Positions 1-64,000 of a DNA stretch of 64,000 nucleotides are shown here, one piece after another; within the stretch, counting starts at the first letter, position 1; each line of letters starts with the position of its first letter. The notes under the pieces were generated by a model. The model ran no database searches. It was not told the origin of the DNA and was given only the letters and a program-made list of their open reading frames with translations. The stretch covers positions 372,001-436,000 of the forward strand of contig NC_014220.1 of the NCBI RefSeq assembly GCF_000092405.1. Direction: 5' to 3'. The position numbers and the translations under genes were made by a program. Origin of the DNA: Syntrophothermus lipocalidus DSM 12680. GTDB taxonomy: Bacteria > Bacillota > Syntrophomonadia > Syntrophomonadales > Syntrophothermaceae.

Positions 1-1
1 A

Positions 2-91
2 ACCGGTTTGGCCGAGGCTTTTATCGAGTTTGTGTTGAGCGAAGAAGGCCAGAAAATTATCGAGCGTGAAGGAGCTGTCGCCGTAAAGTGA
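2..91 (+). CDS. pstS: PstS-type phosphate-binding protein, C-terminal end only
   Basis: Only the last 29 residues are in the window; the gene runs off the left edge. The visible tail reads AFIEFVLSEEGQKIIE followed by a short basic end, the usual last helix of PstS-family phosphate-binding lipoproteins of the high-affinity ABC transporter. The permease, ATPase and regulator genes follow downstream (pstC, pstA, pstB, phoU, phoPR), which supports the call. The signal peptide and binding domain cannot be checked here. Confidence 0.75.
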   Translation, partial: TGLAEAFIEFVLSEEGQKIIEREGAVAVK

Positions 92-119
92 CGTGAAGGA
101 ATAGTGCTGGGAATAACAG

Positions 120-170
120 CCTCCGGACGAGCCTAACCTAAGAAAAAGGCCTTCCGGAGGTATTGTTTTT
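120..170 (+). terminator. Hairpin between pstS and the PBP gene; includes the PBP ribosome binding site
   Basis: CCTCCGGA (120-127) and TCCGGAGG (153-160) form a perfect 8-bp stem around a 25-nt loop, followed by the T-rich stretch TATTGTTTTT. It could terminate pstS transcription. The right arm is also the GGAGG ribosome binding site of the next gene, so folding would hide that site. Whether it acts as terminator, translational control or both cannot be decided from sequence. Confidence 0.5.
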
Positions 171-171
171 C

Positions 172-1893
172 ATGGACAAAAACAGGTGCTTGCAGTTGAT
201 GTGTTCATTCCTAGGGGTGTACCTCGGGCTGGGTGGCGTCCTGTTCTACTACCAGGTTTTACAGGCCTCACATACCGCAGGCCAAACGGCGGAAATGCAC
301 AGCCGAACGGTGGGGCTGCGGGACATACCACGGGGCGATATCCTGGACCGCAACGGTGTGCCTTTAACCGGCAAGTACACGGTATGGGGGCTATACGGCT
401 GGCCGCAACTGGTAAAAGACCCTCGACACACGACAGAGGAACTGGCCGCGAGATTGGGTTGGGATGATAAAGAAGTGGCGGCGGTCGAGAACCGTTTCAT
501 CCGGGGCCAAAAAGAGGGGCAGGCCCTGGTGTTGCTCAAACTGCCGGTAGCCAGGTATGAGCTTGACATTCTTGAACGGAGCCCGGTTGACGGGGTGAAC
601 CTGCTGCCCGTACAAAGGCGATACGGCGATGACGGGTTTGCCTGTCATCTCCTGGGCGAGGTGAAATTGAAAGAGGACTTGCTCGGCGCGCCTCATGCAG
701 AGGAGTGGTCCGGAGTTTCCGGTGTCGAAAAGAGATACGACGAGGTTCTGCGCCGCGTTCCCCCTGGACCCGTGAACGAGGTGGCAGTAATGGTCGATGC
801 CAGAGGTAATCCCATTCCCGGTATTCCTCCAAAAGTGCGGAAAAGAGAAGATTCCGGTCAGGGGAACAACGTTGTATTGACGGTCGATCAGAGGTTGCAG
901 GAAGCAGTGGAAAAAGTAATGGACCGCAGGGTTCAAAAAGGGGCGGTAGTGGTGATGGATGTGGCCAGCCGGGATATACTGGCCATGGCCAGCCGGCCCA
1001 AATTTAGATACGACGGGGAGACCGAAGCCGTAAAGGAGGAAAAAGACAGCCCTTTTTTGAACAGGGCTTTAGCCTTGTACCACCCGGGGTCAGTTTTCAA
1101 GCTGGTGGTCGCGGCTGCAGCCCTCGAGGCTGGAGTGGTGTCTGTAAACGATACCTGGAACTGTACAGGAAGTTACGCCTTTGATAACGGGGTGTCCATC
1201 GGCTGCTGGAAAAAAGAGGGGCACGGTTGGCTGAACCTGGCTGAAGGCTTGGCTAATTCTTGCAACTCGGTGTTGATCCAGGTGGGCCTCAAGCTAGGTC
1301 GAGAAAAACTGCTGGATTACGTGCAGCGGCTTCGCGTGACAGATACGGAAATAATCGGTTATCCAGGGGTTGAGCCCGAGGGGTATGTGAGAGTGGAACC
1401 AGGTTCAGTGGCTATGGGCAATGCCAGCATCGGACAGGAAGGCGTCATGCTGAGCCCGGTGCAGGTGGCATCCCTGGTGGCTACGATTGCTGATGATGGC
1501 AGGTGGACTGCTCCCCGCCTGGTGAAAGGCATACGCCGGGCTGACGGGAGATGGGAAGGCAGGTTTGATACCCTGCCTAAGGAACGGGTAATCAGTTCCA
1601 AGACAGCCCGACAACTGAAAGCTATGCTGGAACTGGCGGTCAAAAGTGGGACGGGCAAACAGGGACAACTAAAATGGACCGGTTCAGCAGGGAAAACCGC
1701 ATCCAGCCAAACCGGAAGATTTGACCAGTCAGGAAAAGAAATACTCGATACCTGGTTTGCCGGTTACCTGCCGACAGAGAACCCTCGTTGGGTTATCGTA
1801 GTGCTGGTGGAAAACGGGATCAGTGGTGGCCAGACCGCGGCTCCCGTTTTCAGGGAAATAGGAGAGGCATTGTGCGGTTTAAGCGGCATATGA
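172..1893 (+). CDS. Class B penicillin-binding protein (peptidoglycan D,D-transpeptidase)
   Basis: A membrane-anchored transpeptidase expected to cross-link peptidoglycan outside the membrane. An N-terminal transmembrane anchor (about residues 6-30) is followed by a dimerisation region (RGDILDRNG) and a transpeptidase domain. The active-site SxxK is SVFK (Ser307, Lys310) and the second motif is SCN (363-365). The third motif is KTA (508-510) instead of the usual KTG, inside an otherwise normal AGKT context. The ATG at 172 was chosen because GGAGG at 156-160 lies 11 nt upstream; the in-frame TTG at 163 is only 2 nt from it. The 573-residue length fits FtsI/SpoVD-like proteins without PASTA repeats. 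Its place between pstS and phoP is unusual and may mean expression under phosphate control. Confidence 0.9.
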   Translation: MDKNRCLQLMCSFLGVYLGLGGVLFYYQVLQASHTAGQTAEMHSRTVGLRDIPRGDILDRNGVPLTGKYTVWGLYGWPQLVKDPRHTTEELAARLGWDDKEVAAVENRFIRGQKEGQALVLLKLPVARYELDILERSPVDGVNLLPVQRRYGDDGFACHLLGEVKLKEDLLGAPHAEEWSGVSGVEKRYDEVLRRVPPGPVNEVAVMVDARGNPIPGIPPKVRKREDSGQGNNVVLTVDQRLQEAVEKVMDRRVQKGAVVVMDVASRDILAMASRPKFRYDGETEAVKEEKDSPFLNRALALYHPGSVFKLVVAAAALEAGVVSVNDTWNCTGSYAFDNGVSIGCWKKEGHGWLNLAEGLANSCNSVLIQVGLKLGREKLLDYVQRLRVTDTEIIGYPGVEPEGYVRVEPGSVAMGNASIGQEGVMLSPVQVASLVATIADDGRWTAPRLVKGIRRADGRWEGRFDTLPKERVISSKTARQLKAMLELAVKSGTGKQGQLKWTGSAGKTASSQTGRFDQSGKEILDTWFAGYLPTENPRWVIVVLVENGISGGQTAAPVFREIGEALCGLSGI

Positions 1894-1995
1894 TTGTTAA
1901 AACCGTGGAGAAAGGTATTCAGGTGGAGCTGGGAGCGTTAACATAGAAGAAGAAGCCGGCCGTTGTTTTAGCATTACAGGTTGGGGGCTGATAGA

Positions 1996-2697
1996 GTGAA
2001 GGCCAGGATACTGGTAGTTGAAGATGATCATGCTCTCGTGAGTTTGCTAACACATAATTTAGAGCGGGAGGGATATGAAACGGGGGTGGCGATGGATGGG
2101 GACGAAGCCTGGCGCAAGATCCAGTCAGGCGAGTGGGATGTTATCCTCCTGGACGTAATGTTGCCTCATCGTGACGGGCTGGAAATATGTCGACAACTGC
2201 GGCAGGAAAAAAATTATACTCCGGTTATAATGTTAACGGCTCGGGATGACGAGATCGATCGGGTGGTCGGTTTGGAGATAGGGGCCGATGATTACGTTAC
2301 CAAACCTTTCAGCGTGCGGGAACTGATGGCCAGAATAAAGGTGATACTGAGGCGCAGAAATCTCGACCTGTATGAGGGCAAACCGGAGATAGAGGCCGGT
2401 CCGATACTCATCCGCCCAGAAAACTACGAAGTGTTCTTAAAGGGGCAAAAGGTAGATCTGACCCGCAAAGAGTTCGAGCTCCTTACCTTGCTGGTTCAAA
2501 ACAAAGGAAGGGTTTTGAAAAGAGACTACTTGCTGCAGAGGCTGTGGGACTACGGTGATACAGTTAAGACTAGGGTTTTGGATGTACACGTAAGCAAGCT
2601 GAGAGAGAAACTTGCGAGCTACGGCCTGAAAGGCGGGGGTATCGAGACGGTGAGGGGGATCGGCTATAAGTTTGAGGAGAAAGGTTATGAAGAATAA
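1996..2697 (+). CDS. phoP: PhoP-type response regulator (OmpR family)
   Basis: A 233-residue transcription factor of the phosphate-starvation two-component system. The N-terminal receiver domain has the acidic pocket (VVEDDH), the phospho-acceptor Asp in LLDVMLP, and the conserved Lys in TKPF. The C-terminal winged helix shows LTRKEFELL and [11 protein letters not shown]-like features ([10 protein letters not shown]). The GTG at 1996 is preferred because GGGGG lies 8 nt upstream; an in-frame TTG at 1981 has no good site. It overlaps phoR by 11 nt, so the two are translationally coupled. The PhoP-box array upstream of pstC is its likely target. Confidence 0.92.
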
Positions 2698-4465
2698 CTT
2701 TAGTTCCAGAATTATCCTGTCATACGTTGTTATAGTGTCTTTGTTCATGTTTTTTACGGGGATAGTCGTGATCAAAAGAATAGACAACTTTTACATGGAA
2801 AACTTGACTCGCCACCTTTTCTATGAGGCCGGGTTGGTTGCCGAGCTTGCCGCCAGCCAAGATTTATCTGGGCCCAGTGATGCCGTGCAAGCGCTTGCAG
2901 AGGTGGCCGGCAAGGATACTCAGGCTCGCATCACAATAGTGGCACGAACCGGTGAGGTTTTAGCCGACTCTCGCCAGAACCCGAAGACCATGGCCAATCA
3001 CGGCGCCAGGCCCGAGGTAAGGGGGGCCTTAAACGGAGAAAAAACTTCCATTGTAAGGTACAGCAGCACTCTCCATCGATACATGATTTACGCGGCAGTG
3101 CCGATTGTCAAAAAAGGACAAATTGAAGGGGTGGTCAGGGTTTCGCTTCCCCTGGCTGCTATCAACTCCCTATTGAGACAGTTGTGGGCGGTTACATTAC
3201 TGGCGATGCTGGCTGCTGCATTACTTTCGGTTTTGGTGGGTTGGTGGTTAGCCAAGAGGCTGACGAAGCCCATAGAGGAAATTACCGAAGTGGCCCAGGC
3301 CATGGCTGAAGGGGATTTGAAACGGAGGATTCGCGGCCAGAGGGACATGGGCGAAGTCGCGATTCTGGCCCAGGCAATGAACAGGATGGTCGAGAAGCTG
3401 GATGAAAAGATGAACGAGCTTGCCGCCACCAAAAACCGTCTGGAAACGGTTTTAACCAACACCGTTAACGGCGTCATCTTTATCGGACAAGGAGGAGATA
3501 TCCTCTACATTAATCCGGCCGCACGAAGGTTGCTCGATGTAGGAGAAAAAGACGTGACCGGCAAGCACCACGTCGAAGTTACCAGAAGTTACGCTTTGGC
3601 CGATTCGGTGGACTTCGTGTTTCAAGAGGGACAACCCCTCAAGAAGGAGTTCGTGCTCCACAACCTCGGAGGCAAGGCCGTGGAAACCAACATCGTTCCG
3701 GTCAAGCAGGAAGCCGGGTTACAGGGAGTACTGGTGGTGTTGAACGACATCTCCGAGTTGAAGAGGCTTGAGACCATACGCAAAGATTTTGTGGCCAATG
3801 TTTCACATGAACTGAGAACACCTCTGGCTGCTATCAGCGGATTTGCCGAGACTTTAATGATGGAGAACTCCGACAATCCTGCTGTCCAGCAATTTGCGCG
3901 GATAATATATGACGAGGCCCAGAGAATGACCCGGATGGTGAACAGCCTCTTGCAGCTGTCAAAGCTAGAGTCGGTCGGGGCGGAACTGGACCAGGAGGAA
4001 TTCGATTTAGGGCAGTGCCTGGATACAGTTCTGCAGGGATTCGAGCCGCGGTTAAGCGAGAAGAGACTGAAGGTGGAAGTTGAACTGCCGGAAAACGGCT
4101 TGGTCGTGCGGGCCGACCGGGACAGAATAGTGCAGGTCTTAATGAACCTGCTGGATAACGCCACCAGATTCAGCCCTCCAGATGGAACCGTCACCGTTCG
4201 CGGAACCCTATTGCCGGGAGAGATACTGGTTGAGGTTATCGACGAAGGCCCCGGAATTCCGGAGGAGGAGGCAGCGCGCGTTTTCGAGCGTTTTTACCGG
4301 GTAGATAAGGCCAGGACACGGGGACAGGGAGTTGGACTGGGCCTGGCTATCGTTAAGCACATAGTCGAGGCACACGGGGGTAGGGTCGGGGTGCGAAGCG
4401 TTCCCGGAAACGGATCCGTTTTTTATTTTAGCCTGCCGGGAAAACGAGCCACAGATGAACACTGA
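2687..4465 (+). CDS. phoR: PhoR-type membrane sensor histidine kinase
   Basis: The sensor partner of PhoP. Order from the N-terminus: transmembrane helix (about 10-29), extracytoplasmic sensor region (30-165), second transmembrane helix (166-190), HAMP linker (to about 235), PAS domain (250-355), then HisKA with phospho-acceptor His at about 374 (VSHELRTPL) and an HATPase_c domain with [20 protein letters not shown] and [13 protein letters not shown]. The ATG at 2687 follows GAGGAGAAAGG; an in-frame TTG at 2672 is less likely. The last residues (ATDEH) and the TGA stop are supplied by a dispersed ten-base repeat, so the native C-terminus may have been replaced. Confidence 0.92.
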
Positions 4466-4488
4466 TTTCTATGGATTCACACTGATAG
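4449..4488. repeat. Dispersed decamer repeat, four units, overlapping the phoR stop
   Basis: Four consecutive ten-base units: CCACAGATGA, ACACTGATTT, CTATGGATTC, ACACTGATAG. This is the CAC(A/T)GAT orientation of a repeat family scattered through the window. The first two units encode the last PhoR residues and provide its stop codon. Confidence 0.75.
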
Positions 4489-4527
4489 TATAAGCCTGTG
4501 ATTTTGGCATAAAGGCCCCCGTTTTCT

Positions 4528-4555
4528 CGAAAGAGCACCGGAGCTTTCGTTTTCT
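4528..4555 (+). terminator. Possible terminator after phoR
   Basis: CGAAAG (4528-4533) pairs with CTTTCG (4544-4549) around a short loop and is followed by TTTTCT. The stem is short. It lies between the phoR stop and the PhoP box, where a terminator would insulate pstCAB. Confidence 0.4.
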
Positions 4556-4599
4556 GCTAGTGACACCGATAGGTGCCATGGGGGTTTGCTCCCAAAAAA

Positions 4600-4661
4600 T
4601 TAACTGTTAATTTACAAATTGTTTATACGGGCTTGACAAATTACTCCCGGTCGGTTAACCA
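4600..4661 (+). promoter_or_regulatory. PhoP box (four repeats, 11-bp phase) and promoter for pstCAB-phoU
   Basis: Four TTnAnn hexamers start exactly 11 bp apart: TTAACT (4600), TTTACA (4611), TTTATA (4622), TTGACA (4633). The known Bacillus PhoP box is a direct repeat of TT(A/C)ACA with about 5 bp between units, so the spacing and sequence match. The last hexamer is also a perfect -35 element; 17 bp later TAACCA (4656-4661) is a poor -10, as expected for an activator-dependent promoter. Confidence 0.75.
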
Positions 4662-4721
4662 TTTCGGGTTAGAGTTAAGGTAAGGCATAAGCTCAAGCGG
4701 GTGGGAAAAGAGGTTGAGACC

Positions 4722-5618
4722 ATGACTGTGGAAGGTAATACTGTCAATAGGGCAACCTCAAGCCGGCGGCCGGGGCTCAGTTTTGAGCTTTTTATTGAGA
4801 GGTTGCTGGGCTTGAGCGCGGTGGTATCGGTTCTGTCTATCGTTCTCATTATCGGCTTTGTCTGCAGCAAAGGTGGGCCGCTCATTGCGAAGGTGGGGTT
4901 GTCCGACTTCTTGCTTTCGACCACCTGGGATCCTACTAACGGGCGCTTCGGCATCGGGGCTATGGTGGTGGGATCCATAGCGGTGACCTTCGGATCTCTG
5001 GTGTGGGGGGTACCGCTGGCGCTGGCCTTGAGTATCTTCCTGGCGGAAATAGCTCCCAGCTGGATGGGGCAGGTAATGGGCGAGGTGGTCAACCTCCTGG
5101 CAGGTATACCGTCTGTGGTCTACGGGTTTATGGGGTTGGTAGTGCTGGTTCCCTTTATCAGGGATAACCTGGGGGGCTGGGGGTTCAGCGTGCTGGCCGG
5201 GGCTTTGATTCTCGGAATCATGATCTTACCTACTATTGTGGGGGTAGCGCGGGATGCGATTCTGGCCGTGCCTAGGGAATACAAGGAGGGGTCCCTGGCT
5301 CTGGGCGCTACTCACTGGCAGACTATCACCCGGATAATGCTGCCTGCAGCCCGTTCGGGTATTATAGCGGCCGTGGTTTTGGGGATGGGGCGAGCTATAG
5401 GGGAGACCATGGCCGTGGTTCTGGTTACCGGAAATGTTGCGCGGATTCCGACGTCGGTATTGGATCCGACCAGAACTATGACCAGTAACGTGGTCTTGGA
5501 AATGGGTTATGCGCATGGAGATCACCAACTGGCTTTGTTCGCAACGGCTACGGTTCTTTTTGCTTTTATACTGCTTATGAACCTAGTCGTCAGTCTGAAC
5601 ATGAAGGCGGGGAGATAG
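4722..5618 (+). CDS. pstC: Phosphate ABC transporter permease PstC
   Basis: One of the two membrane subunits of the high-affinity phosphate importer. A first transmembrane helix after a short cytoplasmic tail is followed by an extracytoplasmic loop and a binding-protein-dependent permease domain with several hydrophobic segments. The ATPase-coupling loop is visible (EGSLALGATHWQTITRIMLP). ATG at 4722 was chosen because AGAGG sits 8 nt upstream; an in-frame GTG at 4701 has no clear site. At 298 residues it has the usual PstC length. pstA follows directly after the stop codon. Confidence 0.94.
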   Translation: MTVEGNTVNRATSSRRPGLSFELFIERLLGLSAVVSVLSIVLIIGFVCSKGGPLIAKVGLSDFLLSTTWDPTNGRFGIGAMVVGSIAVTFGSLVWGVPLALALSIFLAEIAPSWMGQVMGEVVNLLAGIPSVVYGFMGLVVLVPFIRDNLGGWGFSVLAGALILGIMILPTIVGVARDAILAVPREYKEGSLALGATHWQTITRIMLPAARSGIIAAVVLGMGRAIGETMAVVLVTGNVARIPTSVLDPTRTMTSNVVLEMGYAHGDHQLALFATATVLFAFILLMNLVVSLNMKAGR

Positions 5619-6461
5619 GTGAGATCATGGCTTCGCCTATATGAAAGACTTATTTTTGCCGGCATTTGGCTGGGAGCATGCCTGGTAGCCCTGATGTTAG
5701 TGGCCATGGTGGCTTACGTGGCGGTAAAAGGAATTGGAACCATAAGCTGGGGGTTTGTAACCCAGGTACCTTCGCGCATGGGAAAGGAAGGCGGTATATC
5801 GTCGACTATTGTAAGTACAGTCTACCTAACGTTGACGGCTTTGCTCATCAGTGTCCCCTTCGGGGTTGGAACCGCCATCTACCTGACCGAATACAGCTCG
5901 CGTCGGAGCCGGTTTACCAGGTTGATCGAGATCTCGGCCGAGCTTTTGGCCGGAACTCCTTCCATAGTTTTCGGGCTGTTCGGGTTTGTATTCTTTGTGC
6001 TGTTTCTGGGATTAGGGTGGTCGGTGCTGTCCGGGGGCCTGACGTTATCCCTCATGATCTTGCCCACGATTATCCGGACGGCCCAGGAGGCGGTGGCGGC
6101 AGTCCCGCCGGAGTTTCGAGAGAACAGCTTCGCCCTGGGAGCGACCAAGTGGCAGACCGTGAGCAGGATGGTTTTGCCTGCGGCTATGCCTGGAATAATT
6201 ACGGGGATAATACTTGGAATAGGTCGCTGTGTTGGAGAAACGGCCGCGGTTTTGCTGACTGCGGGGAGCGCTTTGGGGACCCCTGTTTTGCCGACAGACC
6301 CGGCCCGAAGCATGGCCGTGCATTTGTATGTACTGGCCTCTGAGGGGATAAGCATGGAACGGGCTTTTGGCACCGCGCTTCTGCTGGTTGTTCTTATACT
6401 GATGGTCAATTATGCGGCTAACCGCAGCCTGCAGCGGTTTTCCTGCCGTTTAAGAACTTAA
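5619..6461 (+). CDS. pstA: Phosphate ABC transporter permease PstA
   Basis: Second permease subunit of the phosphate importer, 280 residues with about six hydrophobic segments. The coupling motif reads [20 protein letters not shown], close to that of PstC. It starts with GTG directly after the pstC TAG; GGGGAG a few bases upstream is the likely ribosome binding site inside pstC. It should form a heterodimer with PstC and contact PstB on the cytoplasmic side. Confidence 0.94.
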
Positions 6462-6474
6462 GGGGGGATACGGG

Positions 6475-7329
6475 ATGAGCCAGATAACAGCTGTGTCACG
6501 AGAGCTGGGCTGCCATTACAAGGATGAGAGGTTGCCTGCCGAAGAAGGTTTTGCCGGCACAATGGAAGGACTCAGCCAGGTGAAAATTGCAGTTAGAAAG
6601 CTGAACATTTTCTATCAGGATTACCAGGCCCTGCATGAGGTGAGCATGGAGATGAAAGCCCGCAAGGTGACTGCTCTCATCGGGCCATCCGGGTGTGGCA
6701 AATCTACTTTTTTGCGCAGTCTCAATCGGCTCAACGAACTCATAGAAGGAACCAGAACTGAAGGCGAGGTTGTGATCGACGGGGTCAACATATATGATCC
6801 CGGGGTCGATGTCGTCGGTCTTAGGAAAAAGGTGGGAATAGTTTTTCAAAAACCGAGTGCTTTTCCTATGTCTATTTACGAAAATGTGGCCTACGGACCG
6901 CGCATTCACGGCATCAAGAAGAGAACCGTCCTCGATGAAATAGTAGAGACCAGCCTTAAACAGGCCAATCTCTGGGATGAAGTCAAAGACCGGCTGCATT
7001 CCTCGGCTTTGCGGCTTTCAGGGGGACAGCAGCAGCGCCTGGTCATTGCCCGGGTTCTGTCGGTAAATCCCGAAATTATTTTGATGGATGAGCCGGCTTC
7101 GGCTTTGGACCCGATTTCCACCGCCAAGCTGGAAGATCTTATTGCCCAGTTAAAGAACGAGTATACGATTGTTATTGTCACCCACAACATGCAGCAGGCT
7201 GCCAGGGTGTCTGATTTTACCGCTTTTTTCTTGAACGGGTATCTGGTAGAATTCCAGCCAACTAAGGAACTTTTCATACATCCCCGGGATAAGAGGACAG
7301 AGGATTATATCACGGGCCGGTTCGGCTAA
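6475..7329 (+). CDS. pstB: Phosphate ABC transporter ATPase PstB
   Basis: The energising subunit of the Pst importer. Walker A is GPSGCGKST (70-78), the Q-loop FQKPSAFP, the signature LSGGQQQR (from 181), Walker B ILMDEP (from 202) and the switch His in VTHNM. The last residues, YITGRFG, are typical of PstB. The protein carries about 30 extra N-terminal residues before the ABC domain. The ATG at 6475 has a good GGGGGG site, so the extension is probably real, though an internal ATG at about residue 30 is possible. Confidence 0.94.
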
Positions 7330-7344
7330 AGGAGGGCGAAGGGT

Positions 7345-8022
7345 ATGGGCAGGGATGAGTTCAATCGAGAACTGGTTCAGCTTAAGGGCGATGTGGTCAA
7401 GATGGCCACCCTTCTGGAGGAGTTGGTTTATAAAGCGGTGAGGTCTATGGTACTTAAAGATGTCGGGCTGGCCGAAGAGGTTATAACTTCTGATGACATT
7501 GTAGACAAGATGACGGTGGACATAGAGCAAAGGTGTTTGTCGCTCATAGCCCTGAGGCAACCTATGGCCAAGGATTTGCGCACTATTGGAAGTGTTCTTC
7601 GCATCATCGTGGATTTGGAAAGGATCGGTGATTATGCCGAAGGGTTGGCCAAGATAACCATAAAGCTCAAAGACCAGGAGTATATGAAACCGCTCATCGA
7701 TATTCCCCGTATGGGTGAAATCTCGCGGGAAATGTTGAAAAAATGCACGCAGGCAATGCTGGAAGAAGACCCGGTCATGTGCTGGACCCTGGTAGAAGAC
7801 GAGCAGGTGATGGACGCCCTGTACGATCAGATATTCCGGGAGCTTTTGGCTTATATGATGGCTGATCCCAAGACTATTAACCAGGCAACTTCCCTATTAC
7901 TGGCGGCAGGTCATCTGGAAAGAATAGGGGACCACATAACCAACGTGGGCGAAATGATAATATTCGCGATATCGGGAGAAAGGGTAGACATCAACCGGAT
8001 GGCCCGAGAACAGAGACGCTAG
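7345..8022 (+). CDS. phoU: Phosphate transport regulator PhoU
   Basis: A 225-residue all-helical protein with two PhoU repeats, each carrying metal-binding acidic motifs (DLERIGDYAEG in the first, HLERIGDHITNV in the second). In other bacteria PhoU links transporter state to PhoR signalling and limits phosphate uptake. AAAGGAGGG upstream gives a strong ribosome binding site. It is the last gene of the pst operon; the 160 nt after it hold a heptamer repeat. Confidence 0.94.
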   Translation: MGRDEFNRELVQLKGDVVKMATLLEELVYKAVRSMVLKDVGLAEEVITSDDIVDKMTVDIEQRCLSLIALRQPMAKDLRTIGSVLRIIVDLERIGDYAEGLAKITIKLKDQEYMKPLIDIPRMGEISREMLKKCTQAMLEEDPVMCWTLVEDEQVMDALYDQIFRELLAYMMADPKTINQATSLLLAAGHLERIGDHITNVGEMIIFAISGERVDINRMAREQRR

Positions 8023-8030
8023 GGAAATTG

Positions 8031-8072
8031 AGAATGAAGAATTAAGAATTAAGAATTAAGAATTGAGAATTA
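8031..8072. repeat. Six tandem AGAATTA-type heptamers
   Basis: Six 7-bp units run without gaps: AGAATGA, three AGAATTA, AGAATTG, AGAATTA. The array lies in the phoU 3' region and contains no gene. Such a short AT-rich array can vary in copy number by slippage. Confidence 0.8.
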
Positions 8073-8182
8073 GCCGGAAATGTGGGGTGTACAGAGTGGA
8101 AGTTATCATGTTATAATTTCTGTCATATGCTATAGAATTAGGTGGCCTGATTCTGATAAAGTAGAAGTCTAGGAGGTGGAGA

Positions 8183-8392
8183 ATGGACAGGAGAGTTATT
8201 GAAGAAACCTTGGCCAGGGCGGGATTGGAACCCATAGAACCGTTTGAACCGCTACCCCGCAGGAAACGCGATCGGGGGCAGAAAAGAGACCGGGTAATTG
8301 AGGAGGTTTTGACCAGCGTTGGACTGGAACCGGTTGAATGTGAGGACAAGGTCGAAGAAAAAAGTGGTAAGCGACTGAGGCGGGCCGTTTGA
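8183..8392 (+). CDS. Small protein of unknown function with an internal duplication
   Basis: I do not recognise the family. The 69-residue product has two copies of one motif: RRVIEETLARAGLEPIEP (residues 3-20) and DRVIEEVLTSVGLEPVEC (36-53), joined by a basic linker (PRRKRDRGQKR) and ending in a Lys/Arg-rich tail. Each copy looks like a short amphipathic helix plus a GLEPxE turn. No transmembrane segment is visible. AGGAGG upstream of the ATG and the preserved repeat argue for a real gene. It may be a nucleic-acid- or partner-binding peptide, but that is a guess. Confidence 0.7.
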   Translation: MDRRVIEETLARAGLEPIEPFEPLPRRKRDRGQKRDRVIEEVLTSVGLEPVECEDKVEEKSGKRLRRAV

Positions 8393-8426
8393 CAAGCTCT
8401 AGTTAGGCCCGCCTTAGTTGTCTTTT
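8378..8426. terminator. Bidirectional terminator between the small gene and cbiO
   Basis: AGGCGGGCC (8378-8386) and GGCCCGCCT (8406-8414) form a perfect 9-bp GC-rich stem, followed on the plus strand by TAGTTGTCTTTTC. The left arm overlaps the stop region of the 69-residue gene. It sits between two converging transcription units and can serve both. Confidence 0.65.
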
Positions 8427-8443
8427 CAGGGCTAGAATAAACC

Positions 8444-9253
8444 TCACCCGTGCACGTACAGGTGGGTGTGTTGGCCCTGGTCGTGGGTGTGGCTGTATTC
8501 ATCGATAAGATTGACCGACGCCAAAAGCCGGCGATTGGCAAGAACTTTTTGGCTGGGACCGTCGTAAACCAAACGGTGGTCTTCGGACAACAACAAAACC
8601 CGGTCGGCCAGCAGGTGCACCAGGTTCAGGTCATGGGTAGAAGTGATTATCGTTCGACCGTTGTGGTTCAGCTCTAAGATAAGCTCGACCAGCCAGCGCT
8701 GGGTCTTGGGATCCAAACCCGTAGTAGGCTCATCCAATATAAGGACTTGGGGATTCATAACCAGGACGGAAGCTATAGCCACCTTTTTCTTTTCTCCTTG
8801 GCTGAGGTGGTAAGGGGATCTGTCTTTTAAGCTGGAAATAGAGAGCATTTTTATGACATCTTCAACCCTGGTTGTGATCTCCTCAGGGCTCAGTCCCAAC
8901 TGAAGCGGACCGAAGGCAATCTCGTCCCAAACTCTGGTGGTAAACAACTGGGCATCGGGATTCTGAAAAACGAATCCGACCCGCCGGTGATACTCTTGAG
9001 CGAACCTATCGTTTTCCATCCGCTTTTCTGTAAGTTGTTCCTCGAAAGCTTCTAACCCGCCAGCAAAGGGAAAAACGAGCCCGGCCAGCATTTTTAGAAG
9101 GGTAGATTTGCCAGCACCGTTCGCACCTAGGATACAGACGCTTTCGCCAGGCATTATTTCGAGGGAGAGATTGGAAAAAACCGGCTCGCCCTGCCGATAA
9201 CCGAAACTGACTTCTCGTAGTTTGAATAAGGGTTTCTTATCCACTGCTTGCAC
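8444..9253 (-). CDS. cbiO: ECF-type nickel/cobalt transporter ATPase (CbiO/NikO)
   Basis: ATPase of an energy-coupling-factor metal importer. Walker A is GANGAGKST (43-51), the Q-loop FQNPDAQLF is characteristic of ECF ATPases, the signature is LSQGEKKK, and Walker B is VLILDEP. The last 18 residues hold five histidines (SHTHDQGQHTHLYVHG), a likely metal-binding tail. It follows cbiQ by 3 nt. Because the divergent neighbours are hydrogenase and hyp genes, nickel is the more likely substrate, but family membership alone does not separate Ni from Co. Confidence 0.9.
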   Translation of the reverse strand: MQAVDKKPLFKLREVSFGYRQGEPVFSNLSLEIMPGESVCILGANGAGKSTLLKMLAGLVFPFAGGLEAFEEQLTEKRMENDRFAQEYHRRVGFVFQNPDAQLFTTRVWDEIAFGPLQLGLSPEEITTRVEDVIKMLSISSLKDRSPYHLSQGEKKKVAIASVLVMNPQVLILDEPTTGLDPKTQRWLVELILELNHNGRTIITSTHDLNLVHLLADRVLLLSEDHRLVYDGPSQKVLANRRLLASVNLIDEYSHTHDQGQHTHLYVHG

Positions 9254-9256
9254 CTC

Positions 9257-10180
9257 TTATATCAATAATACAGCTAGGAGCGTGCCGGCCGAAGCCAAGC
9301 ACCAACCCCAGTCTCTCGCCTTAAGAGACCGCCTATAAGGGAAAGCCAGTTCACCGCTGTAACCGCGGGATCTCATAGCCAGGTGTACCTCGTCGGCAAA
9401 GGCCATGCTCTTGGCAAACAAGGCTCCCATAGACGAAGCTACCAGTCTTTGCTGACGGCCGAGGGGAATACGACCTACCGTCCGTAAGAACCGAGCTTCC
9501 CACATTTCAAGCGAAAACTGCAAAAACACCACCAGATAGCGGTAAGACATCTCCAGGACCGTCACCAACAGGGTAGGAAGGCGGAAAGCGCGCAGGGCTT
9601 TGAAGATTTCGCCGACAGGGGTGGTCAAGACCAGCAAAGCCGCCAGCGACAGGGAGACCCCTACCCGCAACCCCAAGCGGGCTACGGCCAGCATACCTTC
9701 CTGGGTGAGGTATATCTCAGCAGGGAGAGTCATACCCCAGAAAGTACCTGACCACCCGGGGTGGGCCAGTACGAGTAAGGGTGTACCCTTGGTAAACAGG
9801 TTCAGGGCTGCCGGTAGGGAGATGACTATGGTGACCAGGGGGATGAACCCCCATATCTTTTTCTGTAGAGTCCAAACCGGCAGGCGCGACAGCGCCATTA
9901 CTACCGCCGTGCCGAGTCCTATGGTTACTAACTCCCAAATGGAAGAAGACATACCGGCGGACAGGATAAGCAGCACTACACATACCAGCTTGGCCCGGGG
10001 GTCCAGCCCCTGCCAGAGACCGGTTCCCCGGGCGTGCTTCTCGGTTGCCAGTTCTTCCACTACGGCTTTTCTTAGCTGGTTCATGGTCTTGCGGATGAAG
10101 TTTGTTTTCGTGAAACTGCCGCCCTTTTTGCTTGTGGTAGCTACTTCTGCAGGGCTTACCATCCATTCGGGGATTGCCAT
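9257..10180 (-). CDS. cbiQ: ECF transporter transmembrane protein (CbiQ/NikQ)
   Basis: The T component that couples the substrate-binding membrane protein to the ATPase. It has several hydrophobic helices and the two short cytoplasmic coupling motifs expected in this family (EARFLRTVG and AMRSRGY). At 307 residues it is longer than average because of a hydrophilic N-terminal extension of about 45 residues (TSKKGGSFTK). The start is supported by GGGGAGGAAG upstream. Confidence 0.9.
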   Translation of the reverse strand: MAIPEWMVSPAEVATTSKKGGSFTKTNFIRKTMNQLRKAVVEELATEKHARGTGLWQGLDPRAKLVCVVLLILSAGMSSSIWELVTIGLGTAVVMALSRLPVWTLQKKIWGFIPLVTIVISLPAALNLFTKGTPLLVLAHPGWSGTFWGMTLPAEIYLTQEGMLAVARLGLRVGVSLSLAALLVLTTPVGEIFKALRAFRLPTLLVTVLEMSYRYLVVFLQFSLEMWEARFLRTVGRIPLGRQQRLVASSMGALFAKSMAFADEVHLAMRSRGYSGELAFPYRRSLKARDWGWCLASAGTLLAVLLI

Positions 10181-10288
10181 CAGTTCTTCCTCCCCCTGGG
10201 ATTAACCACAGACAATTACAGAAGCGTGTTCTGCCTAGCGACTCGTAAGTTTTCAGAGTGGCACGAAGGTTAGCATGGTCAAAAGCTA

Positions 10289-10615
10289 CTAATTGTTTTC
10301 ACCAGTGCCTGCCAGCCGAACCCACAGCGTCACCACGGCGGCAACCAAAACCATTCCCAAGACGGCGCTTACGATATAGCCAAACGCTTGGCTAAAAAAG
10401 CTGGAAGTAAATCCCGGGATACTGTAGTCCGGCAGGGGCGCGTGTTTCCACAAATCAGCGTACTTGGCCAGACCGGCCGGAATATAGCCCACCTCATCAA
10501 CCAGCTCATCTAGTCCCCACTCTCCGAAGGCTGTACCCGTTGCCAGCAGCCCTAGCGGACATAATATAACCAGTACAATTAGAGCTGTCAACAAACGTCT
10601 GTAACCTTTAACCAT
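10289..10615 (-). CDS. NikN/CbiN-like small membrane subunit
   Basis: A 108-residue protein with one transmembrane helix near each end (about 8-28 and 79-101) and an extracytoplasmic loop with FGEWGLDEL, resembling the PDGLE-domain (NikN-type) component found beside or fused to NikM. Such subunits assist metal loading into the M component. It overlaps the 3' end of cbiM by 8 nt. The assignment rests on position and topology more than on a strict motif. Confidence 0.72.
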   Translation of the reverse strand: MVKGYRRLLTALIVLVILCPLGLLATGTAFGEWGLDELVDEVGYIPAGLAKYADLWKHAPLPDYSIPGFTSSFFSQAFGYIVSAVLGMVLVAAVVTLWVRLAGTGENN

Positions 10616-11327
10616 TGATGCTCACCTCCGGGGAGTTGTTCGGTAGAACCGGGTCTTTTTCGCTGATCAGGGAAGGATAGCTCTTGGCTACAAATCCCAA
10701 GCCTAAAGCGGTAATCACGGCTTCGATCGGCCCGGCGATGAGGAGGTGTTCTGTCATCATGGTGCTGACTGCGACTTTCAAGGGGTACATAAAGTAAAGT
10801 GGGGTACCATCCGCAGCCCGGAAAAGATGGTACTGGGAACCGAATTCGACCGACGTAAACAGGGCTGCCAGGTTAATTCCTAAGTAACCGGCTATAGCTG
10901 CCGCCCACAGTGCTCGACGGGACAGACCGGGTGCAGAGCCTTTGATCCACTTATACACGTAATACCCAAAGAAAGGCATGGCCACTCCCATGTTAAAGCA
11001 GTTGGCGCCGATGGCCAGTATGCCGCCGTCAGCGAACACCAAGGCCTGGATGATAAGAGCGGTTGAAACTGCGATACAGGCGGCCCAAGGCCCGAGCAAT
11101 ATGGCCAGCAAGACCGCGCCGACGGCGTGGCCTGAGCTTCCTCCTGGGATGGGAACGTTGAACATCATGATAACGAAACTGAAAGCCGCGCCCAGAGCTA
11201 TTAACGGGGTCTCCTTTTTCTTCAAAGTGGCTTTTACTTTTTTGGTAGCCACGCCCCAAATCGGGATCATAGCCCCAATGAAGGGAACGGCCGTTTGAGG
11301 GCTGAGATAACCGTCAGGTATATGCAA
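10608..11327 (-). CDS. cbiM: ECF substrate-specific component CbiM/NikM, TTG start
   Basis: The metal-binding membrane subunit. With the TTG at 11327-11325 the protein begins MHIPDGYL, the hallmark of CbiM/NikM, where the free N-terminus and His2 bind the metal. GGAGGAG lies about 8 nt upstream. A longer reading frame beginning at 11369 would bury this N-terminus under 14 residues (several of them encoded by a dispersed repeat) and is rejected. Other features are the conserved PIPGGSSGHAVGA loop with a metal-ligand His and several membrane helices. Length 239 residues. Confidence 0.9.
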   Translation of the reverse strand: MHIPDGYLSPQTAVPFIGAMIPIWGVATKKVKATLKKKETPLIALGAAFSFVIMMFNVPIPGGSSGHAVGAVLLAILLGPWAACIAVSTALIIQALVFADGGILAIGANCFNMGVAMPFFGYYVYKWIKGSAPGLSRRALWAAAIAGYLGINLAALFTSVEFGSQYHLFRAADGTPLYFMYPLKVAVSTMMTEHLLIAGPIEAVITALGLGFVAKSYPSLISEKDPVLPNNSPEVSING

Positions 11328-11354
11328 CTTCCATCTCCTCCTTTTTCTTTTTGA

Positions 11355-11394
11355 GCCACAGATGCACACAAGATGATTACTGATTTACACTGAT
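11355..11394. repeat. Dispersed decamer repeat upstream of cbiM
   Basis: GCCACAGATGCACACA followed by GATTACTGAT and TTACACTGAT: the CAC(A/T)GAT orientation of the window-wide ten-base repeat, with one irregular unit. It lies just upstream of the cbiM ribosome binding site. The apparent upstream extension of cbiM is translated from it. Confidence 0.65.
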
Positions 11395-11468
11395 ATCTTT
11401 GATATTAGTCAAGAATAACTTGACTCACGCGGCATTGACATTTTCTACAGCGGGCACAAATTGGTAAT

Positions 11469-11611
11469 AAAAAAACCATGAAGAAACTAGCTGGCGTTTC
11501 GCTCCAGCGGACACCTTCATGGTCGTCGTTGGGCAGTATGAAATTATGGTTTTCGAAGCCTGAGCAATCGATGCGGGCGCAGCACCTTCATGGTGCTGGT
11601 TAGTTGCGCCC
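11469..11611 (-). promoter_or_regulatory. Leader with two competing hairpins and a terminator ahead of cbiM
   Basis: Read on the minus strand, a first hairpin is built from GGGCGC/GCGCCC (11606-11611 with 11575-11580) and AGCACC/GGTGCT inside it. A second hairpin pairs CCATGAAG (11522-11515) with CTTCATGG (11483-11476), has an inner GCTGG/CCAGC stem, and is followed by seven U, so it is a good intrinsic terminator. Both hairpins contain the same 11-mer ACCATGAAGGT, so the first copy could replace the second in pairing with CTTCATGG. It may simply end the upstream operon, or it may control cbiM. I do not recognise a known riboswitch consensus. Confidence 0.5.
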
Positions 11612-11658
11612 TTGCACTTTTTAGGAACCAGACGACGGAAAACAACTATTCTCTGACC

Positions 11659-12459
11659 TTAGAAATCCTTTACCAGGGTAAAAGTGCTGGTGATGTTTTG
11701 GTGCTTAACCGAAAACAACCAGTTACCGCGAGCCATGAGAAAGACCCGGGCTTTACCCCCATCGTCGGTAGTCATTTGAATAGGATAGTCCCGCCCGGAT
11801 ACCCCAGGGTACGAAGCCTTCACTTCAGCCCCGGGTAGAGGGCTACCCTCGTAGAGGACCTGAAACTCGTAAGGGTCACCTAGATGTACGTGGCTGTATT
11901 TGGCGGGAACGATTTCCAGCGGTATTCCCACCGGCATCAACTGGTGGTGATGGTGATGACCGATTTCCACAATGACTTTTGCATAGCAGTGCTTGATGTC
12001 GGCTTTTTCTACGGCGTAGGCGGTTATTAAACCATCTGCCCCCTTTCCCAGGGTAAGCTCAACAACAGCTCCTTTCTTTTCCAGCTCTACTTCTCTTGTT
12101 TCACCTCCTTCCACCACGAAAGCCTGCAAGGATGAATAAGCCGGCTCTATCACGGGATGCAGGTTGTAACCTTTGAGAAGTCTTAACCTGACTTCTTCTC
12201 CTGGGTGAAAATGGCCGTGATCCGTCATCGGTTCCAGCCAGATCTCGGTTTCCTCTTGTCTTGCGGCCACTTCGATCTCTTCCAACAGGATGCGGTGATG
12301 AACCAGCTCCATCTCTTTTATTCGGGCTTTGATTACCCTACGCTCACCGAAGACGTTTTCCATAAAAATCGAGTCCGCCTTCGGTATTACCCGGTCCACC
12401 TTTTCCATGACCAGTTCTTCCTGCCCATGGCGCACCAGGTAAACGTTAGCTTCGCACAC
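11659..12459 (-). CDS. CooT-like nickel-binding domain fused to a DUF4198 domain
   Basis: Residues 1-62 match CooT, a small cytoplasmic Ni(II)-binding protein: with a GTG start at 12459 the protein begins MCEANVYL, placing Cys2 as in CooT, and continues with the conserved VFGERRVIKARIKEMELV. GGGGTG lies 9 nt upstream of this GTG. The remaining 200 residues resemble DUF4198, a beta-rich family tied to nickel uptake and normally exported. Here there is no signal peptide, so the fusion should be cytoplasmic. A run of five His (GHHHHHQ) lies between predicted domain halves. Context: nickel transporter downstream and hydrogenase assembly genes nearby. Probable nickel storage or delivery; not demonstrated. 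Confidence 0.75.
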   Translation of the reverse strand: MCEANVYLVRHGQEELVMEKVDRVIPKADSIFMENVFGERRVIKARIKEMELVHHRILLEEIEVAARQEETEIWLEPMTDHGHFHPGEEVRLRLLKGYNLHPVIEPAYSSLQAFVVEGGETREVELEKKGAVVELTLGKGADGLITAYAVEKADIKHCYAKVIVEIGHHHHHQLMPVGIPLEIVPAKYSHVHLGDPYEFQVLYEGSPLPGAEVKASYPGVSGRDYPIQMTTDDGGKARVFLMARGNWLFSVKHQNITSTFTLVKDF

Positions 12460-12544
12460 CTTCATCACCCCAGCTTTCTGTAAAACCTGCCCTGTCACGA
12501 GCAGCAGGCGAAAATGCTTCTTCCGAAACCTTCCCCAAAAAATC

Positions 12545-13144
12545 TTAGCTGGCTCGCTCTTCTAAACACTCCCGGCACAACCAGCCCTTGGAGGTTAGAG
12601 TAGCCCGTGTTTCCATTACTGCTTCTCCACACCCGTCGCAGCGGACGCTTTTTCTGATGACTGCCCGCGGGGGCACCGCCGGACTGACCTCCCGGTAGTC
12701 GAACATATCTTCGAAGGGGCGGGTCATAATCGCCTCAAACATCACGGCCTGCAGTTGTTCCTTTTCCGATTGTTCTTCCCGGCTTAGCCCGCTCTTATTC
12801 GCCAATTCCCGGTAGCGCGTGAATTCGGGGCCAACCAGAGCCCCGAACTTTTCGGCTATGCGAACCGCTCGGTTCTGATTGCGGCTGATAATGGTGTACA
12901 CCTGCTTGCCGTAATCTCTAAACAGGAGGTTGCCTTTACCGAAAGTGCATCCCAGAATGGCCTGAATAGCATCGACTCCACAGGCGTCGTTTTCGACTAC
13001 GGCTACGACCTCTTCATCCTCATCTCGGTTGATTCCCAGGTAGTGTTGAGCAAACTCGGCGACCCGAACGCCTCTAAGCAATCCGGGGCAGATGTGCCCG
13101 TGAAACTGAACCGCCTTCTCCAAAGGGGACATGTCCTGACACAC
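12545..13144 (-). CDS. FmdE-family protein with C-terminal zinc finger
   Basis: The N-terminal domain carries the FmdE signature FHGHICPGL, and the conserved Cys in NDACGVDAIQ and GCTFGKGNL. FmdE proteins were named from formylmethanofuran dehydrogenase operons, but many occur in organisms without that enzyme and their biochemical role is not settled. The C-terminus has a CDGCGE...CRECLE zinc finger. GTG at 13144 is chosen because AAAGGCGG lies 9 nt upstream; an ATG at 13132 is the alternative. It is in a row with the CooT fusion and the metal transporter, so a metal-related role is plausible. Confidence 0.82.
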   Translation of the reverse strand: MCQDMSPLEKAVQFHGHICPGLLRGVRVAEFAQHYLGINRDEDEEVVAVVENDACGVDAIQAILGCTFGKGNLLFRDYGKQVYTIISRNQNRAVRIAEKFGALVGPEFTRYRELANKSGLSREEQSEKEQLQAVMFEAIMTRPFEDMFDYREVSPAVPPRAVIRKSVRCDGCGEAVMETRATLTSKGWLCRECLEERAS

Positions 13145-13192
13145 GGTTTATCGCCGCCTTTCGCTGATATGTATAACCTATTCTTTGCTCAG

Positions 13193-13627
13193 TCAAACGC
13201 GACCAAAGTTATCATACACCTTTCGGATTCTTCGTACCAGGTCTTCCACCTGAAGGGGGAGTGGCTCGTCCAGGGCACCGGCGATTTCGATACCATACCT
13301 GTTTATCGGTAATAGCACCTTGACCGCGGGTGAACTGGCAATGGCTTCCGCCATGCGCGTCGTCAGCTCCCCCAGAAACGAATTAGCGGCTATAATGGCC
13401 ACCGACCCGGCAATAACGTCAACCTTGCTCGCACACTGGACTACCACGTTTTCCCCGCTTGCGCCTTCATTGGCACCCGCCCTGAGCATCACGGAAGTTG
13501 CAACCGCATTAGTACCGAGCCCCATAATCGTGACTTCCTCGCCCAGTTCCTGACGCAACTTTTCGACGATTAGGCGACCGATTCCTCCTCCCTGTCCATC
13601 TACCACTGCTACTTTCAGTGCAGGCAC
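13193..13627 (-). CDS. DUF3842 family protein
   Basis: A 144-residue protein matching DUF3842 as I know it: an N-terminal VAVVDGQGGGIGRLIVEKL resembling a nucleotide-binding loop, followed by alternating strand and helix. Function is unknown. GTG at 13627 is preferred because AAGGAAGGTGG is correctly spaced upstream and it puts the conserved VAVVDGQGGG near the start; an ATG at 13654 has no ribosome binding site. It is directly upstream of the FmdE gene, consistent with one operon. Confidence 0.75.
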   Translation of the reverse strand: MPALKVAVVDGQGGGIGRLIVEKLRQELGEEVTIMGLGTNAVATSVMLRAGANEGASGENVVVQCASKVDVIAGSVAIIAANSFLGELTTRMAEAIASSPAVKVLLPINRYGIEIAGALDEPLPLQVEDLVRRIRKVYDNFGRV

Positions 13628-13769
13628 TTTGTAGTCCACCTTCCTTACAACCATAAATCAAATCAGTTATAGTTATAATATAAACACGCAAAATTCTATC
13701 TTGCCCGCTTTACTCCCAGCATTATTGCCAGCCTCAGACTGCTTTAAAGCTTGGGTTGAGGGCAAGTCT

Positions 13770-14735
13770 TCAATCATTTCGCGGGAGGGTTAGAGTAAAT
13801 GTGACTTGCCCTTCCGGCCAGGACCGGCATTCCAGCCGGCCGTGCAGTTTCTTGGTCAAGTCCTGGCATATGCGAAGTCCCAGACCGAGGTGTTGGTTAC
13901 CCTTGGTGGTGAATCCGGATTTAAAGATTTCCGAGCGAAGCTGTGGTGAGATTTCTCCAGGATTGGTTATGGAGAACACCAGAAACGGACCTCTGCCTCT
14001 GATTACCACGGTTACCCACTTATCAGGTGGTTCTTTCGTCTCCACAGCCTCAATAGCGTTGTCGATAAGGTTGCCCAATACCCTGGCCAAATCGTAATCC
14101 CTAGTAGAACTTCCAAAAACTTGTCCTTCCACTTCCACATCCAGCCTAACCCCTTTAGCTTCAGCCTGGCACAGCTTGATGTTGAGCAGAGCGGCGATAA
14201 AGGGGCTGGTGATTTTAAGAAGGTTGTTGAGCCTAGACACGTCGACGGTGACCTGGGATAGATACTGTCCCAGGGCCTCCATGTTTCCCGTGTGGTAGAG
14301 AGAGCTTATGACTTGAATATGGTGTAAGAAGTCGTGTCGTTGGCTTCGGACCGCTGTGATAAGGTTCATGATGTCGTCCGAGATAGTGCTTTGCGTTTCG
14401 GTCAGTATCTTGGCCTCTACCACATGGGCTGAACGCAACAGTATATAAACATTTAAACCCATTAAGCTGAGAAAAAACAACCCCAGTACCACAGGGTGGG
14501 TCCTAGAACTCAAACCCTGAGCTACGGTCAAGGTAAAGCTGCCTAACAGCAAGGCCTGCAAGAGAACTGCGAAGAAAAGTGAATTCCACTGGTAAAATTT
14601 TCGCCTTTGGTTAATTTTACTCCAAAAGGAGCCGAATGTAGCTCGGATACGATGGGCCTTGTATACAGCTAAAAGGTAGACAGGTACCGCTGCCTTTAGC
14701 CACGATGGCCAAGCGGCGGGTTTACAACTGAACAC
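13770..14735 (-). CDS. Membrane sensor histidine kinase (Spo0B-type, LytTR partner)
   Basis: Three N-terminal hydrophobic segments are followed by a short linker and a Spo0B-type dimerisation helix with the phospho-acceptor His in RSQRHDFLHHIQV, then a GHKL ATPase domain with NLIDNAIEAVE and GLGLRICQDL. There is no large extracytoplasmic domain, so the signal may be sensed in the membrane. GTG at 14735 has AGGAGG about 10 nt upstream. Its partner regulator lies upstream in the same direction. The pair diverges from the hydrogenase genes and may regulate them. Confidence 0.87.
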   Translation of the reverse strand: MFSCKPAAWPSWLKAAVPVYLLAVYKAHRIRATFGSFWSKINQRRKFYQWNSLFFAVLLQALLLGSFTLTVAQGLSSRTHPVVLGLFFLSLMGLNVYILLRSAHVVEAKILTETQSTISDDIMNLITAVRSQRHDFLHHIQVISSLYHTGNMEALGQYLSQVTVDVSRLNNLLKITSPFIAALLNIKLCQAEAKGVRLDVEVEGQVFGSSTRDYDLARVLGNLIDNAIEAVETKEPPDKWVTVVIRGRGPFLVFSITNPGEISPQLRSEIFKSGFTTKGNQHLGLGLRICQDLTKKLHGRLECRSWPEGQVTFTLTLPRND

Positions 14736-14792
14736 ACAAAACCAACCTCCTGTCGGTTCAACGGGAGCTTCCAGCTTCCCAGGCTACGCGGT

Positions 14793-15530
14793 TCAAAGCT
14801 CTAAAGACATAATGTCATACAGTTCATTTAGCTTGTCTTTGCCCATGGTTACATGCTTCGGGTAGTCATAAAATGATACCCTGTAAATTCTTTCTGCTAT
14901 CGGTGAAATCTTTTCTACCTTGTCCATGTTAATGATAAAGCTTTTATGACAACGGAAGAAATTCGGCGGTAGCCGCTTTTCCAGAGAAGACAACGGTTCT
15001 GTAGTGGTGTATGGGCCTTTGATAGTATGGACTATGGTTTTCCGAGCAAGTTTTTCCACAAATACGATATCATCGGCCTCGATAAAAACCACTTCACGGT
15101 GGTCGCGAATAGTCAGCTTCTGTTTGTGCAAATGCGTCATTCTTTCAGCTTCTAATTGTTTACGGACCTTAGTAATCGCTTTTGCCACCGCTTCTGCGGT
15201 AATCGGTTTCACGATGTAGTCAGTGGCGTCGACTTGGAAAGCCTCGACCGCGTAACCGGGGTGAGCGGTGACAAAAACCAGACAAGTTTCAGGCTTAGCC
15301 GTCTTTACGATGGAAGCTAAGGATAGTCCGTCCAGTCCTGGCATTTTGACATCGAGAAAAAGCGCGTCCGGTTTCAGCTCCTCAACCAAGGACAGAGCCT
15401 CGCTCCCGCTTGACGCCTTACCCACAACCCTAACCCCAGGGATAGCAAGGAGACAATTTTCCAGCATTTCCTGAATGCTGGGCTCATCTTCAGCGATTAA
15501 AACCGTAACTTGGTTAGACGCGCGAGCCAT
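14793..15530 (-). CDS. LytTR-family response regulator
   Basis: The receiver domain has the acidic pair in IAEDEP, the phospho-acceptor in LFLDVKMPG and the conserved Lys in IVKPI. The C-terminal LytTR DNA-binding domain shows FIEADDIVFVEKL and FFRCHKSFIINMDKV. The third of three consecutive ATG codons (15530) is chosen because AGG lies 8 nt upstream. Expected to act with the adjacent Spo0B-type kinase. The proximity of the divergent hypA promoter makes the hydrogenase operon a candidate target. Confidence 0.9.
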   Translation of the reverse strand: MARASNQVTVLIAEDEPSIQEMLENCLLAIPGVRVVGKASSGSEALSLVEELKPDALFLDVKMPGLDGLSLASIVKTAKPETCLVFVTAHPGYAVEAFQVDATDYIVKPITAEAVAKAITKVRKQLEAERMTHLHKQKLTIRDHREVVFIEADDIVFVEKLARKTIVHTIKGPYTTTEPLSSLEKRLPPNFFRCHKSFIINMDKVEKISPIAERIYRVSFYDYPKHVTMGKDKLNELYDIMSLEL

Positions 15531-15610
15531 CATCATCACCTGCACTCGATAGGCTTCTGTGTCTTTAGTATACAAGTATACAATCCCGCTTCGTAACTCA
15601 CTCTAAGCGT

Positions 15611-15619
15611 ATTATATCA
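15611..15619 (-). promoter_or_regulatory. Extended -10 promoter for the LytTR regulator
   Basis: On the minus strand TGATATAAT is a perfect extended -10 element about 80 nt upstream of the regulator start. No good -35 is visible at 17 bp, which is acceptable with an extended -10. Confidence 0.5.
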
Positions 15620-15711
15620 GATTAGCGGCCAGGTTAATTGCCTGCGGCGAAATTTGCAGTCGATAACCCGTGATTTCATGCAGTATAACCGAGATAATAG
15701 ACGAGGACCAC

Positions 15712-15740
15712 TTAACAGTAAGACAGGCCAGCGGTATATT
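15712..15740 (+). promoter_or_regulatory. Candidate promoter for hypA
   Basis: TTAACA (15712-15717) and TATATT (15735-15740) are separated by exactly 17 bp, about 90 nt upstream of hypA. Each differs by one base from the housekeeping consensus. The region between the two divergent starts (15531-15827) holds no gene. Confidence 0.55.
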
Positions 15741-15827
15741 AAATCAATAAGCTGGTAAGCAGAGCCCTTTTGCCCTCTACGCTTAGGATAGAGAGGCGAA
15801 GATTGTCTTAGGTGGGTGTAACAACAA

Positions 15828-16223
15828 GTGCATGAGCTGGCTTTGATGGAAGGAATTATAGCTGCCGTTCAGGAAAGTGCAGCTGCGCATAATATAACCA
15901 GGATTACGAAGATTAAGATTGTGGTGGGCAAACTGACCATGGCTTTACCTGAAAGCCTCAGTTTTGCTTTTGATGTGCTGGTTGCGGATGATGATTTGTG
16001 GAAAGATGCGAAACTGGAAATAGAAGAAAAGGACGTGGAGTGTAGATGCAGGGCCTGTGGTAGATGTTTTGGCGGTTTGCCCTTGGGTGTTTTCAGTTGC
16101 CCGGAGTGTGGAGCGGCTAGCGTGGAAATCATACACGGGCGGGAACTACTCGTAGATTATTTCGAAGGAGAATCGCTAGATGGGGAAAAGGATCGAGCTC
16201 AAGACCGGTGTTCTGCAAGCTAA
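15828..16223 (+). CDS. hypA: Hydrogenase nickel incorporation protein HypA
   Basis: Delivers nickel to the [NiFe] hydrogenase large subunit together with HypB. The GTG start gives MHELALMEGI, with the family's invariant MHE where His2 binds nickel. The zinc site is formed by CRAC and CPEC (about 65-100). AGGTGGG lies 11 nt upstream. At 131 residues it is about 15 longer than usual; the extra C-terminal tail overlaps the start of hypB by 44 nt. Confidence 0.92.
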   Translation: MHELALMEGIIAAVQESAAAHNITRITKIKIVVGKLTMALPESLSFAFDVLVADDDLWKDAKLEIEEKDVECRCRACGRCFGGLPLGVFSCPECGAASVEIIHGRELLVDYFEGESLDGEKDRAQDRCSAS

Positions 16224-16851
16224 TGACATGATGGCCACCGCGAACCGCAAACTATTTGCCCAACGGTCGGTGCTGGTAGTTAATATAATGAGCTCGCCCG
16301 GGGCAGGCAAGACCACGATACTGGAAAAGACTATTTTGGAGCTAAAACCCAGGATGACCATGGCGGTTATTGAAGGAGACCTGTACACGGATTGGGATGC
16401 CCGGCGCATTGAAAGCACGGGGGTGCCGGTTTACCAGATAAACACCCGTGGTGGATGCCACCTCGATGCCCGGATGGTTAGAGACGCTTTCGAGCGATTG
16501 AAGCTGCGAGAGATAGATACCCTATTTATAGAAAACGTGGGCAACCTGGTTTGCCCGGCCGAGTTCGATCTGGGTGAGGACTTCCGGGTGGTAGTCTGTA
16601 CTACGACCGAAGGCAATGACAAGCCCTGGAAGTATCCTTTGATGTTCCAACAAGCCAGGGCCATTCTTTTAAACAAGATGGACCTCTTATCCCAGACTGA
16701 CTTTAATGTGAGGGAGTTCGAAAAAGCATTGTCCAGCATAAATTCTGAAGCCAAGATATTTTTCGTCTCGGGACGAACCGGCCAGGGCATAGACGAGTGG
16801 TGCCGCTGGTTAGAAGAGGAAGTTCACAAGAAGAAGATTGCTTGTAGCTAG
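16180..16851 (+). CDS. hypB: Hydrogenase maturation GTPase HypB
   Basis: GTPase that supplies nickel to HypA. The P-loop is SSPGAGKTT (about 32-40) and the dimer-interface metal motif GGCHLDARMV is present. It has no His-rich N-terminal nickel-storage stretch, so storage may rest with other proteins such as the CooT fusion. GAAGGAG lies 8 nt upstream of the ATG. It overlaps hypA. Confidence 0.93.
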   Translation: MGKRIELKTGVLQANDMMATANRKLFAQRSVLVVNIMSSPGAGKTTILEKTILELKPRMTMAVIEGDLYTDWDARRIESTGVPVYQINTRGGCHLDARMVRDAFERLKLREIDTLFIENVGNLVCPAEFDLGEDFRVVVCTTTEGNDKPWKYPLMFQQARAILLNKMDLLSQTDFNVREFEKALSSINSEAKIFFVSGRTGQGIDEWCRWLEEEVHKKKIACS

Positions 16852-16872
16852 CCAATCCCAATCTTTTTCTTC

Positions 16873-16911
16873 CCGCTTGCCGCTGGCATTGGCCCGGGGC
16901 AAGCGGCTTTC
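16873..16911 (+). terminator. Terminator after hypB
   Basis: CCGCTTGCC (16873-16881) and GGCAAGCGG (16898-16906) form a perfect 9-bp stem followed by CTTTCT. The T tail is short. It separates hypAB from the hydrogenase structural genes, so these likely have their own promoter. Confidence 0.55.
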
Positions 16912-17268
16912 TAAAACAGTTGGCCCTGACATTAGGAAGGGATACGCATAAATCGGTGCCGAGATTAAGAGGTCGAGGACATCCGGGTTTGGTGTAACAT
17001 TTGGGTGCGGTGCAAGATGTGTTTACAAAAACCGGTGTTGCTAAACGGGGCAAACGGTGCCGTCCTGAGGTCAGAAATGGAACTTGCGGCTGAACGGTCG
17101 TGAGAAAAAGGGGGGCACATGTGATTGCAGAGACGGGGCAAAGGAGGTGCAGGAAAAGAGTCATAAGAAATGACGTGAGGGCCAGCAGGCCTGCTTAAAA
17201 TGTGTCGTTGTTGAGCTCTCAAGGATCAGGTTAGTCAGGAAGACTAGTTGTTGGGAGGGACTAGCATA
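16912..17268 (+). other. Non-coding leader of the hydrogenase operon
   Basis: About 360 nt without a credible reading frame on either strand. I see no confident promoter hexamers, no riboswitch consensus I recognise and no decamer repeat. The stretch is G-rich on the plus strand towards the end and finishes in GGGAGGG, the ribosome binding site of the small-subunit gene. Regulatory sites for the hydrogenase probably lie here. Confidence 0.4.
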
Positions 17269-18327
17269 ATGCCTACTAAGCTCAGTCGTCGCGAGTTTAT
17301 CCGCCTGTGTGCCGGTTCGGCGGCGGCCATATCGATGTCGCCGTTTTTGGCACCGTTCATGGCTGAGGCGGCCGAAGCGGGAGCCCCGCCGGTGATATGG
17401 ATCCAAGGAGCGGGATGTACAGGTTGTTCAATTTCGCTTCTCAACACGGTTCACCCTTCTATCCAGGAAGTGTTATTGAAAGTCATCAGCCTCCGTTATC
17501 ATCCCAATGTTATGGCTGCTGCCGGTGACTTGGCTATTAGAGAAGCGATGTACAAGGTGGCCGAGGAAAACCCTGGAAAATTCTTCCTAGTGGTCGAAGG
17601 GGCTGTACCAACCGGGGCCGATGGTTTGTACTGCACTGTGGGTGAGGAAAACGGGGAACCTATTACTTTCGTGAAGTTGCTTAACGATATCGGCAGCAAA
17701 GCCAAGGCTATACTGTCTTTTGGGACATGTGCGGCCTACGGCGGCATTCCCGCGACTCCGCCTAATCCCACAGACTGCAAGCCGGTTTCTGAAGTGATCA
17801 AAAACGTACCGATAGTGAACGTTCCTGGCTGTCCTCCTCACCCGGATTGGATGGTTGGAACCATTGCGCATATCATACTTTACGGCGACTATCCTGAACT
17901 GGACGAATTCGGACGTCCCAAGATGTTCTTCTCCAAGATTATCCACGATAACTGCCAGAGAAGACAGTACTTCGATAACGCGATTTTTGCCAAGAATTTC
18001 GGGGATCCAGGGTGCATGTTGGAACTGGGGTGCAAAGGCCCGATCGCGCACTGTGACGCGACTACCCGGTTATGGAACGGAGGGGTCAACTGGTGCGTTA
18101 AGTGCGGCGGGGTCTGCATAGGCTGTACAGAACCGCAGTTCCCAGGGTGGCCGATTTACGAGCGGATGCCGGAAATGCCGGTAGGGCCGGCTATGACTGC
18201 CACAGTTGACCAGCTCGGAATGATTCTGGGAGGAGCAGCCGTGCTCGGTATCGGCGGGCACTTGGCCGGTAATATTCTGACCGGGCGGATCGGTGGCAAG
18301 AAAGATGCGAAAGAAGGTGAGGAATAA
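17269..18327 (+). CDS. [NiFe] hydrogenase small subunit, Tat-exported, membrane-anchored
   Basis: Carries electrons from the active site through iron-sulfur clusters. The N-terminus has a twin-arginine signal (LSRREFIRLCAG) followed by a hydrophobic stretch and an AEA cleavage site. Cluster ligands are visible in GAGCTGCS, GTCAAYGG, PGCPPHP, GCMLELGCKGP and CIGCTEP. A C-terminal transmembrane helix (about 305-330) anchors the complex. There are no supernumerary proximal-cluster cysteines of the oxygen-tolerant type. ATG at 17269 with GGGAGGG 9 nt upstream is preferred to a TTG at 17248. Group 1 uptake type by domain layout. Confidence 0.94.
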   Translation: MPTKLSRREFIRLCAGSAAAISMSPFLAPFMAEAAEAGAPPVIWIQGAGCTGCSISLLNTVHPSIQEVLLKVISLRYHPNVMAAAGDLAIREAMYKVAEENPGKFFLVVEGAVPTGADGLYCTVGEENGEPITFVKLLNDIGSKAKAILSFGTCAAYGGIPATPPNPTDCKPVSEVIKNVPIVNVPGCPPHPDWMVGTIAHIILYGDYPELDEFGRPKMFFSKIIHDNCQRRQYFDNAIFAKNFGDPGCMLELGCKGPIAHCDATTRLWNGGVNWCVKCGGVCIGCTEPQFPGWPIYERMPEMPVGPAMTATVDQLGMILGGAAVLGIGGHLAGNILTGRIGGKKDAKEGEE

Positions 18328-19769
18328 TGGCGCAAAAGGTTGTAGTTGATCCCGTAACCCGCATAGAAGGGCATCTGAAGATAGAGGTCGAGATCGACGG
18401 CGGTAAAGTTGTGGACGCCCGTACCAGCGGAACCATGTTTCGGGGAATGGAATTGATCATGCAGGGGAGAGACCCGCGGGACTCATCCCAGATAATGCAG
18501 AGAATATGCGGGGTGTGCCCGGTGTCCCATGGTACGGCTGCAAGCCTGGCTTTGGATGATGCCTTCGGAATTGAGGCCCCAGATAACGGGCGGATTATCA
18601 GGAACCTGATCCTGGGATCCAACTATATCCAGTCGCATATTCTTCATTTCTTCCATTTAGCGGCTTTAGACTACGTTAAGGGACCAGACGTGCCCCCGTT
18701 CGTGCCTCGGTACCAGGCCGATTACCGTCTGCCGGATGCGGTGAACAAGCAGGCAGTCGATAATTACATCAAAGCATTGGACATGAGGCGCAAAGCCCAG
18801 GAGATGTTGGCGATATGGGGAGGTAAAATGCCTCACCAGCAGGGCATCGTGGTTGGTGGAGCGACCGAACAGCCGGATACGCAAAAGATAGTGGAATTCA
18901 AATGGAGGTTGGCTGAACTCATCGATTTTATCGACAACGTTTATGTACCGACGGTTAAGGCCGTGGCGGAGGCTTATTCTGACTGGTTTGACATTGGGCG
19001 CGGCTGCATGAACCTGCTGGCTTACGGGGGAATGCCTTTGGAACAGGGCAAAGACCACGTTAAGAAGGAGAAGTTCTTCCCGTCTGGCACTTATATCCGC
19101 AGGGAGTACCGTCCTTTCGACCCGTCCCTGGTGGCGGAGGAAGTAAAGTATTCCTGGTACAAGGACGATACGGGCGGCAAGAAACCGACAGAAGCGGTGG
19201 TGACTCCGGACCCGAAGAAGGAAGGAGCCTATTCGTGGCTTAAAGCCCCGCGCTACAACGGGATAGTGATGGAGGTCGGACCGCTGGCCCGGATGTGGAT
19301 AAAGAAAGTCAAAGAGGTTACGGACTTAGGAGAAAAGGCCTTCTCGGTAATGGGACGGCATTTTGCCAGGGCCATCGAGTGTTCCCTGGTGGCTCACGCC
19401 ATGGATGAATGGGTATTGCAGCTCGAGCCGGGTAAACCGGTTGCCACACCCTATGAAATACCGGGCGAAGCTTATGGCATGGGGTTGACCGAAGCACCGC
19501 GGGGTGCTCTAGGGCACTGGCACCACATCAAGCACCAGAGGACGGCGGTGTACAACGCGGTGGTTCCTACCACCTGGAACGCGTCGCCGCGTGACGGTCT
19601 GAACCAGCGCGGGCCTATGGAGCAGGCTTTGATCGATACTCCGGTGGCGGACCCCAATAACCCGGTGGAGCCTGTTCGCGTAGTGAGATCCTTTGACCCG
19701 TGCTTCGGGTGCGCCATTCATCTGATGACTCCCGATAAGAAGACTCTGGCTGAATTCGTTATTGACTGA
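18327..19769 (+). CDS. [NiFe] hydrogenase large subunit
   Basis: Holds the NiFe(CN)2CO active site that oxidises H2. Both active-site motifs are present: RICGVCPVSHG near residue 55 and DPCFGCAIH at the end. Fifteen residues follow the last His (LMTPDKKTLAEFVID), the peptide that the maturation protease removes after nickel insertion. The ATG overlaps the small-subunit stop by one base. It should cross the membrane together with the Tat-targeted small subunit. Length 480 residues, a little shorter than proteobacterial homologues. Confidence 0.95.
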   Translation: MAQKVVVDPVTRIEGHLKIEVEIDGGKVVDARTSGTMFRGMELIMQGRDPRDSSQIMQRICGVCPVSHGTAASLALDDAFGIEAPDNGRIIRNLILGSNYIQSHILHFFHLAALDYVKGPDVPPFVPRYQADYRLPDAVNKQAVDNYIKALDMRRKAQEMLAIWGGKMPHQQGIVVGGATEQPDTQKIVEFKWRLAELIDFIDNVYVPTVKAVAEAYSDWFDIGRGCMNLLAYGGMPLEQGKDHVKKEKFFPSGTYIRREYRPFDPSLVAEEVKYSWYKDDTGGKKPTEAVVTPDPKKEGAYSWLKAPRYNGIVMEVGPLARMWIKKVKEVTDLGEKAFSVMGRHFARAIECSLVAHAMDEWVLQLEPGKPVATPYEIPGEAYGMGLTEAPRGALGHWHHIKHQRTAVYNAVVPTTWNASPRDGLNQRGPMEQALIDTPVADPNNPVEPVRVVRSFDPCFGCAIHLMTPDKKTLAEFVID

Positions 19770-19782
19770 GGGGGATGATGAG

Positions 19783-20403
19783 ATGAAAGAAATGGAGCTC
19801 AGGCATCCCATCTGGATCCGGGTTTTTCACTGGATGAACATGATATCCATTACTCTTCTGATGCTTACGGGGTACTACATCCATGCTCCTCTACATTTCC
19901 GAATTTTCAGCAGCATGGATCACGCCCGGATGCTGCATTTTGCCATGGCTTACGTACTGTGTGTCGGGGTGATAGGCCGGGTATACTATGCCATAGTAAC
20001 AGGTGATTGGAAGAACATTCTTTTCAACCCGATACCCGATATCAAGAACTTACCCAGCATGTTGAAGTACTACCTTTTCATGTCCGACAGCCACCCTGAC
20101 TACGGCAAGTACAACCCGGGGCAGAAGATGATGTATTCCGGATGGTTGTTCATGGCCCTAATCCAGATTATCACTGGTTTTGTCCTCTATAAACCCGATT
20201 TGTTCCCATCCTTGGGAGCTTTTTTGGGTGGCCTGGTGGCGGTTAGGGTTATTCACTATATAGTGACCTGGTTGTTTGCCCTGTCGGTGGTAGTGCACGT
20301 GTACCTGGATGTTTCTGAAGGAATACCGGTGCTCATGTCGATGTTTACTGGCAAGATGCCGAAAGGGTTTCACCACGCCGAGACGGAACACGCCGGTAAA
20401 TGA
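19783..20403 (+). CDS. Hydrogenase cytochrome b subunit
   Basis: A membrane protein of 206 residues with four hydrophobic helices that passes electrons from the small subunit to the quinone pool. Candidate haem-ligand histidines lie in VFHWMN, DHARMLHFAM and VRVIHYIVTWLFALSVVVHVY. ATG at 19783 has GAGGGGG about 8 nt upstream; an in-frame TTG at 19762 overlaps the large subunit and is less likely. Its presence shows an energy-conserving membrane uptake complex, not a soluble enzyme. Confidence 0.92.
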   Translation: MKEMELRHPIWIRVFHWMNMISITLLMLTGYYIHAPLHFRIFSSMDHARMLHFAMAYVLCVGVIGRVYYAIVTGDWKNILFNPIPDIKNLPSMLKYYLFMSDSHPDYGKYNPGQKMMYSGWLFMALIQIITGFVLYKPDLFPSLGAFLGGLVAVRVIHYIVTWLFALSVVVHVYLDVSEGIPVLMSMFTGKMPKGFHHAETEHAGK

Positions 20404-20446
20404 GATATGAATCCGAACTGCTAGTAGGCGTAAAGGAGGCCGGGAA

Positions 20447-20902
20447 TTGAAGAGGATCCTGGTGGTAGGGATCGGCAACCTGCTGCTCGGAGACGAAGGG
20501 GTAGGGGTCCATGTCGTCAGTCGATTAAAGGAAAGCGCGCTTCCGCCAGGTGTAGAAGCAGTCGATGTAGGAACTAACAGCTACGATTTGATCGATTGCT
20601 TGTACGAGTCCGAGAGGCTGATCGTGATTGATGCCATGCAAGGGGGAGGGGAGCCCGGGACCATCTACCGGGTTCCCTTCGAAAAGCTGCAACTGAGGAG
20701 AGAGGGGGAACTGCTGTCTTCACACCAGTTGCAGTTTCACGAAGCAGTCGAAATGGCTAGGATGATGGGCTGTTCCCCGGAGATAACGGTTATCGGTATC
20801 GAGCCCAAAACCATCGACTGGGGAACTGAACTCTCCCCTGAGCTCGAGCACCGGATACCCAGGGTATTGGAATTGGTCCGGCAGGAAATCGAAAGAATAT
20901 AG
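20447..20902 (+). CDS. Hydrogenase maturation protease (HyaD/HybD family)
   Basis: Cleaves the C-terminal peptide of the large subunit after nickel insertion. The nickel-sensing residues typical of the family are visible: the acidic residue in GNLLLGDEGVGVH, an Asp in VIDAMQGG and a His in SSHQLQFHEA. The TTG start has AAGGAGG at good spacing. Placed directly after the cytochrome b gene. Confidence 0.93.
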   Translation: MKRILVVGIGNLLLGDEGVGVHVVSRLKESALPPGVEAVDVGTNSYDLIDCLYESERLIVIDAMQGGGEPGTIYRVPFEKLQLRREGELLSSHQLQFHEAVEMARMMGCSPEITVIGIEPKTIDWGTELSPELEHRIPRVLELVRQEIERI

Positions 20903-20981
20903 CGGGGTTGAGGCTCTGGCGTTGTGCCAGGGCTTCGTTTATCAACGGCAGCCGAGCCGACTAAAGCGAGCGGGGAAAGGT

Positions 20982-23252
20982 ATGCAGGAGGAAGTAAAGG
21001 GTTTTCGAATTCGTATCACAGGGATAGTTCAAGGGGTCGGGTTTCGGCCCCACGTGTACCGTCTGGCCTGTGAAAACGGCATAACAGGGTGGGTCCTAAA
21101 TTCTTCTAACGGGGTATTGATCGAGGCGGAAGGGCGTTCCGAGTCTCTTCGTGATTTTGCACGCAGACTGGTCGCAGAACCACCGCCTTTGGCGGTTATC
21201 AAGACCTGCGAGGTCGAGGAGATAGATGCGCAAGGCTTTGCCAGCTTTACCATCAGGCATAGTCAAAATGAATCGGAGAAAGCGGTCATGATATCGCCCG
21301 ACATTGCTGTCTGCCCGGACTGCAAGAGGGAAGTAACGGACCCCGAAGACCGTAGGTACCGATACCCTTTTACGAACTGTACTAACTGCGGCCCTCGTTT
21401 CACTATCATCAAAGACGTGCCTTACGACCGGGATAAAACTACGATGGCTCCGTTTCCCATGTGCGAAGACTGCCGCCGGGAATACGAAGACCCGAGACAC
21501 CGGCGTTTTCATGCCCAGCCTAACGCTTGTCCGGTGTGCGGGCCCAAGCTCTGGGTTTGGGATGCCGATGGCCAGGAGGTCGACGAGGAACCGATTGAAC
21601 TCTTAAAGAGGGGGTATATAGTGGCGGTAAAGGGGCTGGGAGGGTTCCACCTGGCCGCCGATGCTAAGAATCGCGATGCGGTTAGGAGCCTAAGGCACCG
21701 CAAGAAGCGAGAGGCCAAACCTTTCGCGGTGATGGCCAGGGACATTGAAGCGGCCCGCCGGTACTGCCACATAAACCCAGTCGAAGAGCAGTGGTTAACT
21801 TCGCCTGCGGCTCCCATTGTCATACTGGAGAGGAACTGGGACGGGCTTTTGCCTGACGAGCTGATTCATCCCGGCATAGACACCATAGGGGTTATGCTGC
21901 CGTATACCCCCCTTCACTACCTGCTGTTCGACGGCGAGTTGGACCTTTTGATAATGACCAGCGCGAACATCACAGACGAACCCTTGATTATCGATAATAG
22001 CGAGGCCCTGTTCAAGCTGCGGGGGGTAGCCGACTATTTTATCGTGCACGACCGGGAGATCTATAACCCTTGCGACGATTCGGTGATGAGGGTTACGCCC
22101 ATAGGGACTCCCCAGTTCGTGCGCCGGGCCCGCGGCTTTGTACCGCGGGGAATAAAACTGCCGGGTGAAACCCGTCCGGTGTTGGCGCTCGGTGGTGAAC
22201 TGAAGAATACGTTCTGCATGACCAGAGGGGACGAGGCGTTTTTGAGCCAGCACTGGGGGGACTTGAATAATTATTCCAACTGGGTTAAGTTTGTTGAGGG
22301 CATACCGCGCTTTAAAAGAATGCTGGCGGTTGAACCGGAGGTTATCGCCCATGATATGCATCCCGATTACCAGACCACGATTTGGGCTCTGAAACAGGAG
22401 GGGGTTGAAAGGGTTGCCATACAGCACCACTACGCGCATCTGGCCTCCTGCATGGCTGAGAACGGCCTGGAAGGTGAGGCCTTGGGCTTGGTTTGTGACG
22501 GAACCGGCTGGGGGACTGATGGTGCCATTTGGGGTTTCGAATTTCTGAAAGGAGACCGCCGTTCTTTCACCCGCCTCGGCCACTTGCGCTACGTTCCTTT
22601 GCCTGGCGGGGATGCGACGAGTAAACGACCGTACCGGATGGCTCTGGTTTACCTGCTGGAGGCTTTGGGCGACCAGGGCTGCGAGATGGCGAGACGGTAC
22701 TTGCCTGCCGTGACAGAGGAAGAGATAGAGATTTTGGGTCATCAGGTGCGAAAAAGAGGTAATGTCATGAGGACCTCGTCTTGCGGGCGTCTATTCGATG
22801 CGGTTTCGGCTTTTCTGGGGGTTTGCTACGTAAACCGGTACGAAGGACAGGCTGCGGTGGAATTGGAAGCTGTTGCCGATACCAAAGCAACAGGGTGTTA
22901 TCCGTATTTTCTTGAGAGGCAGGACGGGGTTTGGCAGCTAGATGTTCTTCCAATGTGGGCAGAAATGATGAAAGACCGGGAGAACGGGAAAGATTCCAGG
23001 GAGATGGCCATGAAATTCCACTTGACCTTGGTTGCTGCGATGACCGATGCTTTGAATAGGATGAGAGATGATATCGGCCTGGAGCAGGTAGTGTTGAGCG
23101 GCGGGGTTTTTCACAATCAGATATTATTGGAAAAGGTGTCGGAGCAGTTGAGGGAGCAAGGTTTCCAAGTTTACCAACATACCCAGGTTCCACCCGGGGA
23201 TGGGGGCATATCCCTGGGGCAGGCCTACGTTGCGAGCGAGGTGAAACGATAG
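20982..23252 (+). CDS. hypF: Carbamoyltransferase HypF
   Basis: Makes the cyanide ligands of the active site from carbamoyl phosphate. Domains in order: acylphosphatase (about 8-95, GIVQGVGFRPHVYRLA), two zinc fingers (CPDC, CTNC, CEDC, CPVC; about 110-190), a YrdC-like domain (about 200-380) and a Kae1-like carbamoyltransferase domain with HHYAHLASCMAE and LSGGVFHNQ. ATG at 20982 is chosen; an in-frame start at 20922 would add 20 residues not typical of the family. Length 756 residues is normal. Its stop overlaps the hypC start by one base. Confidence 0.95.
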   Translation: MQEEVKGFRIRITGIVQGVGFRPHVYRLACENGITGWVLNSSNGVLIEAEGRSESLRDFARRLVAEPPPLAVIKTCEVEEIDAQGFASFTIRHSQNESEKAVMISPDIAVCPDCKREVTDPEDRRYRYPFTNCTNCGPRFTIIKDVPYDRDKTTMAPFPMCEDCRREYEDPRHRRFHAQPNACPVCGPKLWVWDADGQEVDEEPIELLKRGYIVAVKGLGGFHLAADAKNRDAVRSLRHRKKREAKPFAVMARDIEAARRYCHINPVEEQWLTSPAAPIVILERNWDGLLPDELIHPGIDTIGVMLPYTPLHYLLFDGELDLLIMTSANITDEPLIIDNSEALFKLRGVADYFIVHDREIYNPCDDSVMRVTPIGTPQFVRRARGFVPRGIKLPGETRPVLALGGELKNTFCMTRGDEAFLSQHWGDLNNYSNWVKFVEGIPRFKRMLAVEPEVIAHDMHPDYQTTIWALKQEGVERVAIQHHYAHLASCMAENGLEGEALGLVCDGTGWGTDGAIWGFEFLKGDRRSFTRLGHLRYVPLPGGDATSKRPYRMALVYLLEALGDQGCEMARRYLPAVTEEEIEILGHQVRKRGNVMRTSSCGRLFDAVSAFLGVCYVNRYEGQAAVELEAVADTKATGCYPYFLERQDGVWQLDVLPMWAEMMKDRENGKDSREMAMKFHLTLVAAMTDALNRMRDDIGLEQVVLSGGVFHNQILLEKVSEQLREQGFQVYQHTQVPPGDGGISLGQAYVASEVKR

Positions 23253-23479
23253 TGTGTTTAGGCGTTCCAGGAAGGGTAGAAGAAATACTGGAGAACGATA
23301 GGGCGAGGGTCGATGTGAGCGGGAACTCGCTGGAAATCAGCATCAGGCTTACCCCCGAGGTGAAGGTGGGTCAGTATGTGCTTATTCACGCGGGGTTTGC
23401 CATGCAGATAGTAGACGAAGCCTGGGCTAAGGAAACCCTGGGCCTACTGGAGGAGCTTCGGCAATATGCGCAACTCTAA
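23252..23479 (+). CDS. hypC: Hydrogenase maturation chaperone HypC
   Basis: Small chaperone that carries the Fe(CN)2CO unit with HypD. The GTG start gives MCLGVPGRV, with the essential Cys2. Length 75 residues is typical. It overlaps hypF by 1 nt and hypD by 14 nt, so translation is tightly coupled. Confidence 0.94.
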   Translation: MCLGVPGRVEEILENDRARVDVSGNSLEISIRLTPEVKVGQYVLIHAGFAMQIVDEAWAKETLGLLEELRQYAQL

Positions 23480-24542
23480 GGAATACGCTGAACGTTTGTT
23501 AGCAGACATAAAAAGAGAGAAACGTGAAGTCTCATTGATGGAGGTGTGTGGTACTCATACCGTGGCCATTGCCAGAAGTGGGCTGAGAAGCCTGGTCCCT
23601 CCTAACCTGAAGCTGCTTTCAGGTCCGGGCTGTCCGGTGTGTGTCACCGCCCAATCTGACATCGATGCTGTTATCGAACTGGCGCGACGACCAGGGGTCA
23701 TACTGGTCACTTTCGGTGATATGATGAGGGTTCCGGGGTCGGAAAGTTCCTTGCAGGAGGAGAAGGCACGAGGGGCAGACGTGCGGGTGGTGTACTCTCC
23801 CTCGGACGCCCTGGAGATCGCCCGCCAGAACCCGGAACGGGAAACGGTGTTTCTGGGCATAGGTTTTGAAACCACAGCTCCGGCCGTAGCCCTGACCATC
23901 GAGCAGGCGGCTGCGTCTGGTTTGGCCAACTTTTCTGTTTGGTCGCTGCACAAGCTGGTGGGGCCAGCCTTGGACGCGGTTTTTTCCGACGAGTCGGTTA
24001 AAGTCGACGGGCTCATCTGTCCAGGACACGTTTCGGCCGTAACCGGAGTAAAGCCGTACGAGCCGGTCGTCTCCCGTTACCACAAGCCTTGCGTGATAAC
24101 CGGATTCGAAACCTTGGATATCCTGGAGGGTATATGGCTGCTTTTGCGCCAGTTAAACCAGGGGGTAGCGGAGATCGAGATACAGTACCGGCGAATCGTG
24201 CGGCCGGAGGGTAACCCGCTAGCCCAGGCGGCCATCGAACGCGTGTTCACTGCAACGGATGCTAGCTGGCGGGGCTTAGGGATCATACCGGCCAGCGGTC
24301 TTGCGATCAGGGAAGAATACGGGGCATGGGATGCGCAGCGCAGATTCGACATTCCTGAGGGAAAAGAGCGGATCATTAAAGGATGCAGGTGCGGGGATGT
24401 ATTACGCGGTGTGATCACGCCCTATGAGTGTCCGTTGTTCGGCCAGGCCTGCACCCCAGTCAAGCCGGTGGGACCTTGCATGGTTTCACAGGAAGGGGCT
24501 TGTGCCGCGTATTATCGCTACGGCCGCAGCCACAGATTGTAA
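23466..24542 (+). CDS. hypD: Hydrogenase maturation protein HypD
   Basis: Iron-sulfur scaffold on which the Fe(CN)2CO group is assembled. Conserved elements: MEVCGTHTVAIARSG, LLSGPGCPVCVT, GFETTAP, and C-terminal cluster cysteines in GCRCGDVL, YECPLFGQAC and GPCMVSQEGAC. Length 358 residues is normal. The last few residues run into the start of an intergenic repeat, so the extreme C-terminus may be repeat-derived. Confidence 0.95.
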   Translation: MRNSKEYAERLLADIKREKREVSLMEVCGTHTVAIARSGLRSLVPPNLKLLSGPGCPVCVTAQSDIDAVIELARRPGVILVTFGDMMRVPGSESSLQEEKARGADVRVVYSPSDALEIARQNPERETVFLGIGFETTAPAVALTIEQAAASGLANFSVWSLHKLVGPALDAVFSDESVKVDGLICPGHVSAVTGVKPYEPVVSRYHKPCVITGFETLDILEGIWLLLRQLNQGVAEIEIQYRRIVRPEGNPLAQAAIERVFTATDASWRGLGIIPASGLAIREEYGAWDAQRRFDIPEGKERIIKGCRCGDVLRGVITPYECPLFGQACTPVKPVGPCMVSQEGACAAYYRYGRSHRL

Positions 24543-24587
24543 GACGCAGATTAACGCCGATTTCATAAATCTGCGTTAATCTGCGTC
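24543..24587. repeat. Decamer repeat forming a perfect 14-bp hairpin
   Basis: GACGCAGATTAACG (24543-24556) and CGTTAATCTGCGTC (24574-24587) are perfect inverted arms around a 17-nt loop, built from the ATC(T/A)GCGT version of the ten-base unit. It starts directly at the hypD stop codon. Confidence 0.8.
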
Positions 24588-24602
24588 AAAAATCGATTGG
24601 AG

Positions 24603-24867
24603 GGAGGAGTGTTAGCCAGCTCGCTCCAAGACTCCTCGCCTGCAACACATCGGCTCTCTTCGGTGCGAAGCGGACCGCTCGGGATTCGGCATCCATGCAC
24701 TCAGTCCCTCGCTGCTCGAAACCTCCTGTTTCTCGCTCCGCTTCGCAGCCCTCAGTTTCGCCGTGTGTTGCAACGGCTCGTCATACGTCGCTTCGCCCGG
24801 CTAACACTCCTCCACAGTCGCATTTTCGTTCTCTAGTGGTGACTCGGATAAGAGTCATAAAGGTCTG
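24603..24867. mobile_element. Palindromic repeat element, copy 1, with flank
   Basis: A 15-bp inverted repeat, GGAGGAGTGTTAGCC (24603-24617) and GGCTAACACTCCTCC (24799-24813), bounds a core with further internal pairing (GCAACACATCGGC with GCCGTGTGTTGC). A second copy occurs at 51417-51719. The core is in the same orientation in both, but the adjoining flank of about 55 bp (here 24812-24867, to the right) is inverted and on the left in copy 2. No transposase is encoded; small frames across it are artefacts. It separates hypD from hypE. Confidence 0.7.
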
Positions 24868-24896
24868 CGTCAAAGAAGAGGTGAAGTAGCTGGAAG

Positions 24897-25907
24897 ATGA
24901 GAACGCGAAAGATTTTGCTAGGACACGGAAGCGGGGGAAGGATGACCCAAGAACTCGTTAACAGCGTGTTTAAGAAGACGTGGGCTAACCCGTATCTCGA
25001 CCAGATGCTGGATGGGGCGATTTTGGAGGTCGGTAGTCAACGCATAGCCATGACCACGGACTCCTTCGTAATAACCCCTCTGTTCTTTCCGGGGGGAGAC
25101 ATCGGAAAACTGTCGGTTTACGGAACGGTTAACGATCTGGTTGCGTGCGGGGCGCGGCCATTGTACGTGTCCGCGGGATTAATCATTGAAGAAGGATTCG
25201 GGGTGGAGGAGTTGGAGAAAATAGCTGCTTCCATGAGCAAAGCTGCTCTTGAGGCAGGGGTACAGTTGGTGACGGGCGATACCAAAGTAGTGGAGAAAGG
25301 GAAGGCAGATGGTATTTTCATCAACACGACCGGGATAGGAATAATAAGAACCGAAGTGGATTACCGGCCGGATCGTATTAAGCCCGGTGATGCGGTTATC
25401 GTTACGGGGAAGGTAGGAGAACACGGTTTAGCTGTGCTCGCTCAGCGGGAGGGCTTGAGTTTTTCCACCCCGGTAACCAGCGATTGCCAGCCACTGCACC
25501 GCGTGGGTGAATTGCTGGCCCGGTATGGCCAAGAGGTGAGGTGCATGCGCGATCCCACTCGGGGAGGGGTAGCCACGGTTTTAAATGAGTTGGCTCAGCA
25601 GTCAGGGACGGGGTTCATTGTCAGAGAAGAGGATATTCCGCTCGATCCGGTTGTGCAGGGAGCATGTGAAATGTTAGGGCTGGACGCGCTCTACCTAGCC
25701 AACGAGGGAAAAATGGTTGTGGTGGTTGCCAAAGACGCGGCGCAGGCTATAGTGGAAGACCTGCGCCAGCTCCCCGAAAGCAGGGATAGCGCAGTTATCG
25801 GGTATGTGAAGGATGAGGTGCCGGGACTGGTTTTATTGGAAACTGAGCTCGGAGCTCACCGTATATTGAATATGTTGGAAAGCGACCAACTCCCACGGAT
25901 CTGCTAG
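24897..25907 (+). CDS. hypE: Hydrogenase maturation protein HypE
   Basis: Dehydrates the thiocarbamate on its C-terminal Cys to thiocyanate, the source of the cyanide ligands. The C-terminal motif PRIC is intact. The ATP-binding AIR-synthase-like fold shows GHGSGGRMTQ, VTGDTKVV and RDPTRGGVATVLNE. Length 336 residues is typical. It is separated from hypD by a 354-nt repeat island but in the same direction. Confidence 0.95.
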   Translation: MRTRKILLGHGSGGRMTQELVNSVFKKTWANPYLDQMLDGAILEVGSQRIAMTTDSFVITPLFFPGGDIGKLSVYGTVNDLVACGARPLYVSAGLIIEEGFGVEELEKIAASMSKAALEAGVQLVTGDTKVVEKGKADGIFINTTGIGIIRTEVDYRPDRIKPGDAVIVTGKVGEHGLAVLAQREGLSFSTPVTSDCQPLHRVGELLARYGQEVRCMRDPTRGGVATVLNELAQQSGTGFIVREEDIPLDPVVQGACEMLGLDALYLANEGKMVVVVAKDAAQAIVEDLRQLPESRDSAVIGYVKDEVPGLVLLETELGAHRILNMLESDQLPRIC

Positions 25908-25969
25908 CCTGATGCAGGTTCCAATTAGATAAAGTAAATCCTAATAGTGTATTAATCTGCATCGAGTCT

Positions 25970-26043
25970 CCGCGAAATTCGCAAGCACTTGGGCCTTCTA
26001 GCGGTAACCTGGCCGAATATCGCGGGGTTTGTTATTTAATTTT
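25970..26043 (+). terminator. Terminator at the end of the hydrogenase/hyp operon
   Basis: CCGCGAAATTCG (25970-25981) pairs with CGAATATCGCGG (26014-26025) with one mismatch, around a 32-nt loop, and is followed by a T-rich tract (GGTTTGTTATTTAATTTTT). It lies between hypE and sigK. Confidence 0.6.
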
Positions 26044-26128
26044 TCCAAAATATTCCCTCTCTAAGACAAGCACGTTTTCGACCAGAGCCCCATAGGATGT
26101 ATAGCCCGAAAATTTTGGAGGTGGGATA

Positions 26129-26836
26129 ATGACCATCCTGGGGTGGGCTCTGGCTATATTTTCTTTAACGAAGGGCATGTTGATGCTCTTTTCTTATCTC
26201 AATAACCTGGTTTTTCCCCACCCGCTAAGCGAGGAAGAGGAAAGGATTTATTTAGAAAAGACCAGGGAAGGAGATGAGGAGGCAAAGCACATCCTCATAG
26301 AGCACAATTTGCGCCTCGTAGCCCACGTGATCAAGAAGTTCGAGGGCACAGGGGAGGACACGGAAGACCTCATCTCTATTGGAACCATCGGTCTTATCAA
26401 AGCCATCAACACTTTCGACTATGCGAGGGGGACCCGGCTCGCTACTTATGCAGCCCGTTGTATTGAAAACGAGGTGCTGATGTGGTTTCGTAATAGCAGG
26501 AAAGTTAAGCAGGAAGTTTCTATTTATGAGCCTATAGGATATGATAAGGAAGGGAACGAGATTACATTCCTGGATATCTTGACTACGGACAACGAGATAG
26601 TCGATGTTGTAGAAACCAGGCTACAGGAAGAAAAGATAAGGCAGAAATTGGGGGCCTTGAGCAAGCGGGAGCGCCAGGTTATCGAAATGCGCTACGGGTT
26701 GTTTTCAGGCCTCAAAGCTACCCAACGTGAAATAGCCAGAAAACTAGGAATTTCTCGCTCCTATGTTTCGCGTATAGAAAAACGAGCCTTAAAAAAGCTC
26801 ATACGGGAAATTAACCTGGATGTTCTTTCAGTTTAG
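26129..26836 (+). CDS. sigK: Sporulation sigma factor SigK (pro-sigma-K)
   Basis: Late mother-cell sigma factor. The N-terminal hydrophobic pro-sequence (about 1-25, ending near NLVFPHPLS) marks it as a precursor activated by proteolysis. Region 2 shows LRLVAHVIKKFE, EDLISIGTIGLIKAI and TYAARCIENE; region 4 shows KRERQVIEMRYGL and REIARKLGISRSYVSRIEKRA. The gene is continuous, with no skin element. Length 235 residues is normal. Confidence 0.93.
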   Translation: MTILGWALAIFSLTKGMLMLFSYLNNLVFPHPLSEEEERIYLEKTREGDEEAKHILIEHNLRLVAHVIKKFEGTGEDTEDLISIGTIGLIKAINTFDYARGTRLATYAARCIENEVLMWFRNSRKVKQEVSIYEPIGYDKEGNEITFLDILTTDNEIVDVVETRLQEEKIRQKLGALSKRERQVIEMRYGLFSGLKATQREIARKLGISRSYVSRIEKRALKKLIREINLDVLSV

Positions 26837-26869
26837 TTCTCAACTCTTAAATAATAGAGGGAGGAGCCG

Positions 26870-27382
26870 GTGTTTAAGATATTGCACCCAGATATGTGTG
26901 TAAATTCGGTTTTAGACATTCCGGTGGAAGAGCTGCGACAGAACCGTATAACCTCGTTTATTTTGGATCTTGACAACACCATGACGGAATGGAACAGCAA
27001 CGAGGTAAGGCCAGAGATTATAGCCTGGGTGGATAAGCTTAAGGAAACGGGTGGCAAGGCTTGTATAGTCTCTAACAATAAGGAAAGCAGGGTGAAGGCT
27101 GTAGCTCATATTTTGGACATTCCGTACGTTTGCCGTGCCGGGAAGCCTCTGCGGCGGGCTTTTCGGAGGGCTCTGGAGCAAGTAGGTTCTCTACCTGAGG
27201 AGACTTCAGTAGTGGGGGATCAGGTGTTTACAGATGTCTTGGGAGGAAACTTGATGGGGATGCTAACCATACTAGTGTCTCCCCTCAACCCGCGGGAGTT
27301 CTTCGGTACGAGGATTTTCCTAAGAAACTTGGAAAGGTTAGTAAGGAGACCAAAGATGAAAATAGAAAGCCGTACTCTCTAA
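26870..27382 (+). CDS. YqeG-family HAD phosphatase
   Basis: HAD superfamily III-type phosphatase of the YqeG group. The catalytic motif is ILDLDNTMTEW (DxDNT), followed by IVSNNKESR and VVGDQVFTDVLGGN. The substrate is unknown. GTG start with GGGAGGAG upstream. Such genes often precede aroE in Clostridia, as here, usually without known connection. Confidence 0.87.
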   Translation: MFKILHPDMCVNSVLDIPVEELRQNRITSFILDLDNTMTEWNSNEVRPEIIAWVDKLKETGGKACIVSNNKESRVKAVAHILDIPYVCRAGKPLRRAFRRALEQVGSLPEETSVVGDQVFTDVLGGNLMGMLTILVSPLNPREFFGTRIFLRNLERLVRRPKMKIESRTL

Positions 27383-27545
27383 CCATGCAATGCCGCGACT
27401 GCTGAGAGTCGATACGTTGACAGGCGAATCGAGACTCCGTGGTTCCATCCGGCACTAAGCGGCCTGGGTGTGGTGGTTTACTGGTTTTTTCGGTGTTGAA
27501 GCATGACGGATTGATGGTAGTCTATTAAGAGGTGGAACGTTTATA
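27381..27545 (+). promoter_or_regulatory. Possible structured leader upstream of aroE
   Basis: AACCATG (27381-27387) can pair with CGTGGTT (27438-27444). Inside it two hairpins compete: CGACT/AGTCG (27396-27400 with 27407-27411) and GAGTCGAT/ATCGAGACTC (27406-27413 with 27428-27437). A run of six T follows at about 27490. It matches no riboswitch class I recognise, and the competing stems may be chance. Confidence 0.3.
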
Positions 27546-28421
27546 ATGCAGGTTAAGGCTGACACAAGGGTGCTAGGGATAATCGGAAATCCTCTCGGTC
27601 ACTCGCTTTCTCCGCAGATGCATAACCGGGCTCTCGAGCACCTCAGGCTGAACTACGTTTATGTGCCTTTCGTGGTGGACAACCATGCTCTGAAAGAGGC
27701 GGTCGATGGCATACGGGCCCTCGGGATCGATGGAGTCAACGTCACCATCCCCTTCAAAGAAGCTGTCATCGGGTACCTCGATGATTTATCAGAAGAAGCG
27801 CGGTGGTGTGGGGCCGCTAATGTTGTCAAAAACTGTGGAGGGAAGCTGGTCGGGTACAACACCGATGGAGCCGGCTTTATGGCTTCATTACAGGAGCAAG
27901 GGGTGTTGCCGGGTGGACAGAGGGTGGTGGTTTTAGGAGCCGGGGGTGCAGCTAGGGCTATTACTTACCACCTGGTTCAAGCTGAAGTCGAGTCGCTGGT
28001 GTTGATAAATCGGAGCGTAGACCGGGCCGAGGCTCTGGCCGGGGAGTTAGAGGGCATCGGTGACGTTCCCGTTAAGGCAGTCGGCTGGGAAAGGGCTTGC
28101 CTCCAAGAGGCGATTGAGGAGGCCGATCTGTTGATCAATACCACCTCTATCGGGATGTACCCTTGGATCCGAGAAATGCCGCCTCTAGACCCCGAGTGGT
28201 TCCATCCGGGATTGGTTGTGTGCGACATCGTGTATAATCCGATTCAGACCCGGTTGCTGATGGAGGCGTCTATGCGGGGGCTTAAGACTGTAAACGGGGT
28301 AGGCATGTTTGTTCATCAAGGCGCTTTGGCTTTCCAGCTGCTAACCGGCGTTGCGGCTCCTTTGGAAGTAATGCGCGAGGTGGTCATCCATTTACTCACC
28401 GAGGGTAATGCAGAGGGGTAG
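27546..28421 (+). CDS. aroE: Shikimate dehydrogenase
   Basis: Reduces 3-dehydroshikimate to shikimate with NADPH in aromatic amino-acid synthesis. N-terminal substrate-binding motif GNPLGHSLSPQMHN, catalytic Lys and Asp in VTIPFKEAV and NTDGAGF, cofactor loop GAGGAARA and NRSVDRA in place of the common NRT. Length 291 residues. AGAGGTGG lies upstream of the ATG. It overlaps the pseudopilin gene by 14 nt. Confidence 0.94.
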   Translation: MQVKADTRVLGIIGNPLGHSLSPQMHNRALEHLRLNYVYVPFVVDNHALKEAVDGIRALGIDGVNVTIPFKEAVIGYLDDLSEEARWCGAANVVKNCGGKLVGYNTDGAGFMASLQEQGVLPGGQRVVVLGAGGAARAITYHLVQAEVESLVLINRSVDRAEALAGELEGIGDVPVKAVGWERACLQEAIEEADLLINTTSIGMYPWIREMPPLDPEWFHPGLVVCDIVYNPIQTRLLMEASMRGLKTVNGVGMFVHQGALAFQLLTGVAAPLEVMREVVIHLLTEGNAEG

Positions 28422-28884
28422 GATAAGGACAACGGTCAGGGGTTTTACTTTACTGGAACTTGGGGTCGTTCTGGCAATTATCGGGGTTCTGGTACTGATA
28501 GCCGTTCCCAAGTTTAGCGTCCTTTCGGATTACATAAAACTAAGAAAAGATGCAATCGAAATATCCAGACAGCTGCGGTTGGCCCGTCACCGGGCAGTGG
28601 CAACCATGCAATCGAACCAGGTTCGCTTTTACCCCGACTACCAGTATTACCGGGTCTACCAGCCTACTACCAAGACCTACATGTTGAGTTCAGGGGTCAG
28701 ATTTCTCTATGTCAGTTTTCCCAAGGACCCTCGGGGTTGGATTATGTGCCAGTTCAGTCCCTTGGGAGTTCCTACAGCAGGGGGTACGGTGGCTTTGGAG
28801 AACCGCCGTGGTCAGCGCTTGTACGTGGTGGTCAATCCCGTGGTGGGCCGGGTTCGGCTGTCTTCTACGCCTCCGGTGGAGTGA
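28408..28884 (+). CDS. Type IV pilin-like protein (GspH/pseudopilin class)
   Basis: Has a prepilin-type N-terminus: a short basic leader, the cleavage motif GFTLLE with Glu at +5, and a hydrophobic helix (LGVVLAIIGVLVLIAVPKF). The remaining globular part fits a minor pilin (158 residues). A prepilin peptidase must be encoded elsewhere. It is translationally coupled to aroE and lies 3.8 kb upstream of pilB, with other pilus genes in the same direction. Confidence 0.85.
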   Translation: MQRGRIRTTVRGFTLLELGVVLAIIGVLVLIAVPKFSVLSDYIKLRKDAIEISRQLRLARHRAVATMQSNQVRFYPDYQYYRVYQPTTKTYMLSSGVRFLYVSFPKDPRGWIMCQFSPLGVPTAGGTVALENRRGQRLYVVVNPVVGRVRLSSTPPVE

Positions 28885-28962
28885 GTTAGTGGGTGGTTGG
28901 AGTTGTCTCGGTTATTGCGATGAGAGAAATGGGAAGTTTTTATCTATATTGTTATGTATAGT

Positions 28963-28987
28963 AATCTGCGTTAATCAGCGTCTAATC
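28963..28987. repeat. Decamer repeat between the pseudopilin and DUF2179 genes
   Basis: AATCTGCGTT, AATCAGCGTC and a trailing TAATC: two units of the ATC(T/A)GCGT version of the dispersed repeat. It directly precedes the ribosome binding site of the next gene. No opposite arm was found nearby. Confidence 0.65.
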
Positions 28988-29012
28988 TTGCTAAATAAAG
29001 GCGGTGCTGGGG

Positions 29013-29522
29013 GTGTCCTTGGTATTTGATCTGATGTTCATATTTTTTGCTCGGATCATCGACGTTTCTTTGGGAACGGTGCGCATGATCCTTACTATTC
29101 GCGGAGAACGGTACCTGGCAGCTGGTATCGGGTTTTTCGAAATAATGGTATATGTAGTGGCTTTGGGCAAGGTGATTAACAGCCTGCATGAACCTCCCCG
29201 GCTTATTGCCTACTGTTTAGGTTTTGCCAGCGGCGTTTTAGTGGGTATTGTCATAGAGGAAAGACTGGCGCTCGGCTACAGGGGGCTACAGGTTATAACC
29301 GATTACAACAATGATAGGTTGGTTGAATACCTGCGAGACCAGGGGTTTGGAGTCACGACATGGGAAGGAAGCGGTCGTGAGGGCCCCAAACTGGTTATTA
29401 ACATTTTTGTGAAACGAAATCTTGCCCAACAGGTGTCAGAGAAAATAGAAGAGGTAGACCCGAACGCGTTTATAGTTTTCATGGAGCCCAAGTATTTTCG
29501 AGGTGGATACATAAAGAAGTAG
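29013..29522 (+). CDS. UPF0316/DUF2179 membrane protein
   Basis: Three N-terminal transmembrane helices (to about residue 85) are followed by a soluble DUF2179-type domain with [28 protein letters not shown]. Function is not established. GTG at 29013 is chosen because AAAGGCGG lies 9 nt upstream; a GTG at 29004 would leave no spacing. It sits between the pseudopilin gene and aroC. Confidence 0.85.
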
Positions 29523-29535
29523 GGAGGCAGCGGTC

Positions 29536-30726
29536 ATGCTAAGGTTTTTAACTGCGGGAGAATCTCATGGACCGGCTTTGGGGGGCATAATAGATGGGCT
29601 TCCTGCCGGTCTGGAAATAAACGAAGATTATATTAACCGCCAGTTATCCCGCCGGCAAAAAGGGCACGGGCGGGGCAAACGGATGGCTATCGAGACCGAT
29701 ACAGTGAAGATTCTTTCTGGGGTTAGGCATGGCAAGACGCTGGGAAGCCCCGTTTTTTTGATTGTTGAAAACCGGGATTATTCTAATTGGCAGCAGATCA
29801 TGTCAGCTTCCGGACCGGGGACCGGAGAAAGGCAAGTATTCAGGCCTCGCCCCGGGCACGCGGACCTGGCCGGTGGGATGAAATACGGCCATGAGGACTT
29901 GCGGAATGTACTAGAAAGGGCCAGCGCCAGGGAGACGGCCATGCGGGTGGCAGTTGGGGCTGTTTGTCGCCGGCTTTTGGAAGAGCTGAACATCATGATC
30001 TACAGCCAGGTAGTGGCCATCGGTCAGGTGAGGGCAGAATCGATGCCGGTCGACCACGAGAGCTTGCCGCAATTGATGGAGAAAATCGATGCTTCCCCCG
30101 TTCACTGTTATGATGAGGAAGCGGCAGCGGCCATGATGGCCGAGATAGACACGGCCCGTGTCCGGGGAGAGTCACTCGGAGGCTGTTTCGAGATAGGGGC
30201 GCTGAATATTCCGCCGGGCTTGGGCAGTTATACCCAGTGGGACCGGAGGTTGGACAGCCGCTTAGCAGGAGGACTAATGAGTATCCCGGCAGTTAAGGCG
30301 GTTGAGGTAGGAGATGGGGTGGCGGCTGCCGGGAGGTTTGGTTCCCAAGTTCACGATCAGATCTACTATGAAGCTGAAGGAGGTATTAGACGTTCTACCA
30401 ATCGAGCAGGGGGCATTGAGGGCGGGGTAAGCAACGGGGAAACGGTTTGGGTCCGGTGTTATATGAAACCCATACCGACTCTGTACAATCCTTTGACTAG
30501 CGTCAACATACGTACCTGGCAGGAGGAACAAGCGCAGGTGGAGAGGTCCGATATCTGTGCGGTTCCGGCAGCTGCGGTTATCGGGGAGGCGGTAGCAGCA
30601 TGGGTCATAGCTGGGGTTCTCTTGGAGAAGTTCGGCGGTGATACCATGCAAGAAATCAAGACCAGCTACAAGCGTTATCTTGAATACTTGAGAAGGGTTT
30701 GGAAATGGGAAAGAACATCGTTTTAA
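29536..30726 (+). CDS. aroC: Chorismate synthase
   Basis: Converts EPSP to chorismate with reduced FMN. Conserved motifs: [18 protein letters not shown] at the start, [14 protein letters not shown], and [12 protein letters not shown]. Length 396 residues is typical of the Gram-positive form. The 3' end overlaps aroK. It starts 14 nt after the DUF2179 gene. Confidence 0.95.
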
Positions 30727-31232
30727 TCGGGTTCATGGGAACCGGCAAGTCGACCATCGGGCAACGCCTAGCCCGCAAGCTGGGAATGATTTTCGTCGAT
30801 ACGGATCGCGAAATCGAAAAGATTACAGGTATGACAGTGGCCGAGATTTTCAGAAAACACGGAGAAAAACGTTTTCGTTCCGAAGAGAAACTGCTGGCTC
30901 ACAAACTTGCCCAAAGAGAAGGCCTCATCATATCCTGCGGCGGGGGCATGCCTTTAGATCCGGAGAACATGAAGGTGTTGGGAGAGAACGGGGTGATCAT
31001 AGGCTTAAAAGCAAGTCCCGAAGACGTGTTCAGGAGGGTGATGAGAAAACGGCATCACCGTCCCCTCATCGATCGTGAACTGACCTTGGAGCGTTTGCGG
31101 GCGATGATGGCAGAGAGGGAGAAATATTATCAGTGTGCTCACATTACGGTGGACACCAGTACCCACGGCATCGAAGAACTAGTTCATAAGATAATCCTGA
31201 ATCTGAAGGAGTTTTGTTATGGCAAAGGTTAG
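30705..31232 (+). CDS. aroK: Shikimate kinase
   Basis: Phosphorylates shikimate with ATP. P-loop GFMGTGKST near the start, substrate residues in DTDREIE and the Arg of FRSEEK, and the CGGGMP glycine-rich motif. The ATG at 30705, inside aroC, is preferred over a TTG six bases earlier; GAAGGG lies upstream. 175 residues. It overlaps aroC by 22 nt and aroB by 14 nt. Confidence 0.94.
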
Positions 31233-32319
31233 TGTTAACTTAGGAGCGAGAAGCTATGACATCCACATCGGGGCAAACCTGTTAGAGCAAAGCGGGCAGA
31301 TCATAAAAGAGGGAGCTCGAAGCGAGAACCTGTTCTTGGTCAGCAACCCGACCGTTTTTTCACTTTATGGAGCGGCCGTAATAAAAAGCTGCGAAGACTC
31401 GGGGCTGAAGGTGGTAGCAACACTGATCCCGGACGGAGAGGAATACAAGACTATGGGTCAAGCCGAAGAAGTAATCGGCGAAGCCATCCGCCGGGGAATT
31501 GACCGGGAAAGCCTGTTGGTGGCACTGGGTGGCGGGGTAGTAGGAGATCTGGCCGGTTTCGTGGCTGCGGTGTACCAAAGAGGCATAGATTTTGTCCAGA
31601 TACCCACTACTTTGTTGGCTCAGGTCGATAGCAGCGTCGGGGGTAAAGTGGCAGTCAACCACCAGGCCGGCAAAAACATGATCGGCGCCTTCCACCAGCC
31701 GAGAACGGTCATCGTGGATGTGCATACCCTTGCTTCTCTGTCCGAGCGGGAGTTTGCGGCGGGGATGGCTGAAGTGGTTAAATACGGGATCATACTCGAT
31801 GAAAGTTTCTTTGTTTTTTTGGAAAACCGTCTTTCTGATATCAAAGACCGAGACGAACAGGTTATGGAATCCATAGTCAAGCGCTGCTGTGAACTGAAGG
31901 CCATGGTGGTAGAGGAGGACGAGACCGAACGGGGGCTAAGGGCCGTCCTTAACTTAGGTCATACTTTCGGCCATGCGGTTGAGACTTTGACGGGATACAG
32001 TGCATACCGGCACGGCGAGGCGGTTTCCATCGGCATGATACTGGCTTGTTCTCTTGCCCGAGATCTGGGGCTGATGGGGGCAGGAGAGGTTGAAAGGGTT
32101 ACCGGTATGCTGGTGGAGTTGGGGCTGCCGGTGAAGTTACCCCAACTCGATTCCCGTTCGATTTTGAACGCCATGTACCGTGACAAGAAAACCCGGGGCG
32201 GAAAACTGCGGTTGGTCTTGCCCTGCGGAATCGGTCGTGCAGTAGTAAGGGATGACATAGACGACGAACTTATACTGAAGGTGCTCTGTAATCAAAGTCA
32301 AGCCACAGATGCACACTGA
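31219..32319 (+). CDS. aroB: 3-dehydroquinate synthase
   Basis: Cyclises DAHP to 3-dehydroquinate using NAD and a divalent metal. Motifs: LIPDGEEYKT, ALGGGVVGDLAGF, QIPTTLLAQVDSSVGGK, with metal ligands in EVVKYG, NLGHTFGHA and HGEAV. Length 366 residues. The last residues (QATDAH) and the TGA stop come from the decamer repeat that begins here, as at the phoR end. Confidence 0.94.
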   Translation: MAKVSVNLGARSYDIHIGANLLEQSGQIIKEGARSENLFLVSNPTVFSLYGAAVIKSCEDSGLKVVATLIPDGEEYKTMGQAEEVIGEAIRRGIDRESLLVALGGGVVGDLAGFVAAVYQRGIDFVQIPTTLLAQVDSSVGGKVAVNHQAGKNMIGAFHQPRTVIVDVHTLASLSEREFAAGMAEVVKYGIILDESFFVFLENRLSDIKDRDEQVMESIVKRCCELKAMVVEEDETERGLRAVLNLGHTFGHAVETLTGYSAYRHGEAVSIGMILACSLARDLGLMGAGEVERVTGMLVELGLPVKLPQLDSRSILNAMYRDKKTRGGKLRLVLPCGIGRAVVRDDIDDELILKVLCNQSQATDAH

Positions 32320-32596
32320 TTGTCACCGATTTCCACTGATTTTTTAAGAATTAATCTTCTGAGCACGCCTGCGATCGCAGAATAAGGTGCGATTTCGTAT
32401 CCAGATACGTGACTGAGCTTGGTTAATTGGCACCAGGGTATTTATGGTTGGGCGTACTTGGGACGCGAACAGCACCGATCTAGGAGTAAAACGCCTGGAG
32501 CATCCGTGTCCATCAGTCAGAATCTGTGTGAATCTGTGGTTATATATCAACGAATATCAGTGTTTATCAGTGAAAATCTGTGTAAATCTGTGGTTA
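32302..32596. repeat. Island bounded by inverted decamer arrays, between aroB and pilB
   Basis: The left arm (32303-32342) has units CCACAGATGC, ACACTGATTG, TCACCGATTT, CCACTGATTT. The right arm (32501-32596) has CATCCGTGTC, CATCAGTCAG, AATCTGTGTG, AATCTGTGGT, then after an irregular stretch ATCAGTGTTT, ATCAGTGAAA, ATCTGTGTAA, ATCTGTGGTT. The arms are inverted to each other. The 158-nt interior has no gene I can support. The long upstream extension of the pilB frame crosses this island and is not real. Confidence 0.8.
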
Positions 32597-32650
32597 CAAA
32601 TCGGCTGCGGGACTGGTATAATATTCCTAGACTGTGAGGAGAAAGGTGTC

Positions 32651-34282
32651 ATGCAGGTCCGCAGAACTTTGGGTGACGTACTAAGGGAAGCGGGAATGAT
32701 CACGGCCAGTCAGCTCGTTTCCAGTTTGAAGGAACAGAACAAGACCGGCGAACCCTTGTCAACAATCCTGATAAGAAAAGGTTATGTTACGGAACAGGAA
32801 ATTGTGGATACTTTAACCGCGACATTGGGCATTCCTACCACCCGTTTAGATCCCCGCATGGTAGAGGCTGAAGCGATGGGGATGTTGCCCTCCTACCTGA
32901 TTTGGCATTATCAAATCCTTCCTTTAACGCGCCAAGGTCAACATTTGACTCTAGCCATGGTAGATCCCCTGGATGAAAAGGCTATAGAAGAGGTCCAGAA
33001 TGCTACGGGCTTGGAAGTAGTTCCAGTGGTAGTTAGGCAGAGCGATTTGACCTGGGCGGCAGGACAGTGCGTGTTCTCCAGTTCCAGCAGGATGAGGCGA
33101 GAAGAAGCGCGTTTGGATGAGACTTCAGTCGTACGGGTTCTCGATTCGCTTTTTGTTCAAGCCTTTCAGTGTCGGGCCAGTGACATTCATATTCAGCCTG
33201 AGGTTGAAGCGATAAGGATAAGGTTTAGAGTAGACGGTTCGCTCTTCGACGTTTTACACTTGCCCGTTAGCATGGGCCCGGGCTTGGTCTCCCGCATCAA
33301 GGTTATGGCCAATCTAGACATTTCGGAAAAGCGCTTGCCCCAGGATGGACGGATCAAGTTAGAAATCGAGAGGCACAGTATTGACCTTCGGGTGGCTGTT
33401 ATTCCAACCGTATACGGTGAACAAGTGGTATTGCGGGTTTTAGACCAGACCCGCGGAATACTCGATATTGAAGGGCTGAGGTTAGAAAGCTCGAACTTTG
33501 AACGTTTCATGTCTCTACTCGCTTGTCCCCACGGCATCTTGCTGGTTACCGGACCGACCGGGAGCGGAAAGACCACTACGCTCTATACGATGCTTCGTTT
33601 CCTCAACTCTCCAGACCGCTGCATAATAACCCTTGAGGACCCGGTCGAGTACTCTTTGGCGGGAATTACCCAAATTCAGATGAACCCGCGGATCGGGCTA
33701 ACTTTTTCCGATGGTCTCAGGGCGGTGTTTCGTCAGGACCCGGACATCATCATGGTGGGGGAAATAAGGGACACCGAAACTGCGCACCTCGCGGTTCAGG
33801 CGGCAATGACCGGTCACCTGGTACTGTCAACCCTCCATACCAACACCGCCGTAGGCAGCATAACGAGATTGTTGGACATGGGAATAGAGCCATACCTCAT
33901 TTGTTCTTCCTTGAGAGGGGTTGTGGCCCAGAGGCTGGTGCGGATGATTTGTTCTCTGTGTGCCGAAGAATACCTCTTGGATGAGTTTACTGCGGTCAGG
34001 ATCGGCATGCCGGAATTGACAGGAAAGCGGTTTCGTCGGGGACGCGGTTGTCACTCTTGCCGCATGACCGGTTATCAAGGTAGGGTGGCAGTGCAGGAGG
34101 TGCTGGTCTTAAACCACGACTTGCGGGGTATGGTTATGAGTGATTCGTTTACAGAGGAGGAGATGGAGACTGCTGCCCGGGAACAAGGAATGACAACCCT
34201 GCTGGAAGATGGTATAAGGAAGGCGCGAGAAGGGTTGACCAGCTTGGATGAGGTCATGAGGGTGGTTTACCTTGGAAATTGA
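32651..34282 (+). CDS. pilB: Type IV pilus/type II secretion assembly ATPase (PilB/GspE family)
   Basis: Hexameric cytoplasmic ATPase that powers pilin polymerisation. An N-terminal MshEN-type domain (about 1-150) is followed by the motor: Walker A GPTGSGKTTT (301-310), the Asp box ITLEDPVEYS, Walker B IIMVGEIRD and a His box with HLVLSTLHTN. A zinc site is formed by CSLC (about 434) and CHSC (about 467). ATG at 32651 follows GAGGAGAAAGG. 543 residues. No pilT or pilC is in the window. Confidence 0.93.
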   Translation: MQVRRTLGDVLREAGMITASQLVSSLKEQNKTGEPLSTILIRKGYVTEQEIVDTLTATLGIPTTRLDPRMVEAEAMGMLPSYLIWHYQILPLTRQGQHLTLAMVDPLDEKAIEEVQNATGLEVVPVVVRQSDLTWAAGQCVFSSSSRMRREEARLDETSVVRVLDSLFVQAFQCRASDIHIQPEVEAIRIRFRVDGSLFDVLHLPVSMGPGLVSRIKVMANLDISEKRLPQDGRIKLEIERHSIDLRVAVIPTVYGEQVVLRVLDQTRGILDIEGLRLESSNFERFMSLLACPHGILLVTGPTGSGKTTTLYTMLRFLNSPDRCIITLEDPVEYSLAGITQIQMNPRIGLTFSDGLRAVFRQDPDIIMVGEIRDTETAHLAVQAAMTGHLVLSTLHTNTAVGSITRLLDMGIEPYLICSSLRGVVAQRLVRMICSLCAEEYLLDEFTAVRIGMPELTGKRFRRGRGCHSCRMTGYQGRVAVQEVLVLNHDLRGMVMSDSFTEEEMETAAREQGMTTLLEDGIRKAREGLTSLDEVMRVVYLGN

Positions 34283-35348
34283 ACACAGGAAAACCGCGTT
34301 GGGATGCAGGTCGGGTCGCGGTAAGACCGGGTGCAGGTTTTCGCGAGACCAAGGGGCAGTTCTTGTGGTTACACTGGTCCTGGTTTTAGTCCTTCTGGTT
34401 CTGGGAAGCGCGGTTACCAACATCGTGTTTTGTGAAAAAATGATGGCTAGCTATCACTTGGCCTCGCAACAGGCTTTAATGTTGGCTGATAGTGGGATAG
34501 AGAGAGCACGAGCTGGGTTGGCCCGCGACGTTTCAGCCATATTGACCGAGCACAGTTTTGGCATGCAATTAGGCCAAGGTACGGTTTCGGTTGTAATTAC
34601 CGCTCCTAACGGAAACGGTATGATAGAAGCACGCTCCCAGGCTGTCCTGAATAACGGGGCCAAAAAAACTATGACTGCGGAATTCGGTATTAGCCCTTAT
34701 GTGGGGCTCTCAGCCAAACGGGTTGCTGTATCCGGAAGCGGTCTTTGTACCGTGCAGGGAAATGCCGCCGTTCAACAGGCGGAAGGAATGTACCAGCAGG
34801 TAGGAAACAGATACACGGGATTCGCGGTTTTGCACATCGACATAAACACTTTCAAGCAACTAGCTCAGATGTGCCCTGACGAGTGGCAGGTTTATTCTGG
34901 GCCCAAGGTATTGACAGCGGATGATTTTGCATTTTGCAGCAACGTTCTAGTTAACGGTGACGTGATCCTGGACAACAGTATAAGGGCGTGTCCTGAAGGT
35001 AGTTTATTGGTTTCGACCGGATCGGTTACTGTTTGCCCAGCACAGGAAGAAGGGAACAGCACTTTCGGTTTGAGTATCATCTGTGCCCGAGATTTGTCAA
35101 TCTCGGCTAACCAAGACGCGGTTTTGATCCCTAGCGGTTATCTCCATTCAAACACAAAGATAGCTTTTGACGTGGGAACCGCAGAGGGACCGCTGACCTT
35201 TGACGGCGTGATCGCGGCCGATGAAGTAACGGTCAACACCAACGGTGAGTTTGTTATCAGGGAGGAAAGAAGCGTTTTGTTGGCTAACGAAGTCTTAAAA
35301 GACACTGTACTCGGAAGCATGGTATCGTACCAGGAGGTCGCTGTATAG
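34272..35348 (+). CDS. PilX-like pilus assembly protein
   Basis: A basic N-terminus (about 30 residues) is followed by one hydrophobic helix (GAVLVVTLVLVLVLLVLGSA) and then MLADSGIERARAGL, the alternating pattern of PilX N-terminal-domain proteins. The rest is a beta-rich extracytoplasmic region. The prepilin site is not a clear GFTLxE, so processing is uncertain. The TTG start overlaps pilB by 11 nt. Placed with pilM, N and O, it is probably a minor component of the pilus apparatus. Confidence 0.7.
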   Translation: MEIEHRKTALGCRSGRGKTGCRFSRDQGAVLVVTLVLVLVLLVLGSAVTNIVFCEKMMASYHLASQQALMLADSGIERARAGLARDVSAILTEHSFGMQLGQGTVSVVITAPNGNGMIEARSQAVLNNGAKKTMTAEFGISPYVGLSAKRVAVSGSGLCTVQGNAAVQQAEGMYQQVGNRYTGFAVLHIDINTFKQLAQMCPDEWQVYSGPKVLTADDFAFCSNVLVNGDVILDNSIRACPEGSLLVSTGSVTVCPAQEEGNSTFGLSIICARDLSISANQDAVLIPSGYLHSNTKIAFDVGTAEGPLTFDGVIAADEVTVNTNGEFVIREERSVLLANEVLKDTVLGSMVSYQEVAV

Positions 35349-35352
35349 GGTA

Positions 35353-36285
35353 ATGAAATGGTTGAGGGGTCGGTCGAGCGGGGTGGGGCTTGACCTGGGG
35401 AGCGAAAGTATAAAAGTAGTGCAGTTGAAGAGAGCGGGGGGAAGGTGCGTCATAGAGGCTTGGGGTAGGGGACCGGTTCCCCCCGGAACAGTCGACCGGG
35501 GATTGATCAGGGACAAGGGCGCGATTGCGGCGGCCATACGGAGGCTGCTTGAGGAAAAAGGGATTAGGAGCCGCAGGGTGGTTACGGCCGTACCCGCTTC
35601 GTTTTGCTATATCAAATGCTTGGTTTTACCTTCTCTGGGGATCAGAGAGCTGAAGCAGGCGGCAAATTTACAGATAAAGAATTCCCTTCCTTGGCCGAGG
35701 GAAGATGCGGTCGTGGATGTGGCGGTGTATGGGCGATCTCCAGACGGCCGGGAAACAGAAGTGCTGGCGGTGGGAGTGAAAAAATCGATAGTGCTGGATT
35801 TGAATCAGACCCTCCAGGAAGCTGGTCTCACCCCGGTGGTGGTTGAGATTCAACCGTTGTCTGCCTATCGTTTGTTGCATTCTCAGTGCGATAGCGGGGG
35901 GACCTTGCTGGTTGATTTAGGGGCGAGCGGAGTTCAGTTCGCCTATTTCGCTTATGGAAGGCTACAACTGGTTAGGAGCTTAGCCCTGGGTTACGTCGAG
36001 TATCAAAGACAGCCAGTGGTAGAGGATGTAGCTAGGGAAATACATAGAACCCTCGAATACGCTCAGGTACAGAAGGTTATGGTTGAGCCCACTCGGGTGG
36101 TGATTACCGGAGGCGGAGCCGAGAGAGAAGGGATGGGGGAAAAGCTCCAATCACTGTTACCCTACTGGCAGATTTCGGATGCATTGTCGCTGACGGGTTT
36201 TCCGGCAATATCAGAATCAGTCGCTCTACCTGGGCCATCATACTTGCCCGCTCTGGGGATGGCGTGGAGGGAGGCAATGGTTTAA
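35353..36285 (+). CDS. pilM: Type IV pilus inner-membrane platform protein PilM
   Basis: Actin-like cytoplasmic protein of the pilus alignment complex. Begins with VGLDLGSESIKVVQL, the PilM nucleotide-binding motif, and contains VVTAVPASF, LLVDLGASGVQFAYF and ITGGGAEREGMGE. 310 residues, slightly shorter than average. It should bind the N-terminus of PilN; the pilN GTG follows the stop codon with no gap. Confidence 0.88.
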   Translation: MKWLRGRSSGVGLDLGSESIKVVQLKRAGGRCVIEAWGRGPVPPGTVDRGLIRDKGAIAAAIRRLLEEKGIRSRRVVTAVPASFCYIKCLVLPSLGIRELKQAANLQIKNSLPWPREDAVVDVAVYGRSPDGRETEVLAVGVKKSIVLDLNQTLQEAGLTPVVVEIQPLSAYRLLHSQCDSGGTLLVDLGASGVQFAYFAYGRLQLVRSLALGYVEYQRQPVVEDVAREIHRTLEYAQVQKVMVEPTRVVITGGGAEREGMGEKLQSLLPYWQISDALSLTGFPAISESVALPGPSYLPALGMAWREAMV

Positions 36286-36840
36286 GTGGAGACGGATGCG
36301 CGCATAAACTTGTTAGCTTCGCCGCTAAAAACACGTTTATGGACCAACACATGGTTTTGGACGGCTTTGATGGTGGTGGTAGCTTACGGTGTCATGATCG
36401 CGATGGGGTACAGTATTTACCAGACCAGGCAGCAGGCCCAGGAGCGCAATGCACTCTTATTGGAGAGCATTAGGCGCCAAGAAAACGTTTCGCTCGTCGT
36501 GCCCGATATAGCGGCCTCGCAAAAAGTGGTGAAGGAAAAGGCCTTAAAAATCAGGAAACTGGAAGAGAGCCGCGTATTGATGACCGAAGTTTTGCTTAGG
36601 GTTGAAAAGCTGCTGCCTGCCGGCACGTGCCTTTCTGAGCTTTCAATCGACGAAAATAGCGTGGCTGTGAAGGGACTGGGGCCAGGCTATGCGGCCGTTG
36701 CTCAGGTTCTAAAAGGACTTACTGAACAATCGTTTTTTAAAGAAGCAGAGCTGGTGAGGTGCGAAGAAACGGAGGACGGTGGAGTGAGTTTTCATATCCA
36801 GGTGCAACTGAGCAGTTCTATTCGGGAGAGCGATCGCTGA
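36286..36840 (+). CDS. pilN: PilN-like pilus assembly protein
   Basis: A bitopic membrane protein. The start METDARINLLASPLK carries the INLL motif that binds PilM, followed by a transmembrane helix (about 22-42), a coiled-coil stretch and a small extracytoplasmic domain. GTG start directly after pilM. 184 residues. Confidence 0.85.
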   Translation: METDARINLLASPLKTRLWTNTWFWTALMVVVAYGVMIAMGYSIYQTRQQAQERNALLLESIRRQENVSLVVPDIAASQKVVKEKALKIRKLEESRVLMTEVLLRVEKLLPAGTCLSELSIDENSVAVKGLGPGYAAVAQVLKGLTEQSFFKEAELVRCEETEDGGVSFHIQVQLSSSIRESDR

Positions 36841-36842
36841 GC

Positions 36843-37514
36843 ATGGGTATAAGTAGGATCAAGGAATTTTCTGTACTGGTAATAGTAGTAGTGTCTTGGA
36901 TTTTATTCTATAATTGTTTCTACCAGCCGCTACGGGAAGAGACGGCAAAAATTGAGATATGCAACGCCGGGCTGCAGAAAGAATTAGAAAAGACAAAGGC
37001 CGGGTCTGACAAACCGTCAAGCCTTCAAGCTACAAGAACCCAATTAGCAGCACTTGGCCAGGAGAACGATGCCCAGGTGCCTCATGAGCCAGGGAGGGAC
37101 GAGTTACTGCTGTACCTTACTGAATTGGCACGGGCTAGCGGCATCCGACTGTCGAAAGTGGAACGTGTAACCCATGTTTCTGGTAAAGAGGAGCCCTTCC
37201 CCAGCTACGCGTTGAGATGCCGGCTAGAGGGAAAATACGAAGACTTGTGGTCGTTTTTGCAAGGTGTGGAAACGGGCAAACGATTTTTGTCGGTCGAAAA
37301 AATCAGGCTGTACCAGCAAGTGGAAGCTAATTCTCGAAGACTGAACCTTGCGCCAAGCGTGGCTGAACGGGAACTGGTGCCGTCACCGGGGAGCACTGAC
37401 CAGGGAGAGCAGACGGATGAAAGTCTACTAAAGGAAAATTATGGTCTCATGGTGTGCGAATGCACTATAGTCGTGTATTTTGATCCTTCTTTGCAAAAAC
37501 TAAATCAGCGTTAG
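36843..37514 (+). CDS. pilO: PilO-like pilus assembly protein
   Basis: Short cytoplasmic tail, one transmembrane helix (about 7-25), coiled coil (30-60) and a ferredoxin-like extracytoplasmic region (LLLYLTELARASGIRLSKVE), the usual PilO layout. The ATG at 36843 follows the pilN stop by 2 nt. 223 residues. The last codons (NQR) and the stop come from a decamer repeat. Confidence 0.8.
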   Translation: MGISRIKEFSVLVIVVVSWILFYNCFYQPLREETAKIEICNAGLQKELEKTKAGSDKPSSLQATRTQLAALGQENDAQVPHEPGRDELLLYLTELARASGIRLSKVERVTHVSGKEEPFPSYALRCRLEGKYEDLWSFLQGVETGKRFLSVEKIRLYQQVEANSRRLNLAPSVAERELVPSPGSTDQGEQTDESLLKENYGLMVCECTIVVYFDPSLQKLNQR

Positions 37515-37526
37515 TCTGCGCCTGAT
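37502..37526. repeat. Decamer repeat overlapping the pilO stop
   Basis: AATCAGCGTT, AGTCTGCGCC, TGATT: two units of the ATC(T/A)GCGT version. It provides the last pilO codons and stop. No opposite arm was found before tldD. Confidence 0.65.
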
Positions 37527-37585
37527 TATAGATATTCATTAGTGGCTACGGGTCTACAATACGACGAGAGGAGCAAAGAGGCGTC

Positions 37586-38977
37586 ATGATTGACCGAGAG
37601 CTGGTGCAAAAGGTCTTACGGGCGGTGATGAGCCGTGGGGTTGAGTTTGCGGAACTGTATGTTGAGAACCGGGCGGTTACTAGCGTTTTTTGCGAGGACA
37701 ACAAGATCGAGCGCGTGCATAGCGGGAGCGAGAAGGGAGCGGGGATTAGGGTTATCAGCCAAGGCAACACCGCCTACGCTTTTACTAATGATCTGAGCGA
37801 ACAAAGCCTTATAAGCGCGGCTTCTGTAGCAGCCCACGTGGTGAAGAACGCGAGCGAAAAGACGGATGTATCGCTTGACTTTAAGGTATTGAAGCCAGAT
37901 TTTAGGCTGGCGATTGTTCGACGTCCGTCAGCAGTGGGGTTTGATTTCAAGATGGAGCAGGTCCTGGCTGCCAACGAAGCGGCACGGGAGCTGGGTTCCA
38001 ACGTCAAACAGGTGACGGTCGGTTTGGCCGACATTGAACGAAATGTACTGATCGTCAACTCTGAAGGTGACTGGGTGGAGGACGAAACTGCCAGGGTGCG
38101 TTTCGTGGTCAATGTAGTGGCGGCGAGAAACGGGCTGATTCAGACCGGGTACGAAGCCCTGGGCGCGGTCAAGGGCTGGGAACTACTTGAGGAAAAGTCT
38201 GCAACCGAGGTGGCTCGAAAAGCAGCCAAACGTGCTCTTCTGATGCTAGAGGCACGGCCATGCCCGGCGGGAAGGATGCCGGTTGTCATGTCCTCCGAAG
38301 CCGGTGGGACGATGGTGCATGAGGCTTGTGGACATGGATTGGAAGCCGACTTGGTGCAGAAAGGGTTGTCGGTATACCGGGGCAAATTAGGGCAAAAGGT
38401 GGCTTCAGAATGCGTCAGCGTTATCGACGACGCTACTTTGCCGGGTAACTACGGCAGTTTTTGCTTTGATGATGAAGGGGTAAAAGCCGTTCGCAAGGTG
38501 TTGATTGACCGCGGGGTTTTGGTCGAATACATGTATGATCGGCTAACCGCGAGAAAGGAGAACCGCCAGTCGACCGGCAACGGGCGCAGGGAGTCGTATC
38601 AATACAAACCGATCCCTCGCATGACCAACACATTTATAGCCCCCGGCCGCGATGATCCCGAATCGATAGTAAAGAGCACTTCTCGAGGTCTTTTAGTCCG
38701 CAAAATGGGCGGCGGACAGGTAAACACTACCAACGGAGATTTTGTTTTTGAGGTTCAGGAAGGTTATATCATCGAAAACGGAGAGATAAAATACCCGGTT
38801 CGCGGGGCCACGCTTATCGGCAACGGGCCGGAGGCCCTCAATAACATCGATATGGTTGGATCAGACCTAGAGTTTGCCATCGGGCAGTGCGGTAAGGATG
38901 GGCAGGGGGTACCGGTTTCCGATGCCCAACCTACCATTCGTATCCGTGAATTGACGGTTGGAGGAACAGCTCTATAA
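37586..38977 (+). CDS. tldD: TldD-family metalloprotease subunit
   Basis: Zinc protease subunit of the TldD/TldE heterodimer, known for unfolded-peptide degradation and processing of some modified peptides. The metal site is HEACGHGLE (about 244-252), matching HExxxH. The N-terminal part (VEFAELYVENR) and C-terminal part (RIRELTVGG) are typical. 463 residues. Followed at 32 nt by its partner subunit. Confidence 0.92.
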   Translation: MIDRELVQKVLRAVMSRGVEFAELYVENRAVTSVFCEDNKIERVHSGSEKGAGIRVISQGNTAYAFTNDLSEQSLISAASVAAHVVKNASEKTDVSLDFKVLKPDFRLAIVRRPSAVGFDFKMEQVLAANEAARELGSNVKQVTVGLADIERNVLIVNSEGDWVEDETARVRFVVNVVAARNGLIQTGYEALGAVKGWELLEEKSATEVARKAAKRALLMLEARPCPAGRMPVVMSSEAGGTMVHEACGHGLEADLVQKGLSVYRGKLGQKVASECVSVIDDATLPGNYGSFCFDDEGVKAVRKVLIDRGVLVEYMYDRLTARKENRQSTGNGRRESYQYKPIPRMTNTFIAPGRDDPESIVKSTSRGLLVRKMGGGQVNTTNGDFVFEVQEGYIIENGEIKYPVRGATLIGNGPEALNNIDMVGSDLEFAIGQCGKDGQGVPVSDAQPTIRIRELTVGGTAL

Positions 38978-39009
38978 AAAGGTCTAAGGCAGAAAAAGGT
39001 GGTGCGCTG

Positions 39010-40350
39010 ATGCGGGACGAGTTGGTGAAGACAGGAGAACAGGTCGTGGAGATGGCCAGACAAAAAGGGGTAGAGGCGGAGGCGTTTCTGTTCTATAACC
39101 GGGAACTGGGCATAGAGGTGGCACAAGGAACAGTCGAGACCCTGGCAGAAGCAGAAGAATTAGGGATAGGAGTTAGGGTTATCAAAGAAGGCAGGGTAGG
39201 GTTCGCTTACAGCACGGATCTCGGTCCAGAGGCTTTGAACCAGCTTCTGGACCGGGCTGTCGAAAGTTCTAAATTTACCGCGAGCGATGAAAACAACAGC
39301 CTGCCGGCAGGACGATACCAGTACCCGGAGCTCAATGTATACGATCCCGAAGTGCGCCGGGTTAACGTTGAGGAGAAGATTCAGATGGCCCGGGATCTGG
39401 AATCGGCGGCACTTGCTTACGATCGCAGAATCAAGGTCATTGAAAAAGCAGCTTACGAAGATTCCGAGTTTGCTCTAGCCGTCTTTAATACCAACGGAAT
39501 CAAAGCTTTTGAAAGGGGGGCTTTTTGTACCCTGTACGCTTACCTGGTGGCAGAAGAAGAGGGAGATGCCCAGACCGGCTTTGGGTATGCTGCTGCTAGG
39601 CGGGTAAAAGAACTAGATCCGGCCCGGGTGGGAAGGGAAGCGGCGCATAACGCGGTGCGCATGCTGGGGGCGAAAACGATAACTTCTAGATCGGTACCGT
39701 GTATATTTGAACCCTACGTTGTTACTAGCTTTCTAGGAGTTCTGGTTAACTCGGTCAACGCGGATTCCGTGCAGAAAGGCAAGTCTTTCCTGGCTGGCAA
39801 AATCGGACAAACAGTAGCTGCCGGCAATTTTACTCTTGTCGATGACGGAACTTCACCGCAAGGAATAGCCAGTTTCCCGTTCGACGGGGAAGGAGTTGCC
39901 ACCCAACGGACGGTCTTGATCGATCGTGGAATACTGAAAGGGTTTTTGTACGATACCTACACTGCCAATAAAGCGAATACCAAGTCGACCGGGAACGGGG
40001 TCAGGGGATCGTTTCGCAGCCTGCCCGGGGTAGGTATCACCAATTTATTTGTTCTTCCGGGTGTGAGCAGACCCGAACAGCTGATAAAAGAGGTATCTCA
40101 AGGGCTCTTCGTGACGGAAGTTATGGGAATACACACCGCGAATCCGATTTCGGGAGATTTTTCAGTCGGAGCTGCGGGCATCCTGATTGAAAACGGGGAA
40201 CTGACCAGACCAGTGCGAAGCATTACTATTGCCGGTAATTTACAGGAGTTTTTGCAGGGAGTGGAGGGCGTAGGAGAAGACCTCCGTTTCTTTGGCGGGA
40301 TTGGAGCGCCTACCTTGAGAGTGAAGGGCTTGAGCATCGCGGGGGAATAA
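39010..40350 (+). CDS. pmbA: TldE/PmbA-family protein
   Basis: The non-catalytic partner of TldD. Same fold (ELGIEVAQGTVETL, FAYSTDLG, LRVKGLSIAGE) but without the HExxxH site, as expected of TldE. 446 residues. Ends 1 nt before the aroQ start. Confidence 0.92.
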   Translation: MRDELVKTGEQVVEMARQKGVEAEAFLFYNRELGIEVAQGTVETLAEAEELGIGVRVIKEGRVGFAYSTDLGPEALNQLLDRAVESSKFTASDENNSLPAGRYQYPELNVYDPEVRRVNVEEKIQMARDLESAALAYDRRIKVIEKAAYEDSEFALAVFNTNGIKAFERGAFCTLYAYLVAEEEGDAQTGFGYAAARRVKELDPARVGREAAHNAVRMLGAKTITSRSVPCIFEPYVVTSFLGVLVNSVNADSVQKGKSFLAGKIGQTVAAGNFTLVDDGTSPQGIASFPFDGEGVATQRTVLIDRGILKGFLYDTYTANKANTKSTGNGVRGSFRSLPGVGITNLFVLPGVSRPEQLIKEVSQGLFVTEVMGIHTANPISGDFSVGAAGILIENGELTRPVRSITIAGNLQEFLQGVEGVGEDLRFFGGIGAPTLRVKGLSIAGE

Positions 40351-40351
40351 G

Positions 40352-40804
40352 ATGATGAAGACCATTTTGGTAATAAACGGACCTAACTTAAACCTTTTAG
40401 GAAGCCGGGAGCCGGAGCTATACGGAAACGTGACTTTGGAAGAGTTGAACCGAGAGCTGGAGACTGTCGCCCGGAAATGGGGGGTAAACATAGAGTTTTA
40501 CCAATCCAATCACGAAGGCGAGCTTATAGATTGCATTCATGCAGCCAAAGGGAAAGCCGATTTTCTCATCTTGAATGCCGGAGCTTTGACCCATTATAGT
40601 ATAGCCCTGCATGATGCCTTGAAGGCCGTGCGGCTGCCGGTTATCGAAGTACACCTGACCAATCCTTACGCCCGTGAAGAATTTCGCCACCGGTCTTTAG
40701 TAGCACCGGTCGCCCTGGGGGGTGTCTTCGGGCTGGGAACCTTGAGTTACCGTTTAGCGGTCGAGGCGGCATGTTCTATACTGCGAGAACGAGGCGCGGA
40801 TTAA
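40352..40804 (+). CDS. aroQ: Type II 3-dehydroquinate dehydratase
   Basis: Dehydrates 3-dehydroquinate to 3-dehydroshikimate. Motifs: INGPNLNLLGSREPELYG with the catalytic Tyr, QSNHEGELID, LNAGALTHYSIALHDAL, EVHLTNPYAREEFRH. 150 residues. Either of two adjacent ATG codons (40352, 40355) may be used. With aroE, C, K and B it supplies five of the shikimate steps; aroA and the DAHP synthase are not here. Confidence 0.95.
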   Translation: MMKTILVINGPNLNLLGSREPELYGNVTLEELNRELETVARKWGVNIEFYQSNHEGELIDCIHAAKGKADFLILNAGALTHYSIALHDALKAVRLPVIEVHLTNPYAREEFRHRSLVAPVALGGVFGLGTLSYRLAVEAACSILRERGAD

Positions 40805-41078
40805 CACTTGATATTTGACGCTGATTTACGTTGATAGAATTCGAAGCGATTATTACTATGTAAAAGTCTCAATAGTATGAGGCTTCAAAAAAACGAATAA
40901 TATGGTGATTTCACTGCGAAAACCCCTTCAGGCTGGCCGGTGCTTGTCTGTTTGCCCGTATGTAGCGCTAGGACCAATAATAGCCATAATATGTTAGGTT
41001 AAGACTATATGGTTTACCCTTTTCGCAGTGAAATCACGTATGATTATGTTTTTTAAAAAATCTGCGTAAATCAGCGTC
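40794..41078. repeat. Island bounded by inverted decamer arms, after aroQ
   Basis: GACGCTGATTTACG (40817-40830) and CGTAAATCAGCGTC (41065-41078) are perfect 14-bp inverted arms of the ATC(T/A)GCGT type; further left units begin at the aroQ stop (GCGGATTAAC). The interior holds the 133-bp element at 40905-41037 and no gene. Confidence 0.8.
40905..41037. mobile_element. MITE-like element with perfect 18-bp terminal inverted repeats
   Basis: GTGATTTCACTGCGAAAA (40905-40922) is repeated in perfect inversion at 41020-41037, giving a 133-bp element. It encodes nothing. No clear target duplication is visible: the left flank is TATG and the right is GTATG. It looks like a non-autonomous transposable element, but no parent transposase is in the window. 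Confidence 0.65.
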
Positions 41079-41153
41079 TAAATCATATGGCGAGACGATG
41101 AGTTTCGTTTCTTCGGCGTGGGATAAGATAGTTAGGTAAAAATATCGGTCAGG

Positions 41154-42248
41154 ATGGGGGGTGTCGGACAGAGGGTGGCTGTAGAAGGTTTGGGCAGGGT
41201 AGAGCGGCTAAGACGGTTGATGGAACGCCAAGGAATAGAAGCGATGGTGGTCACCAAAAGGGAAAACTGTCTTTACCTTTCCGGTTTTACTGGTACAGAC
41301 GGCTTAGTTTTGGTTACCGGAGACAGGGTATACTTAGTAACCGATCGAAGATATACTGAGCAGGCGACGGTCGAGTGCCGGGGTTGGGAGGTAGTCGAGG
41401 CAGAATCCGATTACTTGCGGGTGATAGGGGAGCTGGCTCGAGGTCTCGGGCGGGTTGGATTTGAGAGCCGGCACCTTACTTATGATCAGTACCTACGACT
41501 GCGTAAAGAAATCGGCGATAGACTACAACCGCAAAGCGGGCTGGTCGAAGAGTTGCGGAAGGTGAAAGATGAGTCGGAGATAGCTTACATTGCCGAGGCT
41601 ATCAGGATCGGTGACTGGGCATTCGAGAACCTGATTGCTAACATTGGGCCAGGTTGGGCAGAACGAGATATTGCTTGGGAAATGGTGAGGCTTCTGCGCC
41701 GCGGAGGCTGTACAAAGGAAGCTTTCGATATCATCGCGGTTTCCGGGCGCCGGGCTTCGCTGCCTCACGGTCAACCTACCGACAACCGCATCGAACCGGG
41801 CGACATGTTGACCTTGGATTTTGGTGGTTTTTACTCGGGTTATGCTGGAGATACCACCCGCACGGTGGCTATTGAAACGGTTTCTAATCGCCTACGCGAG
41901 GTGTATTATCGGGTTTTGGAGGCCCAGGTTGCGGCCATAGAGACGGTGAGGGCTGGCGTAGCGTGCCGAGAAGTTGATAGAGCGGCCCGTTCATATCTTG
42001 AAAAATACGGATTAGGGCCGCATTTTGTCCATTCTACCGGCCACGGTTTGGGCTTGGAAGTGCACGAGGAACCGGCGGTCAGTTCGAAGAGTGAGGAAAT
42101 CCTGGCCGAGAACATGGTTGTAACGATTGAGCCGGGGGTTTATATCCCCGGTTGGGGAGGAGTTAGGATTGAGGATGTCGTAATAGTAAAAGAAACAGGT
42201 TGTGAAGTTTTGACCAAAGCAGAAAAGGAGTTGCTTATTATTCAGTAG
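41154..42248 (+). CDS. M24-family Xaa-Pro aminopeptidase
   Basis: Cleaves N-terminal residues before proline. N-terminal creatinase-like domain, then the pita-bread domain with the five metal ligands visible: DFGGFYSGYAGDTTRT (two Asp), HSTGHGLGL (His), TIEPGVY (Glu) and RIEDVV (Glu). 364 residues. The start is uncertain: ATG at 41154 is listed, with a GTG at 41175 possible. Its position before efp is conserved in Firmicutes. Confidence 0.92.
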   Translation: MGGVGQRVAVEGLGRVERLRRLMERQGIEAMVVTKRENCLYLSGFTGTDGLVLVTGDRVYLVTDRRYTEQATVECRGWEVVEAESDYLRVIGELARGLGRVGFESRHLTYDQYLRLRKEIGDRLQPQSGLVEELRKVKDESEIAYIAEAIRIGDWAFENLIANIGPGWAERDIAWEMVRLLRRGGCTKEAFDIIAVSGRRASLPHGQPTDNRIEPGDMLTLDFGGFYSGYAGDTTRTVAIETVSNRLREVYYRVLEAQVAAIETVRAGVACREVDRAARSYLEKYGLGPHFVHSTGHGLGLEVHEEPAVSSKSEEILAENMVVTIEPGVYIPGWGGVRIEDVVIVKETGCEVLTKAEKELLIIQ

Positions 42249-42260
42249 GAGGGGAAGGGC

Positions 42261-42818
42261 TTGATCTCTGTTAATGATTTCAGGACTGGATTGACCATCG
42301 AAGTAGAGGGCGATGTTTGGCAGGTGGTAGAATTCCAGCACGTTAAGCCCGGCAAAGGAGCTGCTTTTGTTAGGGCCAAGATGAAGAACATCCGGTCAGG
42401 AGCGGTCATAGAGCGGACTTTTCGAGCCGGAGAAAAGGTGCCGCGAGCCCGTCTAGACAAGAGAGAAATGCAGTACTTGTATAACGACGGTGAGGACTAT
42501 ATTTTTATGGATACCCAAAGCTACGACCAGATATCGCTTAGTAAGGACCAAATTGGCGACGGGATCAAGTACCTCAAGGAGCAGATGGTAATTCAGGTGT
42601 TACTTTATCAGGGACAGATCTTGGGGGTAGAAATGCCCAACTTTGTTGAATTAGAGGTCGTGGAAACAGAGCCTGGAATCAAGGGCGATACTGCCACCGG
42701 TGGGACCAAGTCAGCAGTACTCGAAACCGGGGCCACGGTTCAGGTTCCTCTTTTTGTGAATGTCGGGGATCGGGTCAGGATCGACACCAGAACCGGAGAG
42801 TATATTGAACGCGTTTGA
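42261..42818 (+). CDS. efp: Elongation factor P
   Basis: Relieves ribosome stalling at polyproline stretches. The modification loop reads KPGKGAAF with Lys32 at the tip. The three beta-barrel domains are full length (185 residues), ending [11 protein letters not shown] start with AGGAGGGG upstream. 12 nt after the peptidase gene. Confidence 0.95.
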
Positions 42819-42911
42819 AATAAAACCCCCTTTGGAGCGGAATAATACTATATAAATGAGTTGTGACCTGGTCCCGGAGGCAGAGATCAGGTGCGAGAAG
42901 GGGGATCGTGT

Positions 42912-43361
42912 TTGAAAAACTTGTCAGAAAGGATTAGCTATTTGAAAGGGTTGAGCGAAGGCATAAACGTGGCCGAGCTTGGCCCGCAGGGCAAGATTAT
43001 GAACGGCATATTGGACGTGCTGGAGGGGGTAATAGACGACATTTGTGTTTTGCGGACGGAAATGGAGGAGTTTAAGGAGTATGTCCAAAGCATTGATGAT
43101 GACCTGAACCTGCTGGAAGAAGACATATACGGCGACGATTACATCTATATGACCTGCAAGAAGTGCGGAGAAGAGGTGTACTTCGATGCCGACGTTTTGG
43201 AAGATGACGACGTTATTGAGATCATATGTCCCAAGTGCAACGAGGTTGTTTTCGTCAACGATGGTTCCTTTGACTTTGAACCCTCGGTGATGGAAAGCGG
43301 GATCGAGGGGGAGAACAGTCCGAGTCCAGACGGCCGGAATTCTGGATCTGCGGGTAATTAG
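42912..43361 (+). CDS. CD1247 N-terminal-domain, zinc-ribbon protein
   Basis: A conserved clostridial protein of unknown function. The N-terminal coiled-coil region (KNLSERISYLKGLSEGINV) is followed by a very acidic linker (DDDLNLLEEDIYGDD) and a zinc ribbon with CKKCGEE and CPKCNE, then a disordered tail. TTG at 42912 fits GAAGGGGG 8 nt upstream; GTG at 42891 is an alternative. It typically lies between efp and spoIIIA genes. Confidence 0.82.
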   Translation: MKNLSERISYLKGLSEGINVAELGPQGKIMNGILDVLEGVIDDICVLRTEMEEFKEYVQSIDDDLNLLEEDIYGDDYIYMTCKKCGEEVYFDADVLEDDDVIEIICPKCNEVVFVNDGSFDFEPSVMESGIEGENSPSPDGRNSGSAGN

Positions 43362-43452
43362 AACTTTCCCAACTGGGTACGGATGAAGGATAGTCAGGTT
43401 CACGTTGGGAAGCTTTGAAAAGCTGTATGAAGTATGAGTGATTAGATCCGAA

Positions 43453-43490
43453 AGTACCACTACATTGTGGGTAGTGGTACTTTTTGTTTT
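43453..43490 (+). terminator. Strong intrinsic terminator before fapA
   Basis: AGTACCACTAC (43453-43463) and GTAGTGGTACT (43471-43481) form a perfect 11-bp stem with a 7-nt loop, followed by TTTTTGTTTTT. The rest of 43362-43657 holds no gene. Confidence 0.9.
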
Positions 43491-43657
43491 TGAAAACCAG
43501 CAGGGAATGGGCGAGCAAGGGCGAATACTTCATATAGGGCTGGTATTTACCGGAATTAGCACGATAGCACGCATTATTTGTCAAGGGACAGGTGGATTGT
43601 TGTGAATAGATCGAAAACTGACATTGAACTATGCCGGCTGCCGCAGGGTGACCGGAG

Positions 43658-45658
43658 ATGACAAAAACACATTGGTTTGAGGGGAGCAACGTTGCTGAAG
43701 CTATCGCCAAGGCGGAGAGTGCTTTGAAGATATCCCGGGATAGGATGGAAATCGAGGTGATAAATAAGGGAAGTCGTGGGTTCCTCGGCTTCGGTCGTGC
43801 TCCGGCTGTGATAAAGGTGAAAATTATTGACCAGGAAAGAGACGGGATAGATGACGACGAGCGGGTCCTAGAAGCCCTGGTACTTGATTTGGCAAGAGAG
43901 GCGACAGAGGACCGAGACGGCTTGGTAGGGGTAAAGGACGGAACAATAGTCGTTATTCCTCCTAGGGGTAACGGGCGTTATCCGACTGTTGCGCCGTGCC
44001 CCCAAATCAAGCTGAGAATTAACGGAATAACGCATACCAAGAGAACCGTAGTAACCGACAAGGACGAGATCGTATGTGAGGTAATTGCCCCGGAAGATCA
44101 GAGACTATACGAGATCGAGATTTCTAAAGACGGTCTGTGTGCCTATCTTACTGTATATCCTCCAGTCAGGAAGGTTAGAAGGCTTCGGGACGCGGAACCG
44201 GCAGCTGAGCTCGAGCTAGCGGTGGAAGAGTTTGAAGAGCCTTTACGTCCTCTGTCTGTCGACGAAGTGCTGCAGGCCCTGCGAGAAAAAGGAGTAGTAT
44301 ACGGGGTGGATGAGGAGAAAGTGAGGACAGCGGTGCTTAAAGCTAATGGGCTGCGTGTGGCCGTAGCTTTCGGCAGGCCTGCGGTACCTAGTAAGGACGG
44401 ATACCTTGATCTAGTTTATGAGCGGCATACAGACACAACCGCAGCAAAGGATGAACAAAAAGTTGATTTTCGAGAACTGAACATTTTCGAGTCGGTGAAG
44501 GCGGGCGAGGTAGTGGCCAGAATAGTAGAACCGGTTCAGGGGCAGCCGGGGATGACGGTGACGGGGAAAGAGATAGAAGTTAAATTGCCTAGAGCCGCTC
44601 ATTTTAGAGTTGGAAAAGGAGTTAGGCAGGTTGATGACCGATTGGTGGCAACGATAAGCGGGAGGCCCAAGGTCACGGGAAACCTGGTCGAAGTCTTGCC
44701 ATTGTTATTGATTGAAGGCGATGTTGATATCAGTACGGGTAACATCAGGTTTTCGGGCGACGTCTTGATTAAAGGCAACGTTACTTCGGGCATGACTGTA
44801 AGCGCAGAGGGTATGATCAAGGTCCTGGGCATCGTAGAAAAAGCTCGGGTCACGGCTAGAGACGGGGTGGTTTGCCTGGATTCAGTAGTAAACTCAAGGG
44901 TACAGGCTGGGGGCGAGACGGCCGAGCTTAGCAAAGTGTTGCCTATGGCTAAACGCATCCTCCATGACCTGGAGATAGTCGAAGACGCTGTTTGTCAAAT
45001 TAACCTGCGCCTCCAATGGCGGGGAAAACAACCGGTTGCAGCTGGGAGGATAGTAGAAGTACTGCTGGAAAGGAAGCTGCGAGATCTCCCACGCATGGCC
45101 AAAGAGTTGCTCGAAGTGTGCGAAGAGAAGGGGCTTAGTCTGGAAGAGACTGAAGTCAACATGTTCAAATCGATAACAAATATGGTGCTTCATCCGGTGT
45201 CGAGTGTTGCTGTTCCCGGCAATCATAACGTGTCTGAATTGGTAAACAATCTAAAAGACTGGATATCAAACGCAGAATCCCGGATGAAGAGAAAATCCGA
45301 GGTCTATCTTCGGTATGCCTTGAACAGCGAGGTTTATGCTACGGGCTCGATAACTGTAGACGGCCAAGGGTGTTTCAACACCTTGCTCTCATCGGCTGAA
45401 CGGGTTACCGTAAAGGGAACGCCTGGGGTATTCAGGGGAGGGCAGATAATCGCGGCTAACGACGTCTACGTGAGAGAACTGGGCTCTGAAGTAGGGGCTT
45501 TGACCAGGGTTAATGTAACGGAGAATCGCAGGGTTGTCTGCGAGCGCGTGTTGGGTAATGTTCTTATTGGAATTGGAAGACATTCGGTAAGAATAGATGA
45601 GCCTCGCGAGGGCCTGGTGGTCTGGATGGATGAGGAACGCAGGATAAGGATGAGGTGA
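43658..45658 (+). CDS. FapA/DUF342-family protein with N-terminal Jag_N domain
   Basis: A 666-residue cytoplasmic protein. Residues 4-52 resemble a Jag_N domain (KAESALKISRDRMEIEVINKG). The centre and C-terminus are the FapA (DUF342) domain, with GEVVARIVEPVQGQPGMTVTGKEI and repeated beta-helix turns (DVLIKGNVTSGMTVSA). FapA proteins are linked to polar flagellation in some bacteria and are of unclear role in Firmicutes. No flagellar genes are nearby. Confidence 0.85.
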   Translation: MTKTHWFEGSNVAEAIAKAESALKISRDRMEIEVINKGSRGFLGFGRAPAVIKVKIIDQERDGIDDDERVLEALVLDLAREATEDRDGLVGVKDGTIVVIPPRGNGRYPTVAPCPQIKLRINGITHTKRTVVTDKDEIVCEVIAPEDQRLYEIEISKDGLCAYLTVYPPVRKVRRLRDAEPAAELELAVEEFEEPLRPLSVDEVLQALREKGVVYGVDEEKVRTAVLKANGLRVAVAFGRPAVPSKDGYLDLVYERHTDTTAAKDEQKVDFRELNIFESVKAGEVVARIVEPVQGQPGMTVTGKEIEVKLPRAAHFRVGKGVRQVDDRLVATISGRPKVTGNLVEVLPLLLIEGDVDISTGNIRFSGDVLIKGNVTSGMTVSAEGMIKVLGIVEKARVTARDGVVCLDSVVNSRVQAGGETAELSKVLPMAKRILHDLEIVEDAVCQINLRLQWRGKQPVAAGRIVEVLLERKLRDLPRMAKELLEVCEEKGLSLEETEVNMFKSITNMVLHPVSSVAVPGNHNVSELVNNLKDWISNAESRMKRKSEVYLRYALNSEVYATGSITVDGQGCFNTLLSSAERVTVKGTPGVFRGGQIIAANDVYVRELGSEVGALTRVNVTENRRVVCERVLGNVLIGIGRHSVRIDEPREGLVVWMDEERRIRMR

Positions 45659-45659
45659 G

Positions 45660-46559
45660 ATGGTGCGGCTTGTAGTATGGCAGAATCGAGGAGTTGTTAA
45701 CAACGATTTACTGAAAGCTTTGGCCTCACAGTCTGAATTACGCGTAGTCGAGCGTCATCCTCAGGTAAATGAGGTCGATATGGACGAAATCTTTATCGGT
45801 TGTTATAAAGATTCAGATGAAGTGAAGGCTTACGAGCAGTATATCATGTCTTTGGCAAGGCAGGCTGCTGGGGTGATAGTTGTGGTTCCTAGGCCTTGGG
45901 AACTGGAAGAGAAGATGTGGTCTTATTCGTGGCAACATCGGCTTTACCTGAGTGACCTCGTGCCTCCCGCTGGTTTTGGACGTATCATAAGGTATACTGT
46001 CGATATGTTTAGGGCAGCACAACAGAGTGAATTCCTCAACAAATTGTATTTTCTTATGTTGCTTGCCAAGATACACAGCGAAAGAGAAGATTGGGACAAT
46101 GTGTTCAAGGGAATACTCAGCGTACTAGTCTCGGAGTCGCAGGCGAGAAGAGGTTTATTGCTGGTATGGGAAGGCGCAAATGTGAGGGTAATAGCCAGTG
46201 AAGGTTTTGCTGCAACCGATGACATGGTACAGGGCTTTATGAATTCTCTTTCGGACAAAGACGTGGCAAAAACAAGCGATGAATGCTTGTACTGGTTTGA
46301 GGAGTTGGTCAGGGGTATGGGATACAGTTGTCGGCAAGAAGATCTACATATGTTTCTTCTTAGGGCCAGGGGACAAGAGATTGGCTGGCTTTGTTTGCAC
46401 GGTTCCATGAATGAGATGGAGCTAAATGCCGTCAATGGAGTTTGCGATTATTTAGCTTCGCTACTCTACATATATGAACTGGAGAATGGGTATGGGGGCA
46501 ACATTGCAACATGGAAGGATAGCGAGAAATCAGGGGATATGCCGGGCAACGGAGTGTGA
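45660..46559 (+). CDS. Unknown protein, possible C-terminal GAF-like domain
   Basis: I do not recognise it. Residues 1-105 look like an alpha/beta domain (LVVWQNRGVV, GVIVVVPRPWEL), perhaps receiver-like but without the usual phospho-acceptor pattern. Residues 120-285 resemble a GAF fold, with LLVWEGANVRVIASEGF and a final long helix (VNGVCDYLASLLYIYELE). It follows fapA by one base and is followed by a terminator, so it forms a unit with fapA. Confidence 0.6.
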   Translation: MVRLVVWQNRGVVNNDLLKALASQSELRVVERHPQVNEVDMDEIFIGCYKDSDEVKAYEQYIMSLARQAAGVIVVVPRPWELEEKMWSYSWQHRLYLSDLVPPAGFGRIIRYTVDMFRAAQQSEFLNKLYFLMLLAKIHSEREDWDNVFKGILSVLVSESQARRGLLLVWEGANVRVIASEGFAATDDMVQGFMNSLSDKDVAKTSDECLYWFEELVRGMGYSCRQEDLHMFLLRARGQEIGWLCLHGSMNEMELNAVNGVCDYLASLLYIYELENGYGGNIATWKDSEKSGDMPGNGV

Positions 46560-46585
46560 ATCCCCGGGGGATCCAACACTATTTC

Positions 46586-46625
46586 AAACGGCTCTGTCGG
46601 TTCAAACTGGCAGAGCCGTTTTAGT
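46586..46625 (+). terminator. Intrinsic terminator after the unknown gene
   Basis: AAACGGCTCTG (46586-46596) and CAGAGCCGTTT (46611-46621) form an 11-bp stem with a 14-nt loop, followed by TTTAGTTTG. It separates the fapA unit from the spoIIIA operon. Confidence 0.85.
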
Positions 46626-46744
46626 TTGCCCGTGTTTCTGTAGCTGTTGATTGCCTGTGCCAGCCAGGTATTCCAGTGTTTCTTCTGTTTGGCATAATTT
46701 CACCCTTAAGCCAATAAGTATTAAATACGAGAGGTGAGTTGTGC

Positions 46745-47725
46745 TTGGCGAAGATTGAGGACAAGATACGCGGACAAATAATTCTATATTTGTCGGGGCC
46801 GATAAAGGAGATAGTAGGGGCGCTGCCCGCAGAAAGGCTAAGGAAATTGGAAGAGATACGATTGAGGGTTGAACGTCCTTTACTGGTCAGGTTGGGAGAT
46901 GAGGAGTATGCTGTCAAAGTCACAGGCGAACTCACCAAGCAGTATAACCTCGGATACACGGTAGGAGAAGAAGACCTGGAGCGTACCTTGGCCTCCGTTA
47001 GCCAGAGTTCGATCTATGCCCTGGAAGAAGAATTAAAGCGAGGGTTTATCACCTTGAGGGGTGGACACCGGGTTGGTCTGGCGGGGAGAGTGGTGCTGGC
47101 CCAGGGAGAGATTAAAACGATGCGGGATTTTTCGGGGCTGGCGTTCAGGGTGGCGCGAGAGATGGTAGGTTGCGCCGAGCCGATAGCAAGCCGTTTGATT
47201 GTAACCGGGCGCAGGATATTAAATACCCTTATTGTTTCCCCGCCTCGCTGCGGCAAGACCACTTTGTTACGGGATTTGACCAGGTTGTATTCGGACGGGC
47301 CGGCCAATCTCAACGTGGTCGTGATCGACGAGCGTTCAGAAATAGCAGCCTGTTACCAGGGAATTCCACAGCTCAACGTCGGAAACCGCACCGATGTGCT
47401 GGATGGTTGTCCCAAAGCATTGGGGATGATGATGGCGGTAAGATCGCTTTCGCCTCACCTCGTCGTGGTGGACGAAATCGGACGCCCGGCGGATGCGGAG
47501 GCTCTACAAGAATGCGTTAACGCCGGAGTATCGGTTATTGCCACCGCTCACGGTACTGACCTCGAAGATATAAGCCGCCGCCCGATCATGGCTGGTCTAT
47601 TAGCCAGCGGTGTGTTCGAAGCACTAGTGGTCTTGTCTCGAAGAAAGGGTCCGGGTACGGTTGAGGCGGTATATCGCAACCCGAGTTCAGGCGGTAATTC
47701 TGTTTCCAAAACGGGCCACGGATAG
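46745..47725 (+). CDS. spoIIIAA: Stage III sporulation ATPase SpoIIIAA
   Basis: Secretion-type ATPase of the SpoIIIA-SpoIIQ channel linking mother cell and forespore. Walker A SPPRCGKTTLLRDL (about 165-178), Walker B LVVVDEIG. TTG at 46745 fits GAGGTGA 7 nt upstream; a TTG at 46739 is too close. 326 residues. The last residues run into a decamer repeat. Confidence 0.93.
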   Translation: MAKIEDKIRGQIILYLSGPIKEIVGALPAERLRKLEEIRLRVERPLLVRLGDEEYAVKVTGELTKQYNLGYTVGEEDLERTLASVSQSSIYALEEELKRGFITLRGGHRVGLAGRVVLAQGEIKTMRDFSGLAFRVAREMVGCAEPIASRLIVTGRRILNTLIVSPPRCGKTTLLRDLTRLYSDGPANLNVVVIDERSEIAACYQGIPQLNVGNRTDVLDGCPKALGMMMAVRSLSPHLVVVDEIGRPADAEALQECVNAGVSVIATAHGTDLEDISRRPIMAGLLASGVFEALVVLSRRKGPGTVEAVYRNPSSGGNSVSKTGHG

Positions 47726-47756
47726 ACAACGGATTAACGCAGATTAACACAGATTA
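47716..47756. repeat. Decamer repeat between spoIIIAA and spoIIIAB
   Basis: CCACGGATAGACAACGGATT, then AACGCAGATT and AACACAGATT: four units that mix the GCG and GTG versions, overlapping the spoIIIAA stop. No opposite arm was found before spoIIIAB. Confidence 0.65.
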
Positions 47757-47805
47757 TTGAAAATTATACCACATTTTTACAGCAGGTGTTAAGGGGTTGG
47801 TTGCT

Positions 47806-48327
47806 ATGCTGGTAAAAATCGTGGGAGGTTTGTTGACGTTTTTGGCCTGCGGGGCTTATGGTTTGGCCGGTGCCAAAAGTCTGGACAACCGCGTGAGGCA
47901 ATTAAAGTCAATCCGTTTTGCTCTCGCAATTTTAGAAAAGGAGATCACTTATCTGCAGAACCCTCTTCCGCGCGCATTGCAGAAAACGGCTCTACTGGCA
48001 GAGCCTCCTACCCGTCAGTTCCTCGCGGTTGCTGCAGGATGCCTTGAACGTAGAGGAGGCGTAACCGCCGAAGAAGCGTGGCTGGAGGGAATAAAGACCC
48101 TTCAGGAAAACTCGGATCTAAGCGAGACTGATCTGTTCTTATTACAATCTTTCGCTTCGCGCCTGGGAATGTCCGATACTGAAGAGCAAAAAAAAGCTTT
48201 CCAGTTGCTGGGTGAAGAGATAAAACAATTGGAAGATTCAGCTTTTAAGACTGCGGCTACAGAAAAAAAACTATGGACCTACGGGGGGTTTCTTCTGGGA
48301 ACCCTGGTTGTACTTCTATTGCTGTAA
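47806..48327 (+). CDS. spoIIIAB: Stage III sporulation protein SpoIIIAB
   Basis: Membrane protein of the SpoIIIA complex, similar to type II secretion GspF-like proteins. N-terminal and C-terminal hydrophobic helices enclose a helical domain (RQLKSIRFALAILEKEITY, PLPRAL). ATG at 47806 with AAGGGG upstream. 173 residues. Confidence 0.9.
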   Translation: MLVKIVGGLLTFLACGAYGLAGAKSLDNRVRQLKSIRFALAILEKEITYLQNPLPRALQKTALLAEPPTRQFLAVAAGCLERRGGVTAEEAWLEGIKTLQENSDLSETDLFLLQSFASRLGMSDTEEQKKAFQLLGEEIKQLEDSAFKTAATEKKLWTYGGFLLGTLVVLLLL

Positions 48328-48341
48328 AGGGGTGGGTGTTC

Positions 48342-48536
48342 GTGGATACCGCTATAATATTTAAGATTGCAGGCATTGGCATTCTCATTTCCGTTCTGAG
48401 TATAGTTCTTAAACAGGCGCAAAAAGAGGAGCAAGCCCAGATGCTCACCCTGGCCGGGGTGATAGTTGTCTTGATTATTCTGGTCCAGCTTTTGAGCCAG
48501 CTGTTCACCATGGTCAGGACCGTGTTTGACCTTTAA
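48342..48536 (+). CDS. spoIIIAC: Stage III sporulation protein SpoIIIAC
   Basis: A 64-residue protein with two transmembrane helices (FKIAGIGILISVLSIVL and TLAGVIVVLIILVQLL). The GTG at 48342 has AAGGGGTGG upstream; the longer frame starting inside spoIIIAB is an artefact. Confidence 0.9.
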   Translation: MDTAIIFKIAGIGILISVLSIVLKQAQKEEQAQMLTLAGVIVVLIILVQLLSQLFTMVRTVFDL

Positions 48537-48579
48537 GCCGTTGTACTAAACCGGCTTGTTAGCGGAGGGGAAAAGGTTA

Positions 48580-48969
48580 ATGGAGATTGCCCGGCTAGTC
48601 GGGATAGCATTGGTTACCACCGTATTTCTGATGTTTTTGCGCCAAGAAAAACCACAAATAGCGGTTCTTCTTAGTATTGCTTTTGGTATCGTTGTCTTCT
48701 TTATGATTATAGGGAAGCTTTTTTCTGTGGTTCAGGTGGTGAGCCAGCTTTCTCGGAAGGCAGAAGTCAATTTCTTTTTTGTTTCGACTGTGCTCAAAAT
48801 CTTGGGGGTTGCTTATTTGGCCGAGTTTGCCTCTGTAATCTGCCGCGATGCCGGTGAGCAAGCCGTTGCCCAAAAAGTCGAGTTTGCGGCCAAAGTGATC
48901 ATTGCAGTATTGGCTTTGCCGATTCTGGTGGCGATACTCGAATCCATTATGGACATTATGCCCGGATAG
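48580..48969 (+). CDS. spoIIIAD: Stage III sporulation protein SpoIIIAD
   Basis: Membrane protein of 129 residues with four hydrophobic segments, related to SpoIIIAC. ATG at 48580 with GGAGGGG upstream gives the usual start MEIARLVGIAL. Confidence 0.9.
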   Translation: MEIARLVGIALVTTVFLMFLRQEKPQIAVLLSIAFGIVVFFMIIGKLFSVVQVVSQLSRKAEVNFFFVSTVLKILGVAYLAEFASVICRDAGEQAVAQKVEFAAKVIIAVLALPILVAILESIMDIMPG

Positions 48970-48972
48970 GCG

Positions 48973-50169
48973 GTGGGCCCGTTGCTAACAGGAAATAAGT
49001 TATGGCTGATCGGATTAACTTTAATACTGGCTCTTCTAAGTTGGAGCAGGCCCGCGCTAGCCGGAGATTCATCGCAGGCAGCATCGGTTACCTGGGAGGA
49101 GGGTTTAGATAGTCTGGATCTCCGAGAAATGGAGAAGTACAAAAACGAGATAGACGGGGAGTTATCAGCCTATTTACAAAAGGTGTCGTTGAAACAGTGG
49201 TTCATCGACTTTATTCAAGGCAAATGGGAGCTAAATGTGAAAGAGGTTTTGGGAAACCTTCTGCGGTTCTTTCTAGGAGAAGTGGCTGCCAACGCCGGAC
49301 TGCTGGGCAAGCTTATGGTCTTGTCCGTGGTTACATCGCTTTTGGTCAATTTTCAGGCGGCTTTCGGAGGAGAGGGAACCAGCAGGATATCATATATGGC
49401 CGCCTTCATGGCTTTAATGGCGGTAGGGATCGCATCTTTTCGTTATGCCTTGGGCCTGGGACAGCAAACGGTTACGGATATGTCCGATTTTATGGTGAGT
49501 GTGTTGCCACAAATGACGGTTTTGGTGGCGGGGATGGGAGGGATCAACACCTCTACTGCCTTGTTTCCTCTAATGATGACTGCTTGCACTGCGTGTGCCA
49601 GTGCTATCCAGCATGTGGTCTTCCCGCTGGTTGTTTTTTCCGCAGTGCTGCACCTGGTAGACACTGCAGCCGATACAGTGCAGGTGCAGAAACTGGGGAA
49701 ACTGCTTTCGAGTGCGGCCATAGTAGGGTTAGGGCTGTTCATGACTGTTTTCGTAGGGTTGTTAGGACTCAGAACCGTCTACGGAGCGGTATTGGACGAA
49801 GTAACTCTCAAGACCACGCAGTTTGCAACCAGCTTCTTCCCTGTAATCGGGAAACTGTTATCGGAGGCCCTGGAATACACGCTGGGCTATATGGCGATCT
49901 TGAAGCACGCTCTTTCCATCTTCGGTTTGGTGATAGTCTTCGGCATTTGCATCTTCCCGGTTTTGAAGATAGGGGCCATCGTTCTCATTTACAAACTGTC
50001 GGCCGCTCTGGTAGAGCCGCTGGGTGATGCCAGGACAGCCCAGGCCTTGGATATCATGGCTAAACACCTGACATTGGTCTTGGCCTCGGTGGTGGCCGTC
50101 GCTTTAATGTTTTTCATAATGATTACGGTGCTCGCCGGTATCACTAACCAGCCTTTGTTGCTCAAGTGA
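48973..50169 (+). CDS. spoIIIAE: Stage III sporulation protein SpoIIIAE
   Basis: Polytopic membrane protein of the feeding channel. A cleavable signal peptide (LWLIGLTLILALLSWSRPALA) is followed by an amphipathic region and about seven transmembrane helices. 398 residues. GTG at 48973 is weakly supported; TTG at 48982 is possible. Confidence 0.9.
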   Translation: MGPLLTGNKLWLIGLTLILALLSWSRPALAGDSSQAASVTWEEGLDSLDLREMEKYKNEIDGELSAYLQKVSLKQWFIDFIQGKWELNVKEVLGNLLRFFLGEVAANAGLLGKLMVLSVVTSLLVNFQAAFGGEGTSRISYMAAFMALMAVGIASFRYALGLGQQTVTDMSDFMVSVLPQMTVLVAGMGGINTSTALFPLMMTACTACASAIQHVVFPLVVFSAVLHLVDTAADTVQVQKLGKLLSSAAIVGLGLFMTVFVGLLGLRTVYGAVLDEVTLKTTQFATSFFPVIGKLLSEALEYTLGYMAILKHALSIFGLVIVFGICIFPVLKIGAIVLIYKLSAALVEPLGDARTAQALDIMAKHLTLVLASVVAVALMFFIMITVLAGITNQPLLLK

Positions 50170-50170
50170 G

Positions 50171-50758
50171 GTGCTGGACTTGAGTCTTATTTCAGACATG
50201 GTGCGAAACCTGGCGGCGATAGCTCTTCTGGCCGGTTTCTTAGAAATCATGTTACCTTCTAGCAGCTTGCGCCCGTTTGTAAGGTTTGCCATAGGCCTTT
50301 TCGTGGTCATAGCAGTGCTAAACCCGACTTTGAAATTTGTTAACCAAACCCAGGATTTGGCTATGGAAGCGTGGGAGGTAAAGTACCCAGAAAAGCAGAC
50401 GGAAATGGCAGTACATCAAGGGGAAGCTTTGCGAAACAAGATGTTAAAGGAGGCGTCGAACCAGCTAAAAGCCAAGACTGAGGGACAAGTAGCTGCTATA
50501 GCTTCTTTGGTTCCTGGGGTTGAATCATTACGGGCCGAGGTTAAACTGGATGACCAAGGCAAAATATCTCACCTGGTCCTAATCGTCGGTTCCAAGCCAA
50601 AACAGGACAAGTCGGAAACATTCCAGGTCGACGCGTTTATAGCCAGCGGACGCGACAGAGAACAGAAAAAGGGCATTGAACAAAAACTCATAGACCTCGT
50701 TAAGAATCTCTACGGGCTGGAACCGGAACAGGTTAAAGTGGAGTTTGAGGGGGGTTAA
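50171..50758 (+). CDS. spoIIIAF: Stage III sporulation protein SpoIIIAF
   Basis: Two N-terminal transmembrane helices (AAIALLAGFLEIMLPS and FVRFAIGLFVVIAVLNP) and an extracellular ring-forming domain. 195 residues. The start could be GTG 50171 or TTG 50180; the second is better spaced from GTGAGGTG. Confidence 0.88.
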   Translation: MLDLSLISDMVRNLAAIALLAGFLEIMLPSSSLRPFVRFAIGLFVVIAVLNPTLKFVNQTQDLAMEAWEVKYPEKQTEMAVHQGEALRNKMLKEASNQLKAKTEGQVAAIASLVPGVESLRAEVKLDDQGKISHLVLIVGSKPKQDKSETFQVDAFIASGRDREQKKGIEQKLIDLVKNLYGLEPEQVKVEFEGG

Positions 50759-50759
50759 C

Positions 50760-51347
50760 ATGTCGGGAGAAACAGTTAAGGAGAAGAAGAGATATCTGCC
50801 TCTAGGTGGTTCGGGGAACAAGATTCAAACTTACTTGAAGTCACGTTGGGCCTTGGCTTGTTTGGCAGTCTTGGGGATAATACTCCTGATGTGGCCGGTA
50901 TCAAGCAGTCGCCAGGGCACGACAAAGCCGGAGCAAAGCGCGTTGTCTTCGGGGAAAGGGACATCGGTTAAGGCAGATATGGAGCGGGAACTGGCCGGTA
51001 TTTTATCGCAGATTGAAGGTGCAGGGCAAGTCGAGGTCAGCCTGACTTTGGTTTCGGAAGGAGTCAATTCGTACGCTGTTAACACCAAAGAACAGAAGAC
51101 ATCGTCCGAGGAAACCGACAAGGACGGGGGGGTACGCAAGACCACAGACACCAATACATCCCAAGACTTGGTAGTTATGGGCAGTCAATCACCGTTGCTC
51201 GTGGAAAAGAAGGCTCCGCAGGTGAAGGGGGTTTTAGTGGTGGCTGACGGGGCGGCGAACCCGGCAGTCAAAGAGCAAATCACCAGAGCAGTCGAGACTT
51301 TGCTGGATCTTCCTGCTACTCGGGTGCTGGTTTTACCCCGAGAATAG
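50760..51347 (+). CDS. spoIIIAG: Stage III sporulation protein SpoIIIAG
   Basis: Bitopic membrane protein whose extracellular domain forms the large ring of the channel. A transmembrane helix (about 30-48) precedes a ring-building domain with AGQVEVSLTLVSEG and KGVLVVADGA. ATG at 50760 with GAGGGGGG upstream. 195 residues. A 730-nt repeat island separates it from spoIIIAH. Confidence 0.88.
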   Translation: MSGETVKEKKRYLPLGGSGNKIQTYLKSRWALACLAVLGIILLMWPVSSSRQGTTKPEQSALSSGKGTSVKADMERELAGILSQIEGAGQVEVSLTLVSEGVNSYAVNTKEQKTSSEETDKDGGVRKTTDTNTSQDLVVMGSQSPLLVEKKAPQVKGVLVVADGAANPAVKEQITRAVETLLDLPATRVLVLPRE

Positions 51348-51875
51348 AGCCACAGATAGACACAGACCTTTATGACTCTCATCCGAGTCACCACTGGAGA
51401 ATGAAAATGCGACTGTGGAGGAGTGTTAGCCAGCTCGCTCCAAGACTCCTCGCCTGCAACACATCGGCTCACTTCGGTGCGATCCGGCACTCAGGGCAAA
51501 CGCGTCATGCAAATTAGCCAGTTAAAGGAAGGTGTTCCTAATGCAGACGGGTCCTGAGTGCCGGACGAAACCTCCTGTTTCTCGCTCCGCTTCGCAGCCC
51601 TCAGTTTCGCCGTGTGTTGTCCGGCACTCAACGGTAGTAGCGAGCGTCGTTCTATCATTGAGCCGTCGGGTTGAGTGCCGGAGCTCGTCATACGTCGCTC
51701 GCCCGGCTAACACTCCTCCCGTCAATCGACTTCCGGGGCAGACCCTCACGACACCTGTCGGTGTCACCACTAGGCAATAAAAATACCCAGAGGCTTACGA
51801 ACAACGCGGCGATCGGTATGCAAATTTTTATAATCATCTGTGAACATCCTTCAAAATCTGTGCACATCTGTGGCT
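51347..51875. repeat. Island bounded by inverted decamer arms, inside the spoIIIA operon
   Basis: The left arm (51347-51366) reads AGCCACAGAT then AGACACAGA and begins at the spoIIIAG stop. The right arm (51836-51875) has four units in strict register: ATCTGTGAAC, ATCCTTCAAA, ATCTGTGCAC, ATCTGTGGCT. The interior holds the second copy of the palindromic element. Another partial unit (AACGGATTAACGCCAGAT) lies at 52004-52020. No credible gene is present in 51348-52081. Confidence 0.8.
51362..51719. mobile_element. Palindromic repeat element, copy 2, with two inserted modules
   Basis: Same 15-bp ends as copy 1: GGAGGAGTGTTAGCC (51417-51431) and GGCTAACACTCCTCC (51705-51719). The flank shared with copy 1 lies on the left here (51362-51416) and is inverted. 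Two modules absent from copy 1 interrupt the core; each has 12-bp inverted ends: TCCGGCACTCAG with CTGAGTGCCGGA (51483-51565) and TCCGGCACTCAA with TTGAGTGCCGGA (51620-51682). Nothing is encoded. Confidence 0.7.
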
Positions 51876-52081
51876 ATTTTTGGCAACATGGCATTTTATT
51901 GCACGCAATAGGGGTAGTGTGAGGTGTCAGCGGCGCCTATGGTTAGTTCTTGGATATTCGTTAAAGCGGGGTGCTTTGTATGAGAAAATATTTTGACCTT
52001 TGAACGGATTAACGCCAGATGGTCCAAGGGGATTGGTCGTATTTGAAAAGTAAACGCGTAAATGGGGAGGGGGATTTAGGA

Positions 52082-52615
52082 GTGGTTTTTAAAGTAGGTC
52101 GAAAGTTCGTTTACTTCGTAGTGGGTCTTCTGTTGGTGGCCATATGCAGTTGGGTAATACTGGCAGGGAGATCAGTACCCGAACGTGTGAAAGAGGCTGC
52201 TCCAGTTACGAGTTCTACATCTACGAAGAAGCCGGAAACGGTGGGGCAAGACCGGGGTTTTTTTTCGGAGTACAGGTTAGAAAGGGAACGAACCCGAGAT
52301 CAGCAGGTGGAACTGCTACGGGAAATGCTCAATAACGCCAACCTGGACCCAAAATCCCGAGAAAAGGCTGCGGCCCGTTTGGTGGAGATATCTATGACCA
52401 TAGACCGGGAGATGAAAGCGGAAGCCTTGGTCAAAGCCAGGGGGTATGAGGATTGCGTGGTCATCGTACAACCCTCTCTTACTACGGTAATCGTATCCTA
52501 CAAAGGAGCGGCCATTCCTCTGGATGAGGAAAACGAATTAAAGGAACAGGTGGCCAGCGTTATCCAGTGTCGCCCCAATCACGTATGCGTTATCACAAGG
52601 GCTTCAGTTAAATGA
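52082..52615 (+). CDS. spoIIIAH: Stage III sporulation protein SpoIIIAH
   Basis: Mother-cell membrane protein whose outer domain pairs with SpoIIQ. Transmembrane helix (about 8-27), a disordered linker rich in Ser/Thr, then a YscJ/FliF-like domain (NANLDPKSREKAAARLVEI). GTG at 52082 has GGGGAGGGGG 8 nt upstream; a frame from 52019 is longer but unsupported. 177 residues. The repeat island upstream may force separate transcription from spoIIIAA-AG. Confidence 0.88.
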   Translation: MVFKVGRKFVYFVVGLLLVAICSWVILAGRSVPERVKEAAPVTSSTSTKKPETVGQDRGFFSEYRLERERTRDQQVELLREMLNNANLDPKSREKAAARLVEISMTIDREMKAEALVKARGYEDCVVIVQPSLTTVIVSYKGAAIPLDEENELKEQVASVIQCRPNHVCVITRASVK

Positions 52616-52683
52616 GAATCTAACCCATGGTAACCGTTCCCTGTATCTCCGCTAGTTCCCACCCAAATTCGGAACCATTTCTG

Positions 52684-52699
52684 TTTTGCACGTGCAAAA
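52684..52699. repeat. Palindrome and adjoining GAACCGTCCCC motif
   Basis: TTTTGCACGTGCAAAA is a perfect 16-bp palindrome, followed by GAGAACCGTCCCC and a CCCCAA/TTGGGG hairpin (to about 52730). GAACCGTCCCC next to palindromes is a pattern I associate with small dispersed repeats in clostridial genomes; only one copy is visible here. Confidence 0.5.
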
Positions 52700-52776
52700 T
52701 GAGAACCGTCCCCAATTTGCGTTTTGGGGATAAGCGTGGATAAGCGTGTATACTTGCTCGAAACCATGGCAAGCTG

Positions 52777-52805
52777 TTGAATTTGACTTTCGGTCTCTCT
52801 ATAAT
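52777..52805 (+). promoter_or_regulatory. Promoter upstream of the carboxyltransferase gene
   Basis: TTGAAT (52777-52782) and a perfect TATAAT (52800-52805) are separated by 17 bp. It would give a leader of about 200 nt before the gene at 53012. Confidence 0.7.
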
Positions 52806-52938
52806 ATAAGAAGGTTGCTAAGGCCCTATATATACTTAATATTTTTGCATCAGTATGATTACCTGAACGCGTAGCCGAGGATAAACAAGTGATGGTCATC
52901 TAAACGTACGGGGGACGAGTAGGATGGAAGCCCGTAAT

Positions 52939-52970
52939 ACTCAGGTCGGCAAGGCCTGAGTTAATTTTTA
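52939..52970 (+). terminator. Terminator-like hairpin in the carboxyltransferase leader
   Basis: ACTCAGG (52939-52945) and CCTGAGT (52955-52961) form a 7-bp stem with a 9-nt loop followed by TAATTTTT. It lies between the promoter and the gene, so it could work as an attenuator. An upstream ACGGG/CCCGT stem (about 52909-52934) may be part of the same leader. No known riboswitch is recognised. Confidence 0.45.
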
Positions 52971-53011
52971 GCCAGCAAGCCCCTACAACTGCAGTTCCGG
53001 GGAGGTCTAAA

Positions 53012-54934
53012 ATGAAGAGATTGAGAATAACGGATACCAGCCTGAGAGACGCGCACCAAAGTCTCTGGGCCACTAGGATGACTACTGAGGACATGATACC
53101 GGTCTTGGAACAGCTCGACAACATAGGCTACCATTCGCTGGAAGTTTGGGGTGGAGCTACTTTCGATGTTTGCCTGCGCTACCTCAACGAGGATCCGTGG
53201 GAACGGTTGCGTACTATTCGGAAGTACGTCAAGAAAACACAGCTGCAGATGCTGCTGCGCGGGCAGTCCCTGGTCGGGTACAGTCATTACCCGGATGATA
53301 TAGTGGAGAAGTTTGTGGAGAAGGCGGCGGAAAACGGTATAGACATATTCAGGATATTCGATGCTTTGAACGATGTCAGAAACTTAGCCGTTCCGATGAA
53401 GGCTGCAAAGAAAGCAGGCAAACATGTCCAGGCCTGCGTGGTATACACCATCAGTCCCGTTCATACCATGGACTATTTTGTTGAGACTGCTTTGAAGCTT
53501 AAAGACATGGGAGCTGACTCCGTTTGTATAAAGGATATGGCTGGCCTGCTCGCTCCTTACCAGGCCTACGAGTTGGTAAGCTTGCTCAAAGAAAAAGTCG
53601 AGTTGCCGATTCAGCTGCATACCCACTACATAGGAGGACTGGCAGTAGGGGCTTGCCTGAAAGCAGCTGAGGCCGGGGTGGACGTCGTGGATGCTGCGAG
53701 TGGTCCTATGGCTTTCGGTTCTTCTCAGCCTCCGGTTGAGACCATCGTCAGGGCCCTGCAGGGCACTCCGTGGGATACAGGACTCGACCTGCACGATCTG
53801 TTTGAAATCGCTTCCCATTTCGAGGAGATTCGAAAGCAAAAGGGTTTTGAGCGGGGGGTTACCCGCATCGCGGATATGAAAGTTTTTGAGCACCAGGTTC
53901 CGGGGGGCATGATTTCTAATTTTGTGGCTCAGTTGGAGGAGCAAAAAGCAGCCGACCGCCTGGGCGAGGTATTGGAGGAGATTCCAAAAGTCAGAAAAGA
54001 TTTGGGATACCCGCCATTGGTAACTCCTACCAGCCAGATAGTGGGTATACAAGCGGTGCTCAATGTTTTGATGGGCGAAAGGTACAAGCTGTGCCCAGGG
54101 GAGGTAAAGGATTACGTGAGGGGGCTTTACGGTCGGTCCCCGGCGCCTATAGAACCCGAAGTAAGAAAGAAAATTATCGGCGAGGAAGAGGTCATAACTG
54201 TTCGACCTGCTGATTTGCTGGAACCGGGCTGGGAAAAGGCTCTAAAAGAAACCAAAGACGTGGCTAAGAACGAGGAAGATGTTCTCAGTTATGCCTTGTT
54301 CCCGCAAGTAGCCCTCAAGTTTTTCGCTTACCGGGATCAGGCTGGACAGACTCAAAGCGAAACTGAGGAAAAGCCTTTATTCAACGAAAAGAATGCGAGT
54401 CAGAGAGAAACAGAGAAACCTGCTGGCAGACAACCAACAAGGAAAGCACAAAAGAGAGTGACTGGCAAGGGGGGACAAGACATGGACATCGATGAGATTC
54501 GGGAGTTGATGCTATTGTTCGACGATACCAGCATCGCAGAGTTGGAGTTGGAAGGGCCTGAGTACAAGTTGACTTTGCGCAAGAGTAGCCGTTCTGCCAG
54601 TTCCCCTGCCCGCGAACCGATTAGCGAAGGGGAGACAAGAGATAGAGAACCGGTAAAAACCCCCAGATATGAGGAGCTAGAACCTGAAGAGGACCTGGTC
54701 GCAGTAGTAAGCCCTATGGTAGGAACGTTTTACCGCGCACCGGCTCCAGACGCACCGCCGTTCGTGGAGATAGGGGATAGGGTCGAACCGGGGCAGACCT
54801 TGTGTATTGTCGAAGCCATGAAACTGATGAACGAGATAAAGTCCGAAGTCAAAGGCCGAGTAGTGGACATTCTGGTAGATAATGCTCACCCGGTTGAATA
54901 CGGGCAGACCATGTTTTTGATAGCGAAGGAGTAG
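53012..54934 (+). CDS. Pyruvate/oxaloacetate carboxyltransferase fused to a biotin carboxyl carrier protein
   Basis: The N-terminal 450 residues are an OadA/PycB-type carboxyltransferase (ITDTSLRDAHQSLWATRM at the start, the metal-site Lys in VCIKDMAG, HTHYIGG). After a linker of about 40 residues comes a complete AccB-like carrier: MDIDEIRELMLLFDD at 491 and the biotin site VEAMKLMNE near the end. With AccC downstream this makes a two-subunit pyruvate carboxylase or related enzyme feeding oxaloacetate. In related genomes accB alone sits at this position, so the carrier appears to be the local accB fused to a carboxyltransferase. 640 residues. Confidence 0.87.
   Translation: MKRLRITDTSLRDAHQSLWATRMTTEDMIPVLEQLDNIGYHSLEVWGGATFDVCLRYLNEDPWERLRTIRKYVKKTQLQMLLRGQSLVGYSHYPDDIVEKFVEKAAENGIDIFRIFDALNDVRNLAVPMKAAKKAGKHVQACVVYTISPVHTMDYFVETALKLKDMGADSVCIKDMAGLLAPYQAYELVSLLKEKVELPIQLHTHYIGGLAVGACLKAAEAGVDVVDAASGPMAFGSSQPPVETIVRALQGTPWDTGLDLHDLFEIASHFEEIRKQKGFERGVTRIADMKVFEHQVPGGMISNFVAQLEEQKAADRLGEVLEEIPKVRKDLGYPPLVTPTSQIVGIQAVLNVLMGERYKLCPGEVKDYVRGLYGRSPAPIEPEVRKKIIGEEEVITVRPADLLEPGWEKALKETKDVAKNEEDVLSYALFPQVALKFFAYRDQAGQTQSETEEKPLFNEKNASQRETEKPAGRQPTRKAQKRVTGKGGQDMDIDEIRELMLLFDDTSIAELELEGPEYKLTLRKSSRSASSPAREPISEGETRDREPVKTPRYEELEPEEDLVAVVSPMVGTFYRAPAPDAPPFVEIGDRVEPGQTLCIVEAMKLMNEIKSEVKGRVVDILVDNAHPVEYGQTMFLIAKE
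54467..54484 (+). promoter_or_regulatory. Internal ribosome binding site and start codon for the carrier domain
   Basis: AAGGGGGG (54467-54474) stands 7 nt before an in-frame ATG (54482) exactly where an AccB protein would begin. Translation here would give a free 150-residue biotin carrier in addition to the fusion protein. Confidence 0.55.
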
Positions 54935-54937
54935 GTG

Positions 54938-56296
54938 ATGGAATTGTTCACCAAGGTGCTGGTGGCAAACCGGGGAGAAATCGCAGTCAGGATAATCAGG
55001 GCTTGCCGAGAACTGGGGATCAAGACGGTGGCAGTCTATTCAGAAGCCGACCGTAACTCACTTCATGTAAAGTTGGCAGACGAAGCCGTGTGTATCGGGG
55101 GGGCCAGCAGCACCCGGAGCTACCTCAATATACCCAATATTGTGGCTGCTGCTAATATTACTAACGCTGATGCCATCCACCCCGGATACGGTTTCTTGGC
55201 AGAAAACGCTTATTTTGCCGAGATGTGTGAAACCTGCGATATAAAGTTCATAGGGCCAGGGTCCAAAGCTATCAACGCTATGGGGGACAAGATACGTGCT
55301 CGAGAAATGGTCAAGAAGGTAGGTGTCCCGGTCGTTCCAGGCAGCGAGGGGGCCGTCAAAGACCTGCGGCAGGCTCTGGAACTAGCGAACGAGATCGGGT
55401 ATCCGGTCTTGATCAAGGCGGCGTCCGGCGGCGGCGGTCGCGGTATGCGCTTGGCCCACAACCCCAAAGACATGGAAAAGGCGTTGGCTACAGCTCAGGC
55501 TGAAGCCCAAGCCGCCTTCGGTGATGGTTCGGTTTACATAGAAAAGTATATAGAAGAACCTCGACACATCGAGATTCAGGTATTGGGAGACGAACAAGGC
55601 GACCTAGTTTACCTGGGCGAGAGGGACTGTTCTATTCAGAGACGCAACCAGAAGTTACTAGAAGAAGCACCGTCCATTTTCATAAACGAAGAAACACGCA
55701 AGCGCATGGGTGAGACGGCAGTGCTGGCCGCCCGGGCTGCCGGTTATTGCAGCGCGGGAACGGTAGAGTTCTTAGTAGACAAGCATCACAATTTCTATTT
55801 CATCGAAATGAATACCAGGATTCAAGTTGAACACCCGGTAACGGAGATGGTGACGGGCATAGACATCGTGAAAGAGCAAATTAGGATTGCAGCCGGGGAA
55901 CCCCTTGGGTTTATTCAGGATCATATCAGGATCCACGGGTGGGCCATTGAATGTCGTATAAACGCTGAAGATCCCGATATGGATTTTCGACCCTCGCCAG
56001 GGACAGTCACAGAATACATCCCGCCCGGGGGACCGGGCATAAGGGTTGACTCGGCCTTATATGCCGGTTATTCCATTCCACCTTTCTACGATTCTCTTGT
56101 GGCCAAGGTCATCGCTTGGGGCAGGGACAGAAATGAGGCCATAGCCCGTATGGATCGAGCCCTGCGTGAGTTTACCATCAAAGGTATCAAGACGACCATT
56201 CCTTTTCATTTGAAGATACTTGAGAACGCCTTTTTCCAGAGAGGAGAAGTGTATACCAACTTCATTCAGAGGCGGATTAATCCCGACGGAAGGTAA
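54938..56296 (+). CDS. accC: Biotin carboxylase (AccC/PycA type)
   Basis: ATP-dependent carboxylation of carrier-bound biotin. Motifs: [19 protein letters not shown], the glycine-rich ATP loop [43 protein letters not shown] and the C-terminal FRPSPG. 452 residues, standard for a stand-alone subunit. ATG at 54938 with AAGGAG upstream. It can serve the fusion protein upstream and, if a carboxyltransferase is encoded elsewhere, acetyl-CoA carboxylase. Confidence 0.94.
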
Positions 56297-56362
56297 AGTC
56301 GGTGCTGAGGTTGAATTTTGTGGCTTTATTGCTTAAAATGGGGGTACTAGGAGGTGGGAACA

Positions 56363-56764
56363 GTGGATGAGAGGATCATGGAGAGGACCGAAACCGCTAC
56401 GGAATTAGGTTCGATCAGGATCGCCGACGAAGTCGTTTCTATCATCGCCGGGTTAGCCGCGTCTGAAGTCGAAGGGGTTGCGGCGATGAGCGGTGGCTGG
56501 GGGACCGGGATAGTGGAGATGTTAGGCAAGAAGAACCTGGGTAAAGGGGTAAAGGTCGAGGTCGGGGAAAAGGAGACAGCCATCGATATTTATTTGGTTA
56601 TCGAATTCGGTTTTCCGATTCCGCGGGTAGCCCAAAAAGTGCAGGATCAGGTGAAATCAGCGGTAGAGAATATGACCGGGCTAAAAGTAACTGCGGTTAA
56701 CGTACACGTGGTCGGAGTTTCGATGAAAAAGGCCGGAGAAAAAGAAGAAGGTTTCGAGGGCTAG
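56363..56764 (+). CDS. Asp23/Gls24 family envelope stress protein
   Basis: Contains the Asp23 domain with IRIADEVVSIIAGLAASEVEGV, YLVIEFGFPIPRVAQKVQDQV and VTAVNVHVVGV. In staphylococci Asp23 is held at the membrane by AmaP, which is encoded downstream here. GTG at 56363 has AGGAGGTG 6 nt upstream. 133 residues. Confidence 0.9.
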   Translation: MDERIMERTETATELGSIRIADEVVSIIAGLAASEVEGVAAMSGGWGTGIVEMLGKKNLGKGVKVEVGEKETAIDIYLVIEFGFPIPRVAQKVQDQVKSAVENMTGLKVTAVNVHVVGVSMKKAGEKEEGFEG

Positions 56765-56791
56765 ATTTATGCCAATCGATAGTATTAACCG

Positions 56792-56826
56792 ACCCCCTGC
56801 GAAGAAACAGGGGGTTGTTCGTATTT
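56792..56826 (+). terminator. Terminator after the Asp23 gene
   Basis: ACCCCCTG (56792-56799) and CAGGGGGT (56808-56815) form a perfect 8-bp stem with an 8-nt loop, followed by TGTTCGTATTT. The T tract is imperfect, so it may attenuate transcription into amaP. Confidence 0.65.
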
Positions 56827-56859
56827 CAGCAGTAATCGGGTGAAAAGGGGGCGGTTGAT

Positions 56860-57393
56860 ATGTCAGCGACCTGGAGGTTATGGATGTTCTTGTATAACTT
56901 GTTTTTTATGGTGGTTATGGCTGGGGTTCTGGCGCTGTCGCTTGGTTTTGGTCAGCCCTTGACGTGGTTGAACGAGGTTTTGAATACGACCCGCGAACGT
57001 ATAATTACGGGAGGGGTCGCCGGGCTGGGCCTCCTCATCGGGCTCTACGTATTGATAGCTTCATTGAAATCGGACGAGCCCCCTGTGACAACCGTCTTAG
57101 AAGGACCTTTAGGGGAAATTTCCATGACCGTACCTGCCGTCAAACAGATCATTATGAAAGCGGCTCGGACGGTTGAAGGAATACGGGAGGTAAAGCCAGT
57201 AGTCAAATTCAGTCGTGATGGGATTCGGGTATTCTTGCACCTCATGATAAACCCGGATTACCGGGTGCCGGAAATGACCGAAAACCTCCAGAACCAGGTG
57301 AGTCGCCAATTGGAGGATATTGGGGGGCTGAAGGTGGCGGAGATAAAGGTCCTGGTCGACGATATCGTTAATAAAAGCCCTCGGGTAAAATAG
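56860..57393 (+). CDS. amaP: Alkaline-shock membrane anchor protein AmaP
   Basis: Two N-terminal transmembrane helices (about 8-30 and 47-66) and a C-terminal Asp23-like domain. The family anchors Asp23 to the membrane. ATG at 56860 with AAAAGGGGG upstream. 177 residues. Confidence 0.87.
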   Translation: MSATWRLWMFLYNLFFMVVMAGVLALSLGFGQPLTWLNEVLNTTRERIITGGVAGLGLLIGLYVLIASLKSDEPPVTTVLEGPLGEISMTVPAVKQIIMKAARTVEGIREVKPVVKFSRDGIRVFLHLMINPDYRVPEMTENLQNQVSRQLEDIGGLKVAEIKVLVDDIVNKSPRVK

Positions 57394-57407
57394 GAGGCAT
57401 GACGCCT

Positions 57408-57626
57408 ATGTGGGAGAAGTTTATTATGCACTTACTGGAGTACCATCGCGGTAAGGCCATCGGGATCCTGGTGGGTCTTGTAGCCGGGATATTGATGGTG
57501 GTCTACGGTTTTTGGAAAACCCTTTTGATCATTTTATGTGTTTTAGTCGGTTACAGCATTGGCAGGAGCCTGGATGAAAACGGCCGGTTTGATGATTGGA
57601 TCCAGCGGGTTTTCAAGAACAGGTAG
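57408..57626 (+). CDS. DUF2273 small membrane protein
   Basis: A 72-residue protein with a central pair of hydrophobic stretches (KAIGILVGLVAGILMVVYG, LLIILCVLVGYSIGR), typical of DUF2273 proteins linked to Asp23 and AmaP. ATG at 57408 is 10 nt after AGGAGG; an ATG at 57399 is only 1 nt away and unlikely. Confidence 0.85.
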   Translation: MWEKFIMHLLEYHRGKAIGILVGLVAGILMVVYGFWKTLLIILCVLVGYSIGRSLDENGRFDDWIQRVFKNR

Positions 57627-57642
57627 GGGAAGGGGACTGTAC

Positions 57643-58059
57643 TTGAGCAGAAGTTTGGCAAGAGAAACCGCCTTCAAGGTGTTGTTTCAAGTGGATCTGG
57701 CGGGAGCGTCTCCAAGGGATGCTTTGCAGCATTTGACTGCGGAGACTCCCCTGGCCGACCGGTACTTGGCTTTTGCCAGAGAATTAGTTGATAAAACCCT
57801 TGAGCACGTGAAGACCATCGACAGCTATATAAGCAAGTACTCGCCAGAATGGAGCATTAGCCGGATGGCGACCGTTGATCGAAACATCATGAGGATGGCC
57901 GTGTGTGAAATGTTGTATACCGAGATCGACCCGGTCGTGGTCATTAACGAGGCGGTGGAGTTGGCCAAAAAGTACGGTGATGAAAACTCCAGCAGTTTTA
58001 TCAACGCCATTTTGGACAGGATAATGGGGGAAAAGAGTGAAGGGTTTTCTCGGGATTGA
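57643..58059 (+). CDS. nusB: Transcription antitermination protein NusB
   Basis: RNA-binding partner of NusE that supports rRNA antitermination. SLARETAFKVLFQVDLAG at the start and INEAVELAKKYGDENSSSFINAILD at the end are typical. The TTG start at 57643 has AGGGGAAGGGG upstream; an upstream extension of this frame runs through the DUF2273 gene and is rejected. 138 residues. Confidence 0.93.
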   Translation: MSRSLARETAFKVLFQVDLAGASPRDALQHLTAETPLADRYLAFARELVDKTLEHVKTIDSYISKYSPEWSISRMATVDRNIMRMAVCEMLYTEIDPVVVINEAVELAKKYGDENSSSFINAILDRIMGEKSEGFSRD

Positions 58060-59017
58060 TACCAGCGCCTATACCACGTCCGTGGCCCTGGTCGACCAGC
58101 GCGGGGAACTGGTAGCCGATAAGAGAGAGGTATTGAAGGTTGAGCTGGGAAAACGAGGTCTCCGCCAGTCAGAGGCTTTGTTCGCCCACATAAAGAACCT
58201 TCCTTTTTTATTTGGCGAGATGGAACCGTATTGGGCTACCTATTCTCTGGCGGCAATAGCGGTCAGCGATCGACCCCGCAACGTAGCCGGGAGTTACATG
58301 CCGGTTTTCCGGGCAGGAGAGACGGTGGCCCGCTCTATTGCCAGTGTCATGGGTATTCCCCTTTTTACCTTTAGCCACCAAGAAGGGCACATAATGGCCG
58401 GGGAGAGGGGAGCTGGGGTTAATCTGCCAGAAAGATACATAGCCGTGCATTTCTCTGGAGGCACTTCCGAGGTTCTACTGGTACGGCCGGGGCAGTCTTC
58501 ATATTACGATATATCGATTTTGGCGGCGACGGCTGACCTGCACGCAGGGCAGTTGGTGGACCGTGTAGGGGTTAAGATGGGACTGCCGTTTCCTTGCGGC
58601 AAGTTCATGGAAGAACTGGCCCAAGAATTAGCCCCAGAAAAATGTGGGCTAAGAATTCCGGCAGCGGTGAAGGGGGACTCCTTTTCTTTTTCTGGAGCTG
58701 AAGCCCAGGCCTTTCGGTGGTTAGATAAGGGGGCACCTTTGGCTGAGGTTAGTCGGGCTGTGTTCTTGTGCATAGCCAATACCCTGGAAAAAGTTATTCG
58801 AGAAAAAGCGAAGATCTTAGGCGTCAAGGATGTTTTGCTGGTGGGAGGTGTGATGGCCAATTTCATCATAAGGGAGAGGCTCAAGGAAAGGCTTTCCCAT
58901 CCTTCGTTGTCATGTCGGCTTCACTTTGCCCCGCCCGGCCTGAGTTCGGACAACGCGGCAGGAACGGCTTGGTTGGGGTGGATGACGTGGTTAAAAACGA
59001 CGAGGAAAGAGGTGTGA
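58037..59017 (+). CDS. Kae1/TsaD-like protein (second paralogue type)
   Basis: ASKHA-fold protein of the M22/TsaD superfamily with GIDTSAYTTSVALVD, the metal-site HxxxH in FSHQEGH (about 114-118), VHFSGGTSEVLLV and LSSDNAAGTAWLG. It is shorter and more divergent than true TsaD, and clostridial genomes often carry such a gene between nusB and xseA besides tsaD. A role in tRNA t6A synthesis should not be assumed. Overlaps nusB by 23 nt. Confidence 0.78.
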   Translation: MKGFLGIDTSAYTTSVALVDQRGELVADKREVLKVELGKRGLRQSEALFAHIKNLPFLFGEMEPYWATYSLAAIAVSDRPRNVAGSYMPVFRAGETVARSIASVMGIPLFTFSHQEGHIMAGERGAGVNLPERYIAVHFSGGTSEVLLVRPGQSSYYDISILAATADLHAGQLVDRVGVKMGLPFPCGKFMEELAQELAPEKCGLRIPAAVKGDSFSFSGAEAQAFRWLDKGAPLAEVSRAVFLCIANTLEKVIREKAKILGVKDVLLVGGVMANFIIRERLKERLSHPSLSCRLHFAPPGLSSDNAAGTAWLGWMTWLKTTRKEV

Positions 59018-59020
59018 CTG

Positions 59021-59899
59021 TTGCAAGCTAACATTCTCTACGGAAAAAATTTGGCAGATACCATATTGGCGGGGGTAGCCCAGGGGGTTAAGGAATTAAA
59101 GCAAGAAGGGATTAATCCTTGTCTCATGACGGTTCAAGTGGGAGAGGACCCGGCTTCCCAGGTATATCTTTCTTCTCAGCGCCGGCTGGCAGAAAGAGTC
59201 GGTATCAGCTGTGAACTCATAGAATTGTCTGCTAATACTTCGGAGGATCGGTTGTTCAAAACCATAGACAACCTCAATCGGGACCCGGCGATTAACGGAA
59301 TAATCCTGCACATGCCACTTCCGTCCCATATCAATAGCAAAATGGCTCAGTGGAGAATTGCCTACCAAAAGGATGTCGAAGGCGTGACCCCGTACAACCT
59401 GGGGCGCCTGCTTTTGGGTATGCCTCAACTGGTTCCTTGTACGGCCCTCTCAGCGGTTGAACTTGCAAAGTCCACCGGAGTCGACTTTGCTGGCAAAGAA
59501 GCTGTAGTCATAGGGCGCAGCGATATTGTCGGAAAACCTTGTGCCTTGTTGCTGTTAGCGGAGAACGCCACGGTTACTATCTGTCACAGTTTCACTTCTA
59601 AGAGGGGCTTGTTAGAGGAACATACGCGTCGTGCTGAGATTCTCATCGTAGCTATGGGACATCCTCAGGCAATAAAAGGAGAATGGATTAAGGAAGGGGC
59701 TGTAGTCATCGATGTAGGCATGAACGCGGTAGGCGACAAACTGGTGGGCGACGTGGAATTTGAAGAAGCCAAGAGCCGAGCTGCGTACATAACTCCGGTT
59801 CCGGGAGGAACGGGAACGGTTACCGTAGCTTTCTTGTTACAAAACCTGGTAAGAGCGGCCAAATGGCAACTCGAAAGAGAAACCCAAGGGAAGGGGTAG
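59021..59899 (+). CDS. FolD paralogue 1: cofactor site intact, catalytic residues changed
   Basis: Methylene-THF dehydrogenase/cyclohydrolase family, 292 residues, TTG start with AGAGGTG upstream. The NAD(P)-binding loop is canonical (VVIGRSDIVGKPCALLL and TICHS) and TPVPGGTG is present. The catalytic residues differ: YLSSQ has Gln53 where E. coli FolD has Lys54, ILHMPLP has His97 for Gln98, and KDVEG has Glu120 for Asp121. Tyr49 is kept. This suggests loss of cyclohydrolase activity with dehydrogenase possibly retained. It may work with the next gene, which has the opposite pattern. Confidence 0.85.
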   Translation: MQANILYGKNLADTILAGVAQGVKELKQEGINPCLMTVQVGEDPASQVYLSSQRRLAERVGISCELIELSANTSEDRLFKTIDNLNRDPAINGIILHMPLPSHINSKMAQWRIAYQKDVEGVTPYNLGRLLLGMPQLVPCTALSAVELAKSTGVDFAGKEAVVIGRSDIVGKPCALLLLAENATVTICHSFTSKRGLLEEHTRRAEILIVAMGHPQAIKGEWIKEGAVVIDVGMNAVGDKLVGDVEFEEAKSRAAYITPVPGGTGTVTVAFLLQNLVRAAKWQLERETQGKG

Positions 59900-59907
59900 G
59901 CTGTAGA

Positions 59908-60762
59908 GTGGATACAGTGATAGTCAAAGGCTCGGAGATGGCCAGTGTTATCAAAGCAAAACTAAAAGAAGAAGTAAACGACTTGTTTCCCAAACCTCAA
60001 CTGGCGATATTGTTAGTCGGTGACGATGAGGAGAGCCGACGGTACGTACGCTTGAAAGAAAAGGCGGTAGACGAAATAGGAGGTCAATGCCGAGCAATCA
60101 ACTTGCCTGAAAATACCACTTTGGTGGAATTACTCGGGCAGATAAGAGAGCTGAATGCGGATCCCCACACTCACGGCATCCTGGTGCAGTTGCCTTTACC
60201 TGGCCCTTTGGCGACTGAGCAAGAAACAGTCCTGTCTTCGCTCAGTGTAGTCAAGGATGTCGACGGTTTTCACCCTTTTAACCGCGGTAAGCTGTTTTCT
60301 ACACCTCCTTTTCTCGTGAGTTGTGCCGCCCTGGCTTGTATGGATATAATCACCATGTATCGTAATCCCAGGGGGCTTTTGACAGTACTGGTGGGGGATT
60401 CTTTTGATCTGGTCCAGCCGCTGGCCCTTTTGCTCATGGCTCGCGGGAGCCGGGTATGTATTATACCCGAGGCCCATGAGTGGGAAGAGGTAGCAGCCAG
60501 GGCCGATGTACTGGTGGTCGAAAAAGGTCGCCCCCTGATGGTGAAGGCGGATCACCTCAAACCGGGAGCCTTGGTGATAGATGCTGGTTTTCATTGGGAA
60601 GCAGGCCGGGTTTGCGGGAATGTGGACCCGATGTCGGTGACAGGAAAGGCTGGATGGCTGGTTCCGGTGCCAGGGGGCATCGGACCTTTGTTGATAGCGA
60701 AGTTGCTCGAAAACCTGCTTACCGCCTATCGGGAGCAGGTCTTCGCTGCTGACGATTGGTAA
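59908..60762 (+). CDS. FolD paralogue 2: catalytic residues intact, cofactor site degenerate
   Basis: Second FolD homologue, 284 residues, starting 8 nt after the first (GTG with AAGGGG upstream). The catalytic set is canonical: YVRLKEKA (Tyr46, Lys50), GILVQLPLP (Gln94), KDVDGFHP (Asp119). The dinucleotide loop is altered to VGDSFDLVQPL and the CHS motif to IPEAHEW, so NAD(P) binding looks doubtful. VPVPGGIGP is kept. This fits a monofunctional methenyl-THF cyclohydrolase. Divergence from paralogue 1 is high, so the duplication is not recent. Confidence 0.85.
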   Translation: MDTVIVKGSEMASVIKAKLKEEVNDLFPKPQLAILLVGDDEESRRYVRLKEKAVDEIGGQCRAINLPENTTLVELLGQIRELNADPHTHGILVQLPLPGPLATEQETVLSSLSVVKDVDGFHPFNRGKLFSTPPFLVSCAALACMDIITMYRNPRGLLTVLVGDSFDLVQPLALLLMARGSRVCIIPEAHEWEEVAARADVLVVEKGRPLMVKADHLKPGALVIDAGFHWEAGRVCGNVDPMSVTGKAGWLVPVPGGIGPLLIAKLLENLLTAYREQVFAADDW

Positions 60763-60799
60763 GTAGAGAAGGTTCATCAAGAGCTTGTGAGGTAAAGAG

Positions 60800-62032
60800 A
60801 TGGACAGGGAAAGGATTCTCACGGTAAGCGAGCTCACCATGTATATAAAATCTCTCCTGGAAAATGATATGGTTTTGGCTTCTATATGGGTAAAAGGGGA
60901 AATATCTGATTTCAAGTATTATCAAAAATCGGGACACTCCTATTTCAGTCTCAAGGATGAAGGGGCTGTCATAAGTTGTGTGATGTTCCGGAGCCGAGCA
61001 AGGTCCTTACGGTTTGTGCCGGAGAACGGCATGAAGGTCATCGCTCTTGGCTACGTATCGGTATTCGAACGCAGCGGGCGCTACCAGCTGTACGTGGAAG
61101 ACCTGGAACCGGACGGCATCGGGGCTTTGTACCTGCAACTGCTCCAGCTTCGGCAAAGACTAGAAAAAGAAGGGCTGTTTTCTCCAGACAAAAAGAAACC
61201 GTTGCCGAAGTTCGCTAACAGGGTGGGGGTTGTTACATCTGCTGACGGGGCAGCTTTTAGGGATATTCTCAAGGTAATCCGGCAACGGCACCCGGGAGCG
61301 GTTGTGGTTCTTGCCCACAGTTCAGTGCAAGGAGAGTCGGCCCCCCAGGAGATAGCCCGTGCTATCCGCGCTTTGAACGAATACGGTGAAATAGATGTCA
61401 TCATCGTAGGACGTGGGGGCGGCTCCTTTGAAGATTTGTGGGCTTTCAATACCGAAGAAGTAGTAAGGGCCGTGAGTGCTTCTTCAGTACCGGTGATTTC
61501 GGCGGTGGGGCACGAAGTGGACTATTCGCTCTGCGACTTGGTGGCCGATGTACGAGCTGCTACCCCTACCCAGGCGGCCCAATTGGCTGTTCCAGATATA
61601 GAAGCCTTGCGTCAGGATTTGGCGTTGCTTCAAAGGCGGATGCGAAGAGCGATGGAGAGAAACATTGAGTCAAAGTGGCAGACCGTTGACTATTTTAGAG
61701 CCAGGAGAATATGGGCAGGACCAGACGGGCTCCTGCAACATCAGCGCTTGCGCGTGGGCGAATTACGGGAAAGGTTGTTGAAGGCGGCGAAATCCGATAT
61801 TGACCTTAGACGCCACGGATTGGAGAGTATCAGTGGGCGTCTGGATGCCTTAAGCCCGCTCAGGGTATTGGAGCGTGGATACGCGGTGGTGCGAAAGCCG
61901 GAAGCAGGAGAAGTTGTAAAAGGTGTAGAAAAGGTTCGCATCGGGGAACTGCTGGAGATAATACTGAGTGAAGGCAGAATGACAGTGGAGGTCAAAACAA
62001 AGGAGCAGGGTGAGGGATGGAAGAAATCGTAA
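60800..62032 (+). CDS. xseA: Exodeoxyribonuclease VII large subunit
   Basis: Single-strand DNA exonuclease subunit. N-terminal OB fold (ILTVSELTMYIKSLLEND, WVKGEISDFKYY), central catalytic domain with GVVTSADGAAFRDIL, IIVGRGGGSFEDLWAFN and SAVGHEVD, and a coiled-coil C-terminus. 410 residues. Overlaps xseB by 16 nt. Confidence 0.94.
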   Translation: MDRERILTVSELTMYIKSLLENDMVLASIWVKGEISDFKYYQKSGHSYFSLKDEGAVISCVMFRSRARSLRFVPENGMKVIALGYVSVFERSGRYQLYVEDLEPDGIGALYLQLLQLRQRLEKEGLFSPDKKKPLPKFANRVGVVTSADGAAFRDILKVIRQRHPGAVVVLAHSSVQGESAPQEIARAIRALNEYGEIDVIIVGRGGGSFEDLWAFNTEEVVRAVSASSVPVISAVGHEVDYSLCDLVADVRAATPTQAAQLAVPDIEALRQDLALLQRRMRRAMERNIESKWQTVDYFRARRIWAGPDGLLQHQRLRVGELRERLLKAAKSDIDLRRHGLESISGRLDALSPLRVLERGYAVVRKPEAGEVVKGVEKVRIGELLEIILSEGRMTVEVKTKEQGEGWKKS

Positions 62033-62241
62033 GCTTTGAAATGGCTTTAACCCGTTTGGAGGAAATAGTATTGCGGTTGGAAGAAGGAAACTTGTCGCTG
62101 GAAGAGAGCTTGACCATATTTCAAGAGGGGGTGGAGCTTCTGCGTTTCCTGGAGAAAAAGTTAAGGGAAGCAGAAGGAAGGGTGCTGAAACTTACGGCGG
62201 ATCTAGATTCTGGGTGGAAGGTAGCTCCGCTCGAAGGATAG
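62017..62241 (+). CDS. xseB: Exodeoxyribonuclease VII small subunit
   Basis: A 74-residue helical protein with SFEMALTRLEEIVLRLEEGNLSLEESL split over two helices, the usual XseB pattern, and FQEGVELL. It binds the XseA coiled coil. Start inside the 3' end of xseA. Confidence 0.93.
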   Translation: MEEIVSFEMALTRLEEIVLRLEEGNLSLEESLTIFQEGVELLRFLEKKLREAEGRVLKLTADLDSGWKVAPLEG

Positions 62242-62255
62242 GAGAGGAATGAAGA

Positions 62256-63161
62256 GTGGGTTTCAATGTTGTAACGTTCGAGGGGGAACTGGCTGACAAG
62301 AAGGCTTACGTAGAAAAGTTTATGCGTGAGTTTATGCCGCCCGAAAACGCATACCCCCAGGTAATTCACCGGGCTATGCACTACGCGGTTTTTAACGGTG
62401 GTAAGCGCTTACGCCCGATTTTGGTTTTGGAGTCGGCCCAGGTTGTAGGGAAAGACCTGACCCGCGCGTTACCCGTTGCGTGTGCTATGGAGATGATCCA
62501 TTCATATTCCTTGGTACACGATGACCTGCCGGCAATGGACGACGACGATTTGCGCCGGGGCAAGCCCACCTGTCATAAAGTGTTTGGCGAAGCCAATGCC
62601 ATCCTGACTGGGGATGCGTTGCTAACTTTAGCCTTCGAGATAATGACCGCTTGTGCTGAGTTGCCGGGGATGGAACCCAGGTACGTGGCAAAGGTTGTTC
62701 GGGAAACGGCCAGGGCGGTGGGCAGTTTAGGCATGGTGGGAGGGCAGGTATTGGACCTGGAGTTGGAAGGCAAAGATACTGACTTTTTTACCTTGAAAAC
62801 CCTTCACAGCAAGAAAACCGGGGCTTTGTTCCGAGCTTGTCTGCGGGCTGGAGCTTTGCTGTTTGGAGTGGAGGACGAAAGATTGCAGGCCCTCACCCGT
62901 TATGCCGAAAACTTCGGGCTCGCTTTTCAGATCACCGATGATATATTAGATGTTGAAGGCGATGAGAAGATAACAGGAAAACCGGTAGGTAGTGACGAGA
63001 AGAAGCAAAAGGTCACCTATCCTTCGTTATTAGGCATGGACGAGGCTAAGAAACTGGCAAAGTCGTCGGTAGAGGAAGCGGTCGAAAGCTTGAATGTTTT
63101 CGGAGCCGAAGCCGACTTCCTGCGCAACCTGGCCTTATACCTGCTTCATCGCAGGAGTTAG
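62256..63161 (+). CDS. ispA: Polyprenyl (farnesyl/geranyl) diphosphate synthase
   Basis: Condenses isopentenyl units. First Asp-rich motif DDLPAMDDDD with RRGKPT, second motif DDILD, plus GGKRLRP near the N-terminus. The FARM and SARM are those of short-chain FPP synthases. 301 residues, GTG start. dxs follows in the same direction, so the locus supplies isoprenoid precursors. Confidence 0.92.
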   Translation: MGFNVVTFEGELADKKAYVEKFMREFMPPENAYPQVIHRAMHYAVFNGGKRLRPILVLESAQVVGKDLTRALPVACAMEMIHSYSLVHDDLPAMDDDDLRRGKPTCHKVFGEANAILTGDALLTLAFEIMTACAELPGMEPRYVAKVVRETARAVGSLGMVGGQVLDLELEGKDTDFFTLKTLHSKKTGALFRACLRAGALLFGVEDERLQALTRYAENFGLAFQITDDILDVEGDEKITGKPVGSDEKKQKVTYPSLLGMDEAKKLAKSSVEEAVESLNVFGAEADFLRNLALYLLHRRS

Positions 63162-63452
63162 CCACTGATGAACACAGATTGTATAAGATACCCACAGATG
63201 TTGTTATCTTAATAGCTGATTCCTGGCTCTGGGAATAGTGATTTCTTACCAAATGCACAGTGACATCGTTATTTTTGATTAGTTTGAGGTGCACTTTCCT
63301 GTATCAAGCCGGTGTTATGGCTGAAGAGCTGATGACTATTTTCTTTCCTCAGCATCAAGAAAATCACCTGGTTTATAATAAAATCTGTGTATATCAGTGA
63401 AAATCTGTGTGCATCTGTGGCTATTTTCCAAGTTCTGCGTTAATCAGCGTCT
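63157..63452. repeat. Island bounded by inverted decamer arms, between ispA and dxs
   Basis: The left arm GTTAGCCACTGATGAACACAG starts at the ispA stop (63157). The right arm has units ATCTGTGTAT (63382), ATCAGTGAAA, ATCTGTGTGC, ATCTGTGGCT, then after 11 nt TTCTGCGTTA and ATCAGCGTCT (to 63452). Both unit versions occur side by side here. The interior of about 200 nt contains no gene. Confidence 0.78.
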
Positions 63453-63492
63453 AAATCAAATAAGTTAAAGCTTCCTTAAGGGGGCGGAACTG

Positions 63493-64000
63493 TTGGGGCG
63501 TATTTTGGACACCATCGATTCCCCGTCTGACCTGAAAAATTTAAAAGTACCACAACTTGAAGAGCTGGCGGGTGAGATCCGAGAGATTCTAGTGAACACG
63601 GTAGCAGAAAATGGAGGGCATCTGGCAGCTAACCTGGGTGTGGTGGAGCTAACTTTGGCTCTCCATCACGTGCTCGATACGCCTAGGGATAAAATAATTT
63701 GGGATGTGGGGCACCAGTGCTACACTCACAAGGTAATTACTGGAAGAAAGAACGAGATTCACACCCTGCGTAGATTTAAAGGGTTGAGCGGTTTTCCTAA
63801 GGTGGAGGAAAGTATATACGATGTTTTCAATACCGGTCACAGCAGCACATCTATTTCTGCAGCCTTGGGAATGGCGTTGGCCCGAGACCTGCAACGGGAA
63901 AGGTTCAGGATCGTAGCGGTTATTGGGGATGGTGCTTTGACCGGGGGCATGGCTTTTGAAGCCTTGAACCACGCCGGGCACCAGGGATGTGACCTTACGG
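63493..64000 (+). CDS. dxs: 1-deoxy-D-xylulose-5-phosphate synthase, N-terminal part
   Basis: First enzyme of the MEP isoprenoid pathway, thiamine-diphosphate dependent. Visible motifs: [52 protein letters not shown] and the cofactor motif [21 protein letters not shown] start at 63493 with AAGGGGGCGG 6-7 nt upstream. 169 codons are in the window; the gene runs off the right edge. Confidence 0.93.

Follow-up and report, generated by a model that had tools for sequence, protein, structure and literature searches.

Two FolD-family genes between nusB and xseA

The window, i.e. the whole stretch of 64,000 nucleotides of the Syntrophothermus lipocalidus genome that was analysed, carries two adjoining genes of the FolD family at positions 59021-60762, both on the plus strand. 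The genes of this region are as follows:

57559-58059, plus strand: nusB, an open reading frame (ORF) that marks the standard folD locus on its upstream side, located 5' of folD2 order-wide
58037-59017, plus strand: divergent TsaD-like gene between nusB and folD1 (PF00814, 85.5 bits), conserved in position
59021-59899, plus strand: folD1 (gene 1), predicted from the site alignment to be a dehydrogenase-only FolD; PF00763 and PF02882
59908-60762, plus strand: folD2 (gene 2), predicted from the site alignment of 46 orthologues to be a cyclohydrolase-only FolD; PF00763 and PF02882
60800-62032, plus strand: xseA, an ORF that marks the standard folD locus on its downstream side, located 3' of folD2 order-wide

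The start codon of folD1 is TTG at position 59021, while folD2 most likely begins with GTG at 59908, immediately past the folD1 stop codon; an alternative, longer ORF of folD2, starting with ATG at 59863, would overlap folD1. The TsaD-like gene, whose score lies under the NCBIfam TsaD cut-offs, sits between nusB and folD in much of the order. A scan for promoters and terminators gave nothing usable.

Both proteins match PF00763 and PF02882 above the cut-off and are full-length FolDs by Pfam. The best PDB matches of their predicted structures (pLDDT of 94.5 for FolD1 and 92.4 for FolD2) are all FolD/MTHFD enzymes, aligned over the full length with TM-scores of about 0.8-0.9. The identity between FolD1 and FolD2 is 33%.

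Active-site and cofactor-site residues

FolD is a textbook bifunctional enzyme, present as one protein in most bacteria. FolD1 and FolD2 share the fold and both Pfam domains with the bifunctional FolD/MTHFD enzymes of E. coli (1B0A), P. aeruginosa (4A5O) and human (MTHFD1, 1A4I), but each is devoid of the residues for one activity: FolD1 retains the NAD(P) site, and FolD2 the folate/cyclohydrolase site. Aligned on E. coli FolD, FolD1 has Y50, Q54, H98 and E121 (K54Q, Q98H, D121E), and its NAD(P) loop (GRSDIVGKP) and CHS motif are intact, whereas FolD2 has retained Y50, K54, Q98 and D121, its cofactor loop reads GDSFDLVQP and IIPEAHE stands in place of the CHS region. This alignment confirmed the initial annotation, which had reported Gln, His and Glu beside an intact loop in gene 1, and the four retained residues beside a degenerate loop without CHS in gene 2. 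The substrate/cyclohydrolase set of bifunctional FolDs (Y50/K54/Q98/D121) is therefore absent in FolD1 (YQHE) and present in FolD2 (YKQD), while the set of NAD(P)-site features (GxSxxVGxP loop, CHS, A209, T142, T267) is found in FolD1 and lost in FolD2.

Q54 and E121 are fixed, or nearly so, in the gene-1-type sequences (n=33), and the FolDs that accompany FolD2 in the same genomes carry Q, I, L, A or other residues at position 54, have D121E and retain the cofactor residues. With the conservation seen in FolD2 (see below), this shows that the pattern did not arise by chance. As to the possibility, considered in the initial annotation, that such substitutions are common in ordinary FolDs, K54 and a loop of the normal type were seen in each of 80 named FolDs, drawn from many phyla; this control set came from a scan of named genomes with generic FolD motifs, which returned only ordinary FolDs and whose patterns required Q98 or D121 but left K54 and the loop free.

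In E. coli FolD, the K54N mutant has about 19% of the dehydrogenase activity and no detectable cyclohydrolase activity, and the Q98H mutant 8% and about 1%, respectively (PMC5688156). The cyclohydrolase step of human MTHFD2 requires no cofactor (PMC9173628). Taken together with the residues described above, these data lead to the prediction that gene 1 encodes a dehydrogenase only and gene 2 a cyclohydrolase only. As Q98H alone removes 92% of the E. coli FolD dehydrogenase activity, FolD1 could be a weak dehydrogenase.

It might also be argued that both proteins are still usefully bifunctional and that their differences reflect drift or a shift in cofactor or substrate preference, since the overall FolD fold is retained in both predicted models and the E. 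coli K54 or Q98 single mutants keep part of their dehydrogenase activity. However, the changes are reciprocal, fixed in all orthologues examined and absent from ordinary FolDs, and the loss of K54 in the K54N mutant abolished any measurable cyclohydrolase activity, which makes this explanation extremely improbable.

FolD2 orthologues (n=46) were gathered from relatives within the same order, and the NADP contacts given for human MTHFD1 (PMC3368264) were mapped onto them. Y50, K54, Q98, L99, D121 and G261 are invariant in all 46 sequences, while the NADP-contact positions bear a new conserved set of residues: T142A (93%), A167D (89%), I170D (100%), A209E (100%), V210K (91%) and I232F (95%). H190P also belongs to this set, as does, nearby, T267L; position 167, occupied by D in FolD2, is usually R in other FolDs. 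The motifs G-D-S-F-D, E-K-G and A-G-F-[YH]-W of the former cofactor site are highly conserved. In view of the open frame and the invariant residues in 46 orthologues, we rejected the possibility that FolD2 is a pseudogene.

As the former cofactor site is conserved and does not drift, it suggests a positive role. FolD2 might be a new, order-wide, dedicated methenyl-THF cyclohydrolase whose former NAD(P) pocket was rebuilt for another ligand, e.g. a folate-flux regulator, a suggestion that we consider doubtful. The conservation of the three motifs would also suit a situation in which FolD1 is a dehydrogenase and FolD2 acts off-pathway or in a new role, binding folate and a different ligand in the rebuilt pocket, whether to regulate, to serve as a partner subunit or to catalyse a reaction with another cofactor. 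This is unlikely, as the cyclohydrolase residues K54 and Q98 are invariant, and the conserved C-terminal residues may do no more than keep an empty domain stable.

Distribution of FolD2 and FchA

The S. lipocalidus assembly is closed (a single contig of 2,405,559 bp) and contains one formate-THF ligase. Neither a third FolD-like gene nor a match to the FTCD_C/FchA cyclohydrolase family (PF04961) was detected in this complete genome, and FchA encoded elsewhere in it was therefore rejected as a source of cyclohydrolase activity.

A census of gene content covered 59 members of the order having FolD sequences. FolD2 and a K54-less FolD are found together in 42 of them, and in a further 5 together with FchA. 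Eight members lack FolD2 but carry a K54-less FolD and FchA. In one, FolD2 is accompanied by a FolD fragment; the sole FolD of G051 is an ordinary bifunctional enzyme; and K54-less FolDs are all that G011 and G039 have. FolD2 or FchA is thus present in 55 of the 57 genomes with a K54-less FolD, and in no genome of the census does an ordinary FolD occur alongside FolD2.

Among the genomes at least 85% complete (G012, in which FolD was not found, was excluded), 37 contain FolD2 only, 4 both proteins, 7 FchA only and 1 neither. The mutual exclusion of FolD2 and FchA is large but not total (Fisher p=2.8e-5, in a test that ignores relatedness). It is visible even within one genus (g23), where FolD2 is the only one of the two in G036, and FchA the only one in G047. 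Most absences of FolD2 coincide with the presence of FchA, as expected if FolD2 is a cyclohydrolase, which speaks against a new role of FolD2. Gene content partitions as split functions predict, which argues against two bifunctional proteins.

In the wider phylum, K54 or Q98 is lost in all 25 sampled FolDs adjoining fchA, which do not constitute a random sample, as many of the linked pairs were deliberately picked; an intact YKQD protein occurs in 27 of 27 sampled genomes lacking FchA. Loss of cyclohydrolase residues in a FolD thus goes along with a separate cyclohydrolase, which suggests that FolD2 fills that place here. The Clostridium formicoaceticum and C. perfringens enzymes are FolD dehydrogenases working beside FchA. 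FolD1 would fit the kind represented by the fchA-linked FolDs of Clostridia, in which K54 or Q98 is lost beside a separate cyclohydrolase: its cyclohydrolase residues are gone, its cofactor site is retained, and the predicted FolD2 is the candidate separate cyclohydrolase. However, the partner of the fchA-linked FolDs is the unrelated FchA (PF04961), whereas the partner proposed here is a paralogue of FolD itself. FolD2 has the same proposed reaction and the same place in gene content as FchA, but the two families are unrelated, and FolD2 would be an analogue of FchA in function only.

The fchA-linked FolDs of the phylum (L259-L280 and others) often carry Q98E with the loop GRGETVGKP (YKED), or are of the YAMD/YLLD type, and represent a separate route to the loss of cyclohydrolase residues. 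An additional, long-branched FolD (YILD, loop GASMVVGKP) was observed in G023 (L091), on a contig that also carries, close by, a second formate-THF ligase gene; this genome also has the usual FolD2 and dehydrogenases.

Of the two genomes with neither FolD2 nor FchA, G039 is only 84% complete, while G011 is 99% complete, and at its locus L039 (approximately 1460-1510) xseA lies directly 3' of folD1, folD2 being absent. The case of G011 suggests that a dedicated cyclohydrolase may be dispensable. This organism may rely on another enzyme or on spontaneous hydrolysis, which methenyl-THF also undergoes (PMC5688156).

Gene order, phylogeny and the predicted division of the two reactions

Wherever its flanks were read in the order, folD2 was located at the standard folD site, nusB-(TsaD-like)-folD2-xseA. 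folD1 is placed directly 5' of folD2 in about a dozen genomes; in the others the dehydrogenase gene is unlinked and falls either into the gene 1 clade or into another one (YxQE). One and two origins of these two K54-less dehydrogenase clades were not separated by the AU test (p=0.398). FolD1 and FolD2 fall into deep, separate clades, and this, together with their 33% identity, led us to reject a recent tandem duplication; the initial annotation's reading of the tandem paralogues as one enzyme split in two, if taken as a tandem duplication, is thus unsupported.

The same holds for the heterodimer proposed there, as the gene for FolD2 mostly lies apart from that of its partner, which may come from either of two dehydrogenase clades. 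An obligate FolD1/FolD2 heterodimer, with one activity per chain and channelling between the chains, would be in line with the dimeric state of FolD in known structures and with the adjoining genes of S. lipocalidus and about a dozen relatives. On the other hand, the genes are unlinked in most genomes, the partners of FolD2 are gene-1-type or YxQE-type dehydrogenases of separate clades, and some genomes have a K54-less FolD without any FolD2, and so we find such an assembly very unlikely.

Family f28 possesses a cousin tandem pair at the same site, i.e. a YQQE FolD and, after it, a YKQD FolD which has the loop GWSIEIGKP and VHP. FolD2 and the second gene of f28 lie on one side of a branch with a support of 100/99, and gene 1 and the first gene of f28 are likewise grouped (100/100). 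The former branch retained a support of 99 after removal of the cofactor-site columns, and an artefact caused by the cofactor loop was therefore rejected. A209E is common to FolD2 and the second gene of f28, whose form, less degenerate than FolD2, resembles an intermediate stage. A match to FTCD_C is also present in several f28 genomes. Pairs of this kind (L211, L212, L214, L215, L217, L218, L220, L221 and L224), seen in f28 and in G178 of family f16, are mostly located between nusB and xseA; the cofactor loop of their YKQD member is altered in part.

The predicted separation into a dehydrogenase-only and a cyclohydrolase-only protein, as put forward in the initial annotation, seems well supported by the reciprocal order-wide conservation, the way in which FolD2 and FchA stand in for each other and the published mutants, and further by a genome without a third FolD and without FchA. 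We infer that FolD1 would convert 5,10-methylene-THF into 5,10-methenyl-THF using NAD(P)+ and, with K54Q, Q98H and D121E, should leave the product unhydrolysed. The intact folate site of FolD2 would then take methenyl-THF, to be hydrolysed with the participation of K54 and Q98 to 10-formyl-THF. The Rossmann domain of FolD2 presumably no longer binds NAD(P), and for this reason FolD2 should not be a dehydrogenase. The two proteins, each most likely a homodimer, would act in series via released methenyl-THF, with FolD2 performing the role that FchA plays in relatives without FolD2. We consider this arrangement as a whole quite probable.

To our knowledge, the known monofunctional members of the FolD family retain only the dehydrogenase. 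Yeast MTD1 (1EDZ), a monofunctional FolD-family dehydrogenase, has the FolD fold and, at a weak sequence match, the dehydrogenase-only function predicted for FolD1, but MTD1 covers only this half, unlike the predicted cyclohydrolase-only FolD2. A characterised cyclohydrolase-only FolD-family protein was not found in the literature, which is weak evidence of absence given the collision of 'FolD' with 'fold' and the fact that subscription journals were mostly uncovered. FolD2 would represent a class of dedicated cyclohydrolases that has so far gone unrecognised.

If this is true, a natural cyclohydrolase-only FolD would mean that both half-reactions are separable within one fold. It would also explain the supply of 10-formyl-THF in bacteria which have a K54-less FolD and are devoid of FchA, and the annotation of both genes would be corrected across an order of syntrophic bacteria. 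FolD1 and FolD2 might also be helpful, as natural proteins, in assigning residues to reactions and in testing whether the coupling of the two steps matters.
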